A stretch of DNA of 62,477 bases from a virus. Numbering within the stretch: the first letter of the stretch is position 1; the number at the start of each line of letters is the position of its first letter. The notes under the pieces are model-generated. The model was not told the origin of the DNA. It did no database searches and saw only the letters and a list, made by a program, of their open reading frames with translations. This document shows, in pieces, positions 1 to 62,477 of this stretch. A program made the translations under genes and the position numbers. The stretch covers positions 1 through 62,477 of the IMG/VR virus record IMGVR_UViG_3300050821_008916; one strand, given 5' to 3'.

Positions 1-97
1 CTAACTGAAGCCGCCGTAACGGCAACCTGCGCCTGCCGAGGCAGCCACGCGAGATAGTTGGCATCTGGCCCGTTGGTGATGGTGCCCGTCACCGGCG
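1..97. repeat. Direct terminal repeat, left copy
   Basis: Bases 1-97 are identical to 62381-62477. The reading frame of the virion protein gene runs unbroken through the junction when the ends are joined, so the contig represents a circle (or a terminally redundant molecule) of about 62,380 bp. A 97-base exact overlap is also what a fixed k-mer assembler leaves on a circular contig, so it need not be a biological repeat. Confidence 0.95.
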
Positions 98-1028
98 CAC
101 CGCCGTAGGTGACGAACCCGACACCGCCCGTGCCGTATCCGGTACCGGCGCTGCTCAGGGTGCCCGAGACAATCGTCTGCATCACGTTCGCCGTCAGCGA
201 GCCGGACGTACCGGCACCGCCAACCGACAACGTCACCGACGCCAGCGAGCCGTTGTTGAGCGGTGAGCCGTTGTTGGTCACCAGCGCACCCATGATCACG
301 CCGGACGAGGTCAGCGAGAACGCCACCGACGCCTGGGTGATGCCGACCGAGAGGTTCGGGTCGAACGGGCTGGGCACCACGACCGCCACCGGGGCCGTCG
401 GGTAGCCCGCGCCGGGGTTGGTGATGCTGACCGACGAGATCGAACCGCCAGAACCCAGTACCGCGATCGCCGTGGCCGGAATACCCCCAACGCCGTTGGC
501 ATTGGACTGCGCCGGCGGGGGTGGCGGGATCATGATCAGTGGGGCCACGCCGTAGCCGGCGCCCTTGGTTGGAACGTCGATCGTGAACGTGCCGGTTTCG
601 GCGAGCGCCCCGCCGACGATCGGCAGCAAGGTCGGAGCCGCGCCATTGCCGAACGTGCCGATCGCCGTGATGGTGGTGGTGGCCTGTACGTAGCCGGTAC
701 CGCCGTTGACGACGGAAGCCGAAACGACGCAACCGGTCAGGTTGGCGATCCGCTGCGTGAAGCCATCGGACGACACAAATACCTGCCCGCGATTCCATGC
801 CGCTCCCGAACCATGTACCCAGACGTTGGTCACGGGGTCGAGGAACTGGATGATGTTGTACAGGCCGAGATTGATGATCCAGTCGCCTGCGGGAATGACG
901 AACGAATCGCCGGGGGACAGTGCAAGGCGGTTGGACGACGGATCCTGCGGCGCGTTTTGCAGCTGCGACGGGTAGTAGTTCTGCGGATACGTCAATCCAA
1001 CGCCGGGGCCCGAAAGGGGAGTAGGCAT
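1..1028 (-). CDS. Virion protein with GxGY beta-repeats (5' part of a gene split by the contig ends)
   Basis: The gene starts at ATG 1028 behind an AAGGAG box, runs off the left edge and continues at 62380 down to its stop at 62215, giving 397 aa in all. The N-terminus (MPTPLSGPGVGLTYPQNYYP) leads into a sequence rich in Gly, Thr, Val and Ala with repeats of the form V-x-N-G-G-T-G-Y, N-P-G-A-G-Y and S-A-G-T-G-Y, each followed by a Thr/Pro/Val strand. This is typical of beta-helical or jelly-roll virion proteins. It lies 12 bp after the coat gene and before the adaptor genes, so it is probably a head-decoration or head-tail protein. The same GxGY motif occurs in the adaptor-like gene at 60233. 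The function is inferred from position and composition only. Confidence 0.75.
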   Translation of the reverse strand, partial: MPTPLSGPGVGLTYPQNYYPSQLQNAPQDPSSNRLALSPGDSFVIPAGDWIINLGLYNIIQFLDPVTNVWVHGSGAAWNRGQVFVSSDGFTQRIANLTGCVVSASVVNGGTGYVQATTTITAIGTFGNGAAPTLLPIVGGALAETGTFTIDVPTKGAGYGVAPLIMIPPPPPAQSNANGVGGIPATAIAVLGSGGSISSVSITNPGAGYPTAPVAVVVPSPFDPNLSVGITQASVAFSLTSSGVIMGALVTNNGSPLNNGSLASVTLSVGGAGTSGSLTANVMQTIVSGTLSSAGTGYGTGGVGFVTYGGAPVTGTITNGPDANYLAWLPRQAQVAVTAASV

Positions 1029-1040
1029 ATTTCGATCTCC

Positions 1041-2081
1041 TTAAAAGGCAGCACCCTGCAGGTTATAACCGATGAATCCGCTGACCGACTTCGCACTGAG
1101 GATGTCGTAACCGACCACGACCACGCCCTGCTGACCGATCTGACCCAGTGGAACGAGTGAATAGAAACCCGAGAAGTCGAACGCGGCATCCTCGCTCATG
1201 TACATCGATGTGTACTTGACGTTGCAGCCAATCACGGTGCCCTTCGGACAGAAGTGGTCGGCGAAAATCGGCACCCCGGACACCACGAGGTTCGGGAACG
1301 AGGTCCGCACCGCGGTATCCATCGTGTAGGTCGAGCCCGGCGGCGGGTTCAACTGCTCGATCGAGATGAAGGTGTTGTTCAGCGTGGCGTAATCGCCCGG
1401 GTTCATCACCACGAAAGTGGGTGACTCACCGCCGGCCGCGTCGGTCACACCGGCCAGCAGCGTCGCCATGCCGGCGCGGGTGAAGCCCGCAGCACCTTGC
1501 GAATAGGTGCCGGAATTGAGGTTGATGTACTGGCCCTTGAAGGCCGAGTTACCCTGCGCGTTGCGGTTGATGCCGCCGTAGGTCGGCACGTTGGTGCCGT
1601 CGTCGAAGGCGTTGTAGAACGAATCCGGCAGCAGCGGGTTGGCCGAATTGTTGGTGAACATCAGCCGCGCCATGTTCTGGCGGGTGACCGCATAGACGTC
1701 GTTCATGCGGGTCTTGAGCAGACTGACTTCGCGCTCGGTGGCCTGGATCACGGTCTCGCCGAACGGCAGCGGGACCGGGACCACCCAGTACGCCAGATTC
1801 CACTGACCGTTTTGTACGCCGGGGGTGATGACGGGGCTGTTAAATCCACCGCCGTAGCCGGTGAACTGGCCCTGCACCATGCTGTTGCCCTGCAACGGTA
1901 TGGTGACCTGGTTGAGGCCGCCGGCCGCGCGCTGCGCGTTGCCGGTCATGTAAAATAAAGTTGGACTGCCGAAATAGATTTGCACAAAGAGCTTTGGGAC
2001 AAAAGCGCGCCTGGTGACAGCCGAAAGTTCCGTGTATAATGACCCTGCAGCCGGGGCGACGCCTAAACCGGGAAGTGGCAT
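1041..2081 (-). CDS. Major capsid (coat) protein
   Basis: This 346-aa protein follows directly after a scaffold-like gene and is the best coat candidate by position, length and composition. It has a hydrophobic, Asn/Gly-rich sequence with no enzyme motif, an N-terminal arm (PLPGLGVAPAAGSLYTELSA), a long central helix-like stretch around residues 115-140 (ATEREVSLLKTRMNDVYA) and a C-terminal beta-rich region (VGYDILSAKSVSGFIGYNL). That helix-then-beta layout fits an HK97-type fold, but I cannot assign a named coat family. The start at 2081 follows an AGGAG box. The order scaffold, coat, minor virion proteins matches podovirus head modules. Confidence 0.85.
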   Translation of the reverse strand: MPLPGLGVAPAAGSLYTELSAVTRRAFVPKLFVQIYFGSPTLFYMTGNAQRAAGGLNQVTIPLQGNSMVQGQFTGYGGGFNSPVITPGVQNGQWNLAYWVVPVPLPFGETVIQATEREVSLLKTRMNDVYAVTRQNMARLMFTNNSANPLLPDSFYNAFDDGTNVPTYGGINRNAQGNSAFKGQYINLNSGTYSQGAAGFTRAGMATLLAGVTDAAGGESPTFVVMNPGDYATLNNTFISIEQLNPPPGSTYTMDTAVRTSFPNLVVSGVPIFADHFCPKGTVIGCNVKYTSMYMSEDAAFDFSGFYSLVPLGQIGQQGVVVVGYDILSAKSVSGFIGYNLQGAAF

Positions 2082-2097
2082 ATCAAACTCCTAAAAG

Positions 2098-2700
2098 TTA
2101 GCGGCGCCCGCCGCGCAATTCCACCAGGGTTTCGTTCGCCATCCGGTTAACGATGGCGTCCGCCATCCCCCCGTCGCCTTTGCTGGCGATGAGATCCGAG
2201 ATGGCCTTGTCGGCCCCGGTGGTGTCGGCAAAATTCCACTTGTCGCCCGTGAGGCCGCCGCCCGGCGTGACCGGCATCTGCGGGGGGTTCGAACGCTCGA
2301 AAATGGCGACCGCGTCGTCCACGTCGATGATGCCCTTGGCCTCCATCAGCTTGCGGACGGCCTCGACACCCTCATCGGTGTAGTGGTGCTGGGTCTTCAG
2401 GCGGCCAAAAGCCCGTTCCTGGTCGGAAGCGATCTTGGCCAGGGTCTGCTCGCGCTTCTCGTCGTCGCGCTCTTTCTTCAGCGCGGCGATCTGCTCGCTC
2501 AATTCCGTCTTGAGGGCGTTGACCGGCGCGAGGTGCTGCGCATCCTGGTCAAGCAGCGGGGTCGGCGCGTTCGGGTCGACCAGTTTCTGGGCCTGCTCGA
2601 GCAGCCGCCGGGATTCCGGCTTGGCCACGATCTTGGCGGCCACGCCGCGCAGTGCGACCATCTGGCTGTACTCGGCCTCGTCGACCTCGATCTTGGCCAT
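2098..2700 (-). CDS. Capsid scaffolding protein
   Basis: The 200-aa protein is highly charged and largely helical. Residues 60-110 form a Lys/Glu coiled coil (KTELSEQIAALKKERDDEKR), followed by a hinge with Pro/Gly (residues 139-152, NPPQMPVTPGGG) and a short basic C-terminal end (ELRGGRR). Phage scaffolds typically combine a coiled coil with a basic C-terminus that binds the coat. It sits 16 bp upstream of the coat gene in the transcription direction, the classic position. No protease motif is visible, so it looks like a pure scaffold. Confidence 0.85.
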   Translation of the reverse strand: MAKIEVDEAEYSQMVALRGVAAKIVAKPESRRLLEQAQKLVDPNAPTPLLDQDAQHLAPVNALKTELSEQIAALKKERDDEKREQTLAKIASDQERAFGRLKTQHHYTDEGVEAVRKLMEAKGIIDVDDAVAIFERSNPPQMPVTPGGGLTGDKWNFADTTGADKAISDLIASKGDGGMADAIVNRMANETLVELRGGRR

Positions 2701-2703
2701 GAC

Positions 2704-2892
2704 TTACTTGGTCCCGATCGCGGTGCCGGAATTCGGCACATGGCTGAGCGTCAGTGCGCCGGACTTCTCCTGTGCCGGCAGGTGCGACTTGCGCCCGCCG
2801 ATGTCGATCTGCTCCATGCTGACCCGGACGATCTGGTCGTCCGAGGTCGGGATCGACTTCGCCGAATTCTGGAAGATGTTGAAATTGGACAT
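2704..2892 (-). CDS. Small head-module protein of unknown function (62 aa)
   Basis: The start at 2892 is chosen because AAGGAG lies 7 bases upstream; a longer in-frame start further out would overlap the preceding gene and lacks a good box. The product (MSNFNIFQNSAKSIPTSDDQ...) is hydrophilic, without Cys or membrane segment. It lies between the small gene at 2904 and the scaffold, 3 bp before the latter, so it belongs to the head operon. I recognise no family. Confidence 0.7.
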   Translation of the reverse strand: MSNFNIFQNSAKSIPTSDDQIVRVSMEQIDIGGRKSHLPAQEKSGALTLSHVPNSGTAIGTK

Positions 2893-2903
2893 AGTTCGCT
2901 CCT

Positions 2904-3083
2904 TCAGTAGCCGTGGCCGCGGCGTGGCCGCTCGACATTTTCGACACTGGCGTCGTCGTTCGGCATTGCGGCCGGCAGATAATTTCGGTTTCGCTCGGGC
3001 ATGGTCTGCGCGACACGCACCACATCCGGGCTGTTGTTCTTCGGCGGCATTTCCTGCGACGATTTGAAAAGCGTATCCCTCAC
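2904..3083 (-). CDS. Small basic head-module protein (59 aa, GTG start)
   Basis: GTG at 3083 overlaps the TGA of the upstream gene (GTGA, 4-nt overlap) and has GGGAG about 9 bases upstream. The product is short, polar and ends in a basic tail (VERPRRGHGY). It lies inside the head operon between portal and scaffold. No family is recognised; the overlap and ribosome-binding site are the main support. Confidence 0.6.
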   Translation of the reverse strand: MRDTLFKSSQEMPPKNNSPDVVRVAQTMPERNRNYLPAAMPNDDASVENVERPRRGHGY

Positions 3084-3538
3084 GCCGCCGCTCCCATGCC
3101 GGGTTGCTGTTGCCCGCCACCGCCCTGCGCCATTTTCTGTCGCATCTGGGCGAGAGCCTGCATCTGCTGGTTGCTCTGCGCGGCCTGCCGCTGCTGAGCC
3201 TCGATCGAATTCTTCTGCGCCGCCGGCGTCACCGACCCTGATGGCACGAACTTGGCCAACTTGCTCATGCAGTCGAGCAGCGCCTTCCCGGCATCCGAGC
3301 TGGCGCCCAGTTCGGGCAGCGCGCCTTCCATCTGCTTGAGAATGACCCCCAGCTTCTGCAGCCCGGCAGCTTCGTAACCCTTGTTCGGCGTCGAGCCAGT
3401 TGCCTGGGTCGAACCGAAGGGGGGTTGCGGGGGCTGTCCGCCCGGACCTGCGGGAGCTGGGGTTGGCATTGGCGGAATTACTTCCGGCCCTTGCGGTGCT
3501 TGCGCTTGTTGGCGGTGAACATCTGGCGGCCCTTTCAT
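3080..3538 (-). CDS. Pro/Gln-rich head-module protein
   Basis: The protein (152 aa from 3538) has a Pro/Gly/Gln-rich N-terminal third, a helical middle (residues about 54-95) and a Gln/Met/Gly-rich tail (QQMQALAQMRQKMAQGGGG). It is the first gene of the leftward run that leads to scaffold and coat. The ATG at 3538 has no obvious Shine-Dalgarno, and an in-frame ATG at 3469 follows GGAAG, so the true start may be 3469 (129 aa). Low-complexity proteins between portal and scaffold are common in phage head modules. The role is unknown. Confidence 0.65.
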   Translation of the reverse strand: MKGPPDVHRQQAQAPQGPEVIPPMPTPAPAGPGGQPPQPPFGSTQATGSTPNKGYEAAGLQKLGVILKQMEGALPELGASSDAGKALLDCMSKLAKFVPSGSVTPAAQKNSIEAQQRQAAQSNQQMQALAQMRQKMAQGGGGQQQPGMGAAA

Positions 3539-3615
3539 GGCTAGGGGTTGAAGTCATCGCACGTTGTGTGCCCGGACAACCTCGTTGGGTTCCGAAAAGA
3601 AGGCGAGACGTGGAA

Positions 3616-3644
3616 TTGACAAAATTCGACGCATTTTGTATTGA
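3616..3644 (+). promoter_or_regulatory. Sigma-70-like promoter for the rightward HTH gene
   Basis: TTGACA at 3616-3621 is followed after 17 bp by TATTGA at 3639-3644, about 35 bp before the ATG of the HTH gene at 3678. The -35 is perfect and the -10 weak. Confidence 0.5.
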
Positions 3645-3677
3645 GTTCATGGAGTTTGAAGGAATGGCTCGTTTTTT

Positions 3678-3896
3678 ATGGAAATAAGTCAATCGACACC
3701 CGAACGAGCGTGGTTCACCGCCAAGGAAGCCGCCGGATACATCGGCGTCACCCCCGGCACGCTGTACAGCTACCTGAAATTACGAAAAGGCCGCCCACCA
3801 TTCTTCCGCCTCGCCGGAAAAACCAAGGGCGGCCTTCGCTTTCCGAAGAACGAGTTCATCACCTGGGCCAATGGCGGCGCCCAAAAACAAGGATAA
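3678..3896 (+). CDS. MerR/excisionase-type helix-turn-helix DNA-binding protein
   Basis: This 72-aa protein carries the compact winged-helix signature of AlpA/excisionase and MerR-like domains: WFTAKEAAGYIGVTPGTLYSYL (helix-turn-helix, about residues 12-33) followed by a wing with aromatic and basic residues (PPFFRLAGKTKGGLRFPKNEF) and a final W. Such proteins bind DNA at promoters or recombination sites. It is transcribed against the late block from its own promoter, with AAGGA 15 bases before the ATG, an unusually long spacing. It could control the late genes or serve as the directionality factor of the serine recombinase at 11602. Both roles are inference. Confidence 0.75.
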   Translation: MEISQSTPERAWFTAKEAAGYIGVTPGTLYSYLKLRKGRPPFFRLAGKTKGGLRFPKNEFITWANGGAQKQG

Positions 3897-3900
3897 TCCG

Positions 3901-4245
3901 ATGTACAGCCTAACCATCCACTTCGGCCCGAACGCGATCCAGTGGCAGTTTCTTTTCAAAGACCACGAAGACGCACTTGCCGCCTACGACAAAACCTTTG
4001 CCGAAACCGAACTCGTTTGGATAGCTGATTCTTTCGGGCAACGAGGAATGTTTCGCGTAGCAAGTATTAGTGGTGTTCTGCTCGAAGACATCAACGCGAT
4101 GGAGGAAGCCCGCATCGAACGCAGCCTTGCCGACGCCCGCGCTTCCACCAAACTACAGGGACGCGCCCGCACCGACCCGACAATCCGCGCCGCGCAGCAA
4201 GGGGCTCCGGTGTTGACCCCGATGGGCGGCGGTTTCCGACAATAA
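3901..4245 (+). CDS. Conserved phage protein of unknown function (114 aa)
   Basis: The start at 3901 is preferred over an upstream in-frame ATG at 3871 because AAGGA lies 7 bases before it and the upstream start overlaps the HTH gene. The N-terminal half reads as an alpha/beta domain (SLTIHFGPNAIQWQF...FKDHEDALAAYDKTFAE), then a charged helix and an Ala/Arg/Gln tail. It sits 4 bp after the HTH gene and is surely co-transcribed with it. The tail ends facing the portal gene; GACATCC and GGATGTC repeats at 4299-4349 lie between the two convergent genes. Confidence 0.7.
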   Translation: MYSLTIHFGPNAIQWQFLFKDHEDALAAYDKTFAETELVWIADSFGQRGMFRVASISGVLLEDINAMEEARIERSLADARASTKLQGRARTDPTIRAAQQGAPVLTPMGGGFRQ

Positions 4246-4359
4246 GTTTCCGGTAACGACATTTCGGCTTGGGGAGTAGGCGCGTCGAGTTTCAGAAAGA
4301 CATCCTGCGGTTCGTTGCCGGACGTGTCATGTGTCCGTTCAAGGATGTCATCGCCTACA

Positions 4360-6081
4360 TCAATGATGCTTCCCGCCCAGCATCTTCTCGATCGCCTTGT
4401 CCTTGCCTTCCGGCGATAGCTGGCCGAACAACTCCTTCTGCATCGCCTGCCCGGCCTTCTTGCGCTCGCGCAACTGGGCCTTGGCGTTCTCCTTGTTCGG
4501 AACCGCGGTGTTGTCGATCATGAACTCGCCGTCGATGTCGCCGGTCTTCCGAAGTGCAAACAGCAACTGCGTGGTCTCGTCCGAGAAGATCGGGCTCGAC
4601 GAGTGGCTGTCCACCGTGACCCTCCAGTCTTCCGGCAGGTCCGTCAGCATAAAATTGTCTTCGTCCATCTTCTCCGGATCGACCCAGAATTTCCGGTTTT
4701 CCTTCGCCTCCATCATCGTCATCGTGAGGTCGGCACACGACGCCAGCTGCTGCTCGACCAGTAGCGCGCGATCGCGCAGCGTGGGAGAAGCCGTCTTGAG
4801 CAAAGTGTTGGCGTGAACGCCGGCGCGCACCCCGGACTCGCCCTTGCCCTGCATGATGTCAGGGAAACTGCCGAGCGTGTTGATCTGCTCCTGCACGTAC
4901 TTGATGATCGGCAGCAGTTCGGCCGGAAATTTCGGCGTCAGATCCTCGACCTTCGAATTCGGCCCGCCGTTCCAGTACCCCGCGAGCCGGAACTGGCCGT
5001 ACGCCTCGTCGGTCATGGTGTTCTCGCCGGAAAACGCCAGGATCTTGTCAATCTGCAGCCCGATCAAACGCTTCAGGTCGTCGCATAGCTGCGCGAGGAA
5101 GCCCTGCGGCTCGATCAGGTCGATCAACTCGCTGCGGCCCCAGAACCAGTTCACCATCGGGTTCGGCTGGATCAGCCGGTACGGCTGCGCGTGTTCGATA
5201 CCGAGCAGATTGGACAGCTTGAACCGTGTAATCAGGATGTCCGGCTCTATCATCTGGATGGTCTGGTAGTCGTCCTCGCCCTTGACCCACAACTCCTGAA
5301 ATTTGACCGTCGGCGCCCCGTCGGTCGGGCTGATGGTCGGGTAACTCGGATCGTTGCCCATCTGTACGATACCACCCGGCAGCGGGCGTGTCGCACTTTG
5401 CACCCCGGTGTTGAGTTGTGACGTCGACAGCACCTGATGGAAAAAACTGTCCGGCCCGCTGCCGGTCGATTGCCCCATCTGGGCGTGGGTCATGATCTGC
5501 TCATACAGTTTTTCCGCCTTGGGAAAGCGCCAGATGCGCTGCCACACCTCCGGGCCGGTGAGGTACGAGGTCTCACACATCGCCTCCTGGTTCTCGATGT
5601 CGCTCTCACTCTCGCGGTAGACGCCGAAATTCCACGGCATCACCAGTTTCTTCTCGTAGGAAATGCGCTCCTTTCCGACCGACCCCTCGGACTTCGGCCA
5701 CTGCTTCAGCAAAGCACAGCCATATTTCAGACCCTCGAACACACCCTGTCCGAACAGGGTACCCGTGGCTGATCGCTCCCAGTGCCGGGTCAGGTGTTTT
5801 GCTGCGACCTGCCCGCGCTTAATGGTATCAGGCTTGTACTCGTTGTCGAAGTCGTAGGCGAATTTCAACTCCACGGGGGAATACAGGTGGGATGCCGTGC
5901 GCTCGAGGTGCGTGTTCATCATGTTGATGAGCGCCTTCGAGCCGTCGGGCCTGCCGGTCTCGGCAATCTGGTTCAGCAGGCGATAATAGGCGGTGCGGTT
6001 GCCCTGACTGACCCGGCAGGTCTCGATCAACTCATTCGCTACGGGGATGAGTTCTTTTTCACCTGTCGGAAGCGGGATCAT
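4360..6081 (-). CDS. Portal protein (head-tail connector)
   Basis: A 573-aa protein located between terminase and head genes, with the features of podovirus portals. The N-terminal helical region carries NRTAYYRLLNQIAETG and MMNTHLERTASHLYSPVEL. The middle is beta-rich, with PWNFGVYRESESDIENQ and a conserved-looking VNWFWGRSELIDLIEPQG segment. The C-terminal wing-and-stem region holds GVRAGVHANTLLKTASP and a long Lys/Glu-rich tail. The portal forms the dodecameric ring at the DNA-entry vertex that docks the terminase. The start overlaps the stop of the upstream gene (ATGA at 6078-6081). Family placement is by layout and motif style. Confidence 0.88.
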   Translation of the reverse strand: MIPLPTGEKELIPVANELIETCRVSQGNRTAYYRLLNQIAETGRPDGSKALINMMNTHLERTASHLYSPVELKFAYDFDNEYKPDTIKRGQVAAKHLTRHWERSATGTLFGQGVFEGLKYGCALLKQWPKSEGSVGKERISYEKKLVMPWNFGVYRESESDIENQEAMCETSYLTGPEVWQRIWRFPKAEKLYEQIMTHAQMGQSTGSGPDSFFHQVLSTSQLNTGVQSATRPLPGGIVQMGNDPSYPTISPTDGAPTVKFQELWVKGEDDYQTIQMIEPDILITRFKLSNLLGIEHAQPYRLIQPNPMVNWFWGRSELIDLIEPQGFLAQLCDDLKRLIGLQIDKILAFSGENTMTDEAYGQFRLAGYWNGGPNSKVEDLTPKFPAELLPIIKYVQEQINTLGSFPDIMQGKGESGVRAGVHANTLLKTASPTLRDRALLVEQQLASCADLTMTMMEAKENRKFWVDPEKMDEDNFMLTDLPEDWRVTVDSHSSSPIFSDETTQLLFALRKTGDIDGEFMIDNTAVPNKENAKAQLRERKKAGQAMQKELFGQLSPEGKDKAIEKMLGGKHH

Positions 6082-6623
6082 ACACGCGACCTGTAGTTCG
6101 GATTATCCGCGATCTCGCGCGGCAGCGGAGCCTGGCCGATCGGCCTCAACGCATTCTGTATCCGGTTGCGGGCGCGAGCGCCAGCGTAGGGCTCGGCGCC
6201 GGTATGTGCCTGCGCAGCACGTCCCATGGCGTCCGCGGCGTTGGTGCCGAAGCCGGTCGGCAGCCCGCGCGCCTGCATCTCGGCCATGCGTTGGGTCACC
6301 GGATTAACCACATCGGGTGTGGAGAACTGCGCGTCGTTGCGGTCGTTGAGGTCGGTGATCTTGAGACCCGACATCTCGGACACCGGGACACCGGCCATGC
6401 CGGCCGCCAGTTCGGCCCGCGTCTCCGAGCCGTTCATGATGTCGCGCGCTACCTTGTCGTTGTTCTTGGTCTTGAACGACAGGATGTTGGGGACAACCAC
6501 GTCGTCATCGTCGCGCTTGTTGCTGATGTTGGTGTGGCAGATCGGACAGGCGTCGGGCCAGCCGTCGGTGACGTCGTACTTGAACTTTTCCCGGCAGGCC
6601 GGACACTTCAGGAGGATGGTCAT
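6078..6623 (-). CDS. Zinc-ribbon protein of the packaging/head module
   Basis: The 181-aa protein opens with a classic zinc ribbon: CPAC at residues 8-11 and CPIC at 26-29. The rest is hydrophilic, with an Asn/Asp/Arg-rich helical tail. It sits between terminase and portal, overlaps the portal by 4 nt, and has a GGAAG box. A connector or packaging-accessory role is plausible, but the ribbon alone does not say what it binds. Confidence 0.7.
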   Translation of the reverse strand: MTILLKCPACREKFKYDVTDGWPDACPICHTNISNKRDDDDVVVPNILSFKTKNNDKVARDIMNGSETRAELAAGMAGVPVSEMSGLKITDLNDRNDAQFSTPDVVNPVTQRMAEMQARGLPTGFGTNAADAMGRAAQAHTGAEPYAGARARNRIQNALRPIGQAPLPREIADNPNYRSRV

Positions 6624-6769
6624 TATTCTTCTTCCTTAACTTGAATCCAGTGGGGTGTTATCTCGCCGCGACAATTACCCTTCCACGGGCACGTTTTGCA
6701 CCGACACCCTTCTCGATATTCCCACCGGAAACCGGCACGTTTCTGAGGCGGTTTAAGCGGATCAATCAT
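6623..6769 (-). CDS. Cysteine-rich 48-aa protein between terminase and portal module
   Basis: ATG 6769 overlaps the TGA of the terminase (ATGA) with GGGAGG two bases before it. The stop TAA overlaps the next ATG at 6623 (TAATG). The product contains a tight Cys cluster, CRCKTCPWKGNC, that could bind a metal. Perfect coupling on both sides supports it as a real gene. It might be a small packaging accessory, but nothing identifies it. Confidence 0.65.
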   Translation of the reverse strand: MIDPLKPPQKRAGFRWEYREGCRCKTCPWKGNCRGEITPHWIQVKEEE

Positions 6770-8682
6770 CGCCTCCCATACCTCCACGCATTTTTCATCG
6801 CCAGCCGCTGCGCCTGCATCCGGGTCTGCTGCTTGTTGCCCATGAACGCCGCCATCATGTTCTGATTGAACAACTGCGTCTGGTCAATCACGCTGCGCAG
6901 CTTTTTTACCTTCTCGGCCTCCCGAGACCGCTTCTGCACGATCAGATTACGCCTTATCTTGATATCCCAGTTGTGAACGCCCAGAGCCCCGGCCAAGGTC
7001 CGGTCGTCTTTTCCGGCGTCCCCGGTACCCGTGGCCTTGATGGTGTCACCATCCCGCGCCACCCGCTGCATCTCCCGGATCAGTTCCTGCGACCTGATAT
7101 GCATCTGGCCGTTGCCGACCAGTGACCGGAATTTTTCCAGGATCATGATCTTGTTCTGTCCGGACGTTTTCCAATGCCATGCACTACCGCCCGTCATCGA
7201 GTCCGGGCGGGCGTGAATGTACTGCTTCACGTTGTGAAAAATGTTGCGAAGTCCCTGCTCCGACAGCGGCGCGTAGGAATTCTCGATCTGGAATTTAAGC
7301 CCCTTCATCTCATCAAGCACGGCACTGCCGGGACCATTTAGTTCGAGAATCCAGAATATCTCGGTCAGCGGCTCAGCACCGTACCAGCCCATCACCGCGG
7401 CAATCACCCACGCAAAATGCTTGGTCGAAATCAGCGGATAGGCGTACTCGGCAACCTGATCCACCCCGTCGGAATAGCAACGCAGCACCTGGAAGCTGGA
7501 ACGGTCGTTGTTCTCGTTCTCACCGAAAGCAGGATCGATGCTGAACGAGTACACCGCTTCGCGCTGCGGCGGCTCCCACACCTTCAACTCGATGTTGCGG
7601 GAAGTCTCGGCCGGATAAACCTTGAGATCGCAGAACTCGGTACCCGGCAAGAACATATAGGATTTGAACTTGTTCGAGACGTATTTGTCGGACTGATCCT
7701 TCAGGCTCTCGCCCGAAAAGAACACGCTGCCCGTAATCTGAAAAGCCTCGTCCTCATCCCACGGATCTTCCTGCTTCTGGTACTGGTTTGCTTCAAAACC
7801 AGCGTCAGTATCACCGCTATCGCGAGAAGCCGGATCAACCAGTCGGCGGTACCACGCAAGCTGCTCCTGCGAAATGTCGAAATCGTAAAGCTCCTTGACC
7901 CTGTCGATTTTTTTCTGCTCGTCGGTAGTGGGGGGCTGGACACCGTAAAACTCCCAGTCCTTGCTATCTTGCTCGATGCGCTGGCCATCATGCGCCCACC
8001 AGCCGATGAAAACACAGATGCAGTGGTTTACGTCGGCTCGCGCTTCGTACCACATGTCCTGCCATGCGTTGGGTCCGCGTGCAGTGGATTCCCAGATGTA
8101 CAGTCGATCTGGATGGGAGTCAGACAGAGATCGTCGGTAAGATACGAGTCCCTCATCGTTATCCCACGAGCACAATTCAGAACCGTGAGAAAGTGTAAGA
8201 CCTGCAGAGCGTCCAAGGGTTCCAGAGGTTTTTGTTTTCTTGACGCCGGCAGACTTGAACAGAATTTTGGAGTTGTTGTTGAGGGTGAGGCCATCCCGGT
8301 TGTCCTTCTTGATCGGCGGGAATTTCAGCGTGTCCGGCAGGTCACTGATCATGGTGACCAGCTCGTCGCGCGCCAGGTTCTTGTTCTCGTTCGAATCAAA
8401 CACCAGGGCGCCGGACAGGCCGCGGTGGATGCCGAGGTAGAAGGTGGACAAGGCGCGGGCGATGGTGGTGATGCCGAGCTGGCGAGACTTCAGGACGTAG
8501 ATGTCGTGCTTGTCTTCCTCCAGCCCATCGAGCACCGCGGTGATAAACCGCTTCTGGCCGTAGTAGAGGTTGTCGCCGAGGGAGACGAAGCCGAGGTTTT
8601 TCGAATTGATCCGGCACTTGGCGAGAAACGCATAAAACGCTTCCTCGAACGCCTCTCGTTTTTGGTGGGACCAGCCTGCCAT
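6766..8682 (-). CDS. Terminase large subunit (DNA packaging ATPase/nuclease)
   Basis: The 638-aa protein has the two-domain terminase layout. A deviant Walker A is seen at residues 65-73 (KSRQLGITT), as in many phage terminases, followed by GALVFDSNENKNLARDEL and the segment GLTLSHGSELCSWD, which probably holds the catalytic Glu region. The RNase H-like nuclease starts at YSFSIDPAFGENENNDRS with its first metal-binding Asp. It drives ATP-dependent packaging through the portal and cuts concatemers. No small-terminase gene is recognisable next to it. The ATG has no Shine-Dalgarno and lies 6 bases after a candidate -10 box, so the mRNA may be leaderless. Confidence 0.9.
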   Translation of the reverse strand: MAGWSHQKREAFEEAFYAFLAKCRINSKNLGFVSLGDNLYYGQKRFITAVLDGLEEDKHDIYVLKSRQLGITTIARALSTFYLGIHRGLSGALVFDSNENKNLARDELVTMISDLPDTLKFPPIKKDNRDGLTLNNNSKILFKSAGVKKTKTSGTLGRSAGLTLSHGSELCSWDNDEGLVSYRRSLSDSHPDRLYIWESTARGPNAWQDMWYEARADVNHCICVFIGWWAHDGQRIEQDSKDWEFYGVQPPTTDEQKKIDRVKELYDFDISQEQLAWYRRLVDPASRDSGDTDAGFEANQYQKQEDPWDEDEAFQITGSVFFSGESLKDQSDKYVSNKFKSYMFLPGTEFCDLKVYPAETSRNIELKVWEPPQREAVYSFSIDPAFGENENNDRSSFQVLRCYSDGVDQVAEYAYPLISTKHFAWVIAAVMGWYGAEPLTEIFWILELNGPGSAVLDEMKGLKFQIENSYAPLSEQGLRNIFHNVKQYIHARPDSMTGGSAWHWKTSGQNKIMILEKFRSLVGNGQMHIRSQELIREMQRVARDGDTIKATGTGDAGKDDRTLAGALGVHNWDIKIRRNLIVQKRSREAEKVKKLRSVIDQTQLFNQNMMAAFMGNKQQTRMQAQRLAMKNAWRYGRR

Positions 8683-8688
8683 GTGAGC

Positions 8689-8717
8689 AATTTAGGACAG
8701 ACGGGGGAACTTATCAA
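8689..8717 (-). promoter_or_regulatory. Candidate late promoter before the terminase
   Basis: On the minus strand TTGATA (8717-8712) is followed after 17 bp by TAAATT (8694-8689). The terminase ATG begins only 6 bp downstream, so transcription would start at or near the start codon. Confidence 0.4.
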
Positions 8718-8760
8718 CGAATAAGGTGTTCAAAGCATCTAACCCCCGGAGGACTACGCC

Positions 8761-9012
8761 ATGGGCGGCTGTTTCTCACTTGCGTGGATTGAACAACTCT
8801 GCATCTGGCTGATCATGGTGATTGCGATCGTCTCCATCATTCGCCTGCTGGTGCCCTATTTGATGGGCCTGATCGGCATCCCGCTGGTCGCCCAGATCAT
8901 CAACATCGTGCTGTGGGCCGTGGTCGCGATCATGTGCGTCTACATCATCTTCGCGCTGATCTCCTGCCTGATCGGCTCCGGGGGTGGCCTGATGCACTTT
9001 CCCACTCGATAA
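8761..9012 (+). CDS. Small polytopic membrane protein
   Basis: The 83-aa protein is almost entirely hydrophobic, with segments around residues 8-27, 30-45 and 47-72 that give two or three membrane spans, and a short C-terminal tail. GGAGG lies 8 bases before the ATG. It is the only rightward gene between the leftward accessory block and the leftward late block. Size and topology fit a holin, pore or membrane-exclusion protein, but it is far from the endolysin, so I do not call it a holin. Confidence 0.7.
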   Translation: MGGCFSLAWIEQLCIWLIMVIAIVSIIRLLVPYLMGLIGIPLVAQIINIVLWAVVAIMCVYIIFALISCLIGSGGGLMHFPTR

Positions 9013-9093
9013 CACGACTTCGCGCTTTTACAACGGAAGCGACATACCCGATCCGGACCTTGGCCCGCCTCCGAAACCGATCTGTCGCGGCTG

Positions 9094-9348
9094 TTAGCGC
9101 CCGAACCCCTGCCGCTGCTGGCGATCCAGCTGGCCCATGGCGACGTCAGCCAGGGTCTTGACGGCGGCCCAGAAGATCGACGGTTCTTCCTGGTTGAGCA
9201 TCAGGCTCGAAAACGGCTCACCGACGTCCGGCGGGATCATCAGGAACGCGCCGCCGAATTTCGCAGCCTTGTTCAGCCGGATCTGGGCGGCCATTTCGTC
9301 GAACAGACGGGCGCGGACTTCGGAGGGATCGGGTTGTTCGTCAGTCAT
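9094..9348 (-). CDS. Phage protein of unknown function (84 aa)
   Basis: The start at 9348 overlaps the stop of the upstream gene (ATGA). The protein (MTDEQPDPSEVRARLFDEMA...) is helical in its first half, then holds a hydrophobic patch (FGGAFLMIPPDVG) and a Gln/Arg-rich end (QLDRQQRQGFGR). It is the last gene of the leftward accessory operon and lies convergent with the membrane-protein gene at 8761. No family is recognised. Confidence 0.65.
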   Translation of the reverse strand: MTDEQPDPSEVRARLFDEMAAQIRLNKAAKFGGAFLMIPPDVGEPFSSLMLNQEEPSIFWAAVKTLADVAMGQLDRQQRQGFGR

Positions 9349-9563
9349 TGAGATGAAACCGTAACGGCGGTTACGCTGGCTTCCCCTCGCTTTGCATCCC
9401 ATAACGCATCAATATGATCGTCGGTGTGCATAATTGATATCGAACACTGGGCTTCCACGACTAGCCAGTTAACGATGGCAGCGCGTCGCGTGGGACTAAC
9501 ACTTCTTATATTAATTCCGTCACCATCGACTACCGCCCAACCATCTTTGTTAAAGATGCTCAC
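9345..9563 (-). CDS. Phage protein of unknown function (72 aa, GTG start)
   Basis: GTG 9563 overlaps the TGA of the KTSC gene (GTGA), and its own TGA overlaps the next ATG. The sequence has a short alpha/beta pattern (WAVVDGDGINIRSVSPTRRAAIVNWLVVE) and the acidic patch HTDDHIDALWD. The double overlap supports translational coupling. The function is unknown. Confidence 0.65.
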   Translation of the reverse strand: MSIFNKDGWAVVDGDGINIRSVSPTRRAAIVNWLVVEAQCSISIMHTDDHIDALWDAKRGEASVTAVTVSSQ

Positions 9564-9778
9564 ACGTACCTCCAGTCCGTCGCAAACGGCTTGATCTCGC
9601 TCAAAAACATCCCGCCGACCGAACCGGCGCGGGACAGGCGGTCAGCATCCGATTCCTCAAAACCCTTGTAGGCAGCGGTGCGGCCCTTCTTCAGGAAGGT
9701 CACCAGCAACTCCCCGGTCTCATCATCCCACCCGACTTCGGAAATCATCTCGGAGAGAACTGGTTTACTCCATGCCAT
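9560..9778 (-). CDS. KTSC-domain protein
   Basis: From ATG 9778 (GGGG 7 bases upstream) this 72-aa protein matches the KTSC pattern: an early Ser/Glu strand (VLSEMISEVGWDDETGELLVTFL), a glycine turn (KKGRTAAYKGF) and a C-terminal A-x-S-x-G-x-F-x-x-x-I-K motif (AGSVGGMFLSEIKPF). KTSC modules occur alone in many phages and fused to lysyl-tRNA synthetase-like proteins. Their biochemical role is not settled. An earlier in-frame ATG at 9814 is unlikely because it overlaps the micropeptide gene and lacks a box. Confidence 0.75.
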   Translation of the reverse strand: MAWSKPVLSEMISEVGWDDETGELLVTFLKKGRTAAYKGFEESDADRLSRAGSVGGMFLSEIKPFATDWRYV

Positions 9779-9921
9779 CAGTGTGCCCCCACATGAATTA
9801 AAGTAACCGTCCACGCAATAAACCCGCCGCCAAAAAAAATAGCGAAGAAAATAATAAATGCGGCTCGCCCTAACGGTCCGGCATTATCCCACCACGATCC
9901 GTTTCTAGGTCCGAACTGCAT
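9778..9921 (-). CDS. Single-span membrane micropeptide (47 aa)
   Basis: ATG 9921 has GGAGAAGG just upstream and lies inside the last codons of the glycosyltransferase gene. Its TGA overlaps the ATG of the KTSC gene (TGATG). Residues 19-42 are hydrophobic (AAFIIFFAIFFGGGFIAW), predicting one membrane helix with a short polar N-terminal tail. It is one of several tiny membrane proteins wedged between genes of this operon. Confidence 0.65.
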   Translation of the reverse strand: MQFGPRNGSWWDNAGPLGRAAFIIFFAIFFGGGFIAWTVTLIHVGAH

Positions 9922-11314
9922 CGACCTTCTCCTTCAACGCTTCGACGATCCGCTCGAACACGGGCTCCCAGCGCATGTCGTCGGATTGCTGAAAAACTCG
10001 GTGCTTAGGGGTCCACAACCGATCCGATTTTTCGTCGGCACCCAGTCTGTAGTCTCGGCCCAAATAGCTATACGGGATCCAGCATTCCTTATGGGCCATC
10101 GAGCAAATATGTCCGAGGGCCGACTCGACACTGATAACCAAATCCAGTTCTGGCAATATTGAACAGGTATCTGCGACATCTCTGATGTACCCCGATAAAT
10201 CGCGAACGAGCGGGGCAAATCCCCACAGGTTCAAATCCGCTTTCTTCTGGTCAACCTGCAACGAGTATAGCTGAATTCCGGGGACGCGGTACAACTCCAT
10301 GAAGTGGTGTATCGGAATGTTCCGGTGCTTGTCGATTTCGTTCATCGGGCTGCCGGCCCATGCGATGCCGATGTGAAACTTGCGATCGGGCACCTTCCAC
10401 TGGTTGCTCATGGGCGGGCGGGGCATGTCGATGTTCGGCGCCTGCTTTATTTCGTCGTCGGTCAGTCCCAGTGCAAAGGGCAGGGATACAAAGGTCGACC
10501 AGGCATCGGCGTCGCCAGGAAAATTAGAGGGCGAAGGAAGGAAATTGAGATTTTGTAAATGCCGAAAGGCGTGTTCAAAAACACGGCGCAATTCACTCTG
10601 TACGCACATGTGAACATAGCGGCATCGATGTGACGCTTGTTCAACAAATCGCGCATACGAAAGCGTATCACCGAGACCTTGATCGGCCACAAGGAACAGC
10701 GTCTTGCCATGTTCGCCCTTCCATTTCGGATACGGATACAACAAAAAATTCGGCAGCCGGGCCGGAAAGCGGGCCTCGAACGCCTTCAGCCCGGCAGCAT
10801 ACTGCCCGTCGAACAGCAGCGCAAAAGCCAACTGGAATTCGGCCAGCGCCATCGCCTCGCCGTTGTTCCTGTCGGCGAGATCGAAGCACTTTTGCGCATA
10901 GCCGACCGCCAGGTCGGTCTGCCCGAGGGTTGTGTGACAAAGCCCGAGGTGCATGTAAGGCAGCGACAACTTCGCATCGATCTTCAACGCGGCGTGCAGG
11001 TGCTCGATCGCCTCCCGCTGACCGCCGATCTTCATCAGCGCCCATGCCAAATTGGTCAGCAGGTGGGCCTTCTCGGTCGGGGTGTGGCTGTCGGCCTCCA
11101 GCGAGCGGCGGAACAGGGCAACAGCGGCGTGCGGACGGTCGAGATCCACGGCGTTGCAGCCGTTGGCGTAGAAGGCGTGGCCCCAAAGGGGGTCTGCAAA
11201 ACAAGCACTGGCGTAGAGCTGATAGGCATGGTCGATATTGCCCGCCTTCGACTTGTCAGCTGCCGCTATCTCGGCTTGCTGGATCAGTTTGGTGGCGTGC
11301 GCGCGGTTACCCAT
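9905..11314 (-). CDS. TPR-domain glycosyltransferase-like protein
   Basis: The start at 11314 is chosen (GGGGAAG box, 8-nt overlap with the upstream stop), giving 469 aa. The N-terminal half contains tetratricopeptide-like helical repeats (AYQLYASACFADPLWGHAF, AVALFRRSLEADSHTPTEK, AIEHLHAALKIDAKLSLPY). The C-terminal half has the look of a GT-B glycosyltransferase of the GT9/GT41-like kind: LFLVADQGLGDTLSYARFV, a HIGIAWAGSP segment with a Gly-rich turn, and DLVISVESALGHICSMAHKE near the donor site. Such fusions transfer sugars to proteins or glycans. It follows other sugar genes in the same operon. The substrate is unknown. Confidence 0.75.
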   Translation of the reverse strand: MGNRAHATKLIQQAEIAAADKSKAGNIDHAYQLYASACFADPLWGHAFYANGCNAVDLDRPHAAVALFRRSLEADSHTPTEKAHLLTNLAWALMKIGGQREAIEHLHAALKIDAKLSLPYMHLGLCHTTLGQTDLAVGYAQKCFDLADRNNGEAMALAEFQLAFALLFDGQYAAGLKAFEARFPARLPNFLLYPYPKWKGEHGKTLFLVADQGLGDTLSYARFVEQASHRCRYVHMCVQSELRRVFEHAFRHLQNLNFLPSPSNFPGDADAWSTFVSLPFALGLTDDEIKQAPNIDMPRPPMSNQWKVPDRKFHIGIAWAGSPMNEIDKHRNIPIHHFMELYRVPGIQLYSLQVDQKKADLNLWGFAPLVRDLSGYIRDVADTCSILPELDLVISVESALGHICSMAHKECWIPYSYLGRDYRLGADEKSDRLWTPKHRVFQQSDDMRWEPVFERIVEALKEKVDAVRT

Positions 11315-11522
11315 CCAGCTTCCCCGTCCACTCAAGCCTAAACGCGTGCGCCCGGCAGATACCGTGGCCGATGCCGACACGGCGACCGATCTTGGCATCG
11401 GGCTCACCGAACGAGAAATCGTGGACGTACTCGTTCGTGTCTTCCCGCTGCCGCACGGCTTCGCCGGCCGCGCAGTGCGGGCACAGGTTGTTACAGTTTA
11501 TTTTGAATTCAGCGGGGGTCAT
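11307..11522 (-). CDS. Cys/His-rich small protein (71 aa)
   Basis: From ATG 11522, overlapping the stop of the micropeptide gene upstream, the protein shows a possible metal site: C-x3-C-x2-C near the N-terminus (NCNNLCPHC) and H-G-I-C-R-A-H later. This resembles small rhizobial-phage proteins that contain a Cys/His cluster. Its stop lies inside the start of the glycosyltransferase gene. No function is assigned. Confidence 0.65.
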   Translation of the reverse strand: MTPAEFKINCNNLCPHCAAGEAVRQREDTNEYVHDFSFGEPDAKIGRRVGIGHGICRAHAFRLEWTGKLDG

Positions 11523-11605
11523 GGCCGAATAATCCTGTGGATAACAAAATAAATTGCCCACCCGATCACCATGCCGCACATCAAACCCTGAATGAATTCG
11601 CTCAC
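11519..11605 (-). CDS. Membrane micropeptide (28 aa, GTG start)
   Basis: GTG 11605 overlaps the recombinase TGA (GTGA), with GGAGG 7 bases upstream. The TGA overlaps the next ATG at 11522. The peptide (SEFIQGLMCGMVIGWAIYFV then IHRIIRP) holds one hydrophobic helix and a basic end. Its short length makes chance a concern, but the strong box and coupling at both ends argue for a real gene. Confidence 0.5.
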   Translation of the reverse strand: MSEFIQGLMCGMVIGWAIYFVIHRIIRP

Positions 11606-12294
11606 GTCCTCGCCTCCATCACCACTCGCCGGATCGCCATCGGCGTGAAGGGCTTGCCGGAACGGGACAGCAATTTCAGTTCAACCAAAGCCGTGCTGAT
11701 GGCCGGCAAACTCATGCCCGCGTTGTAGCCAGAAATCATGCCGGCTTTCGCTTCCAGTTCGCGCATATCTTCTTCCAGAGTCGCTGCCCGCCCCTCTCCC
11801 ACCTTCCGGTAACCGAACGGGACATTGCCCACCGGCCCGCCCTTGGCCTTCTTGGCCCGCCGGCCGTCAGCGGTGCGCTCCTTGATCCGGATGCGCTCCA
11901 TGTCGGCCACCGCCGCCAGGATCGTCATGATCAGCTTGCCGACCCCGGCGGATACCGGCTCGTGGGAGATGTCGAACAGCACGAGGTCGACACCACGCTT
12001 CTTGAACTCGTCGAACATGTCGATGGCGTCGGACGCGCTGCGGAACATGCGGTCGAGCTTCGAGGCCACGACGATATCGCCCGGCTTCATGTCGGCGAGC
12101 AGCCGGGCACCGGCCTCGCGCTTGGCCAGCCGGACCGCGCCGGATACGCCCGCGTCGGTGTAAATCTGGACGTCAAGACTGTGGGCACCGCGGATGCGGG
12201 CGAAGCCCTCGATCACATCGGTCTGGACCTGCAGGGACGAGCGATCATCCTTGGCCTGATCCGCCGAGCTTACACGCGCATATCCGAGAATCAT
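11602..12294 (-). CDS. Serine recombinase (resolvase/invertase type)
   Basis: The start at 12294 follows a strong GGAGGGG box, giving 230 aa. The catalytic domain begins GYARVSSADQ with the nucleophile Ser at residue 9. It continues with YTDAGVSGA, R-x-G-A-R-x-L, the D-I-V-V-A-S-K-L-D-R-M-F-R motif (residues 73-85), E-R-I-R-I-K-E-R-T and a C-terminal DNA-binding helix-turn-helix (MSLPAISTALVE). The length fits resolvases and invertases, not large serine integrases. It could resolve multimers, invert a segment or mark a mobile insertion. It has its own sigma-70-like promoter inside the operon. I found no inverted crossover sites flanking a segment. Confidence 0.88.
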   Translation of the reverse strand: MILGYARVSSADQAKDDRSSLQVQTDVIEGFARIRGAHSLDVQIYTDAGVSGAVRLAKREAGARLLADMKPGDIVVASKLDRMFRSASDAIDMFDEFKKRGVDLVLFDISHEPVSAGVGKLIMTILAAVADMERIRIKERTADGRRAKKAKGGPVGNVPFGYRKVGEGRAATLEEDMRELEAKAGMISGYNAGMSLPAISTALVELKLLSRSGKPFTPMAIRRVVMEART

Positions 12295-12312
12295 GCTCCC
12301 CTCCTGTGTTAT

Positions 12313-12347
12313 GTAGTCAATATGCGCTACGCCGACACCTTCGTCAA
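12313..12347 (-). promoter_or_regulatory. Recombinase promoter with palindromic operator
   Basis: On the minus strand TTGACG (12347-12342) is followed after 17 bp by CATATT (12324-12319), ending 24 bp before the recombinase ATG. An inverted repeat GTAGC-N8-ACTAC (12330-12313) covers the -10. A near-identical element lies at 16966-16983. Confidence 0.6.
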
Positions 12348-13340
12348 GGCTTGATCCCGCACCCACGGGTACGTCATGGCAAGCCCGTTCCACAATGATG
12401 TCATGGGCTCCCACTGCAACACCGTCCGGCACAAGGTGTTGTCCGATCCCCTCGCCTGCACCCCGGACGGACCCGGCACCGATTTCCACGCCAGCACCTT
12501 GTTGGCCACCCGGCACACCGTCACGAACAGTTCCTCCACCGTCACGGTTTCCGAATGCGCGATATTGACCGGCTGGCCGTAGCCGGACGTCATCAGGCGC
12601 AGGATGCCGTCGATCACGTCGTCGACGTAGGTGTAAGATCGTCGAGCATGGGCGTCCCCCCAGAGATCGACGACGCCGGCGTAGGATGCCTGCGCAACCT
12701 TGCGACAAATTGCTGCCGGCGCCTTCGCGCGATCGCCATCCCATGCGCAATACGGGCCATAAGTATTTCCGATTCGTCCCACCCGGATATTGAATCCGTA
12801 GTTGCGGGCGTAGGCGTCGTAGAGTTTTTCGGCATACAATTTCTCCTGGCCGAAGGCGAAGGTGTCGAAGCGGGCGTCGGTTTCCCGGTGCGCCGCATTT
12901 CGTTCTGACTCGTGAATCCCGAAACCCAATCGTTCCCCCGAAAAAGGATCGATCTCGAATTTGTCCGGATACACGCACTGGCTGGATGCGAAAAAAATCT
13001 TGTTGCAGTTGCCGGTTTTCCGGATCGCTTCCAGCGTGTGCAGATTGATCTTCAGGGAGTTCGTAAGAATGTCAGCGTCATGACTACCAACGCCGATATA
13101 CCCCAAACCACCCACATCGCCGGCGAGCTGGAAAACTTCGTCAAAAGCGTGACGGTGAAAATGAGCGTGGAAATCAGCGACATTCGTAAGATCAAGGATG
13201 TTGTACTCATCGGCCACCGACTTTCGATAAGGAGGATGTTTTCGCGCGACACTGACGACGTAATGGCCTTCGGCTTTCAGCCGATGTTCAAGATGACCCC
13301 CGAGGAAGCCGGCGGCGCCGAGCACAAGAACTTTTTTCAT
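12327..13340 (-). CDS. NAD-dependent nucleotide-sugar epimerase/dehydratase (SDR family)
   Basis: This 337-aa protein is an extended short-chain dehydrogenase. The Rossmann motif is GAAGFLGGH (residues 8-16), followed by YNILDL, LAGDVGGLGYIG, the catalytic-Ser strand FFASSQCVYP and the C-terminal motif RSYTYVDDVIDGI, as in GDP-fucose synthase and GDP-mannose-3,5-epimerase relatives. The usual YxxxK reads F-G-Q-E-K, with Phe (TTC) in place of the catalytic Tyr, so activity may be altered or lost. It lies among glycosyltransferase genes and would supply or modify their nucleotide sugar. Its 3' end covers the recombinase promoter. Confidence 0.88.
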   Translation of the reverse strand: MKKVLVLGAAGFLGGHLEHRLKAEGHYVVSVARKHPPYRKSVADEYNILDLTNVADFHAHFHRHAFDEVFQLAGDVGGLGYIGVGSHDADILTNSLKINLHTLEAIRKTGNCNKIFFASSQCVYPDKFEIDPFSGERLGFGIHESERNAAHRETDARFDTFAFGQEKLYAEKLYDAYARNYGFNIRVGRIGNTYGPYCAWDGDRAKAPAAICRKVAQASYAGVVDLWGDAHARRSYTYVDDVIDGILRLMTSGYGQPVNIAHSETVTVEELFVTVCRVANKVLAWKSVPGPSGVQARGSDNTLCRTVLQWEPMTSLWNGLAMTYPWVRDQALTKVSA

Positions 13341-13450
13341 TTTTTAGTCTTCCTTGCCGCGATCGAAGCCAGAAAAAGCAATGCGCCGGCGAGGGCAAAC
13401 CACGTCGACCAGTACCTGTACAATCTCGCCAGCGCCTGTGCTTCGGTCAT
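13337..13450 (-). CDS. Single-span membrane micropeptide (37 aa)
   Basis: ATG 13450 overlaps the TGA of the glycosyltransferase upstream (ATGA), with GGAGG 5 bases before it. Its TGA overlaps the epimerase ATG. The peptide has an amphipathic start (TEAQALARLYRYW), one membrane helix (STWFALAGALLFLASIAA) and a basic tail RKTKK that would stay in the cytoplasm. Confidence 0.65.
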   Translation of the reverse strand: MTEAQALARLYRYWSTWFALAGALLFLASIAARKTKK

Positions 13451-14679
13451 TTCGCCTCCGGTAACTGCTCCCAATCGAACCTGAACGTATCATCCAGCAG
13501 CTGCGGGTCGGCGGTCGCCAGCCCGTGAAACACCGCTCCCTCGGCCAGCTCGCACGTCACCGTCCTCGGGACCGGACCGCCCGGCACGTCGATCCGGATG
13601 AACTCCTGCTGGCCGCCGGGAAGATCCGGCGCGAAGTTAAATCCAGAGCGGGTATCCGTGATGGCCACCCGTGCGCCGGTGCTGCCGCCAGTGACGAGGA
13701 AGGACGAAGTACCAGAAATATGCACCGAGAGAGACGCGCCGCCCGGACCAGCGCGGTAGAGGAACGGCCCCCAGCCTTGCTGCCATTGCAACTCCAAAGT
13801 TCCTTGCCATGTTGCCCCCGGGATTGCCCTGGCCTGATGCGGAAAAAACAGCATGCCTGCACCGTCGCGGTGGATGATATCGGGCCGTTCGAATTTGTAA
13901 ATGCCCTCGTGGAGCATTTGCAGGTTGTCTCGATAGAGATCGAACATAGCGGAACGCTGATCGCGTTCACTGTGTGTCGTAAGAATCAGGCCCTGCTGTT
14001 CAAGCGGAGGATCCTGGCCGATCATCTGGCACTTCGCGGGCGTCAGCGCGAGGCTGGCAAGGCCGTGGCGGGCGAGCTGGGCCTCCCATCCCCAGTCGGT
14101 GGTGACGAAGTGCTCCTGGCCGCGGAAGGCAGCGTAGGTGCGCAGGTCTATGCCGGATAGCTGGGCGAACAGCTTGCAGTTGTCGGGCCACCAATGGGTC
14201 CGGAAGGATCGCAGCACGATCTCCGCGGCTTCTCGGGTGAAGATGACGATGCCGGCACCAAGGTTGTGCATAATGGCATATTGATCGCGTTGGATAAGGA
14301 CGCGATCGACGTAGCTGCGAGGAGAGACAGCTCCGACGGAAAGACCATTGGCTTTCCCTTTCTCGAACAAGGCGAGGGTTGGTTCGAACCAGTCGGGATC
14401 AAGCAGGACGTCATTTTCGAGCAGGCCGATGTGGGTGTAGTCAGCCTGCGCCGCCAACATTTTCGACAGCTTCCACGCGATCGCGGCGTCGGCACCGCCG
14501 CCGACATCAACATCGTAATATGTAGCGTAAGAAGCGTTGGCGCTAACAAATCGCAAACCTTCTTTCGTGGTCGATCCGTCGCACCAGTACAGCGCGTGCT
14601 GACCGTCCCGAAGGACTGGAAATGTCTGCTCGGTCAGGTCGACCTGATCCTTCGTCGAATAGGCAATCGCTAGTTTCAT
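13447..14679 (-). CDS. Glycosyltransferase with C-terminal beta domain
   Basis: From ATG 14679 the protein is 410 aa. The first 220 residues resemble a GT-A glycosyltransferase: a KLAIAYSTKDQVDLTEQTFPV start, a donor-binding strand with the acidic END motif (THIGLLENDVLLDPDWFEP), and VTTDWGWEAQLARHGLA, which suits an acceptor or catalytic segment. The last 150 residues are beta-rich (GGASLSVHISGTSSFLVTGG) and may be a carbohydrate-binding or lectin-like module. It neighbours a second glycosyltransferase and the epimerase. The sugar and acceptor cannot be read from sequence. Confidence 0.7.
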   Translation of the reverse strand: MKLAIAYSTKDQVDLTEQTFPVLRDGQHALYWCDGSTTKEGLRFVSANASYATYYDVDVGGGADAAIAWKLSKMLAAQADYTHIGLLENDVLLDPDWFEPTLALFEKGKANGLSVGAVSPRSYVDRVLIQRDQYAIMHNLGAGIVIFTREAAEIVLRSFRTHWWPDNCKLFAQLSGIDLRTYAAFRGQEHFVTTDWGWEAQLARHGLASLALTPAKCQMIGQDPPLEQQGLILTTHSERDQRSAMFDLYRDNLQMLHEGIYKFERPDIIHRDGAGMLFFPHQARAIPGATWQGTLELQWQQGWGPFLYRAGPGGASLSVHISGTSSFLVTGGSTGARVAITDTRSGFNFAPDLPGGQQEFIRIDVPGGPVPRTVTCELAEGAVFHGLATADPQLLDDTFRFDWEQLPEAK

Positions 14680-14786
14680 CGGCACACCGGCTCCAGCAGG
14701 ACTGCGATAAACGGCACGAACAGGCCGGCGAAAAAAGCCAGCGTGCGGCACCATGTTCCGAGGCGGTAAGACAGAGAATGATTCAC
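14676..14786 (-). CDS. Single-span membrane micropeptide (36 aa, GTG start)
   Basis: GTG 14786 overlaps the upstream TGA (GTGA), and the stop overlaps the ATG of the glycosyltransferase. The peptide has one hydrophobic helix (TLAFFAGLFVPFIAVLLEPV) and a short basic N-terminal part. No good Shine-Dalgarno is seen, so coupling would be needed for translation. Confidence 0.5.
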   Translation of the reverse strand: MNHSLSYRLGTWCRTLAFFAGLFVPFIAVLLEPVCR

Positions 14787-14944
14787 TTTCTGGCCAGTTC
14801 CTTCTTGAGCCAGTTACGCGCGCATTGTAAGGCGCGGATTCGTTCTTCCACGCCTTCAACCGAATATATCATCTCGCTTCCTTGAATATAAACGGCAGGC
14901 TTTCGCGTGGCGTTTTCAATCTTGGTTTGAATTTCCACTTTCAC
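14783..14944 (-). CDS. Small protein between two glycosyltransferase genes (53 aa, GTG start)
   Basis: GTG 14944 overlaps the TGA of the STELLO-like gene, with GAGGGGG 4 bases upstream. The product is charged and helical (EGVEERIRALQCARNWLKKELARK) with an N-terminal beta-hairpin-like part (VEIQTKIENATRKPAVYI). It is coupled at both ends. The function is unknown; it may form part of the sugar-transfer complex. Confidence 0.6.
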   Translation of the reverse strand: MKVEIQTKIENATRKPAVYIQGSEMIYSVEGVEERIRALQCARNWLKKELARK

Positions 14945-15948
14945 AACACCCCCTCGCAATCCTTGAGCCATGTGAACGCAGCGTAGATCGAATCGTCCGG
15001 TATCCACTTGGCCTGACGTTCGAGTTTTCGATAAATAAACCATGTGTCTTCGATCACCGAGTTGCCGGGCAACTCGACAGTATCGATAATGTCCGCCATC
15101 TCGACAATGTGCTCCATCCCGTCGATCTCGGCGCGCAGGTCGGTGAGCAAATTATGCTTGTTGCGCTGCTGGTAGGTGAACGGGGGTCCGAAATGAACGT
15201 GCAGGCCGCGCTCGCGGGCGACCCGCTGCACGATCAGGCTGGCATAGATGTCGTCGTAGCGGCCGACGCCTGGCATCATGAACCATGCCGGTATCAACTC
15301 GCGGATCACGGCGGTGTTCTGACTGTTGAACACGGTGCGCGTCCTCGGGTCGACGACAATGCCGGTTTGCCCGAGCAGGCTGACCGACTGGATGTCAGGG
15401 GCGTCGGCGATGCGGGTGACGGCGTCGATGTCGGGATCTCCCAGTACGAGGCCGGCGGCGACGCCGATCCTGGCGTCCGCCACATGATCCATGGTGACCA
15501 TGCGCGACTTGTCGTGCGGAAAGCCGCGGTGCTTTGTCCGCGGCACCAGCAGGAAGCCGGGATCGAACCAGTTATCGTCGCCGGCGATTTTGAGGCCGTG
15601 GAAGGGCCGCTGAAGGACGCTGAGATGCGCAAAGTGATTCGCGTCGATTGGAAGGTTGTCGTCGTCCCACGAATAGATGACGTCGGCGCCCCACTTCAGC
15701 GCCTCGAGGAAAGCGGTGTTGCGGCGGGAGATCGTGTTCCACCCGATGGCTTCGGAGCACTTGTATTTTTTCTGATAATCCGGGGTCAGCCACGAGTTCA
15801 TCTCGTCGCTCGGCATGTGCTCGGCGATGCCTTTGAAATTCGAATTGTGGTCAAGCGCGATAAAAAATTTCACGTCCGCGCTGCACTTCCTCAACAGCTT
15901 GAGGACGTGGGGGACGTGGATGGTGGTGGTGCAGCATGCGATCTTCAC
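14941..15948 (-). CDS. STELLO/GT-A-type glycosyltransferase with DDD motif
   Basis: The 335-aa protein shows the hallmark of STELLO-type and reversibly-glycosylated-polypeptide-like transferases: RRNTAFLEALKWGADVIYSW followed by the metal-binding triplet DDD (residues 95-97) and NLP. This is the RKNxGYLxAxxxGAxxIxxxDDDN pattern. The N-terminal strand KIACCTTTIHVPHVLKLL starts the Rossmann-like fold, and FMMPGVGRYDDIYASLIVQR later contains a second acidic pair. Enzymes of this kind move sugars from nucleotide donors. It is the first transferase of the island in the transcription direction. Confidence 0.75.
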   Translation of the reverse strand: MKIACCTTTIHVPHVLKLLRKCSADVKFFIALDHNSNFKGIAEHMPSDEMNSWLTPDYQKKYKCSEAIGWNTISRRNTAFLEALKWGADVIYSWDDDNLPIDANHFAHLSVLQRPFHGLKIAGDDNWFDPGFLLVPRTKHRGFPHDKSRMVTMDHVADARIGVAAGLVLGDPDIDAVTRIADAPDIQSVSLLGQTGIVVDPRTRTVFNSQNTAVIRELIPAWFMMPGVGRYDDIYASLIVQRVARERGLHVHFGPPFTYQQRNKHNLLTDLRAEIDGMEHIVEMADIIDTVELPGNSVIEDTWFIYRKLERQAKWIPDDSIYAAFTWLKDCEGVL

Positions 15949-16319
15949 GACTCTGCCCCCTCTATAAACAGCCGCGACTGCTTTTCATCTTCCGTATTGG
16001 CTTCTCGCACGTATTCGATATGCAGCATCCCGCAAGTGCATTCGCCAGCCTTATCCAGTCGATCAACAAGTTCGGCGAGCCGGTCAATATGGTTATCGGA
16101 GCACGACGATCCTTCCGTGAACTCGATCGTTTCCCGCTCCCAGTCTTCCGGTACCGCGACGGTATGCTCGACGGTCGTTCGGATAACCACGGTGCGCTCG
16201 CGGATCACACAGCCCATGCGATGCTGCGCACCTTCCTTAGACCGGCAATAAAAGCACTCATCCGGCGGGCCGTTAGGGCGAATGCCGTGTTTTTCGACCG
16301 GCCAATTATTGCGACGCAT
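15945..16319 (-). CDS. Cys-rich conserved phage protein (124 aa)
   Basis: ATG 16319 has GGGGAAG upstream and overlaps the preceding gene by 14 nt; the stop overlaps the next ATG. An N-terminal CFYC pair with later C, and a CTCG pair near residue 95, suggest two half-sites of a metal centre. Between them lies a beta-rich stretch (RTVVIRTTVEHTVAVPEDWERE). I recall this layout from rhizobial phage proteins of unknown role. Confidence 0.65.
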   Translation of the reverse strand: MRRNNWPVEKHGIRPNGPPDECFYCRSKEGAQHRMGCVIRERTVVIRTTVEHTVAVPEDWERETIEFTEGSSCSDNHIDRLAELVDRLDKAGECTCGMLHIEYVREANTEDEKQSRLFIEGAES

Positions 16320-16509
16320 CTATCTTCCCCTTCACTTTCCGAAATTCCAGCCAACCGACCAAGATGTCGCGAATCAAAAAACTTTTGGTCCACCGCTTCT
16401 CCCTTGCTGCCAGTTCAAGCTCGCGGTCGACGTCCGGCGGCACGCGGAAACTGCGCGATACCACGCGCTTCTTCGGCCGGCGCTTGAAGGTAGAACGCAG
16501 CAGGATCAT
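16306..16509 (-). CDS. Ribbon-helix-helix (CopG/Arc-like) DNA-binding protein
   Basis: In this 67-aa protein a basic N-terminus (STFKRRPKKRVVSR) precedes SFRVPPDVDRELELAAREKRWTKSFLIRDILVGWLEF. That is the beta-strand plus two-helix pattern of ribbon-helix-helix repressors, with the helix-turn at about residues 38-43. It overlaps both neighbours. A likely role is operator binding, and the GTAGT-N8-ACTAC palindromes upstream in this operon are possible targets. That link is inference. Confidence 0.7.
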   Translation of the reverse strand: MILLRSTFKRRPKKRVVSRSFRVPPDVDRELELAAREKRWTKSFLIRDILVGWLEFRKVKGKIDASQ

Positions 16510-16844
16510 GCCAACGATCGGACCACGGCCTGAAACAAATAGTCCTTGACCTTCTGCTCGGCGGGCAAATCGGCGTAGGGCAAGAAAGCCGGATGCTCTT
16601 TTTTGTCCGCGTCCTTGACCGGGCCGTGTTTCCAGCCCTCGCGATGCTTCTCGGTCATCCAGTTGTCGTGGCTGGCGCTCGGGCTGGCGGTCGGATGCGC
16701 CAAAGAAAACTCAACGCCGCTGACCGCAGACTGCCGCTGCCATTCCGGAGCCTGGTCCCACGGCAACTGGGAGTCATCGCCGATGGCATGGCAGTACGCG
16801 CGATTTACCTCGTGACAAACCTTGGCAATTTCCGCGGGTGACAT
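16506..16844 (-). CDS. RyR-domain protein
   Basis: The 112-aa protein carries the RyR (ryanodine-receptor repeat) pattern: AKVCHEVNRAYCHAIGDDSQLPWDQAPEWQ, then a HDNWMTEKHREGWKHG core and HPAFLPYADLPAEQKVKD, ending in a helix. Stand-alone RyR domains occur in phages and bacteria and in eukaryotic calcium channels. Proposed roles include ligand or nucleotide binding, but no enzyme activity is established. AGGAG lies 6 bases before the ATG, directly after a terminator-like hairpin, so its expression is probably conditional. Confidence 0.82.
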   Translation of the reverse strand: MSPAEIAKVCHEVNRAYCHAIGDDSQLPWDQAPEWQRQSAVSGVEFSLAHPTASPSASHDNWMTEKHREGWKHGPVKDADKKEHPAFLPYADLPAEQKVKDYLFQAVVRSLA

Positions 16845-16854
16845 GTTGTGCTCC

Positions 16855-16963
16855 TGAAAAGCCGGGACGCCGTGGATGGGGGCTGGAGCGGCGTCCCGGC
16901 AGGTGCCGCAGGCCGGATGGCGGTGCGGACCCGCGAAGACGCATAACCAGGGAGGTTCGCGGG
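16855..16963 (-). promoter_or_regulatory. Structured mRNA leader with terminator hairpin (attenuator or small RNA)
   Basis: Between the promoter at 16972-16999 and the RyR gene the leftward transcript would form two hairpins. The first has an 8-bp stem (16963-16956 with 16937-16930). The second has a perfect 12-bp GC stem (16900-16889 with 16872-16861) and is followed by TTTT. The ribosome-binding site AGGAG follows two bases after the T-run. This is an intrinsic-terminator shape in a 5' leader, so either read-through is regulated or a small RNA of about 105 nt is made. Confidence 0.6.
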
Positions 16964-16965
16964 AT

Positions 16966-16999
16966 GTAGTCAGTATGCACTACTTTTTGGTGTTGTCAA
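16966..16999 (-). promoter_or_regulatory. Sigma-70-like promoter with palindromic operator
   Basis: TTGACA (16999-16994) and CATACT (16977-16972) are separated by 16 bp on the minus strand. The inverted repeat GTAGT-N8-ACTAC (16983-16966) covers the -10, as at the recombinase promoter. The end of the gene at 16980 overlaps the promoter. Confidence 0.6.
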
Positions 17000-17441
17000 C
17001 CGGCGCCGTGTTTTCCGGCTTCGTCTCGGGCAGCGGCTGCACGGCGCCGGCAGGCGCCCCGGCGATCCGGGTCTTGAGGTACACCACGAACTGGCCGAGG
17101 TCGAGGCTGCGCGCCTGCGCCGCGGTGTCCAGTATCCCGTTCGGTCCCATCAGCATCCGTTCCTCCTGCGCGGTCAGGACCAGTATCTTGCAGGGCTCGC
17201 CGGCGGTCGGGCACTGAGCGTGGGGAAGGTCGTCGGCACGCGCATGCCGCGTCACCAGCGCAAGGATCAGCAGGACGGCGGCGGCAAGAGTGAGCGGGAA
17301 GCGACGGGCGAAGACCATGAGTTTTCCTTTTAGTGTGAGAGATTTCATCTTGTCGATGGCGGCCTGGTTGCGGGCGATCTGCGCGACATCACGCTCGATC
17401 TGGGCGGCTATTTTTTCGAAGCTGATGTTGGGGCGGGTCAC
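16980..17441 (-). CDS. Membrane-anchored or secreted protein of unknown function (153 aa)
   Basis: GTG 17441 overlaps the upstream TGA, with GGAG 7 bases before it. Residues 1-35 form a charged helix (IAAQIERDVAQIARNQAAID). A basic stretch and a hydrophobic segment (FPLTLAAAVLLILALV, about 48-63) then end in the cleavage-like ARA. An internal ATG at about residue 32 would make this a clean Sec signal peptide, so the gene may encode two forms. The rest is polar, with one Cys pair (CPTAGEPC). The function is unknown. Confidence 0.6.
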   Translation of the reverse strand: MTRPNISFEKIAAQIERDVAQIARNQAAIDKMKSLTLKGKLMVFARRFPLTLAAAVLLILALVTRHARADDLPHAQCPTAGEPCKILVLTAQEERMLMGPNGILDTAAQARSLDLGQFVVYLKTRIAGAPAGAVQPLPETKPENTAPVDNTKK

Positions 17442-17632
17442 TGCGATTCTCCCACGTGACGGCTGGACTCAGCAGCCCGTATGCATCGCTGGACCAAGAT
17501 CACCTGTTCGCGCCACGAGTTGGGATAAGCCAGCGCGGGGGAATCGTTGGCCTGAACGCGACGACCGCAGTGAGTGGTATATCCCATTGGCTCGCTTACA
17601 GTCTCTCGACCGCAGTCCGGACACTTACTCAT
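17438..17632 (-). CDS. Small zinc-ribbon protein (64 aa)
   Basis: The protein starts MSKCPDCGRETV and has a later TTHCGRRV, a treble-clef-like Cys/His set. The second half is a helix (WREQVILVQRCIRAAE). It follows the methyltransferase by 27 bp and overlaps the next gene by 4 nt. Small ribbons in phages often bind nucleic acid or host proteins; none is identified here. Confidence 0.65.
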   Translation of the reverse strand: MSKCPDCGRETVSEPMGYTTHCGRRVQANDSPALAYPNSWREQVILVQRCIRAAESSRHVGESQ

Positions 17633-17659
17633 GTTCCGTCGCCTGGGGAAACTGCTGTT

Positions 17660-18337
17660 TCATTCGGCTGCCTCGCGAATAAGGTTCTTTCGGATCGGCC
17701 TGCCTTGAGCGGCGGTGCCGATATATTCGGCGAATGCCGGCGGAATCGCCTGGGACATCTCGTTCATGGTCATCCAGTCGATGCCCATGGCTCGCTTTGC
17801 GAGTGCTGGTTTGTCATGGTTCGGGAAGTCAGCACCGCCTTGACGCCAGAACTTGCCCGACCGGCAGCGGACGTGACCGCCATAGACGCCGATCACCGGA
17901 CCCCCGTGCTGGCATTGGGGCTGCTCAACCGGGAAGTTGCATTCAAATAGGCGGTGCCGACGCAACTGCCAGCCATCAGCCCCGAGCCCGAAATGCGATC
18001 CGCAAAGCACAATCGGGTCAATCAGCGGTGCGCCCTCGACGTTTTCGATGACGTACTTCGTGCCGGCGCGGATCAGCTTATTCCGGATTTGCTCAATCAG
18101 CCGCGGATGCTCCTTGGCACCCGGAGCGTGCTGCATGTCGCTGTAGCCTTGGCATGGAGGGGAAGCCCACACCAAGCCGAAGTTGGCGAACGAGATGTTC
18201 ATCACGTCGGCCTGAATGAAGGCGTAGGGGTAGCGCGGCTGCGGATTAATATCGATGCCCACGACATACCAGCCGGCATTCGTCAGGCCCTTAGCTACCC
18301 CGCCGGCGCAACAAAAAAGGTCAAGCGCCAGATTCAT
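17660..18337 (-). CDS. C5-cytosine DNA methyltransferase
   Basis: This 225-aa enzyme has the ordered motifs of m5C methyltransferases. Motif I is DLFCCAGG (residues 6-13, SAM binding), motif IV is SPPCQGYS with the catalytic Cys at residue 62, motif VI is ENVEG (98-102), motif VIII is QLRRHRLFE, and [10 protein letters not shown] near the end stands for motif X. It is shorter than most bacterial enzymes, with a small target-recognition region around residues 130-185. No cognate restriction gene lies nearby, so it probably protects phage DNA from host restriction. It overlaps the HTH gene upstream by 4 nt. Confidence 0.9.
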
Positions 18338-18624
18338 GACCCAGCGCTCTCCTGGGGCAAGCGCTGGCGTTTAGGCGGCTTGATTTTTTTCCGCTTCAGT
18401 TTCCGCGACAGCAGCCGGCGGGCCTCCTTATCTATTTTAATCTGCGCCAGCCGGTTCTGCAGCAGACCCTTGACCGCCACCTCCACCGGACCCGGCACCT
18501 GCTCGCGGTGCATGATCCGGAAGATCGTGCTGGTATCCACTCCGAGGTCGCGAGCGAGGCTCGGCTTCCACTTCTTGCGGCCGTAGATTTTGTGGGCGGC
18601 GGTTTCGAGTTGGGAGGGGGTCAC
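18334..18624 (-). CDS. Helix-turn-helix protein (96 aa, GTG start)
   Basis: GTG 18624 overlaps the stop of the gene upstream (GTGA). The middle reads as a [23 protein letters not shown], with the recognition-like helix DTSTIFRIM. The C-terminal third is very basic ([20 protein letters not shown]) and could hold DNA non-specifically. Its gene overlaps the methyltransferase start. It may regulate this operon or assist the methylase; neither is shown. Confidence 0.7.
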
Positions 18625-18803
18625 TTCTCTCTCGCAATATTGAGTTGGTGCGTTGAACCCCAAACCTGCATCGACTTGATGTAGCGATTACCCGCGCACA
18701 CCACAACGTAGTCGTTATCGACGATCTTTTCTTCCAGAAGTTCGTCGGTGTCGGGATCGCGAACTTGGACCTTTACCCGATTCTTTTGGATAATTTTGCT
18801 CAT
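18621..18803 (-). CDS. Small basic protein (60 aa)
   Basis: ATG 18803 overlaps the previous stop (ATGA), with GGAG 8 bases upstream. The sequence is a probable small beta-sheet fold (KNRVKVQVRDPDTDELLEEK, then DNDYVVVCAGNRYIKSMQV). It lies in the tightly coupled leftward operon. No family is recognised. Confidence 0.6.
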   Translation of the reverse strand: MSKIIQKNRVKVQVRDPDTDELLEEKIVDNDYVVVCAGNRYIKSMQVWGSTHQLNIAREK

Positions 18804-19027
18804 TTGGTATTCTCCACTGCCTTGCGCAGATCCTCGTACATCTCGGCCTTGGTCCTCTCAACGTGCTTATGCGGGCGCGTGGCGATCGTGTTGCGGCTCG
18901 CCCGCCGAAGCTTTAGCGAAGGAGGGTTCGGTTTGATTTTGGCCGGCGGCAGTTTCCCGTCGGCGATCTTCCGCATGGTAGCGGGCGAGACCACGCGCTT
19001 TCTCTCTTTCCCGATGGGCTTCGTCAT
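18800..19027 (-). CDS. Basic protein overlapping the zinc-finger gene (75 aa)
   Basis: ATG 19027 starts inside the gene at 18867-19157 in another frame, and the two share 161 nt. The ATGA at its end couples it to the next gene, which argues that it is real. The product is Lys/Arg/Pro-rich (KPIGKERKRVV, KLPPAKIKPNPPSLKLRRAS) and ends in a helix (EMYEDLRKAVENTK). No clear Shine-Dalgarno is seen. One of the two overlapping genes may be spurious. Confidence 0.5.
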   Translation of the reverse strand: MTKPIGKERKRVVSPATMRKIADGKLPPAKIKPNPPSLKLRRASRNTIATRPHKHVERTKAEMYEDLRKAVENTK

Positions 19028-19157
19028 GCCGATACTTCAATCTGGCTCGCAGCGCGTGGCAGGTGCCGCAGGTCCGGTACACCTTGCCGTTGGAATGGGT
19101 GTACCACTTCTCGGTAGCGGGCGTGTAGAGATGGTTGCGGGGGCAGCGGTCTGGCAT
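18867..19157 (-). CDS. HNH-like/zinc-finger small protein (96 aa)
   Basis: ATG 19157 overlaps the upstream TGA (TGATG), with GGGG 8 bases before it. The N-terminus has C5, H9, C30 and C33 in the pattern C-x3-H-x-Y-T-P-x-x-x-x-W...R-T-C-x-x-C, known from many small phage proteins (CxxGH-TPEN-CRxC). An Arg/His/Glu-rich helix follows. The last 30 residues include FAKASAGEP, encoded by a GC-rich palindromic DNA segment that may be an inserted repeat. A nucleic-acid-binding role is likely by type. Confidence 0.6.
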   Translation of the reverse strand: MPDRCPRNHLYTPATEKWYTHSNGKVYRTCGTCHALRARLKYRHDEAHREREKARGLARYHAEDRRRETAAGQNQTEPSFAKASAGEPQHDRHAPA

Positions 19158-19339
19158 CAAATCAGCCCCTTCTCCGTCGCGAGCCATTCCGGCATGGTGA
19201 TGATCGTGCCGCGATCAGTGTCAACCTCGGCCTGACTTTTCGGAATCCACACCGGCTCCTTGCCGCCGCAGTCGACCAGCCACGCCCTCGGCGTCTCGTG
19301 CCGGATGATGCAGGCGATGTCGACGAGATCAGACTTCAT
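19157..19339 (-). CDS. Small beta-type protein (60 aa)
   Basis: ATG 19339 has AAGGGC upstream and overlaps the preceding gene by 11 nt. The protein shows alternating strands (CIIRHETPRAWLVDCGGKEPVWIPKSQAEVD) ending in PEWLATEKGLI, similar to small phage proteins of SH3-like fold. I give no function. Confidence 0.6.
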   Translation of the reverse strand: MKSDLVDIACIIRHETPRAWLVDCGGKEPVWIPKSQAEVDTDRGTIITMPEWLATEKGLI

Positions 19340-19640
19340 CGCCGTTGCCCTTGAAATAAGTGATGAACCCCTTCCACAGCGCGCGATCTCCAAACCGCTT
19401 GGTATCGCCGGCCGGCGTCGCCATCGTGCTCCAGAAGCCGAACGGCGAGGTGATGTCGAACTCCCATGGGAAGCGGCCGGCGGAAACCCAGCGAGTCTGG
19501 AAGGTGCCGGCTATATCCCCGCCCTCGACGGCATAAGGGTCCGGAAAGTCACGACGCTCCATGAACTCGGCGCGCATCAGGCCGAACATCCAGGGGACGA
19601 TGCGGCAGTCGCCGGTGCGCTTCCACGGGGTTGGTTTCAC
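19329..19640 (-). CDS. Phage protein of unknown function (103 aa, GTG start)
   Basis: GTG 19640 overlaps the stop upstream (GTGA). The protein is rich in Trp, Phe and Arg (WKRTGDCRIVPWMFGLMRAE, RWVSAGRFPWEFDITSPFGFW), suggesting a compact globular fold, and ends DRALWKGFITYFKGN. No catalytic motif is seen. Confidence 0.6.
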   Translation of the reverse strand: MKPTPWKRTGDCRIVPWMFGLMRAEFMERRDFPDPYAVEGGDIAGTFQTRWVSAGRFPWEFDITSPFGFWSTMATPAGDTKRFGDRALWKGFITYFKGNGDEV

Positions 19641-19810
19641 GGGCACACCGCCGCCCAGACGCACTTGAAGCCAAACTTCAAAAGCTCCCACGGAGTCATC
19701 CGGAAAGTGATGTGGTTCTCCGGATTGAGGTCGTCGATCAGCAGCGTCTCGCTGAACGCATCGCGCTCGTAGCGAATCATCAAGCCGGCCGGGTGCCAGT
19801 ACAAGGTCAT
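19637..19810 (-). CDS. Phage protein of unknown function (57 aa)
   Basis: ATG 19810 follows GAAGGAG at good spacing and overlaps the previous TGA. The sequence (TLYWHPAGLMIRYERDAF, then NPENHITFRMTPWELLKFGF) alternates strands and a short helix. It is coupled to the next gene by GTGA. Confidence 0.65.
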   Translation of the reverse strand: MTLYWHPAGLMIRYERDAFSETLLIDDLNPENHITFRMTPWELLKFGFKCVWAAVCP

Positions 19811-19977
19811 TTTGTCTCCTTCAGCTGCGGCCTGAGTTCGACCAGGATCGCCTCGTTCTGTTCGATCAGTGTGGCAAGCGCGTCGCAGGTGCGCCGGTAA
19901 ATCTCCCAGATACCATGCGAGGGCTCGAGCGGGGCGCGGAGCTGGTGGATGACATGTTCGGGGGTGGGAGGGGGCAT
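19807..19977 (-). CDS. Small helical phage protein (56 aa)
   Basis: ATG 19977 has AAGGAAAG upstream and ends with ATGA into the next gene. The product is Pro-rich at the start and then helical (IWEIYRRTCDALATLIEQ). It is the second gene after the DHH phosphoesterase in the leftward operon. Function unknown. Confidence 0.65.
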   Translation of the reverse strand: MPPPTPEHVIHQLRAPLEPSHGIWEIYRRTCDALATLIEQNEAILVELRPQLKETK

Positions 19978-19999
19978 TCGGGGCTTTCCTTTTTTATGC

Positions 20000-20905
20000 T
20001 TATGCTTTCACTTGGTAGCCGGCCGCGTTGCGATGGCCGCCGCCTCCGAACTGCTTTGCCACCTCGCTGACATCGACCCGGCTATCTTCCGAGCGCAGAC
20101 TGTACTGGAGCATGCCGTCACCGCGATGAAACCAGCAGGCGGCGAACGGTGCGTGGGGGTAAACCTGCAGCATCGCGTGCGCGGCGTCACTCGCATAGTG
20201 ATAGGGAACATTGACGACCGGCACGACGTGCTCACCGATACGTTCATCGTAAACTTCCTTGATGAACTTCGCGATGTTGGCGTTGTGCGCCCGCAAGATC
20301 GCTTCGCCATCGTTGATCAACGTCGTCGGTTTGTGGATCAGCTTGTCCCAAACCTCGAATTCCATGGGGTAGGTGCGCAGCGACGCGGAGAATTGCTTGG
20401 TGGCTTCGCCGAACTCGAACTTCCACAGGTCGCGATCCTGGATAAGCTCGATGAAGTGCGGAACGAGTGCGCCGGGATGCGTGAACTTCCACGTCATCAT
20501 CGCGCCCGACTGACTCATGTCGAACCACGCGCGAATTGGGCCGAGGCCCGGTTGCGTGGCGGTCAGGACTTCGTCGATGTTGTCGGCGTCGACCGGATTG
20601 AAGATAGCAAAAGTCTCGAGATCGGCCTGCGCGGTTTTGTGATGGTCAATGATCGTCATGTCTTTAACGATGCAGTCGAGCGCATCGAGCACTTCGCGCT
20701 TGTAACTGAAATCAACCATCAGCACGCGCTTGTCGCTGAGTTGTTCGGGCGATGGCTCCTTACCATACAGACCCGGGACGAAAGTGGTGTTGGGCCAACG
20801 CTTCCAAACCGCCCACGCCGCGGCAAACCCATCGTCGCAACCGCCGTGATAGATGCAAATGTCGGGCTTGTAGGAAGCGGGTGGAGGCGTTTGTTCAGCG
20901 GTCAT
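20000..20905 (-). CDS. DHH-family phosphoesterase
   Basis: This 301-aa protein has the DHH superfamily motifs in order. IYHGGCDDGFAAAW (residues 18-31) matches motif I, LMVDFS motif II, and IIDHHKT (about 85-91) the name-giving DHH motif with metal-binding His. DRDLWKFEF follows, and a C-terminal DHHA1 motif reads FGGGGHRNAAGYQ. Family members are exonucleases or nano-RNA/cyclic-dinucleotide phosphodiesterases needing Mn. In a phage it could recycle nucleotides or degrade a signalling dinucleotide. It is the first gene of the leftward accessory operon, with AAGGGG before the ATG. Confidence 0.88.
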   Translation of the reverse strand: MTAEQTPPPASYKPDICIYHGGCDDGFAAAWAVWKRWPNTTFVPGLYGKEPSPEQLSDKRVLMVDFSYKREVLDALDCIVKDMTIIDHHKTAQADLETFAIFNPVDADNIDEVLTATQPGLGPIRAWFDMSQSGAMMTWKFTHPGALVPHFIELIQDRDLWKFEFGEATKQFSASLRTYPMEFEVWDKLIHKPTTLINDGEAILRAHNANIAKFIKEVYDERIGEHVVPVVNVPYHYASDAAHAMLQVYPHAPFAACWFHRGDGMLQYSLRSEDSRVDVSEVAKQFGGGGHRNAAGYQVKA

Positions 20906-21410
20906 TTTTTAGCCCCTTGGGGTTTTATCGAACGGGTGAGGTCCGGGGGGTCGGCGGTGCGTGTTTTACACGGCGTGGGGGACGGTAATTTAATTAGTTG
21001 CAGATAGCAATAATTTTTTTGGAAATTTTTGGGGGACGGACGGTTAGGCCTACCCTAATATATACTTCCAGTTGGGCCGCCGACCTCGCGCACGCGCTGC
21101 GGGAATTATCACGAAAGCGTGACTATGGCAGCCGGCCGATCGCCGAGCCAACACCTGGCCGAGCTGGCGTTTTGCACGTAGTCACGTGCGAAGATCCTCC
21201 TAAGCTATTGATATAACTAACAAACAAAAATATTTGACCCAGTTTTCGTATCTTACTCTTGAGTGAGATATGTGGATGGTGAGGGGATTGAGGTTCCTGG
21301 CGAGCTGGGATCGCGGGTTGGATGGTGGTTAGGGGTGAGTGGGCGTGGTAGTATGCATTATGTGCGAAGCAGTATAGAAAGCCCCTCTAGGCTACGCGGA
21401 GAATTTCGAC
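20906..21410. other. Control region without convincing genes
   Basis: About 500 bp separate the divergent DHH and HTH genes. An AT-rich stretch lies near 20990-21060 and another near 21190-21260. The palindrome TCACGAAAGCGTGA at 21109-21122 is annotated separately. Open frames here have no ribosome-binding site. I could not place a clear promoter for the DHH operon. Confidence 0.6.
21109..21122. promoter_or_regulatory. Palindromic operator type B, copy 1
   Basis: TCACGAAAGCGTGA is a near-perfect inverted repeat (TCACG-CGTGA arms). Together with four flanking bases (ATTA before it) it recurs on the other strand at 23008-23025. It lies in the divergent control region upstream of the DHH operon. 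Confidence 0.55.
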
Positions 21411-21698
21411 TTGGCAGACGTTCCGCCGTTCCGGCAAGCTGTCGATGCTTTGAAGCCTGGCGCCAGTGGAAGCCAAGCCGCGGCGTTACTCGCTAACCGA
21501 GTGTCGCGCGAAGTAGCGAACCACTGGCTTGCCGGCCGGCGTCATGCGCCGCGGTGGGCACTGCAGTTCTTGGCAAGTCAGATCCGCGAACGAATAGCCG
21601 AGCTGGCCACGGTCGCGGAGATCGCCGAACAAACGAAAGATCGCCCCGGCAAGAAAGCAGGGGCGATCAATCTAACGCGGTGGCTGGCGAGTCGTTAG
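21411..21698 (+). CDS. Helix-turn-helix regulator (95 aa, TTG start)
   Basis: TTG 21411 follows GGAG at 9 bases. The protein contains GSQAAALLANRVSREVANHWLAGRRHAPRWALQFLA, a YdaS/Cro-like HTH in which VSREVANHWLAGRR is the turn plus recognition helix. A Lys/Arg-rich C-terminus follows (RPGKKAGAINLTRWLASR). It is divergent from the DHH operon and surrounded by palindromic operators, the usual place for a phage repressor or Cro. It is my first candidate for the protein that binds the type A sites. Confidence 0.75.
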   Translation: MADVPPFRQAVDALKPGASGSQAAALLANRVSREVANHWLAGRRHAPRWALQFLASQIRERIAELATVAEIAEQTKDRPGKKAGAINLTRWLASR

Positions 21699-21814
21699 CG
21701 CGAATAACCCCATGCAAGTCGGGTGTAGTAATTACACATCCTCCGGAAAAACGAGGTGCAACAACCGAGGAAACGTTCAAGGTAGTAATCCGCAACATGG
21801 TTACAGTGATTCAT
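21695..21814 (-). CDS. Cys/aromatic-rich micropeptide (39 aa) under an operator-controlled promoter
   Basis: ATG 21814 has the strong early-type box AAGGGGAA 6 bases upstream and lies about 30 bp after the type A promoter at 21847-21875. The peptide (NHCNHVADYYLERFLGCC..) holds four Cys, many Tyr/Phe and a basic RRM/TR pattern. Its 3' end overlaps the last codon of the convergent HTH gene. Promoter, box and length support a real early peptide. The role is unknown. Confidence 0.65.
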   Translation of the reverse strand: MNHCNHVADYYLERFLGCCTSFFRRMCNYYTRLAWGYSR

Positions 21815-21846
21815 TTGATTCCCCTTCGATTTGAAACAACACCCCT

Positions 21847-21875
21847 CTTATACAATGTATAAAGCCACCTGTCAA
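21847..21875 (-). promoter_or_regulatory. Leftward promoter with type A operator, site 1
   Basis: TTGACA (21875-21870) and TATAAG (21852-21847) are spaced by 17 bp on the minus strand. The palindrome TATACATTGTATA (21861-21849) spans the end of the spacer and the -10. Confidence 0.75.
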
Positions 21876-21930
21876 CAGGCCCCGGCCGAAAAGCCGGAAC
21901 CCGCAATATCATGGCGTGGAACGCTAGGCG

Positions 21931-22116
21931 CTAAACCTTCGCGAATAGCGTATTGACACTCGCAACGACCTGCCCGTCTGGCTTGTCGAGCACGCGAACG
22001 GAACCGCCATTGTTGAGCATATAGTTCCGCGCCGCGTTTTCCGCCGTTTCCAAATCGCGCGCCGTGTCTACGGTGTACCATTTGCCCGTGCCGTGAATCT
22101 TGTGCTGTACCAACAT
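21931..22116 (-). CDS. Small early protein (61 aa)
   Basis: ATG 22116 has GGGAGG 8 bases upstream. The product (LVQHKIHGTGKWYTVDTARD, then a helix ETAENAARNYMLNNGGSVRVL) looks like a compact beta-alpha-beta fold. It follows the gene at 22164 in the same leftward transcript from the promoter at 22408-22436. No family is recognised. Confidence 0.65.
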   Translation of the reverse strand: MLVQHKIHGTGKWYTVDTARDLETAENAARNYMLNNGGSVRVLDKPDGQVVASVNTLFAKV

Positions 22117-22163
22117 AGCTTAGTCCTCCCGTTAAATCCCGCGCACTAAGCGCCTAGTCCGAA

Positions 22164-22379
22164 TCACTTCGCCAATTGCGGAAACGCACGCAACACTCGC
22201 TCGCGATAATCCGCCGTCGGCATCTCACGAATCGCTGCGTCCGTACAGCCCGCCCCAGCGAACCACGCCAGCAACTCCGCAGTGCGGTCCTCCCGCACCA
22301 CTAAAGCGTTAGCTGGATAGGTCACACCATTGTGCGAGTTGATAAACTCGCCATGGGTCAACTCGAACATTTTAGTCAT
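22164..22379 (-). CDS. Small early protein (71 aa)
   Basis: The start at 22379 is used: GGGG lies 7 bases upstream, whereas the longer frame begins inside the promoter. The product (TKMFELTHGEFINSHNGVTY, then a helix EDRTAELLAWFAGAGCTDA) has no known motif. It is the first gene behind type A promoter site 2. Confidence 0.65.
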   Translation of the reverse strand: MTKMFELTHGEFINSHNGVTYPANALVVREDRTAELLAWFAGAGCTDAAIREMPTADYRERVLRAFPQLAK

Positions 22380-22407
22380 TGTCATCCCCCTAAAAGCCCG
22401 TCCGAAC

Positions 22408-22436
22408 CTTATACATTGTATAAAAAGCCTTGTCAA
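22408..22436 (-). promoter_or_regulatory. Leftward promoter with type A operator, site 2
   Basis: TTGACA (22436-22431), a 17-bp spacer and TATAAG (22413-22408) form a strong promoter. The palindrome TATACAATGTATA (22422-22410) covers the -10, exactly as at site 1. Confidence 0.78.
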
Positions 22437-22442
22437 CACCAC

Positions 22443-22718
22443 TTTAGCGTCACCGGCACCACTTCCGTCACCAGCTCAAAAACGCATTTTCTCTAGCAAT
22501 ATCAACGCTGTCACTGTCACCACCACTGGCACCCCTTTTTTCCTACTATTCCCCCTCACCTATATAATAAACGACATAATACTATTATGTCACCTATTCT
22601 CCCCTTCTCCAGTTGTACCATACACTAAAGTGGGTACTAGTGGTGACTGGTGCCAGTGACTGCGGCGCAAGGGTTTTTTGAGTCACCGCTACTGTCACCA
22701 CTAGCTCGCCAGTGGTGA
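22443..22718. other. Iteron-rich candidate replication origin
   Basis: This gene-free stretch holds repeated GTCACC elements in both orientations: forward at 22449, 22467, 22516, 22589, 22682 and 22694, reverse (GGTGAC) at 22642 and 22714, plus near matches at 22510 and 22655. A perfect 9-bp inverted repeat (22694-22702 with 22711-22719) could form a hairpin. An AT-rich segment at 22561-22589 includes the palindrome CATAAT-ACT-ATTATG. Clustered iterons next to an AT-rich unwinding element are the usual layout of an origin. The initiator is not identified. Confidence 0.55.
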
Positions 22719-22952
22719 CTATTCGATTCGGATGGCAATGAAGCCGTCGGTCTCGTGGTCCTCCATAACCTGGACCTTGATCCCGCACTTCCGTGCCCAT
22801 CGCGCCGCCCGCGCAAAGCGGAACTGTTCCTCGAAAGGAAAGCGTATCCATTGCCCAACATGCATTTCTCGCAACGGGTAGTTCGCCTTCCTCCCCCGCG
22901 TTTCCCGCACCGGACTAGCCTGGTAATCCCCGGTGTGTATCTCGTATGGCAT
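22719..22952 (-). CDS. Early protein of unknown function (77 aa)
   Basis: ATG 22952 has GGAGG 5 bases upstream; the longer frame lacks a box. The product has a basic middle (SPVRETRGRKANYPLREMHVG), a helix (FRFARAARWARKCGIKVQVM) and an acidic end. Similar small basic proteins in phages resemble DNA mimics or DNA-binding factors, but no motif decides. Its 3' end touches the iteron region, and the type B palindrome lies 56 bp upstream. Confidence 0.65.
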   Translation of the reverse strand: MPYEIHTGDYQASPVRETRGRKANYPLREMHVGQWIRFPFEEQFRFARAARWARKCGIKVQVMEDHETDGFIAIRIE

Positions 22953-23007
22953 AAAAACCTCCATTATGGTGTGCAACAATCATAGGCAATAATGTGGAAA
23001 GTAATAA

Positions 23008-23021
23008 TCACGCTTTCGTGA
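23008..23021. promoter_or_regulatory. Palindromic operator type B, copy 2
   Basis: TCACGCTTTCGTGA is the reverse complement of the copy at 21109-21122. It sits between divergent genes, 12 bp from the -35 box of the rightward promoter at 23033, and upstream of the leftward gene at 22952. Confidence 0.55.
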
Positions 23022-23032
23022 TAATAAACCCC

Positions 23033-23060
23033 TTGCAAGCCCGGCTATACAATGTATCTT
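23033..23060 (+). promoter_or_regulatory. Rightward early promoter with type A operator, site 3
   Basis: TTGCAA (23033-23038), a 16-bp spacer and TATCTT (23055-23060) precede the gene at 23092. The operator TATACAATGTATC covers 23046-23058, the same position relative to the -10 as at sites 1 and 2. Confidence 0.7.
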
Positions 23061-23091
23061 GTGGGGACCGAACAACGGAAGGGGAACCACA

Positions 23092-23343
23092 ATGTCCAAA
23101 CCCGAAACATTCACAATGGATGTTGAGTATACCGACACATTTGCCGGCGAAGCTAATTACTGTTGGGTGAAGCGCGAATCGCTCGAATTGCCGGTCGGCA
23201 TTTCGGACCGCGCCATTATGCGCCGTGCGAAAGCGGCGATGGGGTTAAGCGGTGTGCGCGGGCGTTTGGACAGCTATGGTGACGGGTTCCGGTTTGTACC
23301 CTATCGCTCATGCACCGTCATGTTCGTACAGACGCGTTACTAG
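23092..23343 (+). CDS. Early protein of unknown function (83 aa)
   Basis: ATG 23092 follows GGAAGGGGAA, the early-type box of this phage. The sequence is beta-rich (TFTMDVEYTDTFAGEANYCW, then VRGRLDSYGDGFRFVPYRSC) with a helix between (SDRAIMRRAKAAMGLSG). It is the first gene of the rightward early operon. The family is unknown to me. Confidence 0.7.
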   Translation: MSKPETFTMDVEYTDTFAGEANYCWVKRESLELPVGISDRAIMRRAKAAMGLSGVRGRLDSYGDGFRFVPYRSCTVMFVQTRY

Positions 23344-23416
23344 TGCAAACTAAACACCGCTTTACGCCCGGCTCCGAAAGGATACCGGGCTTAGGGCAGT
23401 AGAAAGGGGAACTACC

Positions 23417-23746
23417 ATGATCACAAATATCAGTTTGCGCGGTTTCATCGTTGGCCCGATTTGGTGGCCGGCTGGCGCCGAATGCTACAAACCGCTTTCG
23501 TACAGCATCACGGACGAAAGGGTGCGTTGGTCCGAGCCCGGCACGTTGCGGGATCATGTCCTGGCAGCGACAAACGATGGCGATTTCCAGTCTGCTACCC
23601 TGGCTCAGGCCGAGCTGGTAGTGGAACGCCGCGCCGGCAATCGCCGCGTCATTCGCTCTTTCCCGCTTTCGCACTTCCCATCGGTCGCGGATTGTTTGCA
23701 TCCCGACGGTGACGATTGGTGCCCGCAAGACGACTTCGAAGATTAA
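23417..23746 (+). CDS. Early protein of unknown function (109 aa)
   Basis: ATG 23417 follows AAAGGGGAA. The product has Trp-rich N-terminal parts (RGFIVGPIWWPAGAECYKPL) and an acidic C-terminus (HPDGDDWCPQDDFED). A small hairpin (GCCCGG/CCGGGC, 23366-23390) precedes it. An acidic tail can mimic DNA or bind host proteins, but this is speculation. Confidence 0.7.
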   Translation: MITNISLRGFIVGPIWWPAGAECYKPLSYSITDERVRWSEPGTLRDHVLAATNDGDFQSATLAQAELVVERRAGNRRVIRSFPLSHFPSVADCLHPDGDDWCPQDDFED

Positions 23747-23774
23747 CCCCTCACCCCCAACCGGAGCGAATCAA

Positions 23775-24044
23775 ATGCCGCGTTTCAACCCGTTCAAAAA
23801 AGTAAATTGCGCCTACGGCGCCCCCATGGGACGCCACGGCCATGACGCCAGCATGTGGGACCGCGAAGGCAAGCTCTATGCGCGCCATTGCGGTGGTGAC
23901 GGCTACTATGACCGTGGCGGGGCTTATTGGGGTCACGGTGACGTCTACGCCGTTTGGACGCGGGGCGGGGACTTCTGCGCCTATGTCGACGGCATCAGCT
24001 CGCCTGGCGCGGCGATCGCCAAAGTCAAATCACTGTCCGCCTAA
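23775..24044 (+). CDS. Early Gly/His/Tyr-rich protein (89 aa)
   Basis: The start at 23775 is supported by GGAG 8 bases upstream; a longer frame overlaps the previous gene. The N-terminus is basic (PRFNPFKKVNCAYGAPMG), and the middle is rich in Gly, Asp, Tyr and His (CGGDGYYDRGGAYWGHGDVY). No fold is recognised. Confidence 0.65.
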   Translation: MPRFNPFKKVNCAYGAPMGRHGHDASMWDREGKLYARHCGGDGYYDRGGAYWGHGDVYAVWTRGGDFCAYVDGISSPGAAIAKVKSLSA

Positions 24045-24070
24045 CCGCCAAACCTCAAAGGGGAACCAAA

Positions 24071-24466
24071 ATGAAATATGACTGCGTCCACACACTGGAA
24101 AACGCCGGCTTCTCTTATGAGGACGCCACGGCCTTGCGCCGCATCTCGATGACGCTGCACCGCTGGCACAAACTGGAATGTGGCACGGCTGCGGGGTGCA
24201 TCGAACGCGAGGACGAGACCGCCGTCCCCTATCTTACTTGGGACTGGCCGGGTAACAAAGGCCCGCGCGGTCGCACCAAAATCGCCGACCGCGAGCGCGG
24301 CGCCCTCAAGCGCCTGGCTGCGATCATGGTCCGCTATCCCGGCTTCGAGTCCTACGTGCAGGGAGATCCCCGCGGCGCCGCGCTGTACATCCTGCGCCCC
24401 GGCGACATTCCGGAAGGGGCCACCCTCGACTCCTGCTACAATCGCGGCATTGTCGTCTGCAAATAA
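24071..24466 (+). CDS. Early protein of unknown function (131 aa)
   Basis: ATG 24071 follows AAAGGGGAA. The N-terminal half is helical (YEDATALRRISMTLHRWHKLECG) with a nearby Cys pair and charged ends. The second half is alpha/beta (LKRLAAIMVRYPGFESYVQG, then GAALYILRPGDIPEG). I recall similar proteins in rhizobial phages, without known role. It lies in the rightward early operon. Confidence 0.7.
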   Translation: MKYDCVHTLENAGFSYEDATALRRISMTLHRWHKLECGTAAGCIEREDETAVPYLTWDWPGNKGPRGRTKIADRERGALKRLAAIMVRYPGFESYVQGDPRGAALYILRPGDIPEGATLDSCYNRGIVVCK

Positions 24467-24471
24467 ACGGC

Positions 24472-24500
24472 TTGCCCCCGGCAACTATACAATGTATACA
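24472..24500 (+). promoter_or_regulatory. Rightward promoter with type A operator, site 4
   Basis: TTGCCC (24472-24477), a 17-bp spacer and TATACA (24495-24500) precede the gene at 24550. The operator TATACAATGTATA covers 24486-24498. Confidence 0.68.
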
Positions 24501-24549
24501 ACAGCGTCCGGGGACAATCCTGTCCCCGGCAACATGGAAGGGGAATGCA

Positions 24550-24933
24550 ATGTTGAGTACCCCAGAAGTGGAAATGGTGCAGGAAGCGCCTGTCTCCGAC
24601 GACCTGTACACCGTGGCCCGCGATTTGCTGTTGCGAGCCGATCATGCTCGCCAGCAAGGCGACACCGAGGCGGCCCGCCGCTATCTCAAGGCCGCGCTTG
24701 ACATCATGGCCGAGGACCAGCTGCCGGCGGTCCCGGCCCGCGCGACCTCGCCGGAAACCGTCAAGATCACGGACTTGCTGCGATCGGGATGGCAGGAAAT
24801 CGCGCAACTGTGCGCGGCAAGCGGCTGGTCTGCCAACCGCGTCCACTCGCTGATAACGCGCCTGCGCACCAGGGGCGAGAATATTCAGGCCCAGTCGATC
24901 AAGCGCTATCGCATCGCGCCCGAGAAGGATTAG
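24550..24933 (+). CDS. Winged-helix-like early regulator (127 aa)
   Basis: ATG 24550 follows GAAGGGGAA. The N-terminal half is a helical hairpin (DLYTVARDLLLRADHARQQG, then DTEAARRYLKAALDIMAED). The C-terminal half resembles a winged helix: KITDLLRSGWQEIAQLCAASG with ANRVHSLITRLRTRG as recognition helix and IQAQSIKRYRIAP as the wing. It has its own operator-covered promoter, so it may be part of the regulatory circuit. The DNA-binding role is inferred from this pattern. Confidence 0.65.
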   Translation: MLSTPEVEMVQEAPVSDDLYTVARDLLLRADHARQQGDTEAARRYLKAALDIMAEDQLPAVPARATSPETVKITDLLRSGWQEIAQLCAASGWSANRVHSLITRLRTRGENIQAQSIKRYRIAPEKD

Positions 24934-24941
24934 ACTTAACC

Positions 24942-24972
24942 GGCCGCCACACTTCTAAACGGTGTGGCGGCC
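24942..24972. terminator. GC-rich hairpin after the winged-helix gene
   Basis: GGCCGCCACAC at 24942-24952 and GTGTGGCGGCC at 24962-24972 form a perfect 11-bp stem with a 9-nt loop, 8 bp after the upstream stop. There is no T-run, so it is either a weak or Rho-aided terminator or a transcript-stabilising hairpin. Confidence 0.45.
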
Positions 24973-24996
24973 ATTACCGGGGAAGGACACAACGCT

Positions 24997-25203
24997 ATGA
25001 CCACCCGCCAAATCGCCGGCCTCCCGTTCCTCGCCCACAGCCCCAGCCTGTACGGCTACAACGGCGCCTGGCTCGGGTATAACGGCCGGTGCTGGCTGGT
25101 AGGCGCCCTCGGGCAATGGGGCACAAAGGAGTTCGCTACCCGCGACGAGGCCGCCGCGGTGATATCAGACGCATTCACACAGGCGCGGGTCGCGGTTGAA
25201 TGA
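24997..25203 (+). CDS. Early protein of unknown function (68 aa)
   Basis: ATG 24997 has GGGGAAGG 8-15 bases upstream. The sequence has a Gly/Trp/Tyr-rich beta part (GYNGAWLGYNGRCWLVGALG) and a helix (TRDEAAAVISDAFTQAR). It ends with ATGA into the next small frame. Unknown function. Confidence 0.65.
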   Translation: MTTRQIAGLPFLAHSPSLYGYNGAWLGYNGRCWLVGALGQWGTKEFATRDEAAAVISDAFTQARVAVE

Positions 25204-25289
25204 CCGCCCTTCTCGCCCACCTGGCCCTCGGTGCCGCCGCCGGATGGCTGATCTGGCGGATCTCGCCGCCGTGGCTCAAGGGCCGATAG
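25200..25289 (+). CDS. Membrane micropeptide (29 aa)
   Basis: ATG 25200 overlaps the stop of the gene before it (ATGA). The peptide has one hydrophobic helix (ALLAHLALGAAAGWLIW) and a basic end (WLKGR). The box is weak, so translation would depend on coupling. It resembles the micropeptides of the leftward operon in size and topology. Confidence 0.45.
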   Translation: MTALLAHLALGAAAGWLIWRISPPWLKGR

Positions 25290-25351
25290 CCCTAGCCACG
25301 GAACTAAACCCGTGCTATGTCGTTCTCCGTACTCCCCCGGAAACGTCGCTT

Positions 25352-25930
25352 ATGCCGTGGAAAGAGCCGGCCGAACGCCATAACGACGACCTGATCGAAG
25401 CGATCGGCCACGCTGCGCACCGTATCTCAACCGCCATCAAGGAAGGATTCCAGCTCATGGCCGCCACCGAAGCCCAAGCCCTCGCCGATCTCCAGTCCGC
25501 CATTACCGACGTCGGCACCGCCGTTGCCGCCGAAATCGTAGCCCTCCAGGCCGCCATGAACGCACAGGGCGTCAACAACTCGCCGGCGATCGAGGCGTCC
25601 GTCGCCAAGATCAAGAACCTGGCCGCCGTCCTCAACAACTCGCTTGCGGCTCCCGCGCCCACGCCGCCTCCCGCATTGCCCGAGGTTACCTCGCTCAGCC
25701 CGACTTCCGGTCCGGCCGCCGGCGGCACGCTGGTGACCATCACCGGAACCGGCTTCACCGGCGCCACCCAGGTGACGTTCTCCAGCATCCCGGCGGCTTC
25801 ATTCTCGGTCAAGAATGACACCACCCTGACCGCGGTGACCCCCGCGGCTGTCGTCGGTGCCAGCCTGCCCGTGGTCGTGACCACGCCGGCCGGCCCCAGC
25901 GCCGTCGGCCCAACATGGTCGTTCACGTAA
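25352..25930 (+). CDS. IPT/TIG immunoglobulin-like domain protein
   Basis: From ATG 25352 (GGAAA 8 bases upstream) the protein is 192 aa. An N-terminal helical part (residues 10-60) leads into an Ala-rich coiled region, a Pro linker (APAPTPPPALPEV) and a C-terminal IPT/TIG fold with the typical SPTSGPAAGGTLVTITGTGF, GATQVTFSSIPA and PVVVTTPAGPSAVG pieces. Such domains occur in surface adhesins and phage virion proteins. Its place in the early region is odd for a virion protein. It is convergent with the primase gene. Confidence 0.75.
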   Translation: MPWKEPAERHNDDLIEAIGHAAHRISTAIKEGFQLMAATEAQALADLQSAITDVGTAVAAEIVALQAAMNAQGVNNSPAIEASVAKIKNLAAVLNNSLAAPAPTPPPALPEVTSLSPTSGPAAGGTLVTITGTGFTGATQVTFSSIPAASFSVKNDTTLTAVTPAAVVGASLPVVVTTPAGPSAVGPTWSFT

Positions 25931-25944
25931 AGGCCGGCTCGTCG

Positions 25945-25974
25945 GGCCGAAGCCCTACTTTCAGGGCGAAGGCC
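25945..25974. terminator. Hairpin between convergent genes
   Basis: GGCC-GAA-GCCCT (25945-25956) and AGGGC-GAA-GGCC (25963-25974) pair around a 6-nt loop, leaving a symmetric GAA/GAA internal loop. It overlaps the stop codon of the primase gene and lies 15 bp after the IPT gene. It may end both transcripts. No long T-run is present. Confidence 0.45.
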
Positions 25975-28216
25975 GGCGGTACCGCCAGATCCGCTTTCCC
26001 TCGGCGGTGCGCTTCTGGTAGCGCACGAAATCGAGGTCGCGCAGCACCCGTGCCGCGCGGCTTTGCTCTTTTTGCCCTATATCTCCGGCCCGCAGCTGCA
26101 AGAACTGGTTGTCCGTCAGCACCTCGGTGATGCTGACCTCGTTCCGGTTTTTCAGGGTGACGTACTGGTTAATGGCCTCGGTCCATTCGTCATAGATTTT
26201 CCGGCTTTCCTGGACGTCACCGGCCGCTTTCCACAGCGACTCGGGCAGGAAGTGCGACTCACCTGCCGCTTCCCGTAGCGTGGTTTCCGCCCACAGCTGG
26301 TCCCGATCGCGGCGCAGTCCGGCCAGGTCGATGCGTCCCACCGCCACCGGCCAGAACCGGCGGTTGCCGGTCTCGTCCTGCAGGTAGTCGTCGCGGTTGG
26401 TCGACGCGAAGAACACGGTCCGGCGCGGCTGGGAGACGCTGTAGCGGCCATAGGCCGGACGGGCGCGGTCGACCTTGCGGGAGGCGAACGCCTTGACGTG
26501 CTCGATTTCCGCGCGCCGCAGGCCGGACAATTCGCCGATCTCGTACAGCCACACCCCCTCGGTCAGCTCCTGCTGCTTGCGGTCGTCGACCCCCAGGATG
26601 GACTGGTCCGAGAAGTTTTCCGGTCCTGCCAGGATCTCGAGCGCCTCGGACTTGCCTTGCCCCTGCGGCCCCTCGAGCACGATGATCTGGTCAAATTTGG
26701 CGCCGGGGCGGCGGGCGCGGCGCACCGCGGCGAGCAGGGACAGCCGGCCGATGGCGCGGTTGAGGTCGTTGTCGGCGGCGCCTAGGTACTGGCTCATCCA
26801 GCGGTCCAGCCGCGGCTGGCCGTCCCATTGCAGGCTGTCGAGATAGTCCAGCACCGGGTCGAACCGGCGGGCGAGACACAGCGCCTCGCAGGCGTCCTGG
26901 ACGTTGGTTTTGTTCGGGTCGAAGCCGAACCGGTAGCGGATGATATCCCGCACCATGGTGGTAACATGGTCGCTCAACTCACTGGAATTCCATTTGTTTA
27001 TCAGTTCGCCCGCCACCAGCATGCGGTTGTGGAACAGGTCGTAGCGGCATTCCAGCCCCAGCGCTGCGATCGCCACCTTGGCGTTCAGCATGGTCGAGCG
27101 TATCTTGCCTTCCTCGGTCATGTCGGGGAAGAAGATCGGCTTCAGGCCGCCGAAGGCCGCCGGCAGCGCCGCAGGCCCGGCGTGGTGTCCATTGAGGCCG
27201 GCAGGCTTCTCGCCCATAGGCGGGCTCGCCAGCCCGGCGGAGCTAAGGTTCTGCGGCATTGGCGCCCCGCCATTCCAGCCGTGCTGCTGGGCGAGGTGAT
27301 AGACGGTCCCCAGCGTCACCCCGGAGCGCTTGAACGTGTTCCACTTGGCTTCTAGCATCCCGAGCGCGTACTTCTCGGGGCAGGTTTGCGACCATTCGTC
27401 CCACAGCAGGAAGCCGCGGTCGGCGCCGTTGGCCTCCCACCCGAGGGCCTTCAGCGCCATGCCGACCTGGAACCAGGTTTCATAGCGGTCGGCCGGGATG
27501 GCGGATAAGGCTGACTTGAGCCGCATTTCCTCGGGAATTGACCAGATGGCTTTAAGAGACTCGTTTAACTGTTGGGAGATATCCCGTTGCGATCCTTGAA
27601 GATACGCTGGCATAGCACCAAGATGGTCAAAACCCTGCCTCCCGGCAGTTTTATTTGTAATCTCATAGCCTTGGCTCCATTGCCTTAACCACTCCGGAAG
27701 TAATGCTACGGGTTTTTTGTGCAACCACTTGTATTCATTGCCTGATATATGGCTGGACGGCGCCACGATGATATAGCCGCCTTCCCCTCGGACGTGTACA
27801 TGGCCCCGGGCCGAAGACCGTACTTCAGGCGAATCAGGGCGTGTTGCATATACAAGGTGATAACCGCGTCCTGTCTGTGCGACCAGCGTCTCAGGGGGTG
27901 GACCGTTCGCCGCCACCAGCGCCTTGAATTCATTGCTGCCCTCCTGCCCGTCGATGTCGATGACCACCAGCCCGGAGCCGGTGGCGAGTGCAATATTGGC
28001 GTCCGGCCAGCGTGTCCACCATCTCGTTAATTGAACGAGATCGTCGGTGGCGTCCTTGAACCCGCCGCGCGTACGCGGGTGTTTCCCTGGCGACCCGCAA
28101 TCCGCCTTGCCGCAGCTGCACACTGGTCCGCGGCCGGTCTGAACGATCGAGTGGCACAGGAAAATGCGCCAGCGCATGCGGGAGTATGCGAGAGCCGCTT
28201 CGAGCTTTACATTCAC
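25961..28216 (-). CDS. Primase-polymerase/helicase fusion (Prim-Pol plus VirE/D5-like ATPase)
   Basis: The 751-aa protein begins with an archaeo-eukaryotic primase-like Prim-Pol domain: CSCGKADCGSPGKHPRT, then the catalytic DID motif in VVIDIDGQEG, GRGYHLVYA and a GEGGYIIVAPSSH strand. A PriCT-like linker (RYETWFQVGMALKAL, about 245-260) follows. The C-terminal half is a VirE/D5-like SF3-type helicase with Walker A GPQGQGKS (residues 516-523), a Walker B-like YEIGEL and TVFFASTNRDDYLQDETGNRRFWPV. It would prime and unwind phage DNA. It is read leftward, apart from the polymerase, behind a leader with a terminator hairpin. Confidence 0.9.
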   Translation of the reverse strand: MNVKLEAALAYSRMRWRIFLCHSIVQTGRGPVCSCGKADCGSPGKHPRTRGGFKDATDDLVQLTRWWTRWPDANIALATGSGLVVIDIDGQEGSNEFKALVAANGPPPETLVAQTGRGYHLVYATRPDSPEVRSSARGHVHVRGEGGYIIVAPSSHISGNEYKWLHKKPVALLPEWLRQWSQGYEITNKTAGRQGFDHLGAMPAYLQGSQRDISQQLNESLKAIWSIPEEMRLKSALSAIPADRYETWFQVGMALKALGWEANGADRGFLLWDEWSQTCPEKYALGMLEAKWNTFKRSGVTLGTVYHLAQQHGWNGGAPMPQNLSSAGLASPPMGEKPAGLNGHHAGPAALPAAFGGLKPIFFPDMTEEGKIRSTMLNAKVAIAALGLECRYDLFHNRMLVAGELINKWNSSELSDHVTTMVRDIIRYRFGFDPNKTNVQDACEALCLARRFDPVLDYLDSLQWDGQPRLDRWMSQYLGAADNDLNRAIGRLSLLAAVRRARRPGAKFDQIIVLEGPQGQGKSEALEILAGPENFSDQSILGVDDRKQQELTEGVWLYEIGELSGLRRAEIEHVKAFASRKVDRARPAYGRYSVSQPRRTVFFASTNRDDYLQDETGNRRFWPVAVGRIDLAGLRRDRDQLWAETTLREAAGESHFLPESLWKAAGDVQESRKIYDEWTEAINQYVTLKNRNEVSITEVLTDNQFLQLRAGDIGQKEQSRAARVLRDLDFVRYQKRTAEGKRIWRYRRPSP

Positions 28217-28250
28217 TCCCTTACCCCTTGACCATCATCCGAGCGGGATG

Positions 28251-28282
28251 CTAAAAAGGGGGAGCGGTCGTTGATCCCCCTT
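28251..28282 (-). terminator. Leftward intrinsic terminator in the primase leader
   Basis: On the minus strand AAGGGGGA (28282-28275) and TCCCCCTT (28263-28256) form an 8-bp stem with an 11-nt loop, followed by further T residues. It lies only 35-65 bp upstream of the primase ATG, so it would cut transcription short unless read through. Confidence 0.6.
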
Positions 28283-28299
28283 GGCGCCGCTCGGTGGTT

Positions 28300-28334
28300 A
28301 AAGGCCCGTCAGCGTCCCCGCGGCGGGCCTTTTT
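28300..28334 (+). terminator. Rightward intrinsic terminator in the divergent region
   Basis: AAAGGCCCG (28300-28308) pairs with CGGGCCTTT (28324-28332) and is followed by TT, giving a T5 run. It points rightward although no rightward gene ends here; the nearest rightward gene starts at 28466. With the opposite terminator at 28251-28282 it brackets a possible small RNA. Confidence 0.6.
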
Positions 28335-28417
28335 CTGTGCGGAGCACGAACTTGCGCCTGCCGCCGTTGTTTCGTCAAGCGAAATCTAACACGCAATAAA
28401 GTTGCGCATTTTTCCGC

Positions 28418-28449
28418 TTGCACCTCGTAGTTTTTTCTGTACATTGTAC
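28418..28449 (+). promoter_or_regulatory. Rightward promoter with type A operator, site 5
   Basis: TTGCAC (28418-28423), a 16-bp spacer and TACATT (28440-28445) precede the replication operon. The operator variant GTACATTGTAC (28439-28449) is fully palindromic around its central base and covers the -10. It differs from the other sites in the outer bases. Confidence 0.55.
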
Positions 28450-28465
28450 CTAAGAGGGGGAAATC

Positions 28466-28651
28466 ATGCAGCCACATTTCAGTGATCCCGAGCGCCCGGC
28501 CCTGCTCGACATGCAAAAACTGCGCATGGATCAGGCGTGGAGGAAGGGCGCGATCGGCGATGCGACGTACATCCGCAGCCTGACCTTTTACGGCTATCTG
28601 CCGAAGGAAGCGACCACCGAGTTGAACCTGCTGAAGATGGAGAAGCGGTAA
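28466..28651 (+). CDS. Small protein, first gene of the replication operon (61 aa)
   Basis: ATG 28466 follows AGAGGGGG. The product is helical (ALLDMQKLRMDQAWRKGAIG, then TTELNLLKMEKR). Its stop overlaps the next ATG (TAATG). No family is recognised. Confidence 0.65.
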   Translation: MQPHFSDPERPALLDMQKLRMDQAWRKGAIGDATYIRSLTFYGYLPKEATTELNLLKMEKR

Positions 28652-28824
28652 TGGCTGTTTGGGTTGTCATGGGCAACGATTTTCCGGATTCTGTGTTTTC
28701 CAATTCGGCAGACGCCGCCTCTTATGTTGCGCGCATGTATGCACTCGAAAAGAAAAAGCAAAAAGGGTTCGGCCCGCGCATCTACTGGCGCAGCTACCGG
28801 TTCGAAGTTGACGGCAAGCGATGA
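28651..28824 (+). CDS. Small protein (57 aa)
   Basis: ATG 28651 overlaps the previous stop, and its own end overlaps the HTH gene (ATGA). The sequence reads as beta-alpha-beta (AVWVVMGNDFPDSVF, DAASYVARMYALEKKKQKG, RIYWRSYRFEVDGKR). Unknown function. Confidence 0.65.
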   Translation: MAVWVVMGNDFPDSVFSNSADAASYVARMYALEKKKQKGFGPRIYWRSYRFEVDGKR

Positions 28825-29048
28825 AACCCCACGAAAAAGCAAAGACCTGGCGCGAACGCCGCGACCTCACCCGCGAGCAGTTGTCGGATCTCACGGGGTA
28901 CTCGGTGATCGCGATTCGAAAGCTGGAATCCGGTTTTCGGCGCCGGGCCGCCGGCGAGAAGCACTCGGAATGGGTGTGGCATCGCTACCAGATGGCCTGC
29001 GCTGGCGTCGAGGCGCAGTTGAAGGCGGGGAGGAAATTCGAGTGGTGA
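28821..29048 (+). CDS. Cro/C1-type helix-turn-helix protein (75 aa)
   Basis: This protein has a full HTH_3 pattern: WRERRDLTREQLSDLTGYSVIAIRKLESG, with the recognition helix SVIAIRKLE. A basic tail with Trp (HSEWVWHRYQMACAG) follows. It is coupled to genes on both sides. Together with the HTH at 21411 it is a candidate for the repressor of the type A operators, one of which lies 370 bp upstream. Confidence 0.75.
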   Translation: MKPHEKAKTWRERRDLTREQLSDLTGYSVIAIRKLESGFRRRAAGEKHSEWVWHRYQMACAGVEAQLKAGRKFEW

Positions 29049-29365
29049 GGTTTAACGGCATCGAGATTGATCCCGCCACTTGCGCCATCCGGCATCGCGG
29101 ACGGGAGTGGAAAACTGTTCGTAAAAATTCGCAAGTGTTTCTCGCGATGGAAGCATTGATCATCGGCGGAGGCATGAGTATGGCGCAACTTTTTTGGCGC
29201 GTGTTCGGACACGATCCCGACGGCGGCCCGATGGAAGGCCCGCATATTTTTCTCATTCGGTTTTGCCAGTGGCGCCCCATCTTCGAAAAACTGGATTTGG
29301 AACTCCGCCGAATTAAAATAGCTGGCGTTACTTTCTATCAACTCGTTCCGATTCATAGGTTCTGA
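29045..29365 (+). CDS. Winged-helix-like protein of unknown function (106 aa, GTG start)
   Basis: GTG 29045 overlaps the HTH stop (GTGA). The sequence opens with FNGIEIDPATCAIRHRGREW and then has a hydrophobic helix (SQVFLAMEALIIGGGMSM) and a wing-like end (LRRIKIAGVTFYQLVP), reminiscent of OmpR-type output domains. The match is loose. Confidence 0.55.
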   Translation: MRFNGIEIDPATCAIRHRGREWKTVRKNSQVFLAMEALIIGGGMSMAQLFWRVFGHDPDGGPMEGPHIFLIRFCQWRPIFEKLDLELRRIKIAGVTFYQLVPIHRF

Positions 29366-29367
29366 CA

Positions 29368-29775
29368 ATGTCTGACCTCAGTCAAGACGAACTCACCGTC
29401 CTCCTGATCGCCTCCAAGGGCGAGCCGATGATACCGATCGGTCGCTGGCGGGAGCCGACCATCAACCTGATCGAGCGCGGCTACATGAAGCCTCGCCCGC
29501 ACCTGGGTGACCCCACCGGCCACTTCAACAACTACATCACGCCCGAGGGCATGGCGGCAGCGCAGCAGAACGACGCCGACGACGTCCGCGACGCCAATAT
29601 GCTGTCGCAGTCGGTCCTGCGCGAGCAGCGCAAGATCCGGGCGAATGCCGAGCAGATCGCGGTGCAGCTGGTCGACCTCGCCACGGCGTCGAACAAGGTG
29701 ACAGGGGATGACCCTAAAGCGGCGCTGGAGAAGTGGGCGAGGCTGATTTTCAAGCGAGCACTGGAGTTGCTGTGA
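29368..29775 (+). CDS. Conserved phage protein of unknown function (135 aa)
   Basis: The N-terminal 60 residues look like a winged helix (DELTVLLIASKGEPM, then EPTINLIERGYMKPRPHLGD, then FNNYITPEGMAAAQQ). The rest is a charged helix (LREQRKIRANAEQIAVQLVD). It lies 2 bp after the previous gene without a strong box. Function unknown. Confidence 0.6.
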   Translation: MSDLSQDELTVLLIASKGEPMIPIGRWREPTINLIERGYMKPRPHLGDPTGHFNNYITPEGMAAAQQNDADDVRDANMLSQSVLREQRKIRANAEQIAVQLVDLATASNKVTGDDPKAALEKWARLIFKRALELL

Positions 29776-29869
29776 TGGCTCGCCGTAAATTAACCCAAAA
29801 ACTTCTGATGACGACAAGACGCTGCTGACGATTATCCACGAGATGATGCTTGAGCGGGCAAGACAATGA
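29775..29869 (+). pseudogene. Frameshifted micro-ORF before the DNA polymerase
   Basis: ATG 29775 overlaps the previous TGA (TGATG) and reads MARRKLTQ... to a stop after 17 codons. In the next frame DDKTLLTIIHEMMLERARQ follows and its TGA overlaps the polymerase ATG (ATGA). The 95-nt span is one base short of a 31-aa frame. One extra base in the ACCCAAAAAC run would restore it. Either a sequencing error in the homopolymer or a real frameshift (decayed or programmed) explains this. Confidence 0.5.
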
Positions 29870-31737
29870 GGTTAGTTTTTTTTGATTGCGAATGTTTCTA
29901 CGACCGCAAGAGCGGCTATTCGCTTTCATCGATGTCCACTGAAAGTTTCATCCGGGATCCCCGTTTCTCGCTCCACGGTGCCGCAATCAAATGGGATCGA
30001 AAAACGTCGACACAATGGTACGATGATCGCGAACTGCGTTACATCGTAAAAAACGAGGATTGGGCCGACATTTTCCTGGTGTCGCATCACGCTCAGTGGG
30101 ATCACGGCGTGCTCAGCATGCTTTACGATGTACATCCCAAGATGAGTGGCTGCACCCTTGCCATGAGCAGGCTCGTTTTTGGCAATCACCTTTCGGTTTC
30201 ACTCGATTCAGTGCGCAAGTATTTCAATTTGCCTCCCAAGACGACGCCGTACGGCCAGTTTGAAGGCAAGCACTGGCATGAGATGTCGCCACAAGTTCAA
30301 CAAGCGTTGGTTGACGGCTGCAAGGATGAGGTCGAATCCAAGGTTGTGATCTTTGAGAGGCTGTTACGCGAGCACAAATTCCCCGTCGCGGAACTCGAAG
30401 TTATAGATTCGGTCGTGAAAATGTTCACCGAACCCGTGCTCGACCTCGACACCGCCATGCTGGCGCAGTTGTGGGAGTCGGAAAACACGCGCAAGGCCGA
30501 AGGCAATGCGCTGCTGGGTGTCGACGGCGCCGAATTGCGTTCCGCCGAGTTGTTTTGCGGGTTGCTGGAAGCCGAAGGCATCGAGATCGAATACAAGGAC
30601 GGAAAAAATGCACCGATCCCCGCCATCGCCAAGAACGACCCGTTCATGCGGGATTACCTGCGTGAGCACGACAACCCGCGCGTTCGTGCGCTGGCGGAAG
30701 CACGCCTCGCAGAAAAATCCACTTTGCTGCAGACGCGCGCCGAGACCCTGGGCTGGGTGGCAAGTCGCGGACCTGCACCTGTTTATCTATTTTACTCTGG
30801 AGCTGGAACGCTACGACCGTCGGGGGGAGACGGATGCAACTGGCTCAATTTCAAACGTGGTTCCCCTATCCGTCGCGCGGTCAAGGCGCCGACTGGATTT
30901 TACCTGGCCCCGGTAGACGCCAGTCAGATCGAATGCCGTGTGCTGCACTACCTCGCCGGCGGTCCCAACGATCCCGTCATTGAGCAATTTCGTAATAACC
31001 ATGATCCATACGTGGATCTCGCCTCGTTCTATTACCAAGAGACGATCTACAAGCCGAAGCCCGACGATCCGCGCAAGACCGAGATGGAAGCCAAGCGCGG
31101 CATGGGTAAGCAGGGGCGCCTGATGTGCGGCTACGGTGCCAGCGGCAAGCAGTTCAAGGCTACTGCCGCCTCCGGACAGTATGGTCCGCGCGTCGACATG
31201 ATGATCGAGGAAGCGAATCGGTTCGTGGACGTCTACCGCAGTAGCAATCCGTCGATCTGCGCCCGCAATACCGGCTACTGGGCACAATGCGAACGGATGC
31301 TGGAAATTCTCGCTGCAGGCAACCGTTACGATTTCGGCCCGCTGCACATCGAGAACGGGCGAATTTACATCCAGGACGCTCCGATGATCTACAACACCAT
31401 CGAGTGGCACTCGCCGGAAACCCCGGATGATCGTCGCGGCTGGCGCGTCAAGAAGCGCGACGGCTGGCGATTTATCTGGGGCTCAAAACTGACGCAGAAT
31501 ATCTGCGAGGGTGTCAGCCGAATGATCGTCAGTCAGGCGATGATCCGGATCAAGAAAAAATACGGCATCCGCACCTTGAACTGGCCTTACGATGAGCTAT
31601 TGTTGCTGATCCCTCGTAATGGCCGCGAGGAAGAAATGCTTCAACTGTGCATTGCCGAGATGATCGTCGAACCTTCATGGCTGCCCGGCATTCCGCTGGC
31701 GGCGGAAGGGGCACTTGGGAAGAGGTACGAAAAATGA
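29866..31737 (+). CDS. Family A DNA polymerase with 3'-5' exonuclease
   Basis: The 623-aa enzyme has both domains. The exonuclease shows Exo I as FFDCECF (D7, E9), an Exo II-like SHHAQWDHGVL and an Exo III-like DGCKDEVES. The polymerase has motif A as VDASQIECRVL (D351), motif B as KRGMGKQGRLMCGYG (K410, R411, K415, GYG end) and motif C as PYDELLL (D576, E577). Motif C carries Tyr where most family A enzymes have His, and motif B lacks the usual Phe-Gly. It replicates the genome with the Prim-Pol helicase. It overlaps the preceding micro-ORF and the DUF1937 gene. Confidence 0.93.
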   Translation: MRLVFFDCECFYDRKSGYSLSSMSTESFIRDPRFSLHGAAIKWDRKTSTQWYDDRELRYIVKNEDWADIFLVSHHAQWDHGVLSMLYDVHPKMSGCTLAMSRLVFGNHLSVSLDSVRKYFNLPPKTTPYGQFEGKHWHEMSPQVQQALVDGCKDEVESKVVIFERLLREHKFPVAELEVIDSVVKMFTEPVLDLDTAMLAQLWESENTRKAEGNALLGVDGAELRSAELFCGLLEAEGIEIEYKDGKNAPIPAIAKNDPFMRDYLREHDNPRVRALAEARLAEKSTLLQTRAETLGWVASRGPAPVYLFYSGAGTLRPSGGDGCNWLNFKRGSPIRRAVKAPTGFYLAPVDASQIECRVLHYLAGGPNDPVIEQFRNNHDPYVDLASFYYQETIYKPKPDDPRKTEMEAKRGMGKQGRLMCGYGASGKQFKATAASGQYGPRVDMMIEEANRFVDVYRSSNPSICARNTGYWAQCERMLEILAAGNRYDFGPLHIENGRIYIQDAPMIYNTIEWHSPETPDDRRGWRVKKRDGWRFIWGSKLTQNICEGVSRMIVSQAMIRIKKKYGIRTLNWPYDELLLLIPRNGREEEMLQLCIAEMIVEPSWLPGIPLAAEGALGKRYEK

Positions 31738-32102
31738 CCCCAATTATCCGGGATTACAAACTTTGTTACTTAGCGACGCCCTACAGCAAATGGCCGACAG
31801 GCATCCACAATGCGTTTGTCGCAGCATCGGCACTAGCGGCAAAGTTGATGCGTGATGGCGTCAAAGTTTACAGTCCGATCGCGCACACACATCCGCTTGC
31901 CATCTATGGCAACATCGACGCACTGGATCATTCAATCTGGCTGCCGTTCGATGAATCCATGATGCGGGTCAGCGAAGCGTTACTGGTTGCTCAGATGCCG
32001 GGATGGAAAACCAGCAGGGGAATCGCTCACGAAATTGATTTTTTCGAAAAACTGGCTAGGCCTGTTCACTTGCTTCCAGAACAATTTTGTATGGAATTTT
32101 GA
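31734..32102 (+). CDS. DUF1937 family protein (nucleoside deoxyribosyltransferase-like)
   Basis: The start at 31734 overlaps the polymerase stop (ATGA). The 122-aa protein shows the family signature: CYLATPYSKWPTGIHNAFVAA, VYSPIAHTHPLAIYGN, LDHSIWLPFDESMM and GWKTSRGIAHEIDFF. These match a Rossmann-like fold related to 2'-deoxyribosyltransferases, with Tyr/Asp/Glu near the nucleotide pocket. Members are common in alphaproteobacterial phages next to polymerases. A role in nucleotide metabolism or base modification is plausible but not established. Confidence 0.82.
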   Translation: MTPIIRDYKLCYLATPYSKWPTGIHNAFVAASALAAKLMRDGVKVYSPIAHTHPLAIYGNIDALDHSIWLPFDESMMRVSEALLVAQMPGWKTSRGIAHEIDFFEKLARPVHLLPEQFCMEF

Positions 32103-32105
32103 CTG

Positions 32106-32306
32106 ATGTGGACCCTCGTCGATGACGACAACGATACCATCCACGTTCGCGCCTCGCTCAACGTCAAGACGCAACAGGACGAGATTCGAAACCTGATCGC
32201 CGCGCTCGAGAAGCGTTTAACCAAGGAGAATCCCCATGGACTTGCCGCAGTTCGATCAGCCACAGCAGCCGGAAACCTCGGCACCATCCCGAAAACCCCG
32301 GCGTAA
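32106..32306 (+). CDS. Small protein overlapping the next gene (66 aa)
   Basis: The product begins WTLVDDDNDTIHVRASLNVK and has a helix (QQDEIRNLIAALEKRLTKEN). Residues after about 44 are read from DNA that also encodes the next protein in another frame. The start has no strong box, so it is less certain than its neighbours. Confidence 0.5.
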   Translation: MWTLVDDDNDTIHVRASLNVKTQQDEIRNLIAALEKRLTKENPHGLAAVRSATAAGNLGTIPKTPA

Positions 32307-32517
32307 AAAGCGTTTGCCGGTCAAGGCTAAAACCCTTCGCCCTCCGAAAGCCGTGCCGAAGCGCCGCCGCAAAAAACGCAAGGCCACGCCGGTCAAGGCC
32401 GAGCACGCCGGCGGCCGGTTCACGCCCGAGGTCTACCGCCTGATCGGCGAGTTGATGGCGCTGGGGCCTGCCTCCCGCTCGCTGGTCCTCGGCATCGTGC
32501 AGGGGTTGACCAAGTGA
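32236..32517 (+). CDS. Lys/Arg/Pro-rich protein with helical C-terminus (93 aa)
   Basis: ATG 32236 follows AAGGAG 8 bases upstream. The first 60 residues are very basic and disordered (KPRRKKRLPVKAKTLRPPK, then PKRRRKKRKATPVK), and the last 30 form a helix (TPEVYRLIGELMALGPASRS). A histone-like nucleic-acid-binding role is possible. It overlaps the next gene by GTGA. Confidence 0.65.
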   Translation: MDLPQFDQPQQPETSAPSRKPRRKKRLPVKAKTLRPPKAVPKRRRKKRKATPVKAEHAGGRFTPEVYRLIGELMALGPASRSLVLGIVQGLTK

Positions 32518-32648
32518 ACAACTTCGCCGAAGAACTGAAAGAGTTGATCGACAAGTGGCGGGATCATCCCGGCGTGGTGCTGGCGGACATCGTCGATGAT
32601 CTCGAATCGGCGGTTGAAAAACTGGTCGAGGAAGTCAATGTCGGTTGA
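32514..32648 (+). CDS. Acidic helical small protein (44 aa, GTG start)
   Basis: GTG 32514 overlaps the stop upstream. The product (NNFAEELKELIDKWRDHPG, then LADIVDDLESAVEKLVEEVN) is acidic and amphipathic, a possible partner of the basic protein before it. The stop overlaps the start of the next gene. Confidence 0.6.
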   Translation: MNNFAEELKELIDKWRDHPGVVLADIVDDLESAVEKLVEEVNVG

Positions 32649-32808
32649 ACGCAAAATCGAGATCGTCCACCAGTTTCCTCCTGGCGAACCAATCGTATCG
32701 ATGGTTCGCTTTCGAGATCGAATCTTGCTTGCGACTTCCTTACGAGTTTACGAATATGTCGATGGAAAAATAAAGCCATTGGAGATCGAGATTGTCCGCG
32801 ATAGTTGA
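32638..32808 (+). CDS. Small beta protein (56 aa)
   Basis: ATG 32638 follows GAGGAAG. The sequence (SMVRFRDRILLATSLRVYEY) resembles one blade of a beta-propeller, a repeat seen alone in many phages. It overlaps the previous gene by 11 nt. Function unknown. Confidence 0.65.
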   Translation: MSVERKIEIVHQFPPGEPIVSMVRFRDRILLATSLRVYEYVDGKIKPLEIEIVRDS

Positions 32809-32851
32809 CATCGACATCCCCGACTATTTGCGCCGAACCAAGGATAACCGG

Positions 32852-33520
32852 ATGCCCGAACCCGTATTCAAGCCGATCGTATATTCGTACACGCTTTTGA
32901 AAACGGCTGACACCTGCTTGTACAAATGCTTCCGGCAGTACGTCAAGCGCGATCTGCCGTTCGACAAGACCCCGGAAATCGAATACGGCAATGCGGTCCA
33001 CGAGGCGATGGAATACCGCCTCGGCGGAAAGCCGCTGCCGCAAAATATGATGCACTGGGAGCCGATCGTCGCGGCCTATGCTGAACGCAAGGCCAAGTCC
33101 GAGAAAAAAACCGGCATCACCAACGAGTGCAAGCCGACCGGTTTCTTCGACAAGGATGTATGGCTGCGGTGCAAGATCGACGTCACGATGCTGAATGGCG
33201 ATGTCGTGTTTATTGCCGACTTCAAAACCGGCAACAGCAAGTACGAGGATCCGTTCGAACTTGAAATCCAGGCGCTGACGTTGAAGGCGGCAATTCCTGC
33301 TATTACGAAAGTAGCGGGGCATTACGCGTGGCTGAAGGAAAACCGGATCGGACAGGTTCACGACCTGTCCGACTTCAACGCGACGTGGGCCAAGATCAAC
33401 AACAAGGTCGAGGTGATCGAGGACTGCATGGAATCCGGCGAGTGGCCGAAAACCAAGAACCCGCTCTGCGGATGGTGCGGCGTTTTGGATTGCGAGAACA
33501 ACCCCAAGAGGGCACCGTGA
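32852..33520 (+). CDS. PD-(D/E)XK nuclease (Cas4/RecB-like)
   Basis: From ATG 32852 (AAGGA 7 bases upstream) the protein is 222 aa; a TTG at 32792 with GGAGA is the alternative start. Motifs in order: YSYTLLKTADTC, the His motif EYGNAVHEAMEYR, then KIDVTML with the catalytic Asp and FIADFKTG (D-x-K), then FELEIQALTL (Gln motif) and a C-terminal Cys pair CGWCGVLDC that may hold an Fe-S or Zn site as in Cas4. It probably processes phage DNA ends in recombination, next to the VRR-NUC protein and helicase. Confidence 0.88.
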   Translation: MPEPVFKPIVYSYTLLKTADTCLYKCFRQYVKRDLPFDKTPEIEYGNAVHEAMEYRLGGKPLPQNMMHWEPIVAAYAERKAKSEKKTGITNECKPTGFFDKDVWLRCKIDVTMLNGDVVFIADFKTGNSKYEDPFELEIQALTLKAAIPAITKVAGHYAWLKENRIGQVHDLSDFNATWAKINNKVEVIEDCMESGEWPKTKNPLCGWCGVLDCENNPKRAP

Positions 33521-33774
33521 AAGTCCACAACAAACACGCGGGTACCGCTCCACCCGACGCTTTATATTGCGGACGCGGTTCGATTGCAGGCAATCCTTTT
33601 GTGATCGGACGGGACGGTAACCGGGATCAGGTTTGTGACAAGTACGAAGTATGGGCTCCGCAGCAACCGTGGTGGCCGAGTTTTTTAGAACGTGCCCGCG
33701 GGTGCGATTTGCTTTGTTTCTGCGCACCACGCCGGTGCCACTGTGATTTCATTTTGCGGGAAGCGAATAAATGA
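33517..33774 (+). CDS. DUF4326 family protein (85 aa, GTG start)
   Basis: GTG 33517 overlaps the nuclease stop (GTGA). The protein matches DUF4326: YCGRGSIAGNPFVIG near the N-terminus and CDLLCFCAPRRCHCDFIL near the C-terminus, with the Cys and His typical of the family. It is often found by phage nucleases and methylases. Its molecular role is unknown. A metal or nucleotide site is suggested by the conserved Cys/His. Confidence 0.82.
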   Translation: MKVHNKHAGTAPPDALYCGRGSIAGNPFVIGRDGNRDQVCDKYEVWAPQQPWWPSFLERARGCDLLCFCAPRRCHCDFILREANK

Positions 33775-34079
33775 CCCCCGAAGGCTGGGAAAAAAAGGAC
33801 GTCGATGCGTTCCTGAAACAGCTTGGCCCGCAGCGATGCTGGAGCTTCAAGCCGTTCACGGCGGGCTACGGCAAGTCCGGTGTGCCGGATTACTGCCTGT
33901 GCGTCATGGGCGCGTTCTGGGGGCTTGAAATCAAGCGTCCGGGCAAGGAGCCGACCGAAATTCAGAAGCGGCGCATGCAGGCTATCAGGGAAGCCGGCGG
34001 CCACGCCGTTGCCGGCACCGCCGAGGTCGTGATCGAGGAACTGCGCGGCTGGCTGGCGGTGCGAGGGGTTGTGGTGTGA
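33771..34079 (+). CDS. VRR-NUC domain nuclease
   Basis: The 102-aa protein is a minimal VRR-NUC fold. GYGKSGVPDYCLCVMGAFWGLEIKRPGKEPTEIQKRRMQ holds the catalytic P-D and E-x-K triad, followed by the helix IREAGGHAVAGTAEVV. Stand-alone phage VRR-NUC proteins resolve Holliday junctions or cut flaps. It is coupled to the DUF4326 gene (ATGA) and to the methylase (GTGA). Confidence 0.88.
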   Translation: MTPEGWEKKDVDAFLKQLGPQRCWSFKPFTAGYGKSGVPDYCLCVMGAFWGLEIKRPGKEPTEIQKRRMQAIREAGGHAVAGTAEVVIEELRGWLAVRGVVV

Positions 34080-34573
34080 CCGAGCGAAGAACCATAGGGG
34101 CCAGCAACAATGCGGCGGTTTTAGCCGGCGCGCGTTCCAAGAACAACGGACGTTACAACGGAAATGGACGTTTCTGGGAAACACCGCCAGAAATTTTTGA
34201 CCCGCTGCACGTAGAATTCGGGTTCACTTTAGATCCGTGCGCCACTCCCGGAACAGCTAAGTGCCCGCAATTTTTTACCGAAGCGCAAAACGGACTTGAA
34301 CAAAACTGGTTAGGACATCGGGTATTTATGAATCCTCCTTACGGACGGGAAATCTATCCGTGGACGCGAAAGGCTCGCTACGAGGCTAAAAATGGCGTTC
34401 TAGTTGTCGGACTGCTGCCAGCGTCAACTGACCTAGCTTGGTGGCATGACGATATAGTGGGCCATGCGGAGGTTCGCTATATCCGAGGGCGCGTTCGGTT
34501 CCTAACCGGCGGCCCCTATCGGGCATCCGGGTTTTTCGCCAGCGTGATTGTTGTTTGGCATCCGTTTCGATGA
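34076..34573 (+). CDS. Dam-like N6-adenine DNA methyltransferase
   Basis: GTG 34076 overlaps the stop of the nuclease. The 165-aa protein fits the phage DNA N-6-adenine-methyltransferase family. FWETPPEIFDPLHVEFGFTLDPCATPGTAKCPQFFT supplies the substrate-side motif, and VFMNPPYGREI (about residues 82-92) is the catalytic NPPY motif. VLVVGLLPASTDLAWWHDDI and RGRVRFL follow. It would methylate adenine in phage DNA to avoid host restriction or mark replication. Confidence 0.9.
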   Translation: MTERRTIGASNNAAVLAGARSKNNGRYNGNGRFWETPPEIFDPLHVEFGFTLDPCATPGTAKCPQFFTEAQNGLEQNWLGHRVFMNPPYGREIYPWTRKARYEAKNGVLVVGLLPASTDLAWWHDDIVGHAEVRYIRGRVRFLTGGPYRASGFFASVIVVWHPFR

Positions 34574-36225
34574 CCTTCTGGCTCGACGACAAGCGCAACC
34601 TCGTCATCTATCCCGGCCAGCCCGGCGCCCTCGCGCAATACATCCCCAAACTCGCCGTTTTGTCCCCCACTTTTTTCGCCGTCCCCCGAACCCTGCCCTC
34701 CCTGCAGGTAATGGCGTGGTACAACTACCCGGTCCCGTTCGTGATGACGGACGAGAATTATGACTGGCCGATCGAGCCCGGCAAGAAACCGCTGTTCCAC
34801 CAGAAGCAGTACGCTAATTTCACGGTCCTGCATAACCGGATGTTCAACCTCGGGGATCCCGGGACGATGAAAACGCTCAGTACACTCTGGGCGATGGACT
34901 ATCTGATGCTGCAGGCCCGCGAACGGTTCCGCTGCCTGATCGTGGCCCCGCTGACCATCCTTGAAACAACGTGGGCCTCGGCTATTTTCAGGAACTTCCT
35001 CGGCCGCCGCACGTTCGAAATCCTGACCGGCACGCCCGAGCGCCGGCTGAAAAAACTCGAATCCGACGTCGATGTGTTTATCGTCAACCATGACGGCATC
35101 AAGGTCGGTGCCCATATCCGTCACAAGGTCGATCCGAGGATGCCACGGCAGAAGCGGATCGAACTCGACGGCTTCTCGGCCGCGCTCGCCGCCCGCACCG
35201 ATATCAAGATGGTGGTGGTCGACGAGGCCCACGGCTTCGGCGATCCCCGCTCGGCCCGCTCGGCGGTAGCCGACATGATATTCGGGGTCGGCAAGCGGCC
35301 GATGCTGAAGCAGCTCACCGGCACGCCCAACGCCACCGCGCCCACGGATGCCTACGGGATGGCGAAGCTGTCCAACAATGCGTTTGGAAAGTCCTTCACC
35401 CGCTTCCGCATGGAGACGATGTTAAAAATCACCGAGTTCAAGTGGGTGCCGCAAAAGGACGGCTACGACAAGGCCCGCCGCCTGCTGACGCCCGCGATCC
35501 GGTTCGGCCTGGACGAGATTTGGGACGGCCCGCCGATGACGGTGCAGCGCCGCAAGGTCGATCTGACCGAGGATCAAAAGAAGGAGATGAAGCGGCTCAA
35601 GAACGAGTTGCAGGTCATCGCCGCGTCCGGCCACGCCATCAGCGCCGCCAACGAGTCGGCGGCCCGCCAGAAGCTGATCCAGTTGTCGCTGGGTGCGGTG
35701 TACGATGGCGAGCATGTTGCGCATCTGATCGACGCCTCGCCGCGGTACCGGGAGCTGGAGGAAATCGTCGAGGCAACCTCCCGCAAGGTGGTGGTGTTCG
35801 TGCCGATCACCAGCGTGGTGCATCTGGTGGTCAAGTATCTGCGCGAGACGTGGAAGAAAAAGCAGTTACCGTGGAAGTGCGACTTCATCAACGGCGAGGT
35901 CAAGGCGGGCAAGGAGCGCGATGCCGTGATCAAGGCGTTCGTCAGTGACCCCGACTTCAAGCTGGTGGTGGCCGACCCTCAGACCGCCACCGAGGGGATC
36001 AACGAGTTCGTGATCGCGGACACCGTGGTCTGGTTCGGCGCCACCGACCGCGCCAAGGCATGGATTCAGGGCAACGCCCGGGTTAGAAGGCCCGGCCAGA
36101 AATACCCGTCGAACTGCTTCCAGCTGGTGTCCAACAAACTGGAGGAAGAAATATTCGACCGGTTGGAGAACAACACGTCGATGCAGGGCCTGATGTTGCA
36201 GGCGATCCGCGACGGCACTTTTTAG
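34570..36225 (+). CDS. SNF2/DEAD-like superfamily 2 helicase
   Basis: The start at 34570 overlaps the methylase stop (ATGA); a TTG at 34555 is the alternative. In 551 aa the motifs are the Q-like LFHQKQYANFTVLHNR, motif I GDPGTMKT (residues 96-103), Ia APLTILETTW, motif II DEAH (218-221), motif III TGTPN, motif IV VVFVPITSVV, motif V ADPQTATEGIN and motif VI QGNARVRRPGQ. This is the layout of phage SNF2-type ATPases that remodel protein-DNA complexes or branch-migrate. It acts with the nucleases beside it. Confidence 0.9.
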   Translation: MTFWLDDKRNLVIYPGQPGALAQYIPKLAVLSPTFFAVPRTLPSLQVMAWYNYPVPFVMTDENYDWPIEPGKKPLFHQKQYANFTVLHNRMFNLGDPGTMKTLSTLWAMDYLMLQARERFRCLIVAPLTILETTWASAIFRNFLGRRTFEILTGTPERRLKKLESDVDVFIVNHDGIKVGAHIRHKVDPRMPRQKRIELDGFSAALAARTDIKMVVVDEAHGFGDPRSARSAVADMIFGVGKRPMLKQLTGTPNATAPTDAYGMAKLSNNAFGKSFTRFRMETMLKITEFKWVPQKDGYDKARRLLTPAIRFGLDEIWDGPPMTVQRRKVDLTEDQKKEMKRLKNELQVIAASGHAISAANESAARQKLIQLSLGAVYDGEHVAHLIDASPRYRELEEIVEATSRKVVVFVPITSVVHLVVKYLRETWKKKQLPWKCDFINGEVKAGKERDAVIKAFVSDPDFKLVVADPQTATEGINEFVIADTVVWFGATDRAKAWIQGNARVRRPGQKYPSNCFQLVSNKLEEEIFDRLENNTSMQGLMLQAIRDGTF

Positions 36226-36273
36226 GTTGACAACGATAAAACATGCTCGTAGAAATTACGAACAGAGGACGGG

Positions 36274-36504
36274 ATGAAAAATCACAGACAACTCGCCAGA
36301 ACCGCCCACGACGTTCGTCATCTTTGCGTCTGCGAAGGCTGCAAAGAATTGGCCGATGACAGAGACACCGTGCAGGGGATGCACCCGAAATGTTTCCATA
36401 AGAAATTCGGACCCGATGGGGTTATGGCACTTTCGGATGAAGATCAGGGCAAGTTCCGCATGTGTGACTTGCCCGTCAGTTTCCTGAAAAAGCTGTGGAA
36501 GTGA
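36274..36504 (+). CDS. Cys/His-rich small protein (76 aa)
   Basis: ATG 36274 follows GAGGACG. Residues 18-42 hold CVCEGCKELADDRDTVQGMHPKC, a possible zinc knuckle. The rest is helical. It follows the helicase by 48 bp. Unknown function. Confidence 0.65.
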   Translation: MKNHRQLARTAHDVRHLCVCEGCKELADDRDTVQGMHPKCFHKKFGPDGVMALSDEDQGKFRMCDLPVSFLKKLWK

Positions 36505-36508
36505 GTCG

Positions 36509-36730
36509 ATGGCAAGCGATGAAAAAGAGACGATTTCTGCATACGACTTCAGCGAGGACGCGATGGGTCTCGGCGATTGGGTGCAGGCCATCGTGAAAGA
36601 CCTGCCGGACCACGAGATTGTGGTAACAGTTTACGATGAACAGGGGCGCGGCGCGAAGTCCGCCAAGTTTATAAGGGATGAGGATGGTGTCGTAAACCTC
36701 GTCATCGAATTCGATCGGAGACTTGGCTAA
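36509..36730 (+). CDS. Small acidic protein (73 aa)
   Basis: ATG 36509 follows GGAAGTGAG. The product (AYDFSEDAMGLGDWVQAIVK, then DHEIVVTVYDEQGRGAKSAK) is acidic with a beta-rich second half. Its TAA overlaps the ATG of the next gene by one base. Confidence 0.65.
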   Translation: MASDEKETISAYDFSEDAMGLGDWVQAIVKDLPDHEIVVTVYDEQGRGAKSAKFIRDEDGVVNLVIEFDRRLG

Positions 36731-37179
36731 TGCCCCCTCGCAAGAAACCCGCCGAACAACCCGCACCCGCCGCCGGCCACAACAGCCAGGTCACCGACAA
36801 CGACCTGATCGCCGAGAACCACAAGCTCGAGGACTTGATCAAGGCCGCGACCCTCAAGTTCAACGAGTGGGCCAAGCCACACAAGGACCGCATCGCGGAA
36901 ATCGAGAACGAAATCCAGCGCCGGCTGCTCGAGCGCGGGGCCGACTCGACCAAGACCGACGCCGGCACGGCTTACATTTCCAACATCATGAACCAGAAAA
37001 TCGAGAGCGTGGAGACGCTGTTCGACTACGTGGCCGATCACTGGGCCGAGATTGGCTCCGAGGTGAAGATCAGCGTGCCGGTCGGCGTGGTTCGCACTCA
37101 CATGGAGCAGAACGAAGGCCGTCCACCGCCGGGCATCTCGATCTCGTATTTTTCAAGGCTTAACATCAAACGGAGCTAA
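36730..37179 (+). CDS. Conserved phage protein (149 aa) preceding the ssDNA-binding-like gene
   Basis: The N-terminus is Lys/Pro-rich, and the middle is a long helix (LIKAATLKFNEWAKPHKDRIAE, then ENEIQRRLLERGADSTKTD). The C-terminal alpha/beta part reads GTAYISNIMNQKIESVETLF and ends PPPGISISYFSRLNIKRS. This matches a recurring phage protein type with TxxGTxY and a final PPGxxI strand, usually next to SSB or recombination genes. It may bind DNA or modulate recombination. No family name is certain. Confidence 0.65.
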   Translation: MPPRKKPAEQPAPAAGHNSQVTDNDLIAENHKLEDLIKAATLKFNEWAKPHKDRIAEIENEIQRRLLERGADSTKTDAGTAYISNIMNQKIESVETLFDYVADHWAEIGSEVKISVPVGVVRTHMEQNEGRPPPGISISYFSRLNIKRS

Positions 37180-37180
37180 A

Positions 37181-38446
37181 ATGACTCAGAACCTGCCTGC
37201 CTACCTCCAGCAATACGAAGCCCCTGACGTCGGCGCTGCCCTGTCAGCCAATCTCGGCTCGGCCATGCCGCCGCACGTCTCGATCGGCGGTGGCCGGTTC
37301 ACCCTGATCGACGCGGGCAACAACGAGATTCCGGTCCCGACCTTCGACCCCGTGCTCGGCGTCTACCTCGACGCCTGTATCGTCGATGTCAACAACGTGA
37401 TGAGCCGCATCTATTTTTCCGGCCCTTACGACGCCGACGCCGAGGGCGTTCGCCCCGACTGCTGGTCCGACAACGGCATCGGCCCGTCGGTCAGTGCTAA
37501 CTCCCCGCAGGGCGCGACCTGTCAGCCCGACCCCGAACGCAAGGGCTACGGGTGCTTCTGGTCGGTGTGGGGTTCCAAGATCAATGCCAACGGCAAGAAG
37601 GTGCCGGCCTGCTCGGAGAAGCAGAAGGTGGCGCTGCTGATCCCCGGCTTCCCGACCCTGTTCCTGCTGGCGATCCCGCCCAATTCCCACGGACCGCTGC
37701 GGGAGTACGTCGAGAAGTGCAAAGGCTCTCAGCCGCCGGTCAATATGGCCAACCTGATCACCCGCATCTCGTTCGTGCCGGGCGTGCAGGGTACCCTCCA
37801 GTTCCAGCCGGTGAGCTATATCAGCGAGGACATCGCCAAGCTGCGGCAGGCGGCTTATGCCGAGAAGAAGACCGACGCCTTGGTCGGTCGGCACGACGCG
37901 CCGAGGACGGCGGGGATGATCGCACATCAGCCGACCGGCAATGAACAGCCCACTATTCAGTTCAGCGGGCAGCCTGCCCAGCCGGTTGCTTTGCCTGCGC
38001 AAGGGCAAACCATGCAGGTGCAACAGACCGCCCCTTTCGCCTCGGCGACTCCTGCCCCGGCTGCGGCACAACAGCCTATGATGCAGACTACCCCCCAAGG
38101 TTCGCCCCAGTGGCCAAATCCTTCAACCACGTCGATTCCTCCGAATACTGTCGGCCAAGGTGGTATTGCTCCCACTGCATCCCCTTCTGAGCCCACCCGC
38201 CGGCGACGGCGTACCGCGGCCGAAATGGCGGCTGCGCAGCCCGCAACAGGCCAGCCAGCGCCCGCCGCCCCGCAGGCCCCGTTCCCACATCCCGGGCAGC
38301 AGACGGCTCCCCAAGGGCAGTTCCAGCCATCCACGGCCCCCGGAGCCCTTCCCGGTCAGCTCGATGCGTTCGGCATGGGGCAGGGACAGCCGGCCGGCGC
38401 GGATCCGGCGATCGCCGCCGTGCTCGACAACTTCTTCAAGGGCTGA
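37181..38446 (+). CDS. ssDNA-binding-like protein with disordered Pro/Gln tail
   Basis: The 421-aa protein lies in the position of a single-stranded-DNA-binding protein, 1 bp after its neighbour. Residues 1-230 form a folded domain with several Cys (ACIVDVNNV, DCWSDNG, ATCQPDPERKGYGCFWSVWG) that could hold a zinc site, and LIPGFPTLFLLAIPP beta strands. Residues 250-405 are a Pro/Gln/Ala/Thr-rich linker containing RRRRR. The last residues (AVLDNFFKG) resemble the acidic-hydrophobic tip that SSBs use to contact partners. No OB-fold motif can be proved by eye. Confidence 0.6.
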   Translation: MTQNLPAYLQQYEAPDVGAALSANLGSAMPPHVSIGGGRFTLIDAGNNEIPVPTFDPVLGVYLDACIVDVNNVMSRIYFSGPYDADAEGVRPDCWSDNGIGPSVSANSPQGATCQPDPERKGYGCFWSVWGSKINANGKKVPACSEKQKVALLIPGFPTLFLLAIPPNSHGPLREYVEKCKGSQPPVNMANLITRISFVPGVQGTLQFQPVSYISEDIAKLRQAAYAEKKTDALVGRHDAPRTAGMIAHQPTGNEQPTIQFSGQPAQPVALPAQGQTMQVQQTAPFASATPAPAAAQQPMMQTTPQGSPQWPNPSTTSIPPNTVGQGGIAPTASPSEPTRRRRRTAAEMAAAQPATGQPAPAAPQAPFPHPGQQTAPQGQFQPSTAPGALPGQLDAFGMGQGQPAGADPAIAAVLDNFFKG

Positions 38447-38449
38447 GTC

Positions 38450-38623
38450 ATGACCCTGCAGAAGCGGCTGAAGCGGATCATGCGGCGGCGGGACATGCGG
38501 GTGGCCGACCTCGCCCGCGCCCTCCAAGAGCCCTACACCACGGTCCGGGAGTGGGTGCTGCACGGCCGGCAGCCGGACAAGACGATCGAGAAGCGGGTGG
38601 CGACACTGGAGCGCCAGGGTTGA
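38450..38623 (+). CDS. Small basic HTH protein (57 aa)
   Basis: ATG 38450 lies 4 bp after the previous stop. The peptide (LQKRLKRIMRRRDMRVADLA, then RALQEPYTTVREWVLHGRQP) has a HTH pattern VADLARALQEPYTTVREWV and many Arg. It may bind DNA. It belongs to the same operon as the ssDNA-binding-like protein. Confidence 0.65.
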   Translation: MTLQKRLKRIMRRRDMRVADLARALQEPYTTVREWVLHGRQPDKTIEKRVATLERQG

Positions 38624-38666
38624 TTCCCGAATAAATCTGACATCCGGCATCGGAGGCAACATCGCC

Positions 38667-38798
38667 ATGAAAACCTTAGCAATCATAACCGTCAGCACGG
38701 TAACGGTAGCGATGGGTGGCGTCATCGGCTGGGGAATCTACATCCTCTATCAGATGCATGAATTCTGCCCGCATGGCTGCAACTTCGGAGCGACTTGA
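38667..38798 (+). CDS. Single-span membrane micropeptide with Cys tail (43 aa)
   Basis: ATG 38667 follows GGAGG at 10 bases. One membrane helix (ITVSTVTVAMGGVIGWGIYI) is followed by a tail with two Cys (CPHGC). The stop overlaps the next ATG (TGATG). It is the rightward counterpart of the leftward micropeptides. Confidence 0.6.
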   Translation: MKTLAIITVSTVTVAMGGVIGWGIYILYQMHEFCPHGCNFGAT

Positions 38799-39382
38799 TG
38801 ACAGACGCGCAGAAGATGAGGGGGCTGGCGGACGAGATTGACGCGGCATTTGAGCGTTTCTTAAATACGAGGAACACCGCAACGCTCGTCATCGAAGAAA
38901 AAGCCCTCACCCAAGTTCTATGGGACAATAAAGCTGGCATTGTCGCCGCCCTCCGCACCGCCTCCAATCAGTTGACGGCGGGGACGGGAGTGAGGGAGGC
39001 GCTGGAAGCTGTCCGTGACAATCTTGCGGAAGCTATGCACACGGCGTTTCGAAAGGCGTCAGACCACGCGGAGGCCAATACGATCTGGCACGCAATCAAA
39101 AGACTGCCTCCCGCCGAATGGGCCAGCATTGTCCAGTTTATGCTTGATGGAATGGGCGTCACAGCCGCCCTCACCGCTCCCGCCGTCTCGGTGGATGTGC
39201 GGGCCGTCACCGATGAAATGGTTGAGGCCGCTTGCCGAGCGCGGCACTCGCCGCAGGCGTGGGGTCGTTCGCTTGCCAAAGACAGCATGCAAGCGTGGAT
39301 CCATTCGCATCGCGAGGAAATGCGGAAAATTTTAACGGCCGCTTTTTCCGCCCTCCCGCCAGCACAGGAGACGAAACGATGA
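38798..39382 (+). CDS. Helical protein of unknown function (194 aa)
   Basis: The start ATG 38798 overlaps the preceding TGA. The N-terminal half is helical (KMRGLADEIDAAFERFLNTR). Near the C-terminus a module reads TDEMVEAACRARHSPQAWG...REEMRKILTAAFSAL, which recurs in the next gene. The end overlaps the following ATG. Function unknown. Confidence 0.65.
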   Translation: MTDAQKMRGLADEIDAAFERFLNTRNTATLVIEEKALTQVLWDNKAGIVAALRTASNQLTAGTGVREALEAVRDNLAEAMHTAFRKASDHAEANTIWHAIKRLPPAEWASIVQFMLDGMGVTAALTAPAVSVDVRAVTDEMVEAACRARHSPQAWGRSLAKDSMQAWIHSHREEMRKILTAAFSALPPAQETKR

Positions 39383-39885
39383 GCGTGACCGAAGAACAAA
39401 TCCAGGCTGGTGCGCGGGCTATGTGCAGCCTCAACGCAATTCGCCAGTCATCGCAAGTCGAGTTCGCTCGTCTTGACGTGCGCGAGCGGGAACATTGGGA
39501 GGATTTGGCGCGCGTCTGTTTAACCGTGGCCCTCCCGCCAACACAACCGTCCTCCGATATGACGGCGGAGCCAGATTTTGATCTCAAGAGTTATAACTGG
39601 CCCGAATATCTAAGACAGATGATTGCCCGAACGAATTTGGACGCATTTGATCGTGGCGAATTGCACTTGATCGCGAACACGCTCGAAAAACTGGGCCGCG
39701 CTTCTGCCGCAGCACCCCCGCCTCTCGATCCGGCGACGATAGAGGCGGTAGCACAGGCGCTCGCCAACGATGCATGGCATCCGCCTGTGAGCCTTGACGC
39801 CCTGTCTAGCTACGAGGCCCGTAAGTTTAGGCGGCAAGCGCGGATCGTTCTGGACGCAATCCGCGCCCTCGGAGGCAGGACATGA
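39379..39885 (+). CDS. Protein with two copies of a repeated small module (168 aa)
   Basis: ATG 39379 overlaps the previous stop. The protein contains the module twice: TEEQIQAGARAMCSLNA with EHWEDLARVCLTVAL at the N-terminus, and DPATIEAVAQALANDAW with RRQARIVLDAIRAL at the C-terminus. The shared pattern is E-x-Q/T-I-x-A-x-A-x-A..W..AR..L-A. I recall this module from rhizobial phages. Its role is unknown. Confidence 0.65.
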   Translation: MSVTEEQIQAGARAMCSLNAIRQSSQVEFARLDVREREHWEDLARVCLTVALPPTQPSSDMTAEPDFDLKSYNWPEYLRQMIARTNLDAFDRGELHLIANTLEKLGRASAAAPPPLDPATIEAVAQALANDAWHPPVSLDALSSYEARKFRRQARIVLDAIRALGGRT

Positions 39886-40088
39886 GCCTTTGGTACGACA
39901 TTGCGGGCGAAGGTGCCCGTCTAAAGCGGGATCAGCTTGACCGTGAAATCGGGAAGCTAAAAGACCCGACTGAGCGCGCGAACCTCTCACACACGTTCAG
40001 CAAGCTATTTATGTTCTTCGAAGAGGACTTGGCAATTGCGCTCCGTGAAGCCGCACGCAATCCATACACACGCGAGAATCTCCCATGA
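39882..40088 (+). CDS. Small helical protein (68 aa)
   Basis: ATGA couples it to the gene before and the gene after. The product (GARLKRDQLDREIGKLKDPT, then FEEDLAIALREAARNPYT) is amphipathic and charged. Nothing identifies it. Confidence 0.6.
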   Translation: MSLWYDIAGEGARLKRDQLDREIGKLKDPTERANLSHTFSKLFMFFEEDLAIALREAARNPYTRENLP

Positions 40089-40672
40089 CCCCACCCATCC
40101 CCGAGAATGCCGGCGAACGGGAAGAGATCGCGCGGAAGCTGGCCTTATTCTCCAAAGACGAATTGATCGAGGAACTGATCGGCGCGCTGGAACGGGTCGC
40201 CTTCCTCGCCCGCAATCATGCCGCTAGAGCGCCAATGCAAGAGGCTGAGGAACAGATTGATGTGCTCGCCGCCTTGCAGATCACGGAAAATGCGGACATC
40301 GATTTTCTACTTGCGCAACTCAACCTAAATCTGGATTCCGTGGCGGCTCGAACTGCGGTGGGATCGTTTCGAAAGCAGATGATCCTATGTGCGGTCACGC
40401 GCCCTTGGCCAAACCCGCCTGCCGCTAGATCGCTGGACGGCGAGACGATCCAGACGCTTCTGGACTTGCTCAACCCGCTGCACGGCGAGTTGGACAAGCA
40501 GACCTATGATGCCAAGATTTCCATGGAGTTCGACACCCCGCCGGACTACGCGCACGATGTTTGTGTTACCGCCCAGCAAGAGCGCGATCTGTGCCAAGCC
40601 GTTCTGATCTTGGAAAACCGCCGCACAGCCGTCACGCGCCCTGACGGGGGCCAGCCTAAGTCCTCGGGTTGA
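40085..40672 (+). CDS. Phage protein of unknown function (195 aa), last gene of the rightward operon
   Basis: The N-terminal 60 residues are acidic helices (EREEIARKLALFSKDELIEE, then LIGALERVAFLA), followed by ETIQTLLDLLNPLHGEL and a Cys-containing C-terminus. Its 3' end overlaps the convergent peptidase-like gene by 17 bp. Function unknown. Confidence 0.6.
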   Translation: MTPPIPENAGEREEIARKLALFSKDELIEELIGALERVAFLARNHAARAPMQEAEEQIDVLAALQITENADIDFLLAQLNLNLDSVAARTAVGSFRKQMILCAVTRPWPNPPAARSLDGETIQTLLDLLNPLHGELDKQTYDAKISMEFDTPPDYAHDVCVTAQQERDLCQAVLILENRRTAVTRPDGGQPKSSG

Positions 40673-41231
40673 CGATCGTGTACCGCGAAATGTCCACCTC
40701 GTGGATGCGGGTGGCGTGCCCGCCGCTGTTGGCGTCGTAGACTAGCCACACGCTGCCATGCCGGTGCTCAATCAAGGCGATGACGTGATGCGAACGGACG
40801 CCGGCGGTGTCGGGTGCCGGCGCTACACGGGGAAACCTGAACCAGTTGGCGGCCAGCCACAACGCGCGAATCGGTGCCCCCAGGAGACGCACCGCGGCGC
40901 CGCAACCGCAAAATGCCCGTGCTGGACATCCTGCCGGATGCTCCACAATTTTTGCATCCGAGGACCGGGCGGCAACCGGCTGGCTTCGCCTAGATACGTG
41001 CTGGGAGTGAAGCGCGTGTCGCTTGGGGGCCACCCCGCCGAACCCCATCTGCCGGGCCACGTACCTGCCGCGCGCCACCCGCTGGGTCTCCCTGACCGCT
41101 GCGACCGTCGCCGGGATCTCGCAGGGCATCGTGATGTTGCACATCGGATGCAGGCCGGAAGGGTGCCGCTGCCGGGCTTCGGACGAGGAAACGAGGCCGA
41201 GCAGGATCAGTGCGGAAACCAGATACTTCAT
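40656..41231 (-). CDS. Secreted cysteine-peptidase-like protein (CHAP/NlpC-like, tentative)
   Basis: The 191-aa protein starts with a Sec signal peptide (MKYLVSALILLGLVSSSEA). The C-terminal half contains FCGCGAAVRLLG with a candidate catalytic Cys, RALWLAANWFRF, HHVIALIEHRHG with a candidate His, and VYDANSGGHATRIHEV with a candidate Asn/His. This order, Cys-Gly then an aromatic helix then HH then DANSGGH, resembles papain-like peptidases of the CHAP/NlpC type. It is the last gene of the late block, convergent with the replication operon. It may help lysis or degrade the cell wall. Confidence 0.55.
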   Translation of the reverse strand: MKYLVSALILLGLVSSSEARQRHPSGLHPMCNITMPCEIPATVAAVRETQRVARGRYVARQMGFGGVAPKRHALHSQHVSRRSQPVAARSSDAKIVEHPAGCPARAFCGCGAAVRLLGAPIRALWLAANWFRFPRVAPAPDTAGVRSHHVIALIEHRHGSVWLVYDANSGGHATRIHEVDISRYTIVNPRT

Positions 41232-41249
41232 GTGATGCTCCTGAAGTAA

Positions 41250-41435
41250 TTACGAACGGGGTAGTTTTCTGAAGGTTATCTCGACCGTGTCGTCCTGCTC
41301 GAAATTTACACGAGACTTCAGCAGATTGCAAAGCAGGTGTTCGTCCTGGGAGTTGGGTGCGGATTCGACGGTCAGCAGAACCTTGACAATGCCGTTATGT
41401 GCGACAATCGCTGAGCATTTGGCGGCAAACGGCAT
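41250..41435 (-). CDS. Small protein of the lysis region (61 aa)
   Basis: The product (FAAKCSAIVAHNGIVKVLLTVE, then SQDEHLLCNLLKSRVNFEQD) has beta-alpha-beta character. It lies 1 bp after the membrane protein at 41437. Unknown function. Confidence 0.6.
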   Translation of the reverse strand: MPFAAKCSAIVAHNGIVKVLLTVESAPNSQDEHLLCNLLKSRVNFEQDDTVEITFRKLPRS

Positions 41436-41436
41436 G

Positions 41437-41910
41437 TTATTTGCTCGTCGTTATCGGAACCATGATCCGCTGGCGCAAACTTTCAAGCTCGGTACGCAGG
41501 GTCTTCACTTCCTCGATGATCGTCGGTGCGGAGCGCCGGTCCTGTTCCTCGTTGCGACGTTCGATGCGATCCATCCGCGCTTCAAGCGATGCCACAATCG
41601 CCACAGCACTCGTGCGCCGTAGCTGCTCCCCTTCGATGTGATCGATTCGTCCAATGTTTTTTGTGATATCGCTTCTGATCCACAAAAATTCGGTCGCGAC
41701 GGTTTTCTTGTACTCGTCGTTGGTCTGGATCGAGGTGTAGAGTTTTGCGAGCTGATCGCTGTCCTTTTCCCGCCCGACTTCCAGCTTCTCGATCCGAGCC
41801 GTCTGCGGAATGATGACAACCGAATACAGGCTGCCCATGGTAACGATGATGGCGCTTAGTGCGCCGATCATGGTGCGTATCCAGTCTCCGTTACTGGAAC
41901 TAGTCGTCAT
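41437..41910 (-). CDS. Membrane-anchored coiled-coil protein (157 aa; i-spanin-like or holin-accessory)
   Basis: A membrane segment at about residues 13-35 (MIGALSAIIVTMGSLYSVVIIP) is followed by a long charged coiled coil (ARIEKLEVGREKDSDQLAKL, later LEARMDRIERRNEEQDRRSA, LRTELESLRQRI). This topology fits an inner-membrane spanin subunit or phage coiled-coil membrane protein. It is close to the amidase and holin genes, but the pair is not proved. Confidence 0.6.
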   Translation of the reverse strand: MTTSSSNGDWIRTMIGALSAIIVTMGSLYSVVIIPQTARIEKLEVGREKDSDQLAKLYTSIQTNDEYKKTVATEFLWIRSDITKNIGRIDHIEGEQLRRTSAVAIVASLEARMDRIERRNEEQDRRSAPTIIEEVKTLRTELESLRQRIMVPITTSK

Positions 41911-41913
41911 CGC

Positions 41914-42240
41914 TTACCGCGCCTTGGCTTGCGTCAGAAGGGTCTTCATGTCGATTTTCAGATCGCCGATGCCTTCCTTGACGCCTTTCAGGCTTTCCTC
42001 GACGCGGGTCAGCCGCTCGCCTTGCGGGGCGATCAGCGCCACGGTTTTTTCCACGACGTCGACCCGGGTATTGAACTGGGAGGCATACCAGACGAAACCA
42101 CCGAACTGGGCGATCCCGATGAACACACTGCCGACCAGCCAGACGACGGGTATCCCCCGGTTGACATGCCAATGGCTTTCTGATTCAGCATTCCCGTTGT
42201 CGCTGAATTCGTTCATGCGGCGTCTCGGATTTCGTGCCAT
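41914..42240 (-). CDS. Membrane protein with C-terminal coiled coil (108 aa)
   Basis: ATG 42240 has GGTGAG upstream. One membrane segment (residues 30-52, IPVVWLVGSVFIGIAQFGGF) is followed by a helix (TRVDVVEKTVALIAPQGERL, TRVEESLKGVKEGIGDLKID). The shape resembles the neighbour at 41437 and phage spanin or holin-like proteins. Confidence 0.6.
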   Translation of the reverse strand: MARNPRRRMNEFSDNGNAESESHWHVNRGIPVVWLVGSVFIGIAQFGGFVWYASQFNTRVDVVEKTVALIAPQGERLTRVEESLKGVKEGIGDLKIDMKTLLTQAKAR

Positions 42241-42272
42241 TTCTCACCTACCCCGGTGGGAAATCAACGATT

Positions 42273-42575
42273 CTACGCAGGCGCCGTTCCATCGCTATCG
42301 GTCTGTGAGGCGATCGCGTCGAACGCGGCATCGACCTGTTTGTCCAGCACCTGCAGGGTGGCCAGCTGGTCGGCATTGGCCGCCGGCGAGGCGCTGAGTG
42401 CCGCGATGATGTTCTTGACCGGCTGGTACAGCGAGGCGATCTCGTTGACGATGAACGGCAGGAACTGGGTGAGTGCGTTGAGGATCGAGTCGACCAGTAC
42501 GACGTTCGCACCCGTGCCCAATAGCGGCAGAAGCTGCTCGATCAGCGAGAGCAGGGCGGTGATTGCAATGGTCAT
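42273..42575 (-). CDS. Hydrophobic protein of the lysis cassette (100 aa)
   Basis: ATGA couples it to the lipoprotein gene. The N-terminal half is hydrophobic (IAITALLSLIEQLLPLLGTG, then ALTQFLPFIVNEIASLYQPV), and the second half is Ala-rich helical. A holin-accessory or virion role is possible; no family is clear. Confidence 0.6.
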   Translation of the reverse strand: MTIAITALLSLIEQLLPLLGTGANVVLVDSILNALTQFLPFIVNEIASLYQPVKNIIAALSASPAANADQLATLQVLDKQVDAAFDAIASQTDSDGTAPA

Positions 42576-42946
42576 TGGGCGGCTCCTGCGGGGATCTGGG
42601 ATTTGAGGGCGGTGACCGTCGCCACCAGGGCGTTGTAGAGGGCGGCGGGACCGGCGGTGTTCGAGACGATGTACGGCTCGAGCTGGTTGCGGGTGACGCG
42701 GCCGGCGCGCACGGCGGAAACCACGGCCTGCCGGGTTTTAAGGGCACAGACCGACTGGACCGGATTAGCCTTGCAAAACAGCAGGTACTGGGTGGCGCTG
42801 GCCTCACCGGCGTCGAAGGCGTTGGCGGCCACGAGTATCTGGGTCGGCGACACCGAGACCCCGGTGACGACCGACCACGCGGTTTGCAGTGAGGCGCAGG
42901 CGCCGAGCGACAGCGCAAGCGGGATAATCAGCAGGAGTTTTCTCAT
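42572..42946 (-). CDS. Lipoprotein (124 aa)
   Basis: The start at 42946 follows AGGAG on the minus strand. A signal of type II is clear: MRKLLLIIPLALSLGAC, with lipobox L-G-A-C and lipidated Cys at residue 17. The mature part is helical (ALKTRQAVVSAVRAGRVTRN). Small lipoproteins beside lysis genes can be outer spanins, though this one is long for an Rz1 type. Lipid modification implies a Gram-negative host. Confidence 0.75.
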   Translation of the reverse strand: MRKLLLIIPLALSLGACASLQTAWSVVTGVSVSPTQILVAANAFDAGEASATQYLLFCKANPVQSVCALKTRQAVVSAVRAGRVTRNQLEPYIVSNTAGPAALYNALVATVTALKSQIPAGAAQ

Positions 42947-43308
42947 TTGGTGACCTCGTTGGCGGCGGTGACGATGGATGTTTTCGCTTCGGCGGGGATC
43001 GACGTGTTCGGGTCTTTGACCGCGGCGACCACGGCGGCGGCCTGGCTGGTGACCTTGGCACTGCGGCTGGCGAGTTGCGCCATGACCACACCGATAACGG
43101 GGAACGCCACGATCAGGATTTGCCATAGCGACGTCGCCCCATGGACGACTTGGCTGAGCCCGTCGAATATCTGGTTGAAGGCGTCTTTCAGCCCCTGCTG
43201 CTGGGAGGCCGACATCAGGCCGATGCCACCCACGAAACCGACGATGATGCTGACGTAATTGCGCCCGGAGGCGAGCAGCCTTCCAACAGTCTCGGTGGAT
43301 AACGCCAT
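42943..43308 (-). CDS. Holin-like protein (121 aa)
   Basis: Two membrane segments lie at residues 17-33 (YVSIIVGFVGGIGLMSA) and 60-80 (LWQILIVAFPVIGVVMAQLA), separated by a helix that could cover a pore. An Ala/Lys-rich tail follows. It sits immediately after the amidase gene in transcription order and is coupled to the lipoprotein gene by 4 nt. This is the expected place for the holin that releases the endolysin. Confidence 0.65.
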   Translation of the reverse strand: MALSTETVGRLLASGRNYVSIIVGFVGGIGLMSASQQQGLKDAFNQIFDGLSQVVHGATSLWQILIVAFPVIGVVMAQLASRSAKVTSQAAAVVAAVKDPNTSIPAEAKTSIVTAANEVTK

Positions 43309-43358
43309 CTGACATATCTCCTAGGTTGTCGGAACCTGCCACAATTACGAGGGAGCGT

Positions 43359-44111
43359 CTAGCCGGTGCTGCCGGGTGTATCGGACGCGGCGGCGTCGAA
43401 GGCGGTGTCCACGTCGGTTTGCGCGGGCTCTGCCGGTGTGGGAGGGGGTGTGTGCGGCGGGGACGCAGGTGGCGGGCCGGAAACCACGGGTGGGGCAACC
43501 GGGGAAGGCATCGCAACAGGGGAAGGCACTGCAACCGGTGAGGTACCAGTAGGCAGCGCCATCAGCGCCGCCACGTCGCGCCTGAAAGCCACCATGTCGA
43601 AATTGGGATCGTCCTTGCGACCATGTGGTAGGGCATACTCCTTGTGTCCGGCGCACATGATCGGCAGCGCCCCGATGTGTCGAAGGATCGCCGCGCAGCC
43701 CCGCTTATAGGCATCCATCTGCACCGCCGGCCACGGCTCGAGCGGGTTGCCTTGGCGATCGCTGGTGCCGATATTCTCGGCCTCGATGCCGATCAGATGG
43801 GCATTGCCGTCAGTGATGCCCTGCCAGTTGCCGCCGCCAGCGTGCCAGCCCTTGCCGGCCGCGATCATCCAGTATTGCCCGGAACGGCCCAGGCCGAGAT
43901 TGCAGAGAGGACCGCCAAGATCAGGGCGACCGTCAATGAGCACGTTGAGATCAGGAAGATCGCCGTGCAGAGGTCCGCAAGTATGGTGGCAAAGAACTCC
44001 GAGAACCTTTCCTTCATCGCCATGTCCTCGGTTCTGCCAGCCCGGCACTTCGTTCACGATGAGCCCGGCAGCTCGCAGGATGCCGGGAAGCCACAAGAGA
44101 GAGAAAGTCAT
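43359..44111 (-). CDS. N-acetylmuramoyl-L-alanine amidase endolysin
   Basis: From ATG 44111 (AAGGG with good spacing) the protein is 250 aa. Residues 1-185 match the amidase_2/PGRP fold: LGVLCHHTCGP with zinc ligand His at 42-43, GIEAEN (109-113), CAGHKEYALPHGRKDDPNFDM with zinc ligand His 156 and the acidic D172. The last 65 residues are a Pro/Ala/Thr-rich tail (SPVAVPSPVAMPSPVAPP) with no cell-wall-binding domain. It cuts the amide bond between MurNAc and L-Ala to release progeny. The holin-like gene lies just downstream. Confidence 0.9.
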   Translation of the reverse strand: MTFSLLWLPGILRAAGLIVNEVPGWQNRGHGDEGKVLGVLCHHTCGPLHGDLPDLNVLIDGRPDLGGPLCNLGLGRSGQYWMIAAGKGWHAGGGNWQGITDGNAHLIGIEAENIGTSDRQGNPLEPWPAVQMDAYKRGCAAILRHIGALPIMCAGHKEYALPHGRKDDPNFDMVAFRRDVAALMALPTGTSPVAVPSPVAMPSPVAPPVVSGPPPASPPHTPPPTPAEPAQTDVDTAFDAAASDTPGSTG

Positions 44112-44116
44112 GCTGT

Positions 44117-46825
44117 TCATCCCTTATATCTTGCTTGCAGGAACGTCTCTCGAACGCCGTTGAACAACTGGACCGAACCTCCGCTCGAACCATCGCCAGA
44201 TCGTTCGATGCATGTGAGCGTGTGCGTGCCGAAATACGGAGGCAGAACGATATTGGATACCACGGGAAGTCCGTGGGCCATACCCGTGGTATCGAAATTA
44301 GTACTCGCATCGGTGCCGGAAATAGCCGTGATGGTATCCACGCCGATGCCTACCTCGTAAGAAGCCGGGGCCGACGGAGATCCGGTGTTCATGAACACCG
44401 CCCGCTGCACCTGCGCGGTGACAGGTTGCTGGGCCAGTCCGACGAAAGGCACGACACTGAACGTTGAATTTTCGCACGGACTGAACAATTGATTAGTGAG
44501 GGTGTAGGCCGTGGTAGTGTCGGCGACAATACCGGCCTGCTGGACGATATCGACCTGCCGGTAAGCATTCCACAGGTTGAATGTGCGGCTGGGGCCGTAG
44601 GAGAAATACACGGACACCTGCCCCGCAGACGCAGCATCGGTCTGAAACGAACCGAGATAAGTCCCCTGGTACTGGCCGGTAGTGATCGTCGTGCTCGAAG
44701 AAACCCGCGCCGTCATCGAAGCATCGTTGACCAGAATGCCGCCGTAATGGGTTAGCCGGCGGGTTACAGGCGCCGTTGTTGTGTTATACTGTATCTGAGC
44801 GATCCACACGTTGAAGCCGGGAGTTACGACGTAGGGATCGCGGTCGAAACAAGTCCTCCAGTATTGATAAGGTTGCTGGTTGCCCAGCAGGATGGGCAAG
44901 GTATAAGCCGCTCCCATGGCCGCGTCGTTAATCCAATTCAACGACATCAGATAAAAATTGGTACCGTCCGACGAGGCGTAGGTACGGATATCCATCACGC
45001 CGATATTGCCCATGACGAAATGGTCGGTCGGCGCCGTTACAGTCGTACTGGTGACAATTTGAGGCGAACCGAAGTTCTGCCCGAGGCAGTTGGCGAGTCC
45101 CGCGTTGGCCGCCACCGTGGCAGAAGTCGTGCCGCTCTTGACGACAATACCGTCGAAAGCGGCGGTCGGCCGGGTCCACGCCGTCGGCGTCGTACCCGTA
45201 GTGATTGTGGTGTTGTTTGAAATCTGCGACGTGGTCGGCAGCATGCTTGCATCCCACGCCCGGGTGGCGAGCACCAGCGATCCGCTGTTGATCACGGCGA
45301 ACACGTCGAAGATGCTGTTGGCGGGCCAGCTGGCGGACCCGCCTAACCCGAGCGAGATGCCGACGTTATCGGCTGCCGGACAAGTGCCTCCCGATAGGAA
45401 GCAGTTAAGAGTCCATGCCGACCCGTTATAGACCGGCACGAACTGGCCGTTGTCCGGTGCCAGGTAGATCGTTTGACAGCCGACGCAGTCGGCACTCATG
45501 TAAGGCTGCCCGGATACCAAGGTCAGCCGGCCACCTTGCGAGTTAATAATGGTGGGATCGACCGACAACGTCCCGGTCGTGGTGATGGCCCCGCCCAGCA
45601 ATCCGACACCGCCCGTGACCGAGGTAACGCCAGTGCTGGCGATGGTGCATGTGCCACTGGTGGTGATGGTGCAGGTACCGGTGACCGAGATGCCGGTACC
45701 CGCTGCGATCGTAGCACTGGTCACCGTGCCGGCATTACCTGCCGAGAACTGCACGAAAGTCAGCGCGTCGGTGCCGACCGTAACCACGGTCGATTGCAGG
45801 GTGTAGGACGCGTTGATGTTGGCCGAGCCGGCGGTGACGAAAGTATACGAGCCGACCTTCATCTTCGCGGCGGTGTCGAAGTAGGTAGCACGGGTCAATA
45901 CCCACGGCACGCCGCCGCCCGCAGTGGTGACCTGATAAATGCCGTTCTGGAAAGTCGACACCTGATTCTTGACAAGCACGACATCGTTGAGATTCGCCGT
46001 GGTGCCGTCCACGGTAAGCGTTGTGTTCGACCCGGCGGTCAGCGTGGCGCCGACACCCAACGTGCCGTTCGCATAGGTCGGTGTGTTCGGCAACACGGTA
46101 GCCGTAGCCAGGCGGCTGGGAGCCAGGATGTTGAGGCCGCTGGACGAGGCATCGACGTAGGATTTGATTGCGACATCGCTGGCGTTGACCGGGGTTGGAA
46201 ACCCGGTCGCCGTGCCGCCGGTAAAAGCTACGGCGTTGGCATTCTGTGTTGCTACTGACCCGAGGCCGAGAGCGGCACGGGCACTGGCGGGGTTGTTGCT
46301 TCCGGTGCCACCAGAAGCGACGGCTATTGGGGTGCCGTTCCAGACACCTGTCGTGATGGTGCCGCTGTTAACCGCAAGGCCGCAGTCCTGCAGCAGCCCG
46401 GTGGTGTTGACAAAGCACGGCACGTCGCCGGTCGTGAACGGCGGGTTGCCGAACAGAAACGAGCCGCCGCCGGTCGGGATCGTGACGATAGTGCCATTGA
46501 TGACGTACTGCAGGGGTTGCGGGGCGGCGGTGCCGTAGTTCTGCACGCTGATCGTCGCGGGGCCGGTGGTTGAGGCCGACAGGCAAAGCTGGTTGCGTCC
46601 CACCGCGGTCTGCCGTTGACTCGACACGCAGAACCCGGCCCCTCCTTCGTTGGTCACGCCGATCGATGAGATCGGACTGTCGGCGGCCGAGGTGCCGGCA
46701 CCGATCACGCCGGGGGTCACCCACACCGGGATCTGGTTGCGGGTGATCGTGCCGGAATACTGGACGTTCTGTGCGAGCGCCGGGGCTGCAAGAAGCAACG
46801 CGATCAGGGCAAGGATTTTTTTCAT
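44117..46825 (-). CDS. Large tail-fibre-like protein with Sec signal peptide
   Basis: The start ATG 46825 (GAG 9 bases upstream; a GTG at 46831 is possible) gives 902 aa. The first 20 residues are a textbook signal peptide (MKKILALIALLLAAPALAQ). The body is Thr/Ser/Gly/Ala-rich beta repeats (GTVTSATIAAGTGISVTG) as in tail-fibre shafts, with the widespread fibre module GGRLTLVSGQPYM...VYNGSAWTL. The C-terminal receptor-end-like region (residues 640-900) shares QGTYLG and LWNAYR with the next gene. A signal peptide on a fibre-like protein is unusual. It suggests export, not simple cytoplasmic assembly, or a surface-displayed protein. Confidence 0.78.
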   Translation of the reverse strand: MKKILALIALLLAAPALAQNVQYSGTITRNQIPVWVTPGVIGAGTSAADSPISSIGVTNEGGAGFCVSSQRQTAVGRNQLCLSASTTGPATISVQNYGTAAPQPLQYVINGTIVTIPTGGGSFLFGNPPFTTGDVPCFVNTTGLLQDCGLAVNSGTITTGVWNGTPIAVASGGTGSNNPASARAALGLGSVATQNANAVAFTGGTATGFPTPVNASDVAIKSYVDASSSGLNILAPSRLATATVLPNTPTYANGTLGVGATLTAGSNTTLTVDGTTANLNDVVLVKNQVSTFQNGIYQVTTAGGGVPWVLTRATYFDTAAKMKVGSYTFVTAGSANINASYTLQSTVVTVGTDALTFVQFSAGNAGTVTSATIAAGTGISVTGTCTITTSGTCTIASTGVTSVTGGVGLLGGAITTTGTLSVDPTIINSQGGRLTLVSGQPYMSADCVGCQTIYLAPDNGQFVPVYNGSAWTLNCFLSGGTCPAADNVGISLGLGGSASWPANSIFDVFAVINSGSLVLATRAWDASMLPTTSQISNNTTITTGTTPTAWTRPTAAFDGIVVKSGTTSATVAANAGLANCLGQNFGSPQIVTSTTVTAPTDHFVMGNIGVMDIRTYASSDGTNFYLMSLNWINDAAMGAAYTLPILLGNQQPYQYWRTCFDRDPYVVTPGFNVWIAQIQYNTTTAPVTRRLTHYGGILVNDASMTARVSSSTTITTGQYQGTYLGSFQTDAASAGQVSVYFSYGPSRTFNLWNAYRQVDIVQQAGIVADTTTAYTLTNQLFSPCENSTFSVVPFVGLAQQPVTAQVQRAVFMNTGSPSAPASYEVGIGVDTITAISGTDASTNFDTTGMAHGLPVVSNIVLPPYFGTHTLTCIERSGDGSSGGSVQLFNGVRETFLQARYKG

Positions 46826-46827
46826 CG

Positions 46828-47952
46828 TCACATTCTCAGGTTCACGCTGAATGCATTCAGCGAATTAGTGTCAAAGGTATTGGCATTTGCGCCTGAGTTG
46901 GTTGCTTCATTGGCCGAAAGCACATGCAAACCGACTTGAGGTGCGCCAATATAATACGCAAATTGCCCATAACTTGGGGTAGTAGATGCAACATCATTAG
47001 TTGCAATAAACCTTTGGGATGAACAATTTGAAGTTATGTCTAGTCCTATACAAATCCAATTTCCCGCTGCAAGAATGGTAGCGAGTGTAGTTTCTCCAGC
47101 ATAAAACGCAGAAACCCCATCTTCTGCCAACCCGGAAATAAAACTAACCTGATTACCTGCCGAAGCCCTCGCCTGCCGAACGGTATTAACGGCATAGGTG
47201 TAAGAGGCTCCGCTATCCGTTACTGTTGTCGCCACGTTCACCCGGTTGTACATATTCCACACGCCGAGCAATCCGGCGGTGCCGCCCGAGGCCGAAGCGC
47301 CAAGGGTCCAGCTGACCTGCCCGTTAGCGCTGGAATAAACCGTCCCGAGGTAAGTGCCTTGGTTAGCGCTTACCGGACCGTAGTTAGTGGCTCCGTTGAA
47401 GCAATTGGTGATCGAATTTTTATTGGTGATGTAAGGCCGGGTTATACGATCCAACTGCGTGTAGCCGGTGCCGCGCGCAGTGTTTGAGCCGGCGGTATCA
47501 GCAGACCAGCCACCACCGCCGCCAACCGCTGCCGACATGGCCAAGCAGATTTTATTCGCCCCGCCGGTAACCCACCATACGTCGTACACGTTGTTGTTGA
47601 CCACTTGCCCCGCACTGGCGGCCGACACCATCGCGTCGGTGACCTCGCACGATGCAACGGTGTCGAGCGTGTCAACCGTGCCGTTGAAGTAGGGCACGGT
47701 GTTGCCGAGGTAGCAGTCGTAACGCAAAGTGGTTTGCGCGGAGGCCGTCGCCGTCATCACCGGGGTGTTGGCGGTCAGGGTCAGGCGACCCTGCGCGGTT
47801 ATGACGCCGAAGCGGATGTCGTTGCCTTGTGCGCAGGTGCCGCTCGCCGTGCCGAAAGCCGAACAGGGCGCGGTGGGTCCGACCGCCTGCCCCTGCTGCG
47901 CTTCAGCCGCTCCTGCAAAAAAAAGTAGTAACCCCGCAATCAGCCGGATCAT
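46828..47952 (-). CDS. Fibre-like protein with signal peptide, paralogue of the larger fibre
   Basis: ATG 47952 follows GGGGGATTT. The 374-aa protein starts with a signal peptide (MIRLIAGLLLFFAGAAEA). It then has GRLTLTANTPVMTATASAQT and a VPYFNGTVDTL strand, the same module as in the 902-aa protein, and a C-terminal part with QGTYLGTVY, GQVSWTLGAS and LGVWNMYNRV. The shared blocks show that the two genes are related. It is coupled on both sides by ATGA or GTGA. It is likely a fibre or receptor-binding variant. Confidence 0.75.
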   Translation of the reverse strand: MIRLIAGLLLFFAGAAEAQQGQAVGPTAPCSAFGTASGTCAQGNDIRFGVITAQGRLTLTANTPVMTATASAQTTLRYDCYLGNTVPYFNGTVDTLDTVASCEVTDAMVSAASAGQVVNNNVYDVWWVTGGANKICLAMSAAVGGGGGWSADTAGSNTARGTGYTQLDRITRPYITNKNSITNCFNGATNYGPVSANQGTYLGTVYSSANGQVSWTLGASASGGTAGLLGVWNMYNRVNVATTVTDSGASYTYAVNTVRQARASAGNQVSFISGLAEDGVSAFYAGETTLATILAAGNWICIGLDITSNCSSQRFIATNDVASTTPSYGQFAYYIGAPQVGLHVLSANEATNSGANANTFDTNSLNAFSVNLRM

Positions 47953-49340
47953 TTGAAATCCCCCGCGATAAAGGCGTGGGTAGAAGCGGTCTTGGTAAAG
48001 CACCCGGTGGTGCTGACGCCGATAACGATGCCGGTGCCGAAAGGAAGCCCGGCGGGAAAGGCCGCGGAAAAACTCGTGCTGCCCGAAGCCATGGCGTAGC
48101 AGCGAGCCGGCGTGACCGCGCCGTCCACCGGGGCCGTCGTGGCGTTGTAGATCATAATCCACCACGCGGCGGCCGACAGCGTGGAATCCGCCGACACGTT
48201 GAATGAATAAAGGCTGGAAGCCGCGTTGTTGACCACGAGGTTGGCGGCAAGCGCCGAGGCCGCTGTGTTGGCGGTCGTTACCGCCGAGACCGACAATGCG
48301 CCGCCCGAACTGACGGCAGCGCACCTCCACGGATTGGTCGGGTCGCATATCCTGATCTCGTTACGCCCGGTATCGCCAACCGTTGTCTGATTGACGGTCA
48401 AAAGTGCGGTAGAAGTAGGCCCGGTGCCGGTATTGGCGATTGCCGCATGGGCGACGGGCAGCGTGTTGACGTTCGGTCCGGGAGCGCCGGTGATGGTGAA
48501 CGCGACGATATTGTCGATGCCGTCGATCGCCCAGTAAGTGTTGTCCCCGCGGAAATAGATGATGTACTTATGGACGCCATTATCTTGCGGCTGGGCCACT
48601 TTACCGATCAAACCGGACGCGCAGCCCGAGGTCGTCGTGCCCGTGCCCAGCGGGCCTCCATAAGGATTTGCTGACAGGCAGGCGACGGACAAGTCGGCGA
48701 TGACCGTCTTGGTGCCGGCGGCCAACGAGCCCGCACTGGCCGACATCACCGCGCGAAGATGCCCGTCGGTGCCCAGTTCAAATCCGACCGCATCCGCGTA
48801 GGGGGCGGCAGCGGTGGGCGCTGCCGGGAATGTAGCAAAACCCCAGAACCTGACGGCGTTCAGCAGGACCGGAAATTCGAAGTTGTTTTGCTCCTGGAAA
48901 AAATTCCACGAGGGGTTCTTGCCGGGGAACGAGAACTGCGAGGATAAAAGCGACCACCCGCCGGCCGTCGTGCCCGAGCCGAGCGCGGTAAAACCTACTG
49001 CGTTCGAAGCTGCGGTTGCATTGCCCCCGCCGCCAGTGGTGGGCGATGTCCATTTCGCGGTGGTGTCCAGCGTGCCGGTGCCGAAATCGTCCCAGAACAG
49101 TTGCGTCGGTTCCTGCGCCACGCGCGCCGCGGCGCCAGGGGCGGAAACACCTTGCGCGATGCCGTTGAGAGAAACCGACGTCGTCGGCAGCGGCGACGAG
49201 GTTTGACACGGAGTCCACTGGTACGGTGGCGAGGCCGGATTGACGACGCAGTACATGTTGACTTGCTGCGCCGACGCCGCCCCGATCCACGGCAGCGCGA
49301 GGATAAAACCGAGCGCGAGGCGCTTGATAAATCGTTTCAT
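47949..49340 (-). CDS. Secreted beta-rich fibre/lectin-like protein (463 aa)
   Basis: ATG 49340 follows GAGGCGG. A signal peptide (MKRFIKRLALGFILALPW, cleaved after ASA) is followed by a Cys-bearing Pro/Thr segment. A jelly-roll-like domain about residues 80-250 reads FWDDFGTGTLDTTAKWTSPT, GKNPSWNFFQEQ and GFELGTDGHLRAVMSASAGS, resembling concanavalin/lectin-like phage domains. A final beta module carries SADSTLSAAAWWIMIYNAT. Binding of host surface glycan is plausible. It is the third consecutive gene with a Sec signal. Confidence 0.7.
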   Translation of the reverse strand: MKRFIKRLALGFILALPWIGAASAQQVNMYCVVNPASPPYQWTPCQTSSPLPTTSVSLNGIAQGVSAPGAAARVAQEPTQLFWDDFGTGTLDTTAKWTSPTTGGGGNATAASNAVGFTALGSGTTAGGWSLLSSQFSFPGKNPSWNFFQEQNNFEFPVLLNAVRFWGFATFPAAPTAAAPYADAVGFELGTDGHLRAVMSASAGSLAAGTKTVIADLSVACLSANPYGGPLGTGTTTSGCASGLIGKVAQPQDNGVHKYIIYFRGDNTYWAIDGIDNIVAFTITGAPGPNVNTLPVAHAAIANTGTGPTSTALLTVNQTTVGDTGRNEIRICDPTNPWRCAAVSSGGALSVSAVTTANTAASALAANLVVNNAASSLYSFNVSADSTLSAAAWWIMIYNATTAPVDGAVTPARCYAMASGSTSFSAAFPAGLPFGTGIVIGVSTTGCFTKTASTHAFIAGDFK

Positions 49341-49624
49341 TTCCGCCTCACGATGTAGTTGGCTGCCAGGACAAACAGCGCGAAGATCGAGTTGTGGACG
49401 ATCTGCTGCGGGTTGGGATCCGGGGTCATGCGCCAGAGCCACCATGCACCTATGCAGGTGATCAGGGTGAACAGGTCGGCTGCCGCGGTTAGCGCCCGCT
49501 GGCCGAGTGCCTTCAGCCCGATCTGGAGCATGGCGACGGCCACGCCGTTATCGACGGGCGGTGCGGGCTTCGGTTCGGCCTCGGTGCCGCCGACCACCTC
49601 GAAGCCCGGATTGGTTTGCGCCAT
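49337..49624 (-). CDS. Membrane protein near the fibre genes (95 aa)
   Basis: ATG 49624 and a 4-nt overlap with the next gene are seen. The N-terminus is polar (TNPGFEVVGGTEAEPKPAPP). Two hydrophobic segments lie at about residues 47-65 (ALTAAADLFTLITCIGAWWLW) and 76-90 (VHNSIFALFVLAANYIVRRK). It may be a membrane accessory for the secreted proteins or a holin-type protein. Confidence 0.6.
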   Translation of the reverse strand: MAQTNPGFEVVGGTEAEPKPAPPVDNGVAVAMLQIGLKALGQRALTAAADLFTLITCIGAWWLWRMTPDPNPQQIVHNSIFALFVLAANYIVRRK

Positions 49625-49636
49625 GGGTGTACTCCG

Positions 49637-49852
49637 TCACTTGACCGCGTGGATATTGCTTCGGAAATTGTCGAAATTCGGCAGATCGCCGTCCTCGGGA
49701 TCGCCCTTACCCGCGTTTTTCTTCAGCAGGGCGTAGTAGGGCATCAGCGCCTTGAAGGCGTCGAGCCGGTCCCCGAACGCCTTTTCCGCCATATTAGCGT
49801 CCTGGGCGAGCTGGGCCGCCAGTTTGTCCATCTCGTCGGTAAAACCGGTCAT
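49637..49852 (-). CDS. Small acidic helical virion-module protein (71 aa)
   Basis: ATG 49852 overlaps the stop of the large ejection-type gene (ATGA). The product (FTDEMDKLAAQLAQDANMAE, then RLDAFKALMPYYALLKKNAG) is helical and ends with an acidic loop (GDPEDGDLPNFDNFRSNIHAVK). Small helical proteins after ejection proteins occur in podoviruses. The role is not known. Confidence 0.6.
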   Translation of the reverse strand: MTGFTDEMDKLAAQLAQDANMAEKAFGDRLDAFKALMPYYALLKKNAGKGDPEDGDLPNFDNFRSNIHAVK

Positions 49853-52800
49853 TGCGACGGTCCTGCTCCCTGTACAGCGGCTTCACCGGCGCCGGCTCCA
49901 ACCGCCCCGCCTTTCTGTAGCACGGCACTGATGGACGCCCTAACCGCTTCCCGGTCCTCTTTGGAGCCGGTCAGGCCGCGCTCGAGCCAGCGCAGCAGGG
50001 CGGGCGAGGTCATCATTTTTCGCACCACGGAATAATAAGTGCCTAAAGCTACACGGGCTACGGGAGGAACTGCAAGGCTGGCAGCAGCTCCGACAGGTCC
50101 ACCAAGGTAAAAACCTCCTGCGGCAAGCACTGCCCGCGATGCAGGGTGTTCGATTTTTGCAAACGCAGACATGCTGCTTCCAGCGCCACCTTTGTTAATG
50201 TTTTCAAGCAAAAACGGCATCTCTTTGGCCAGCGTGCGCGCTTGGCCGAGTGTAACCCCGGGAAACATAATCTGTTGTATTTCTTCCGACACGCCTGCGA
50301 GTGCTTTATCTGCGCGCATAGTGCTGCTGGTCAGCAGGCGCTTGGCCCACACCTGCCGCAACATCTCGAATTCAGGCGACTTCTCGCCGAATTTGGACGC
50401 AGCGGCCAGGATCAGGTCTTCGGAGCCGAGAATCTTGTCGACCGCCTCCGACGCGCCGGTGGTCGGGTTGTAGAGGAAGCCCAGCGGATCCTTGCGGCGT
50501 TCGGCCGCCATTTTAGATGCCTCCCGCTTGTGCTCGATCTCGACCTTCTTCATCTCCTTGCCCAAGGCGCCGAGGGGATCGCGCTTGGCCTCGGCCTTCG
50601 CCACTTCCTCGGCTTGCCGTGCCCGCGCGATCACCTGTGTGACGGTATCGCCGGGCCGCACCGGGATATCCAGCCGCCCATCCAGCATCTCGATACGTCG
50701 CGCCTGCTCCAGCAGTTTCTCAGATGCCTCCTTGCCGTGAACCACTTCGAGCACATTGTTGCGGTGGCGGGACAGCACCTCGCGGGCAAAAGTCCGGCCG
50801 TCGACCACGCCGGGGGTCAGCGACTTCGATGCATCCAGCATGGCCTGCATGTCGGCTGCCTTGACACCGGCCCACAGGTTCGGTCCGACCTTCTCCTTGA
50901 TCGCGGCGGTCAGGTCCGACTGCCCGGATTTGACGACGACGTTGTAGAGGTTGGCGGGATCGGCGGGTTCGCCGGCTTCCAGTCCGCGCATCACCGCCTT
51001 GACCTGCTGGGCGTTGAACAGCTTTATGTTCTCGCCGTACCACTTATCAGCATCTTTCAACAGCTTCGACGCTTCCAGCAGTTCGGGCACGGCATCGGCA
51101 TCGTGCAAAATGCTGTCCACCTTGCCCGCGAAGAACTTGTAGGTGCCCTCGCGGATATCGGGGGTGAGGTCGCTGTAGTTGATGTTCGAGCGCATCTGCG
51201 ATCGCATGTTGTGCAACTGGCCGAACGTCGGACTAACCGGCTCCTTGATCCACTCGCCGGTCTTCTCATCCTTGACGCCCGCCAGATCGCGCAGCTTGCG
51301 CACGATATCCGGATATTTCGACTGGAAGTCGGGAGGCAGTTGCTGCAAAAACTGCTCGGCCTGATGCGGCAGGCCCTCGATATTTGGCAAATGCCCGCCA
51401 GCAGCCTGGTCGGCAGCGTCATACATCTGGGTGGCGCGTTCGCCAACACCGCGGCGCAACGCGATCAGTTTGTTGCCGACACCCTGCCAGAGATCGCCGG
51501 CGTTGACGCCGGAGTCGGCGATCTTCATCCCGGTCTTGATGTCGGTCTCGATATCCTTGTAGCCGGCGTCGATCACGGCCTGCGCCGCGGTGCGGGCTTC
51601 CTCGGCCGCTTTCAGCACCGTCTCGCGCTGGGCGATCTGTCCGGGCGTGCCGGTCGAAGCGGCGGCTTTCTTCGCATCCAGCGCCGCCTGCATCTTGGCG
51701 TCCGCCTCGGACAGTTCTCCCAGCGTCCGGCGCATCAGCGCCTCGCCGGCTTCCTTGGTCGGCACGGCGCCGAGGGGCTTGGTCAGTGACCCCGGATCCT
51801 TGATGCCGAGGGTGTTGAGAATAGCGCCCGCCGATTTCTCATAATGCGCGGTCGCCGACTCCAGCAACGGCTGATTGGTGTGGAACGCGGGGTCGAACAC
51901 CTCGACCACGTTCTGCAAATGCGGAGCTTCCTTGGCCCATGCCGAGGGCGGTACCAGCACGCCTTTGTTGGCAAGGCTGGAGGCTTGCGCGAGGTCTTCT
52001 TTCCCGGCGCCAAGGAATGAGCGGGCAGCCCCGGGAGCTGCGGCGCTGGCGGCCGAGATGCCGGACTTCAACGACGGCACCACGGTCGAAATGCCGCGGC
52101 CGACGCCGGCGCCCATAGAGCCGCCAGCAGCCGCCAACCCCATTTCAGCCATTTCGTCCCAACGGGAACGATCTAGGGTGCCCGAAAGCCCCATAATTAT
52201 GTCGTTAAATCCTTGCCCCAGCATCGCGCCGGTGGCGCCGCCTACCGTCGATCCAACAAACCCGCCCTCTAATCCTCCGGCGATTGTGCCTGCAACAGGC
52301 ACAACTGAACCTGCCGTTGCGCCTCCTGCTGCGCCAGCCGCACCTCCCCCAAGAGCACCGAGAATTGACAGTATTGTTGGAGCAGTTGCGCTAGCAACAG
52401 CGCCCGTGACTTTCGATAGTCCTCGGCCTGGTTTACGGAGCACGCCATCGCCATCCTCCACGTAGAATCCGCCAGATGGATCTTCCTTTACCTTATTAGG
52501 ATATGATCGTTCAAGCGCTTTCTTGCGTTCCTTGTCGTTGACCCCCATGTCGAACAGGGTCTGGGCGGTGAAATCGATGCCCTCGTATTTCGGCTTGGTG
52601 CGGATTTTTCCTTCCGGGTCGGCGTACTCCGCGCCCTCGGCGATGCCCATGTAGTCGGACTTGTTACGAATCGGCTTAAAGCGGTGCTGCCCTTGTGGAT
52701 CGAGGTACGCCGTGCCGTGCTGCACGCGCTCGTAGTCTTCCGGCGAACTCACTTTCGGCAACTGCGGTGCATGATCCTCGTGGCCACCGACCGCTTGAAC

Positions 52801-52854
52801 GGCAAGTTCTCCAGCATCTACAGGTCGAAAATCGAAATCAAGATTCTGGGGCAT
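49849..52854 (-). CDS. Large internal virion/DNA-ejection protein (1001 aa)
   Basis: The start ATG 52854 overlaps the upstream stop. The N-terminal 140 residues are polar, followed by a glycine-zipper-like membrane-active stretch (SILGALGGGAAGAAGG, GTIAGGLEGGFVGSTVGGAT). A helical region of about 650 residues has repeated Ala/Lys/Glu coiled coils (ADAKMQAALDAKKAAAS, AEEARTAAQAVIDAG, EVAKAEAKRDPLGALGKEM), and the C-terminus carries a second Gly/Ala-rich hydrophobic patch (AAGGFYLGGPVGAAASLAVP). This matches T7 gp15/gp16-like or P22-like ejection proteins that form a channel through the envelope. There is no lytic motif. Confidence 0.75.
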   Translation of the reverse strand: MPQNLDFDFRPVDAGELAVQAVGGHEDHAPQLPKVSSPEDYERVQHGTAYLDPQGQHRFKPIRNKSDYMGIAEGAEYADPEGKIRTKPKYEGIDFTAQTLFDMGVNDKERKKALERSYPNKVKEDPSGGFYVEDGDGVLRKPGRGLSKVTGAVASATAPTILSILGALGGGAAGAAGGATAGSVVPVAGTIAGGLEGGFVGSTVGGATGAMLGQGFNDIIMGLSGTLDRSRWDEMAEMGLAAAGGSMGAGVGRGISTVVPSLKSGISAASAAAPGAARSFLGAGKEDLAQASSLANKGVLVPPSAWAKEAPHLQNVVEVFDPAFHTNQPLLESATAHYEKSAGAILNTLGIKDPGSLTKPLGAVPTKEAGEALMRRTLGELSEADAKMQAALDAKKAAASTGTPGQIAQRETVLKAAEEARTAAQAVIDAGYKDIETDIKTGMKIADSGVNAGDLWQGVGNKLIALRRGVGERATQMYDAADQAAGGHLPNIEGLPHQAEQFLQQLPPDFQSKYPDIVRKLRDLAGVKDEKTGEWIKEPVSPTFGQLHNMRSQMRSNINYSDLTPDIREGTYKFFAGKVDSILHDADAVPELLEASKLLKDADKWYGENIKLFNAQQVKAVMRGLEAGEPADPANLYNVVVKSGQSDLTAAIKEKVGPNLWAGVKAADMQAMLDASKSLTPGVVDGRTFAREVLSRHRNNVLEVVHGKEASEKLLEQARRIEMLDGRLDIPVRPGDTVTQVIARARQAEEVAKAEAKRDPLGALGKEMKKVEIEHKREASKMAAERRKDPLGFLYNPTTGASEAVDKILGSEDLILAAASKFGEKSPEFEMLRQVWAKRLLTSSTMRADKALAGVSEEIQQIMFPGVTLGQARTLAKEMPFLLENINKGGAGSSMSAFAKIEHPASRAVLAAGGFYLGGPVGAAASLAVPPVARVALGTYYSVVRKMMTSPALLRWLERGLTGSKEDREAVRASISAVLQKGGAVGAGAGEAAVQGAGPSQ

Positions 52855-54827
52855 CAGGGCTTCACCAGATAGGCGCCTTCTTCGGGCGGGTACGCACGCC
52901 GCCATTTTTTCCCCTGAAATTCAAAAGTCTGTCCCCCCGGAATGCGACTGTTAACGGCGTGCGCAAAAGCGCGTTGAGAAGGTGTCCCCTTCGGATCGAA
53001 CACATCAGACACGCTTCCGTAAATATCTGTTTTTCCTGCTTCTGCGTACTTCGCGCCTGGACGAATCGGGTCGGGGTCTGCATCAGATAACACCTGCCCT
53101 GCACTTGCATCCGATCTCGGGCCTGTACTACCACCCTTCACCGGATCCCTGAGCCACGGGGCATCTTTGCCGGTATCTTCCGACTTCGCGGGTGGCGGCG
53201 ATGACCCGCCCGCACCGCGCGCCTCCAACTGCTGTTTGATCGTCTTGAGAAGCGGGCGCAGCTCGGCATAAGCCCGTGCGGTGTTGGCGGTCGTGTCTCC
53301 AAGGTTAAGCCCTGCGATGATGGTCTGGATTTTCGACGCTTCCGACGACAGCGGACGCCCGTTGCGGTCGTTCAGCGCCGCTGGCGCCCACTCCTGCAAC
53401 TCGGCCACGTAACGCTCGAACTGCTTGCGGTCGGTCTCGTTCGATCCGAAGATGTTGCCGACGACTTCCGCCGGGCGCGTGATCTTACCGCCGAGGCCAG
53501 TCAGCGCATTGTGCTTCTTCAGTAGTTCCTCGACCTTGTCGATGGTGTGATCCATGTTGGTGATGCGGTCCTGCTTGCCGCGGATCGTGTCGAGATTGGT
53601 TGCCGTCGGTGCGGTGGTCGCGATCTTGCGCTCCTTGACGTACTTGTCGCGGTCGGCTTCCAGTTTTGCCTCGTCCCAGTCCGGATGCTCCTTGGCCATC
53701 TGCTGCTTGTGCGCCTCGGCATCGCGGTTGATGACGCGCTCGTTGGTCAGCGAGGCCCCTGCGCCCGAGCCGGTAGCGCCCGGCGGCCGGTAGGTCAGCC
53801 CGAACTGCTGCAGCAGCTTCGCATCCTCGTCCGGCGGGATCGCACCGTCGTGAGCATCCATGTAGGCCTGACGGGCCTCCTGGTAGCCCTGGATGTTCGG
53901 CGCCTTGACGCTGAATTTCTGATGTATCTCGGCCAGCCCGTCAGCAATTTCCTGCGGGCTCTTTTGCATGTTCGCCTGCATGTACCGGCCGACCGCTTCC
54001 TGCTCGGCGGTGCCATACTTGCCGTTGGCGTCGTACACCCGCTGGATTTGCGCGGCCAGCATCATCTTGTCCTGCACGGGATCGCCGGTCGCCGGCGGAT
54101 TAGCCTTGATCGCATTAACGGCGGCCTTTTGCACGGTATGCAGGTCAATGGCGTCGGCCGCCTTCATCATCTGCTCGTTGGCTGTCGCCCGCGCCGTCTG
54201 CAACTCGTAGATTTCCTTGATCATGCCGTGCTCGGCCAGCATTAGCATCTGGCTGTCACCGAACTTGGTTGCCGCGTTGCGGAATTTGGCCTGAGACGCC
54301 GCCATGTCGGCGGTGCCGAGCGACAGCGCGTCGTTATAAAGCTCGTGCTGGGTCTTGAATCGCTGGTCGGCCAGCTTCACGTTCTCCTTAAACGCATCAT
54401 AAGCCCGCGTGTAGCCGGCCTCGTTGCCCTCCTTGATCGAGTTGATCGCGCCCGCCATGCCGTTGATGGCGTTTTCCATCGGGGCCTTGGTGAAGGCGCT
54501 CGCCACCATGGCGAACAGGCCGCCGGCCGACCCAAACCCCTCGATCGGGTTGGTCTCCCACTTCTTGTGTTCCTTGTCCGCGTCCCATGCCTTCGGCATC
54601 TCGGACGCCGCGACACCTTCTGCCTTGAACGCCTGCTCGCGGCGGGCGCGGTCCTGCGCGGACTCGGCGTTGAACTCGCCCTCGAGCTTGGTATCGCTTC
54701 CGACCTTCTTGCGCTGCAACTCGGTCAGGCTCGACACCAATCCGGACATCGACCGGTCGTCGGAACCTGCCAGATCGGCGATGGCGGGGGACGGCTGCCC
54801 GGTATCCTGCGGCTGCGTGTCGGCCAT
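52854..54827 (-). CDS. Internal virion/ejection protein (657 aa)
   Basis: Acidic and Gln/Ala/Lys-rich coiled coils dominate (ARREQAFKAEGVAASEMPKA, MMKAADAIDLHTVQKAAVNA, IHQKFSVKAPNIQGYQEARQ). A Gly/Ala patch lies near residue 100 (GFGSAGGLFAMVASAFTKAP). Residues 540-600 are a Pro/Gly/Ser linker. It is sandwiched between the 437-aa and 1001-aa proteins, giving three large helical proteins in a row. That is the podovirus ejection-protein pattern. Confidence 0.72.
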   Translation of the reverse strand: MADTQPQDTGQPSPAIADLAGSDDRSMSGLVSSLTELQRKKVGSDTKLEGEFNAESAQDRARREQAFKAEGVAASEMPKAWDADKEHKKWETNPIEGFGSAGGLFAMVASAFTKAPMENAINGMAGAINSIKEGNEAGYTRAYDAFKENVKLADQRFKTQHELYNDALSLGTADMAASQAKFRNAATKFGDSQMLMLAEHGMIKEIYELQTARATANEQMMKAADAIDLHTVQKAAVNAIKANPPATGDPVQDKMMLAAQIQRVYDANGKYGTAEQEAVGRYMQANMQKSPQEIADGLAEIHQKFSVKAPNIQGYQEARQAYMDAHDGAIPPDEDAKLLQQFGLTYRPPGATGSGAGASLTNERVINRDAEAHKQQMAKEHPDWDEAKLEADRDKYVKERKIATTAPTATNLDTIRGKQDRITNMDHTIDKVEELLKKHNALTGLGGKITRPAEVVGNIFGSNETDRKQFERYVAELQEWAPAALNDRNGRPLSSEASKIQTIIAGLNLGDTTANTARAYAELRPLLKTIKQQLEARGAGGSSPPPAKSEDTGKDAPWLRDPVKGGSTGPRSDASAGQVLSDADPDPIRPGAKYAEAGKTDIYGSVSDVFDPKGTPSQRAFAHAVNSRIPGGQTFEFQGKKWRRAYPPEEGAYLVKP

Positions 54828-54830
54828 GCG

Positions 54831-56144
54831 TTACCCGATCGTGACGTTGGTGCCGTTGATATTCGCCGACGACTTACCGTTCAACGCCGATGCCAGCGTG
54901 GCGATCGCCTTGCCGGTGTTCGCCGCCTGCGCGGTGTCGTTCTGCACCAGGGTCTGATAAAGATTCCCGGACAGTCCAGCTGCCGACTGGCCTGCACTGA
55001 CCAGCGAGCTGCCGGACGAGAACAGGGTCTGCGCCACCTGCGCCTGCATGCCCGGCCTCGAAGCGTCGATCTTGGCCAGCGTGGCGGCCAGCGCCGTGTT
55101 CTGCGTCGGGTCGGTAGGCAGGCCCTGCTGCGCCGCGTTCGAGATCGCCGTGGTCTTGGCATCCTGAATCGACTGGTCGACGATCTTCTGGTAATTCGGC
55201 GGCAAGGTGCCGTCGGTCATGTACTTCTGCAAATCCGTGCCGCTCGCGGTCAGCTTGTTGCTGTTCGCGGTGGCCTGCGCGGCATCCGCCGACAGCGCAT
55301 TCTGGTTCGCCGTCTGCTGCTGACCCTTGAAAATATTGTACCCCAGTCCGCCCGCTCCCAGTGCGACGCCGAGGGGATTGTTGGTCAGTGAATCCATGGT
55401 TTTCGAGCCAGCATTGCTCAGCATATCGGAAATACTGGTTGAACCGCCGGCCGGCGTACCGGTAGGCGACCCGCCTCCCGCGCCGTTGCCGGGCACGCCT
55501 GCGGCGGTCGCATCGGTCGGGGCAGTCACGCCGCTGGGCGCCGATACGCCTGCCGCACTGGCTCCCCCCGGATTGACGCTGGGCGTTCCCGCGGGGTTCA
55601 CGCCAGCCACAGGCGCGGTGCCAGTGTTGAACACCGAAGACCCCGGGGCAGCCGCGTTCGCATTGGCGACGTTCGGTGACAGGGAGGACGAGGACACCCC
55701 GGGAAAAGCACTGGGGTCACCCGCTAAACTGGAAATCGACGGAGTGCCGGTAATGCCGCTGACACCGCTGGCGAGCCCGGTATCGGCTGCGCTGGTCAGC
55801 GCAGTGTCCGCCGCAGCGCCCGAAATACCGGGCGTTAGGGCCGCGGCACTCAATCCGGATGCCGCTGGGGCGGCCAAGAAATCAGCCGCAGTACCCAAGG
55901 CTCCCAATCCCCCGGCTCCTGCAGCATCGGCCAGCCCGAGCCCGCCGGCGCTGGCCAGGGTGCCTTCCAACCCCGTCGCACCGCCAGCCAGTCCTGCACC
56001 GGTACCCACGATATCGGCAATCCCCCCGCCGGCCGCGCCGGCGCCGACATCCGCCGCGGCAGTACCGAGCCCCGCCGCTGCATCGCCCGCGCTGCTGAAC
56101 AGGCTAGTTAAAAGTTCGACGCCGCCAGCAAACAGATCGCCCAT
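54831..56144 (-). CDS. Ala/Gly-rich internal virion protein (437 aa)
   Basis: The first 240 residues are very rich in Ala, Gly, Ser and Thr (GIADIVGTGAGLAGGATG, GLGALGTAADFLAAPAASG), which could insert into membranes or fill the core. The last 180 residues form a helical Asn/Gln-rich domain (GLGYNIFKGQQQTANQNALS, QKIVDQSIQDAKTTAISNAA). It is the first of the three ejection-type genes. The composition is consistent, but the function is inferred. Confidence 0.68.
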   Translation of the reverse strand: MGDLFAGGVELLTSLFSSAGDAAAGLGTAAADVGAGAAGGGIADIVGTGAGLAGGATGLEGTLASAGGLGLADAAGAGGLGALGTAADFLAAPAASGLSAAALTPGISGAAADTALTSAADTGLASGVSGITGTPSISSLAGDPSAFPGVSSSSLSPNVANANAAAPGSSVFNTGTAPVAGVNPAGTPSVNPGGASAAGVSAPSGVTAPTDATAAGVPGNGAGGGSPTGTPAGGSTSISDMLSNAGSKTMDSLTNNPLGVALGAGGLGYNIFKGQQQTANQNALSADAAQATANSNKLTASGTDLQKYMTDGTLPPNYQKIVDQSIQDAKTTAISNAAQQGLPTDPTQNTALAATLAKIDASRPGMQAQVAQTLFSSGSSLVSAGQSAAGLSGNLYQTLVQNDTAQAANTGKAIATLASALNGKSSANINGTNVTIG

Positions 56145-56153
56145 GGCACACTC

Positions 56154-56600
56154 CTACAACACGATGGTATACACCAGATCGTGCAAAACTCCACCCAGCC
56201 GCTCGAACAGCACCCCATGGCTATTGTCGGCCTTGGTCCTGAAAGACACGGTATGGACGCCCAAGGCCCGCATCGCCTGCGCAGTTTTCGCCAGCATCTG
56301 GTACCCGACAAGCCCCTTGCGGTGTTCGGGCAGGATGAAATGGATGTCCTCAGTCGCCCGCTTCAGTTTCCGGTAGTGCAGATCGAACGCCATGAACATC
56401 ACGATGTACCCGACAAGGTCACCATCTTCCCGCGCCGTCATCACCCAGAGCTTACCGGCCTTCTCCATGCGGTCGTAGGCCTCGAAGTCGGGATCGAGTT
56501 GCTGCACATCCTTGAACTGCGCGATTTCCTCATAGTGTCGTCGGACCACATCCATGCGATCCCACACCGCACCGATGGTTTCGACGGCGAACTCAATCAT
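56154..56600 (-). CDS. GNAT acetyltransferase in the virion block
   Basis: The 148-aa protein has the GNAT fold: WVMTAREDGDLVGYIVMFMA (beta4 region), EDIHFILPEHRKGLVGYQML with the acetyl-CoA-binding R/Q-x-x-G-x-G/A-like turn (residues about 95-102), KTAQAMRALGVHTVSFRTKA, and a final NSHGVLFERLGGVLHDLVYT. It transfers an acetyl group from acetyl-CoA to an unknown target. Its place between structural genes, with 4-10 bp gaps, suggests modification of a virion or host protein early in infection. Confidence 0.8.
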   Translation of the reverse strand: MIEFAVETIGAVWDRMDVVRRHYEEIAQFKDVQQLDPDFEAYDRMEKAGKLWVMTAREDGDLVGYIVMFMAFDLHYRKLKRATEDIHFILPEHRKGLVGYQMLAKTAQAMRALGVHTVSFRTKADNSHGVLFERLGGVLHDLVYTIVL

Positions 56601-56703
56601 GATAGCACGGTCCTACAAAGCAGCCTCCGAACAGCCGCCATAGCATCCATAAAAAAGTCCCGTCGATTAGCAAGACGATTGCAAGCACTTTGAGGTACAT
56701 CAT
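56593..56703 (-). CDS. Membrane micropeptide in the late block (36 aa)
   Basis: ATG 56703 overlaps the stop of the gene at 56703-57167 (TGATG). Its TGA lies inside the start of the GNAT gene. The peptide has one membrane helix (LKVLAIVLLIDGTFLWMLW) and a Cys-containing end (GGCFVGPC). A second ATG at 56700 is possible. Confidence 0.55.
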   Translation of the reverse strand: MMYLKVLAIVLLIDGTFLWMLWRLFGGCFVGPCYHD

Positions 56704-57167
56704 CACACCCTCGCGTGGCTGATCTTGGTGTCGAACAGGCGGCCGAGACGAACTTCGATCAGCGACTTCGGCACATCGCTGTCCTCGCACACGAAGATGC
56801 GCTCGGCGTCCAGTCGCTTCGCCCACTCCTTGAACATCAAGTAGAAATCGGCCGCGGCTTCGAGCTGGGTCTTGTCCTCGCGGTGCTCGACCCAGACAAA
56901 CCGTTCCTGAATGAACTTCACCGGCTTGATACCGGGGCTTTGCACGACCTGCGCCAGTGCAACGGCGTGGTCCTGATACAGAAACGTGTGCTCGTTGCTG
57001 GTCAGCAGGCCGTTCAAATAACCCGCCACCTGCCGCTCCGGGATATCCGGCAATTTCATCGCAAACCGCTTCATCAGCCACGGGCCGTGACGTGACAGGT
57101 CCGCCAGTTCGAACCGGCGCATGAAGGCGGGTTCGCGGGGTTCGATCTTCAATGCTGCTTCGCTCAC
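56703..57167 (-). CDS. Phage protein of unknown function (154 aa)
   Basis: The protein has GNAT-like alternation (VALAQVVQSPGIKPVKFIQE, then RFVWVEHREDKTQLEAAADF, then RIFVCEDSDVPKSLIEVRLG) and an early RRFELADLSRHGPWLMKRFA helix. A second, divergent acyltransferase is conceivable but I cannot see the acetyl-CoA motif. It overlaps the neighbouring gene by 1 base. Confidence 0.6.
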   Translation of the reverse strand: MSEAALKIEPREPAFMRRFELADLSRHGPWLMKRFAMKLPDIPERQVAGYLNGLLTSNEHTFLYQDHAVALAQVVQSPGIKPVKFIQERFVWVEHREDKTQLEAAADFYLMFKEWAKRLDAERIFVCEDSDVPKSLIEVRLGRLFDTKISHARV

Positions 57168-57541
57168 TAGCCGATCTCCAATATGTTCGATGCCTGGACA
57201 TGCTCGTTGGCATTCAGCCAGATCCAGCCCGCCAGCAGGTTCTGATCCTTCCAGTCGATGCCGGTCAGATCCTGCCCGCTAATTCCAAGCAGTTGGTTCT
57301 GATTATCATGCATGACCTGATGCTGATACTCCCACTGGCCGGTGTCCGCCGGATTGATCTGATCCAGGGGGTACTCCGGAAGTGCCGCCTTGACCAGTTC
57401 ATAAAGCCGCCGGTTGATGTCCCGGTGGTGGGCCATGTGCGCAAACGCCCATTCAGCCCGCTCGGCATCGGTCGAAGGGACGTTGTAGAGGTCGGCCAGC
57501 CCGCTCAAATTGCGTCCCCGTTTGTGACATGCCCGTGCCAT
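57167..57541 (-). CDS. Phage protein of unknown function (124 aa)
   Basis: The product begins with a basic head (ARACHKRGRNLSGLADLY) and continues with helices rich in Trp and His (WAFAHMAHHRDINRRLYELV, then WEYQHQVMHDNQNQLLGIS). No motif is known. It overlaps the upstream gene by 37 nt. Confidence 0.6.
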   Translation of the reverse strand: MARACHKRGRNLSGLADLYNVPSTDAERAEWAFAHMAHHRDINRRLYELVKAALPEYPLDQINPADTGQWEYQHQVMHDNQNQLLGISGQDLTGIDWKDQNLLAGWIWLNANEHVQASNILEIG

Positions 57542-57855
57542 TTACACCCGCCTAAAAGCTGTACGCTCCTTGCGGTGCCCGGAGGATCGGCATTCAAAGT
57601 CAAATCTCCATACCCTGTCCCGTCCATTTTCCAGCGGCCCGGGTTCGGGCGCGCTTCTTCAGGAACTCCTTTCGACCTAGACCAGCAAATTACGCCATGC
57701 GTTCCAACGCTTCCGCCCTTATCAACAAAACATTTTGGGCATAAAAATTTAATTCCCTGCGCCTCGTTCAACGTATCGACGTGCTTAAAAAACACAGTGC
57801 CGTCATCACGTTTTTCGTACTGTATAAACTGGGGATCTAATTCTGTAAGCCTCAC
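57505..57855 (-). CDS. Cys/His-containing DUF6527-like protein (116 aa, GTG start)
   Basis: GTG 57855 overlaps the stop of the fibre-like gene (GTGA). The protein has KFLCPKCFVDKGG, GVICWSRSKG and a C-terminal GGCKWHGHVTNGDAI, which matches the pattern of small phage proteins of the DUF6527 kind (CPxC, W..C, GCxWHGxxxxGxxx). A metal site is likely. The biological role is unknown. Confidence 0.65.
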   Translation of the reverse strand: MRLTELDPQFIQYEKRDDGTVFFKHVDTLNEAQGIKFLCPKCFVDKGGSVGTHGVICWSRSKGVPEEARPNPGRWKMDGTGYGDLTLNADPPGTARSVQLLGGCKWHGHVTNGDAI

Positions 57856-58622
57856 GGCACCGTCCTCCACGCCGCCCACCGGTACAGCCCGCTGTTCGAG
57901 GCCAGCGAGGCCGAGGCCGCATTCAGCAGGCGGATATTGAGGGTCGCCACCGACGCTACCGAACTGAGCGACCCCACCGCCGTCACCATGGCGGAAAAAT
58001 CGACGCCGACGGCGGCAAGCGATGGCGGGGTGACCTGCACGAAATCGCCGACTAGGGGAATGTTAGGCGGCAGCCCGGTCAACGTGAATGTCTGATCCTG
58101 TGACGACCAACCGGCCGTGGCAGCAAAGGTGATGCTGACCCCGCCGGACAGCAGGTTAGTGATCGTGGCGTTGCTATTGACCTGGATTACCGCCGGATTG
58201 ATGCGCGTATTCCATTGTGCCGTGTTCGATATCAGATGAAAACCGCCGGCGCCGCTGTTCAGCGCCGAGTCATAAACCAGTGTGAAGGCATTGCCGATAA
58301 CGATCTCGCCGCCGGACAACACCTGCGGGCCAGTCGGCGTGTCCTTGTAAACATTCAACGCGCCGGCCGTCCCGACGTTCGCCGTCGTCGCTGCGGTATT
58401 TGTCGCGGATGCCACTCCGGAAAACGACATGCCCTGCGTGTATGCCGCAATCGTAACGGTCGGTACTAGCCCGGCAGCATTCTGGGTCAGCACCAGTGTG
58501 TTGGTGCCGGACACGCCGCAAGGAATCGGGGCCTGCGCACTCAGCGTCGTGAAATTATTATCCAGCGCCGACAACTGATCCGGACCCGGACTGTTCTGGA
58601 ACTGGGTAATGCTGAAAGCCAT
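57852..58622 (-). CDS. Beta-rich virion protein (256 aa)
   Basis: The protein starts AFSITQFQNSPGPDQLSALD and then consists of Thr/Val/Gly/Asn-rich strands (GTNTLVLTQNAAGLVPTVTI, GGEIVIGNAFTLVYDSALNS, SGLYRWAAWRTVP). It resembles tail-needle, knob or fibre proteins. It follows the hub-like gene by 3 bp. No enzyme motif is present. Confidence 0.68.
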   Translation of the reverse strand: MAFSITQFQNSPGPDQLSALDNNFTTLSAQAPIPCGVSGTNTLVLTQNAAGLVPTVTIAAYTQGMSFSGVASATNTAATTANVGTAGALNVYKDTPTGPQVLSGGEIVIGNAFTLVYDSALNSGAGGFHLISNTAQWNTRINPAVIQVNSNATITNLLSGGVSITFAATAGWSSQDQTFTLTGLPPNIPLVGDFVQVTPPSLAAVGVDFSAMVTAVGSLSSVASVATLNIRLLNAASASLASNSGLYRWAAWRTVP

Positions 58623-58625
58623 GTG

Positions 58626-60233
58626 CTACCCTCGATACCCGGCGATCTCGGCCTTGATCATCATCGACACGATGGCCATGTCCGCGGCATTTGTCGAGAT
58701 GGTAAACCCCGATAAAGCTCCGTTCTGGACAACAGCATCCGGGGCAAGCACCGAGTAGCCCCCGCCATTGGATTGCCACGGGATCGCGGCGCCCAGGTTG
58801 TTAAGCCACGTCACAATCTGTCCGGAATTATTGACCCACGAAACGACCTTCGGAAACACGATTGTAGGGTTGGTATTTGAACCAGTCTCGTTGTCGATCG
58901 ACACGTTGATCGTCGGACTTAATCCGCTGTAAAACTGGACGATGCCCCACAGTCGCGTCACAAATTTCGTCAGCTGGTAGCCACCAGGCTTGTCCCATAA
59001 TTTGCTTTGTGCGATCTTCTGGAACGCCGTGGATGGCTGCGCAAACAGCGGATAAATCGAACTGCCATTGGTTCCGTAGGCGGTCAGCACTGAGTTTATT
59101 TCCTGATGCTGAATGTAGATAAGCGAGATGTCCTGCGTCGTCGCCCACCATATCTTGCCGTTCCACAACAGTAGTTTATTAACCTGCTGCCCGCTGACGG
59201 GGTCGATGATCGGCAGCAACAATATCCAGCATTTTTTTCCGAAGATAATCGCCTTCGCCGCCGACGGCCTGATGTTGCCGAAATTCGGCACGGTGTTGTA
59301 GATGCCGTCCAGCATCTCGCTGATCTTGGTGACCGCGCCGCCGTAGGACACATGTGCCCCGAACGCATTGGCGAACACGATGTTGCGGCTGAACACGTCA
59401 ACCGTCGCGGGCCACGACGTACCCACTTCCGGATCGGCGTTTTGGTTGGTGAACGTCGTAACCGGTGGCGACCCGGATGTCTGCACGCCCGAGATATAAT
59501 TGATCGACGAGTCGGCGATCAAATAAAGGAAGCCGTTGGTTTGCTTTAACTGTGTGAACCGCGCCCGCAAAAAGCTGTCGGTGGAAGTGAAGTTGCCGCC
59601 GCCGTTAGCTGACGAAAAATCAATCACCGACCCTGGAGCACTGTATGTGATCGTCGGCCCGCTAGTGATCCAGACCCGCCCTGCATAAATTTCGACTGCG
59701 GTCCCGTTGATGGCAAGCGGTATCGTGCCTCCCGGAAAAGATTGTCCGGGAGAATAAAAATTGCCGCCTCCCGACCAGATAAAGTAGCCGTTCGTCTGGT
59801 TAGCTACGATAATAACGTATTTGCTGCCATACTGTGTTATCCCGACAAATTGACGTGATGGGTTACTAATAGTGCCAGCACCGGAAAGCAAAATAAAGTT
59901 GCCGGTGTCGGGACTCACCGCGTAGATCGCCCCCGTGCTGGTAAAAACCATCATCCACGGGGTAGTGTCGAGATTGAAGAAATCAAAAAACGCGACCGCA
60001 CTGCCATCGGGCGGGGTGAACAGCACCGGTCCGATGCCCCACATGGTGCGCAGGTTGCGCCCGGGGCCGAGCGGCATGAACCCATCGAGCCATGCGGCCT
60101 GCTTGTCATCCACGCCGGGCCTGGTCGTCGCGGTGTTGATGCCCTCGAACGCCTCGAAGATCAGCGGATCGGCCGGACCTGCCGGAAGATACTGGGAAGG
60201 CTGATCAGCCTGTGGCTGGGGAGCTTCGATCAT
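58626..60233 (-). CDS. Tail hub/nozzle-like beta-propeller protein (535 aa)
   Basis: The sequence shows repeated blades: DPLIFEAFEGINTATTRPGV, GRNLRTMWGIGPVLFTPPD, PWMMVFTSTGAIYAVSPDTG, YVIIVANQTNGYFIWSGGGN, AGRVWITSGPTITYSAPGSV, GFLYLIADSSINYISGVQ. Alternating aromatic-rich strands of this kind are typical of P22 gp10/T7 gp12-like nozzle proteins. The gene follows the two adaptors in the podovirus tail order. The last 80 residues are a separate beta region. Confidence 0.75.
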   Translation of the reverse strand: MIEAPQPQADQPSQYLPAGPADPLIFEAFEGINTATTRPGVDDKQAAWLDGFMPLGPGRNLRTMWGIGPVLFTPPDGSAVAFFDFFNLDTTPWMMVFTSTGAIYAVSPDTGNFILLSGAGTISNPSRQFVGITQYGSKYVIIVANQTNGYFIWSGGGNFYSPGQSFPGGTIPLAINGTAVEIYAGRVWITSGPTITYSAPGSVIDFSSANGGGNFTSTDSFLRARFTQLKQTNGFLYLIADSSINYISGVQTSGSPPVTTFTNQNADPEVGTSWPATVDVFSRNIVFANAFGAHVSYGGAVTKISEMLDGIYNTVPNFGNIRPSAAKAIIFGKKCWILLLPIIDPVSGQQVNKLLLWNGKIWWATTQDISLIYIQHQEINSVLTAYGTNGSSIYPLFAQPSTAFQKIAQSKLWDKPGGYQLTKFVTRLWGIVQFYSGLSPTINVSIDNETGSNTNPTIVFPKVVSWVNNSGQIVTWLNNLGAAIPWQSNGGGYSVLAPDAVVQNGALSGFTISTNAADMAIVSMMIKAEIAGYRG

Positions 60234-61171
60234 CAGTACCGGCCATACGGATTTATGCGGCGGCCGGGACGGGCCTGCGACGAGTAACCCAGCGTCATCT
60301 TGTCAAACTGCTGCTCGTAGAATTTCGCCGCATTGAAATTCATGATCTCCTGAAAGGCCAGTTGCGCCGCCATGTAAGGCACGGCATCGGTCCACGGCTG
60401 CGGGATCGCCTCGGGCACCGAGTTATCGAGCGACATATCGGTCGGCAGGCAGAAACAATCGAATTCCCACTGGTAGGTCTGCGACGGCAGCGGATAAGCA
60501 TAGAAACTGCCGCCATTACCTTGCCCGTACTGCGAGCAGAACGACGGCACGTACTGATACAAAATCGAATACTGGCGGATCATGGATTGGTAAGTCGAGA
60601 AGTCGTACATCGGAAGCGAGTAGCGGTAGTTCGAGTAGATCACGCTCACCGACTTGATCGCATGCACCGTATCGACACCGGGCCATGTACCCAAATAGAT
60701 GCTGCTGAACGGGTAGACTTCCTGTCCGGCGTTGAGCGTGTTGATCGACGAGATTGTCAGCGATGCCGTCGCCCCTGTGCCCGGACCGTTCAAGTCCGTG
60801 ATCGTGATCTGCGGCTGAAAATATCCGTCGCCGCCATCCAGAATCGTGACCCCACTGACACTGTCACCGTTGAGTTCGACCGCAGCCGTGGCCTGCCGCC
60901 CTGCCGGACTCGGTAGTATGCCGCTGGGGAAATCAGGCGGGGTGATTGTTGCAACCGGATTGATATAATTATCCCCCGGCGTCAGCACCGTAGCCGACAC
61001 CACCTGCCCGGAGATCGGGGTCAGGCGGCGAATGCACTGGGTGCGGCCGGCGACCTCCCGTCGGGCACGGTTGATGTAGACGAGCAAATCTTCCGGGTTG
61101 GAAAAATCCTGCTTCTGCTCGCGCAGGAAGCGCTGGGTCATTTTTAAATATTCGAACGCACTGGTGATCAT
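60233..61171 (-). CDS. Head-tail adaptor-like protein B with beta insert (312 aa)
   Basis: ATG 61171 overlaps the stop of the upstream adaptor (ATGA). The N-terminus is helical and resembles its neighbour (LVYINRARREVAGRTQCIRR). A beta insert with GxxY repeats (LTPGDNYINPVATITPP, ILDGGDGYFQPQITI) follows, then an adaptor-like end (AIPQPWTDAVPYMAAQLAF). It is about 60 residues longer than adaptor A because of the insert. It would join the portal ring to the hub. Confidence 0.72.
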   Translation of the reverse strand: MITSAFEYLKMTQRFLREQKQDFSNPEDLLVYINRARREVAGRTQCIRRLTPISGQVVSATVLTPGDNYINPVATITPPDFPSGILPSPAGRQATAAVELNGDSVSGVTILDGGDGYFQPQITITDLNGPGTGATASLTISSINTLNAGQEVYPFSSIYLGTWPGVDTVHAIKSVSVIYSNYRYSLPMYDFSTYQSMIRQYSILYQYVPSFCSQYGQGNGGSFYAYPLPSQTYQWEFDCFCLPTDMSLDNSVPEAIPQPWTDAVPYMAAQLAFQEIMNFNAAKFYEQQFDKMTLGYSSQARPGRRINPYGRY

Positions 61172-61929
61172 TGAGCACCTGCCTTGATGCCCATCTTGGT
61201 GGCCTGCACGGGATCGCCGGCCTGGCTGTACATCCAGTTGTTGACGCTCGGATTGGACTGTTTGCGTGCCCGCTCCATGAATTCGTTGTAGTGACCCTTG
61301 TACATCTGCGCGGCGTCTGCCATGCGCGCATTGGTTTGCGCCGACAACAGCGCAAAATAAGCGGCGAAGAACGGCACCGCGTCGGTCCAGAAGTAGGGCA
61401 GTGCTTCGACGTCGGTATCCTGCGCCAATGCGATCGGATAGCAGACCGTATTGCATTGCAGCGTGTAGACGTCGTCCGGCAGCGGCGAAACATAGAAGCT
61501 GCCGCCGTTGACCGAGGTGTTGGCGACGCCGCTCGGCGCCGCGCCCTGGCCGAACTGGGACCATTCCTTCGGCGGGCCGGACTGCGGGACGGCAGTGTTG
61601 CGGTTGTACAGCGAGAACCATGGCCACGGGCGAGGCGTCATCCACAACTGCCCATTGCCAACGCCGTAGTGCAAACTGCTGACGTGAATGACGCCCTGCA
61701 CGCCCGAAGCCGCTGGCGTGCCGACGTTGATCCCTGAAAAATTATAGGCTTCCTGCCCGATCACCGTTGAAATTCGGCCGCTGACCCGGATGCACTCGCC
61801 CTCGCCGGCGACCTGGCCGCGGGCAATGTTGATCCACCGCGTGAGATCCGCGTCGGTGTACAGGCTGGTTGAATTGTTCCCCGGGAGCTGGAGGAGGGAC
61901 CGGGTCTGGGTAAGATAGGACGTAAGCAA
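61168..61929 (-). CDS. Head-tail adaptor-like protein A (253 aa, TTG start)
   Basis: TTG 61929 follows GGAG at 9 bases. The N-terminus is helical: LTSYLTQTRSLLQLPGNNST, YTDADLTRWINIARGQVAGEGECIRVSG. The C-terminal part reads PYFWTDAVPFFAAYFALLSA and MYKGHYNEFMERARKQSNP. This is the adaptor (P22 gp4/T7 gp11-like) layout, one subunit layer under the portal. It shares ARxQVAGxxxCIR and W-T-D-A-V-P with adaptor B, so the two look duplicated. It is read before adaptor B. Confidence 0.75.
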   Translation of the reverse strand: MLTSYLTQTRSLLQLPGNNSTSLYTDADLTRWINIARGQVAGEGECIRVSGRISTVIGQEAYNFSGINVGTPAASGVQGVIHVSSLHYGVGNGQLWMTPRPWPWFSLYNRNTAVPQSGPPKEWSQFGQGAAPSGVANTSVNGGSFYVSPLPDDVYTLQCNTVCYPIALAQDTDVEALPYFWTDAVPFFAAYFALLSAQTNARMADAAQMYKGHYNEFMERARKQSNPSVNNWMYSQAGDPVQATKMGIKAGAQ

Positions 61930-61956
61930 GGCAAAGCACTCCTTTGCCGATCAAGC

Positions 61957-62214
61957 CTACGGCCCCACCGGCCGCATCACAAGCGATACTCCCGGAATCG
62001 AACGCTCGGCGTCGATCGTGTAATAGCTCTGCGACCCGTCCGCGTTTTTGCAGAGTATCTGCACGCCCTGCGACATGGCTCCCGCCTGAGCGGCCGCCAT
62101 GTTGCCAAGGACATCGTTGGCGATAATGGTGACGTCGCCGACCTGAACCGCCTTCGCCGTATAGCGCGAGCCGGCGTTGATGCCTGTCACACCCTGGCTG
62201 TAAGTCTGCGCCAT
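61957..62214 (-). CDS. Small virion-module protein (85 aa)
   Basis: ATG 62214 lies immediately at the stop of the split virion gene (TAAATG). The sequence is beta-rich (GVTGINAGSRYTAKAVQVGD, then GVQILCKNADGSQSYYTID). It lies between the beta-repeat virion protein and the adaptors. No family is recognised. Confidence 0.65.
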   Translation of the reverse strand: MAQTYSQGVTGINAGSRYTAKAVQVGDVTIIANDVLGNMAAAQAGAMSQGVQILCKNADGSQSYYTIDAERSIPGVSLVMRPVGP

Positions 62215-62477
62215 TTACGGTCCCGGCTGAATCACCGCGATGTCGTACCGACTGCCCATAACGGCGGTCAAGCCTGCGATCGTCGTCGGTGCCGCGCCAC
62301 CCGAACTCGGGTTCAGCGGAGCAATCGTCGGCGCCGACAGGAACAGCCCGCCATCGTAGATCGTCGCCGGCGCTGCCAAGCTAACTGAAGCCGCCGTAAC
62401 GGCAACCTGCGCCTGCCGAGGCAGCCACGCGAGATAGTTGGCATCTGGCCCGTTGGTGATGGTGCCCGTCACCGGCG
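62215..62477 (-). CDS. Virion protein with GxGY beta-repeats (3' part of the gene split by the contig ends)
   Basis: This segment carries the last 85 or so codons of the 397-aa gene that begins at 1028, including the stop at 62215. It reads TGTITNGPDANYLAWLPRQA and ends RYDIAVIQPGP. Bases above 62380 repeat the start of the window, so the in-frame ATG at 62472 is internal, not a real start. Confidence 0.75.
   Translation of the reverse strand, partial: PVTGTITNGPDANYLAWLPRQAQVAVTAASVSLAAPATIYDGGLFLSAPTIAPLNPSSGGAAPTTIAGLTAVMGSRYDIAVIQPGP
62381..62477. repeat. Direct terminal repeat, right copy
   Basis: Identical to bases 1-97; see the left copy. It marks circular closure of the genome at about 62,380 bp. 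Confidence 0.95.

Follow-up and report, generated by a model that had tools for sequence, protein, structure and literature searches.

Three consecutive late genes of a soil phage encode proteins with predicted Sec signal peptides that are thought, with a probability of roughly 60%, to be receptor-binding fibres which are exported, folded in the periplasm and docked on virions at lysis, the cleavage, disulfides, trimerisation and docking being predicted steps of this reading. Export of the three fibres through Sec, considered separately, is very probable. The support in hand consists of the leaders, the purifying selection acting on them, their recurrence on several types of fibre, a cysteine signature and the tail-fibre slot of the genes. 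Assembly of tailed phages is taught as wholly cytoplasmic, and no published description of tail fibres with leaders in tailed phages was found in the open-access literature. By module and position these proteins belong to a known kind, the fibres, while the export route predicted from their sequences appears to be new for them.

Late operon and signal peptides

The window, i.e. the whole stretch of DNA analysed, is a virus record of 62,477 bases, and its late operon lies on the minus strand and wraps round the ends of the record. The operon contains, in order, a match to major capsid proteins, an SU10-type adaptor, proteins of 437, 657 and 1018 aa, and further genes downstream. The 1018-aa protein is followed by proteins of 71 and 95 aa, the three genes with leaders and an Amidase_2 endolysin. 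The 437-, 657- and 1018-aa proteins matched no tail-tube or sheath family, and the layout of the late operon suggests a podovirus-like phage. A search for tRNA genes in the window found none. The features discussed below are as follows (a slash marks a predicted cleavage point).

40656..41231, minus strand: 191-aa protein with leader MKYLVSALILLGLVSSSEA/R (leader score 5.5; no family match)
43359..44120, minus strand: endolysin, directly downstream of the fibre array (family match to Amidase_2)
44117..46825, minus strand: long fibre with leader, 902 aa, 14 Cys in the mature part (leader, module, tail-fibre matches)
46772..46825, minus strand: predicted signal peptide of the 902-aa protein, MKKILALIALLLAAPALA/QNVQ (score 7.3)
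46828..47952, minus strand: fibre with leader, 374 aa, 8 Cys in the mature part (leader, module, AF2 model)
46828..47790, minus strand: C-terminal receptor-binding module (GRLTL...WNMYNR...) of the 374-aa protein, common to the leaderless Pam5 tail spike
47899..47952, minus strand: predicted signal peptide of the 374-aa protein, MIRLIAGLLLFFAGAAEA/QQGQ (score 5.7)
47949..49340, minus strand: fibre-like protein with leader, 463 aa, 8 Cys in the mature part (leader; homologues with leaders)
49269..49340, minus strand: predicted signal peptide of the 463-aa protein, 24 aa, MKRFIKRLALGFILALPWIGAASA/QQVN (score 6.86)
49337..49624, minus strand: protein of 95 aa in which two segments appear hydrophobic; lies immediately upstream of the array (topology by eye)
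49849..52905, minus strand: large late protein of 1018 aa with 1 Cys, upstream of the fibres (probably an internal virion protein, from its position)

Each of the three genes starts so that it overlaps or abuts the stop before it, and together they occupy the late tail region between tail or internal virion proteins and the lysis genes, the same slot being used in phage locus L003 and prophage L236. The preliminary description had proposed Sec signal peptides on all three products, and this was confirmed, the leaders being of the signal peptidase I type: the open reading frames are present at the positions given, each product shows the n-, h- and c-regions of a leader and an AxA site for cleavage, and the scores are 7.3, 5.7 and 6.9. 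The calls were made with our own rule-based SPase-I scorer, not SignalP, at a threshold of 5, which was passed by 15 of 15 E. coli Sec substrates and by 0 of 50 cytoplasmic proteins; the scorer also passes some inner-membrane proteins as false positives. For the 374-aa product its best cleavage site is AGA/AEAQ at residue 15, and AEA/Q at residue 18 is the site preferred in our reading. Chance leaders were found in 0.24% of the ORFs (14/5883) in order-2 Markov controls.

Comparison with the sister phage L002 revealed 13 synonymous and 4 nonsynonymous differences in 60 leader codons, whereas about 70% nonsynonymous differences are expected under neutrality (P about 1e-4). The leader of the 463-aa protein is identical in amino acid sequence in the two phages, all of its differences being synonymous. 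Since the codons diverge mostly synonymously, the leader peptide itself is selected, and on this codon evidence the leaders are under purifying selection.

Two nearby genes had been considered to strengthen the idea of an exported set. The product of 41231-40656, described as a secreted peptidase-like protein, does have a leader, whereas the peptidase role was rejected because family searches gave no match. The neighbouring 95-aa protein has by eye the look of a membrane protein with two transmembrane segments and is kept beside fibres with leaders in L003 and L030.

Mature proteins and their relatives in other phages

In the 374-aa product a short N-terminal region, which carries a Cys pair, precedes a C-terminal TNF/C1q-like lectin module (GRLTL...QGTYLG...WNMYNR). 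This module matches the Pam5 tail spike at 37% identity. The same module, diverged, is present again in the 902-aa product, and the alignment of GRLTL...QGTYLG...WNxYR between the two bears out the earlier observation of modules shared by two of the products. The AF2 model of the 374-aa product has a pLDDT of 79.5, with low confidence in the leader and the N-terminal ~45 residues; its C-terminal half is like TNF/C1q-like trimeric lectins (BC2L-C, PLTL) and the phi812 spike knob, with TM-scores to small lectin domains of 0.64-0.72. As modelled, the product has a head that resembles TNF/C1q-like lectins. The 902-aa product begins with a class-B N-terminus (SGTIT...PVWVTPGVIG), continues with a centre that matches phage families as well as the tail fibres of other phages, and ends with its variant of the module. 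Except for this centre, PHROG and Pfam gave no match naming the three products as fibres, and none of the enzymatic families sought was matched by any of them. A fibre module is thus recognised, by sequence or fold, in the 374-aa and 902-aa products. The homologues of the 463-aa product (L015, L016 in its C-terminal part, and L017) all have leaders and are IMG/VR relatives only; searches of PDB sequences gave no useful match, and its 'lectin-like' label is unproven because the AF2 model is unusable (pLDDT 30.5).

Homologues with the same kind of leader, a search for which had been suggested as a check, recur in many phages. The C-terminal module is encoded on 49 viral contigs, in 17 of which that protein has a leader, and in these 17 proteins the module is joined to several unrelated N-terminal domains. 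In all, no fewer than three mutually unrelated N-terminal domains of fibres were found to carry leaders. The class-A domain (...GQVPTxAQWNxxFxxKxD) occurs at 222 places, and among the best 44 of the 222 (L070-L113) it stands directly behind a leader in 42. One of the two exceptions, L111, starts with MGNNPGLIPGQVPT without a leader, where the others read A/QSNPGLSYGQVPT, so that its start coincides with the point at which its relatives would be cleaved. Fibres with leaders of the A5 family read ...AAAA/MQQSQVPP and have retained the old start Met. The predicted mature +1 residue is Q in 52 homologues with leaders.

The phages and prophages concerned include window-like podoviruses, baseplate-J myoviruses and prophages of large Rhizobiales-group genomes. 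A Baseplate_J gene was above the family cut-off in 20 of 31 tested contigs, which are on this basis taken as myoviruses, and the 1018-aa protein of the window was found in just one of 16 other tested contigs (that of L030), so that the phages with such fibres are of different lineages. The array of the window has three such genes and that of L003 has four in a row (9-12 Cys each); L005, L016, L017 and the prophages L234 and L236 have two or three. The two prophages reside in genomes of 7-9 Mb that belong to the same order as a Hyphomicrobium MAG, and are arranged as baseplate J, a small protein and two fibres with leaders, followed in L236 by a third gene with a leader. In L236 the genes run baseplate J - I - fibre, as do gp33-gp32-gp31 in Bcep781, where gp31 is annotated as tail fibre; the gene with a leader therefore has the position in which one would look for the tail fibre of the virion. 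Myoviruses L073, L079 and L104 have kept a leaderless fibre beside the one with a leader. A homology search for leaderless fibres in the window, L003 and L236 recognised none, although an unknown type could be missed, and the proteins with leaders are accordingly the sole candidate receptor-binding proteins there.

In genomes, one scan of contigs yielded a single leaderless relative, in the Hyphomicrobium MAG. The class-A profile matched 4 of 266 genomes of one genus (7-11 Mb) in the order of that MAG, 3 of 397 genomes in the order (one of which belongs to the 7-11 Mb genus), and 0 of 398 in a phylum sample that had no positive control.

Cysteine content

In the window the Cys counts are 0-1 for each of the predicted tail and internal virion proteins, 2 for the capsid protein and 9 for the adaptor; the 463-, 374- and 902-aa proteins with leaders have 8, 8 and 14, which mostly lie close together in pairs. 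Among homologues, fibres with leaders are about three times richer in Cys than leaderless ones, with contents of 1.5% versus 0.5% in the module set (P 1e-6) and 1.2% versus 0.3% in the class-A set (P 1e-5). An even number of Cys was found in about 43 of 49 clusters with leaders versus 10 of 25 leaderless ones at 60% identity (P 3e-8); 40% single-linkage clustering gives only 7 clusters (P 0.19), too few for the comparison to be informative. Paired and conserved cysteines are thus present at the sequence level, and the bonds between them are predicted.

In the A5 family, whose members in Bcep781, Aeromonas and Xanthomonas phages carry the annotation tail fibre, 80 viral loci (10 with and 70 without a leader) and two prophage copies with leaders were compared. 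The Cys pair NCAAS...GGCPP occurs in 7 of the 10 viral loci with leaders versus none of the 70 without (Fisher P 4e-8), and also in both prophage copies, i.e. in 9 of 12 versus 0 of 70. On the A5 tree there are three changes of the leader, two of which well-supported branches make unavoidable, against a single change of the Cys pair. Because the pair was gained once, inside a clade with leaders, the association counts as one independent event, and repeated co-gain of leader and Cys pair is not claimed. As one test it is weaker, yet it agrees with the other cysteine sets. Cysteine enrichment, as read from the sequences, is evidence for export that is independent of the leaders.

Tailed phages of Rhizobiales with disulfides are known, namely Agrobacterium phages Milano and 7-7-1 (PMC10811340, PMC12796354), and in Milano disulfides occur throughout the virion, including the tail spike and short tail fibre (PMC10811340). 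Most of the Milano structural proteins tested contain Cys and none has a leader, so disulfides alone do not require export. The cysteines of Milano are spread over most virion proteins, whereas in the window only the fibres with leaders are Cys-rich among the predicted tail and internal virion proteins.

Proposed export and docking at lysis

The three genes would encode receptor-binding tail fibres made as Sec preproteins. The leader would carry each chain to the periplasm and be removed by SPase I, and the mature fibre would fold, trimerise and form its disulfides there, its N-terminal docking domain being of the type that ordinary cytosolic fibres have. Once the cell is opened by holin and endolysin, virions assembled in the cytoplasm would meet the periplasmic pool of fibres, which would dock on the tail, so that particles gain host binding at lysis. 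Known fibres dock inside the cell, and cleavage, export and virion incorporation are here all predictions from sequence. Late docking is nevertheless plausible, because T4 particles can take fibres late and in vitro.

The preliminary description had offered several roles, including capture or exclusion of other phages from the periplasm or surface, attachment after lysis, and a different assembly role of the N-terminus. Its idea of export gained strong support from recurrence, leader selection and the cysteine signature, and its capture or exclusion option found none specific to it. Attachment at or after lysis fits best, since the genes with leaders stand where tail-fibre genes normally do, their products have the N-terminal domain of leaderless fibres, and in several phages no other fibre can be recognised.

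It is possible, if unlikely, that the proteins are exported fibre-like lectins which are not parts of the virion and mask receptors or glycans in the periplasm or at the surface, thereby preventing superinfection or the sticking of progeny to debris. Leaders and cysteines speak for export and not for docking, and in L073, L079 and L104, with a leaderless fibre alongside, the ones with leaders could be accessory. Lambda Lom, encoded between the tail-spike and tail-fibre regions, offers a precedent for an exported protein among tail genes (PMC12309495), but it is an outer-membrane beta-barrel and not a fibre. Masking would, however, leave the window, L003 and L236 without a recognised receptor-binding protein, it does not account for the retained docking-type domain and tail-fibre slot, and none of the three products has a visible outer-membrane anchor or lipobox. 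Release at lysis as free adhesins or depolymerases, acting on neighbouring cells or matrix polysaccharide, would suit the lectin-like head fold and the Sec leader; it is improbable given the lack of matches to enzymatic families, and leaves the multidomain fibre architecture and genomic slot unexplained.

Hydrophobic N-terminal helices can anchor proteins, and with cleavage being predicted, the segment might instead be an uncleaved anchor that serves inside the virion or, during assembly, at the membrane. This is very improbable: the h-regions are short and followed by AxA/Q, with the +1 Q of the homologues; leaderless homologues lack the whole segment and start at the predicted cleavage point; and the enrichment of Cys in even numbers would need a separate explanation. 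A further reading, in which translation begins downstream and the leaders are in-frame extensions due to chance, is hardly credible and largely refuted, although some A5 genes have an internal Met at the old start, by the synonymous bias of leader divergence, the low chance rate, the tight coupling of starts to preceding stops and the recurrence in dozens of diverged phages.

Ordinary fibres and spikes (Pam5 spike, Bcep781 gp31, Aeromonas phage 56, Paso fibre) are similar to the proposed exported fibres in their C- or N-terminal modules and late-operon slot; those examined have no leader, in contrast to the leader and paired Cys of the window fibres, and the Pam5 spike contains no Cys. The MAT proteins of Bdellovibrio are phage-fibre-like trimers behind a signal peptide, with a conserved N-terminal domain and swappable lectin-like tips, one of them with a disulphide (PMC10769870). 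The likeness is in architecture only, the MAT domain behind the signal peptide being beta-rich and of ~130 aa, and MAT are surface proteins of a predatory bacterium whereas the window fibres belong to a phage late operon. They show that a cell can export fibre-like trimers, although the MAT proteins are a bacterium's own.

Coat proteins of filamentous phages are virion proteins with Sec leaders, and these virions assemble in the membrane; they share the leaders with the window fibres, whereas phages of the window type are tailed and have a lysis cassette. Chances are about even that a widespread split-assembly route exists, in which capsid and tail are cytoplasmic and the fibres, after export, become oxidised and are kept in the periplasm, adsorption competence arising only at lysis. 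If so, virions would acquire host specificity at lysis, where fibres of co-infecting phages could mix, and the phages would have access to the disulfide and periplasmic chaperone systems of the host, which would explain the Cys-rich fibres in these soil phages. In annotation, fibre genes with leaders may be mistaken for those of bacterial secreted proteins.

Late-region and candidate lysis genes

Between the window and its sister phage L002, the product of 49849-52905 (1,018 aa), a large late protein, is conserved at only 42% identity, whereas the neighbouring genes of the two phages are mostly 93-99% identical; the gene looks like a recombined one. The N-terminus of the 42572-42943 product resembles a lipobox (LLLIIPLALSLGAC), and the gene adjoins the endolysin and a possible holin; it is a candidate outer spanin or lysis lipoprotein. 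A GNAT-type acetyltransferase gene (56154-56600, matching phrog_1249) sits within the structural operon.

Other genes in the window

The gene at 11602-12978 matches serine recombinases/resolvases (PF00239); the phage may be temperate. At a distance from the late operon, a minus-strand ORF of 153 aa (16980-17441) has a strong predicted leader, MKSLTLKGK...TRHARA|DDLPHAQC, with a score of 6.6. The leadered 191-aa product of 40656-41231 has a relative (38% identity) at L039:8677-9207, on an unrelated contig with a leadered fibre and a Baseplate_J gene.

Leadered fibres in other contigs

Two prophage fibres of the A5 tail-fibre family, L234:7849-9117 and L236:6970-8238, have a leader and the NCAAS/GGCPP cysteine pair, and further leadered fibres come after them. 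They would be suited to experiment, provided that their hosts can be cultured. The 783-aa leadered fibre of L049:3453-4277 has 18 cysteines in its mature part, a content ranking near the top of the leadered-fibre set.
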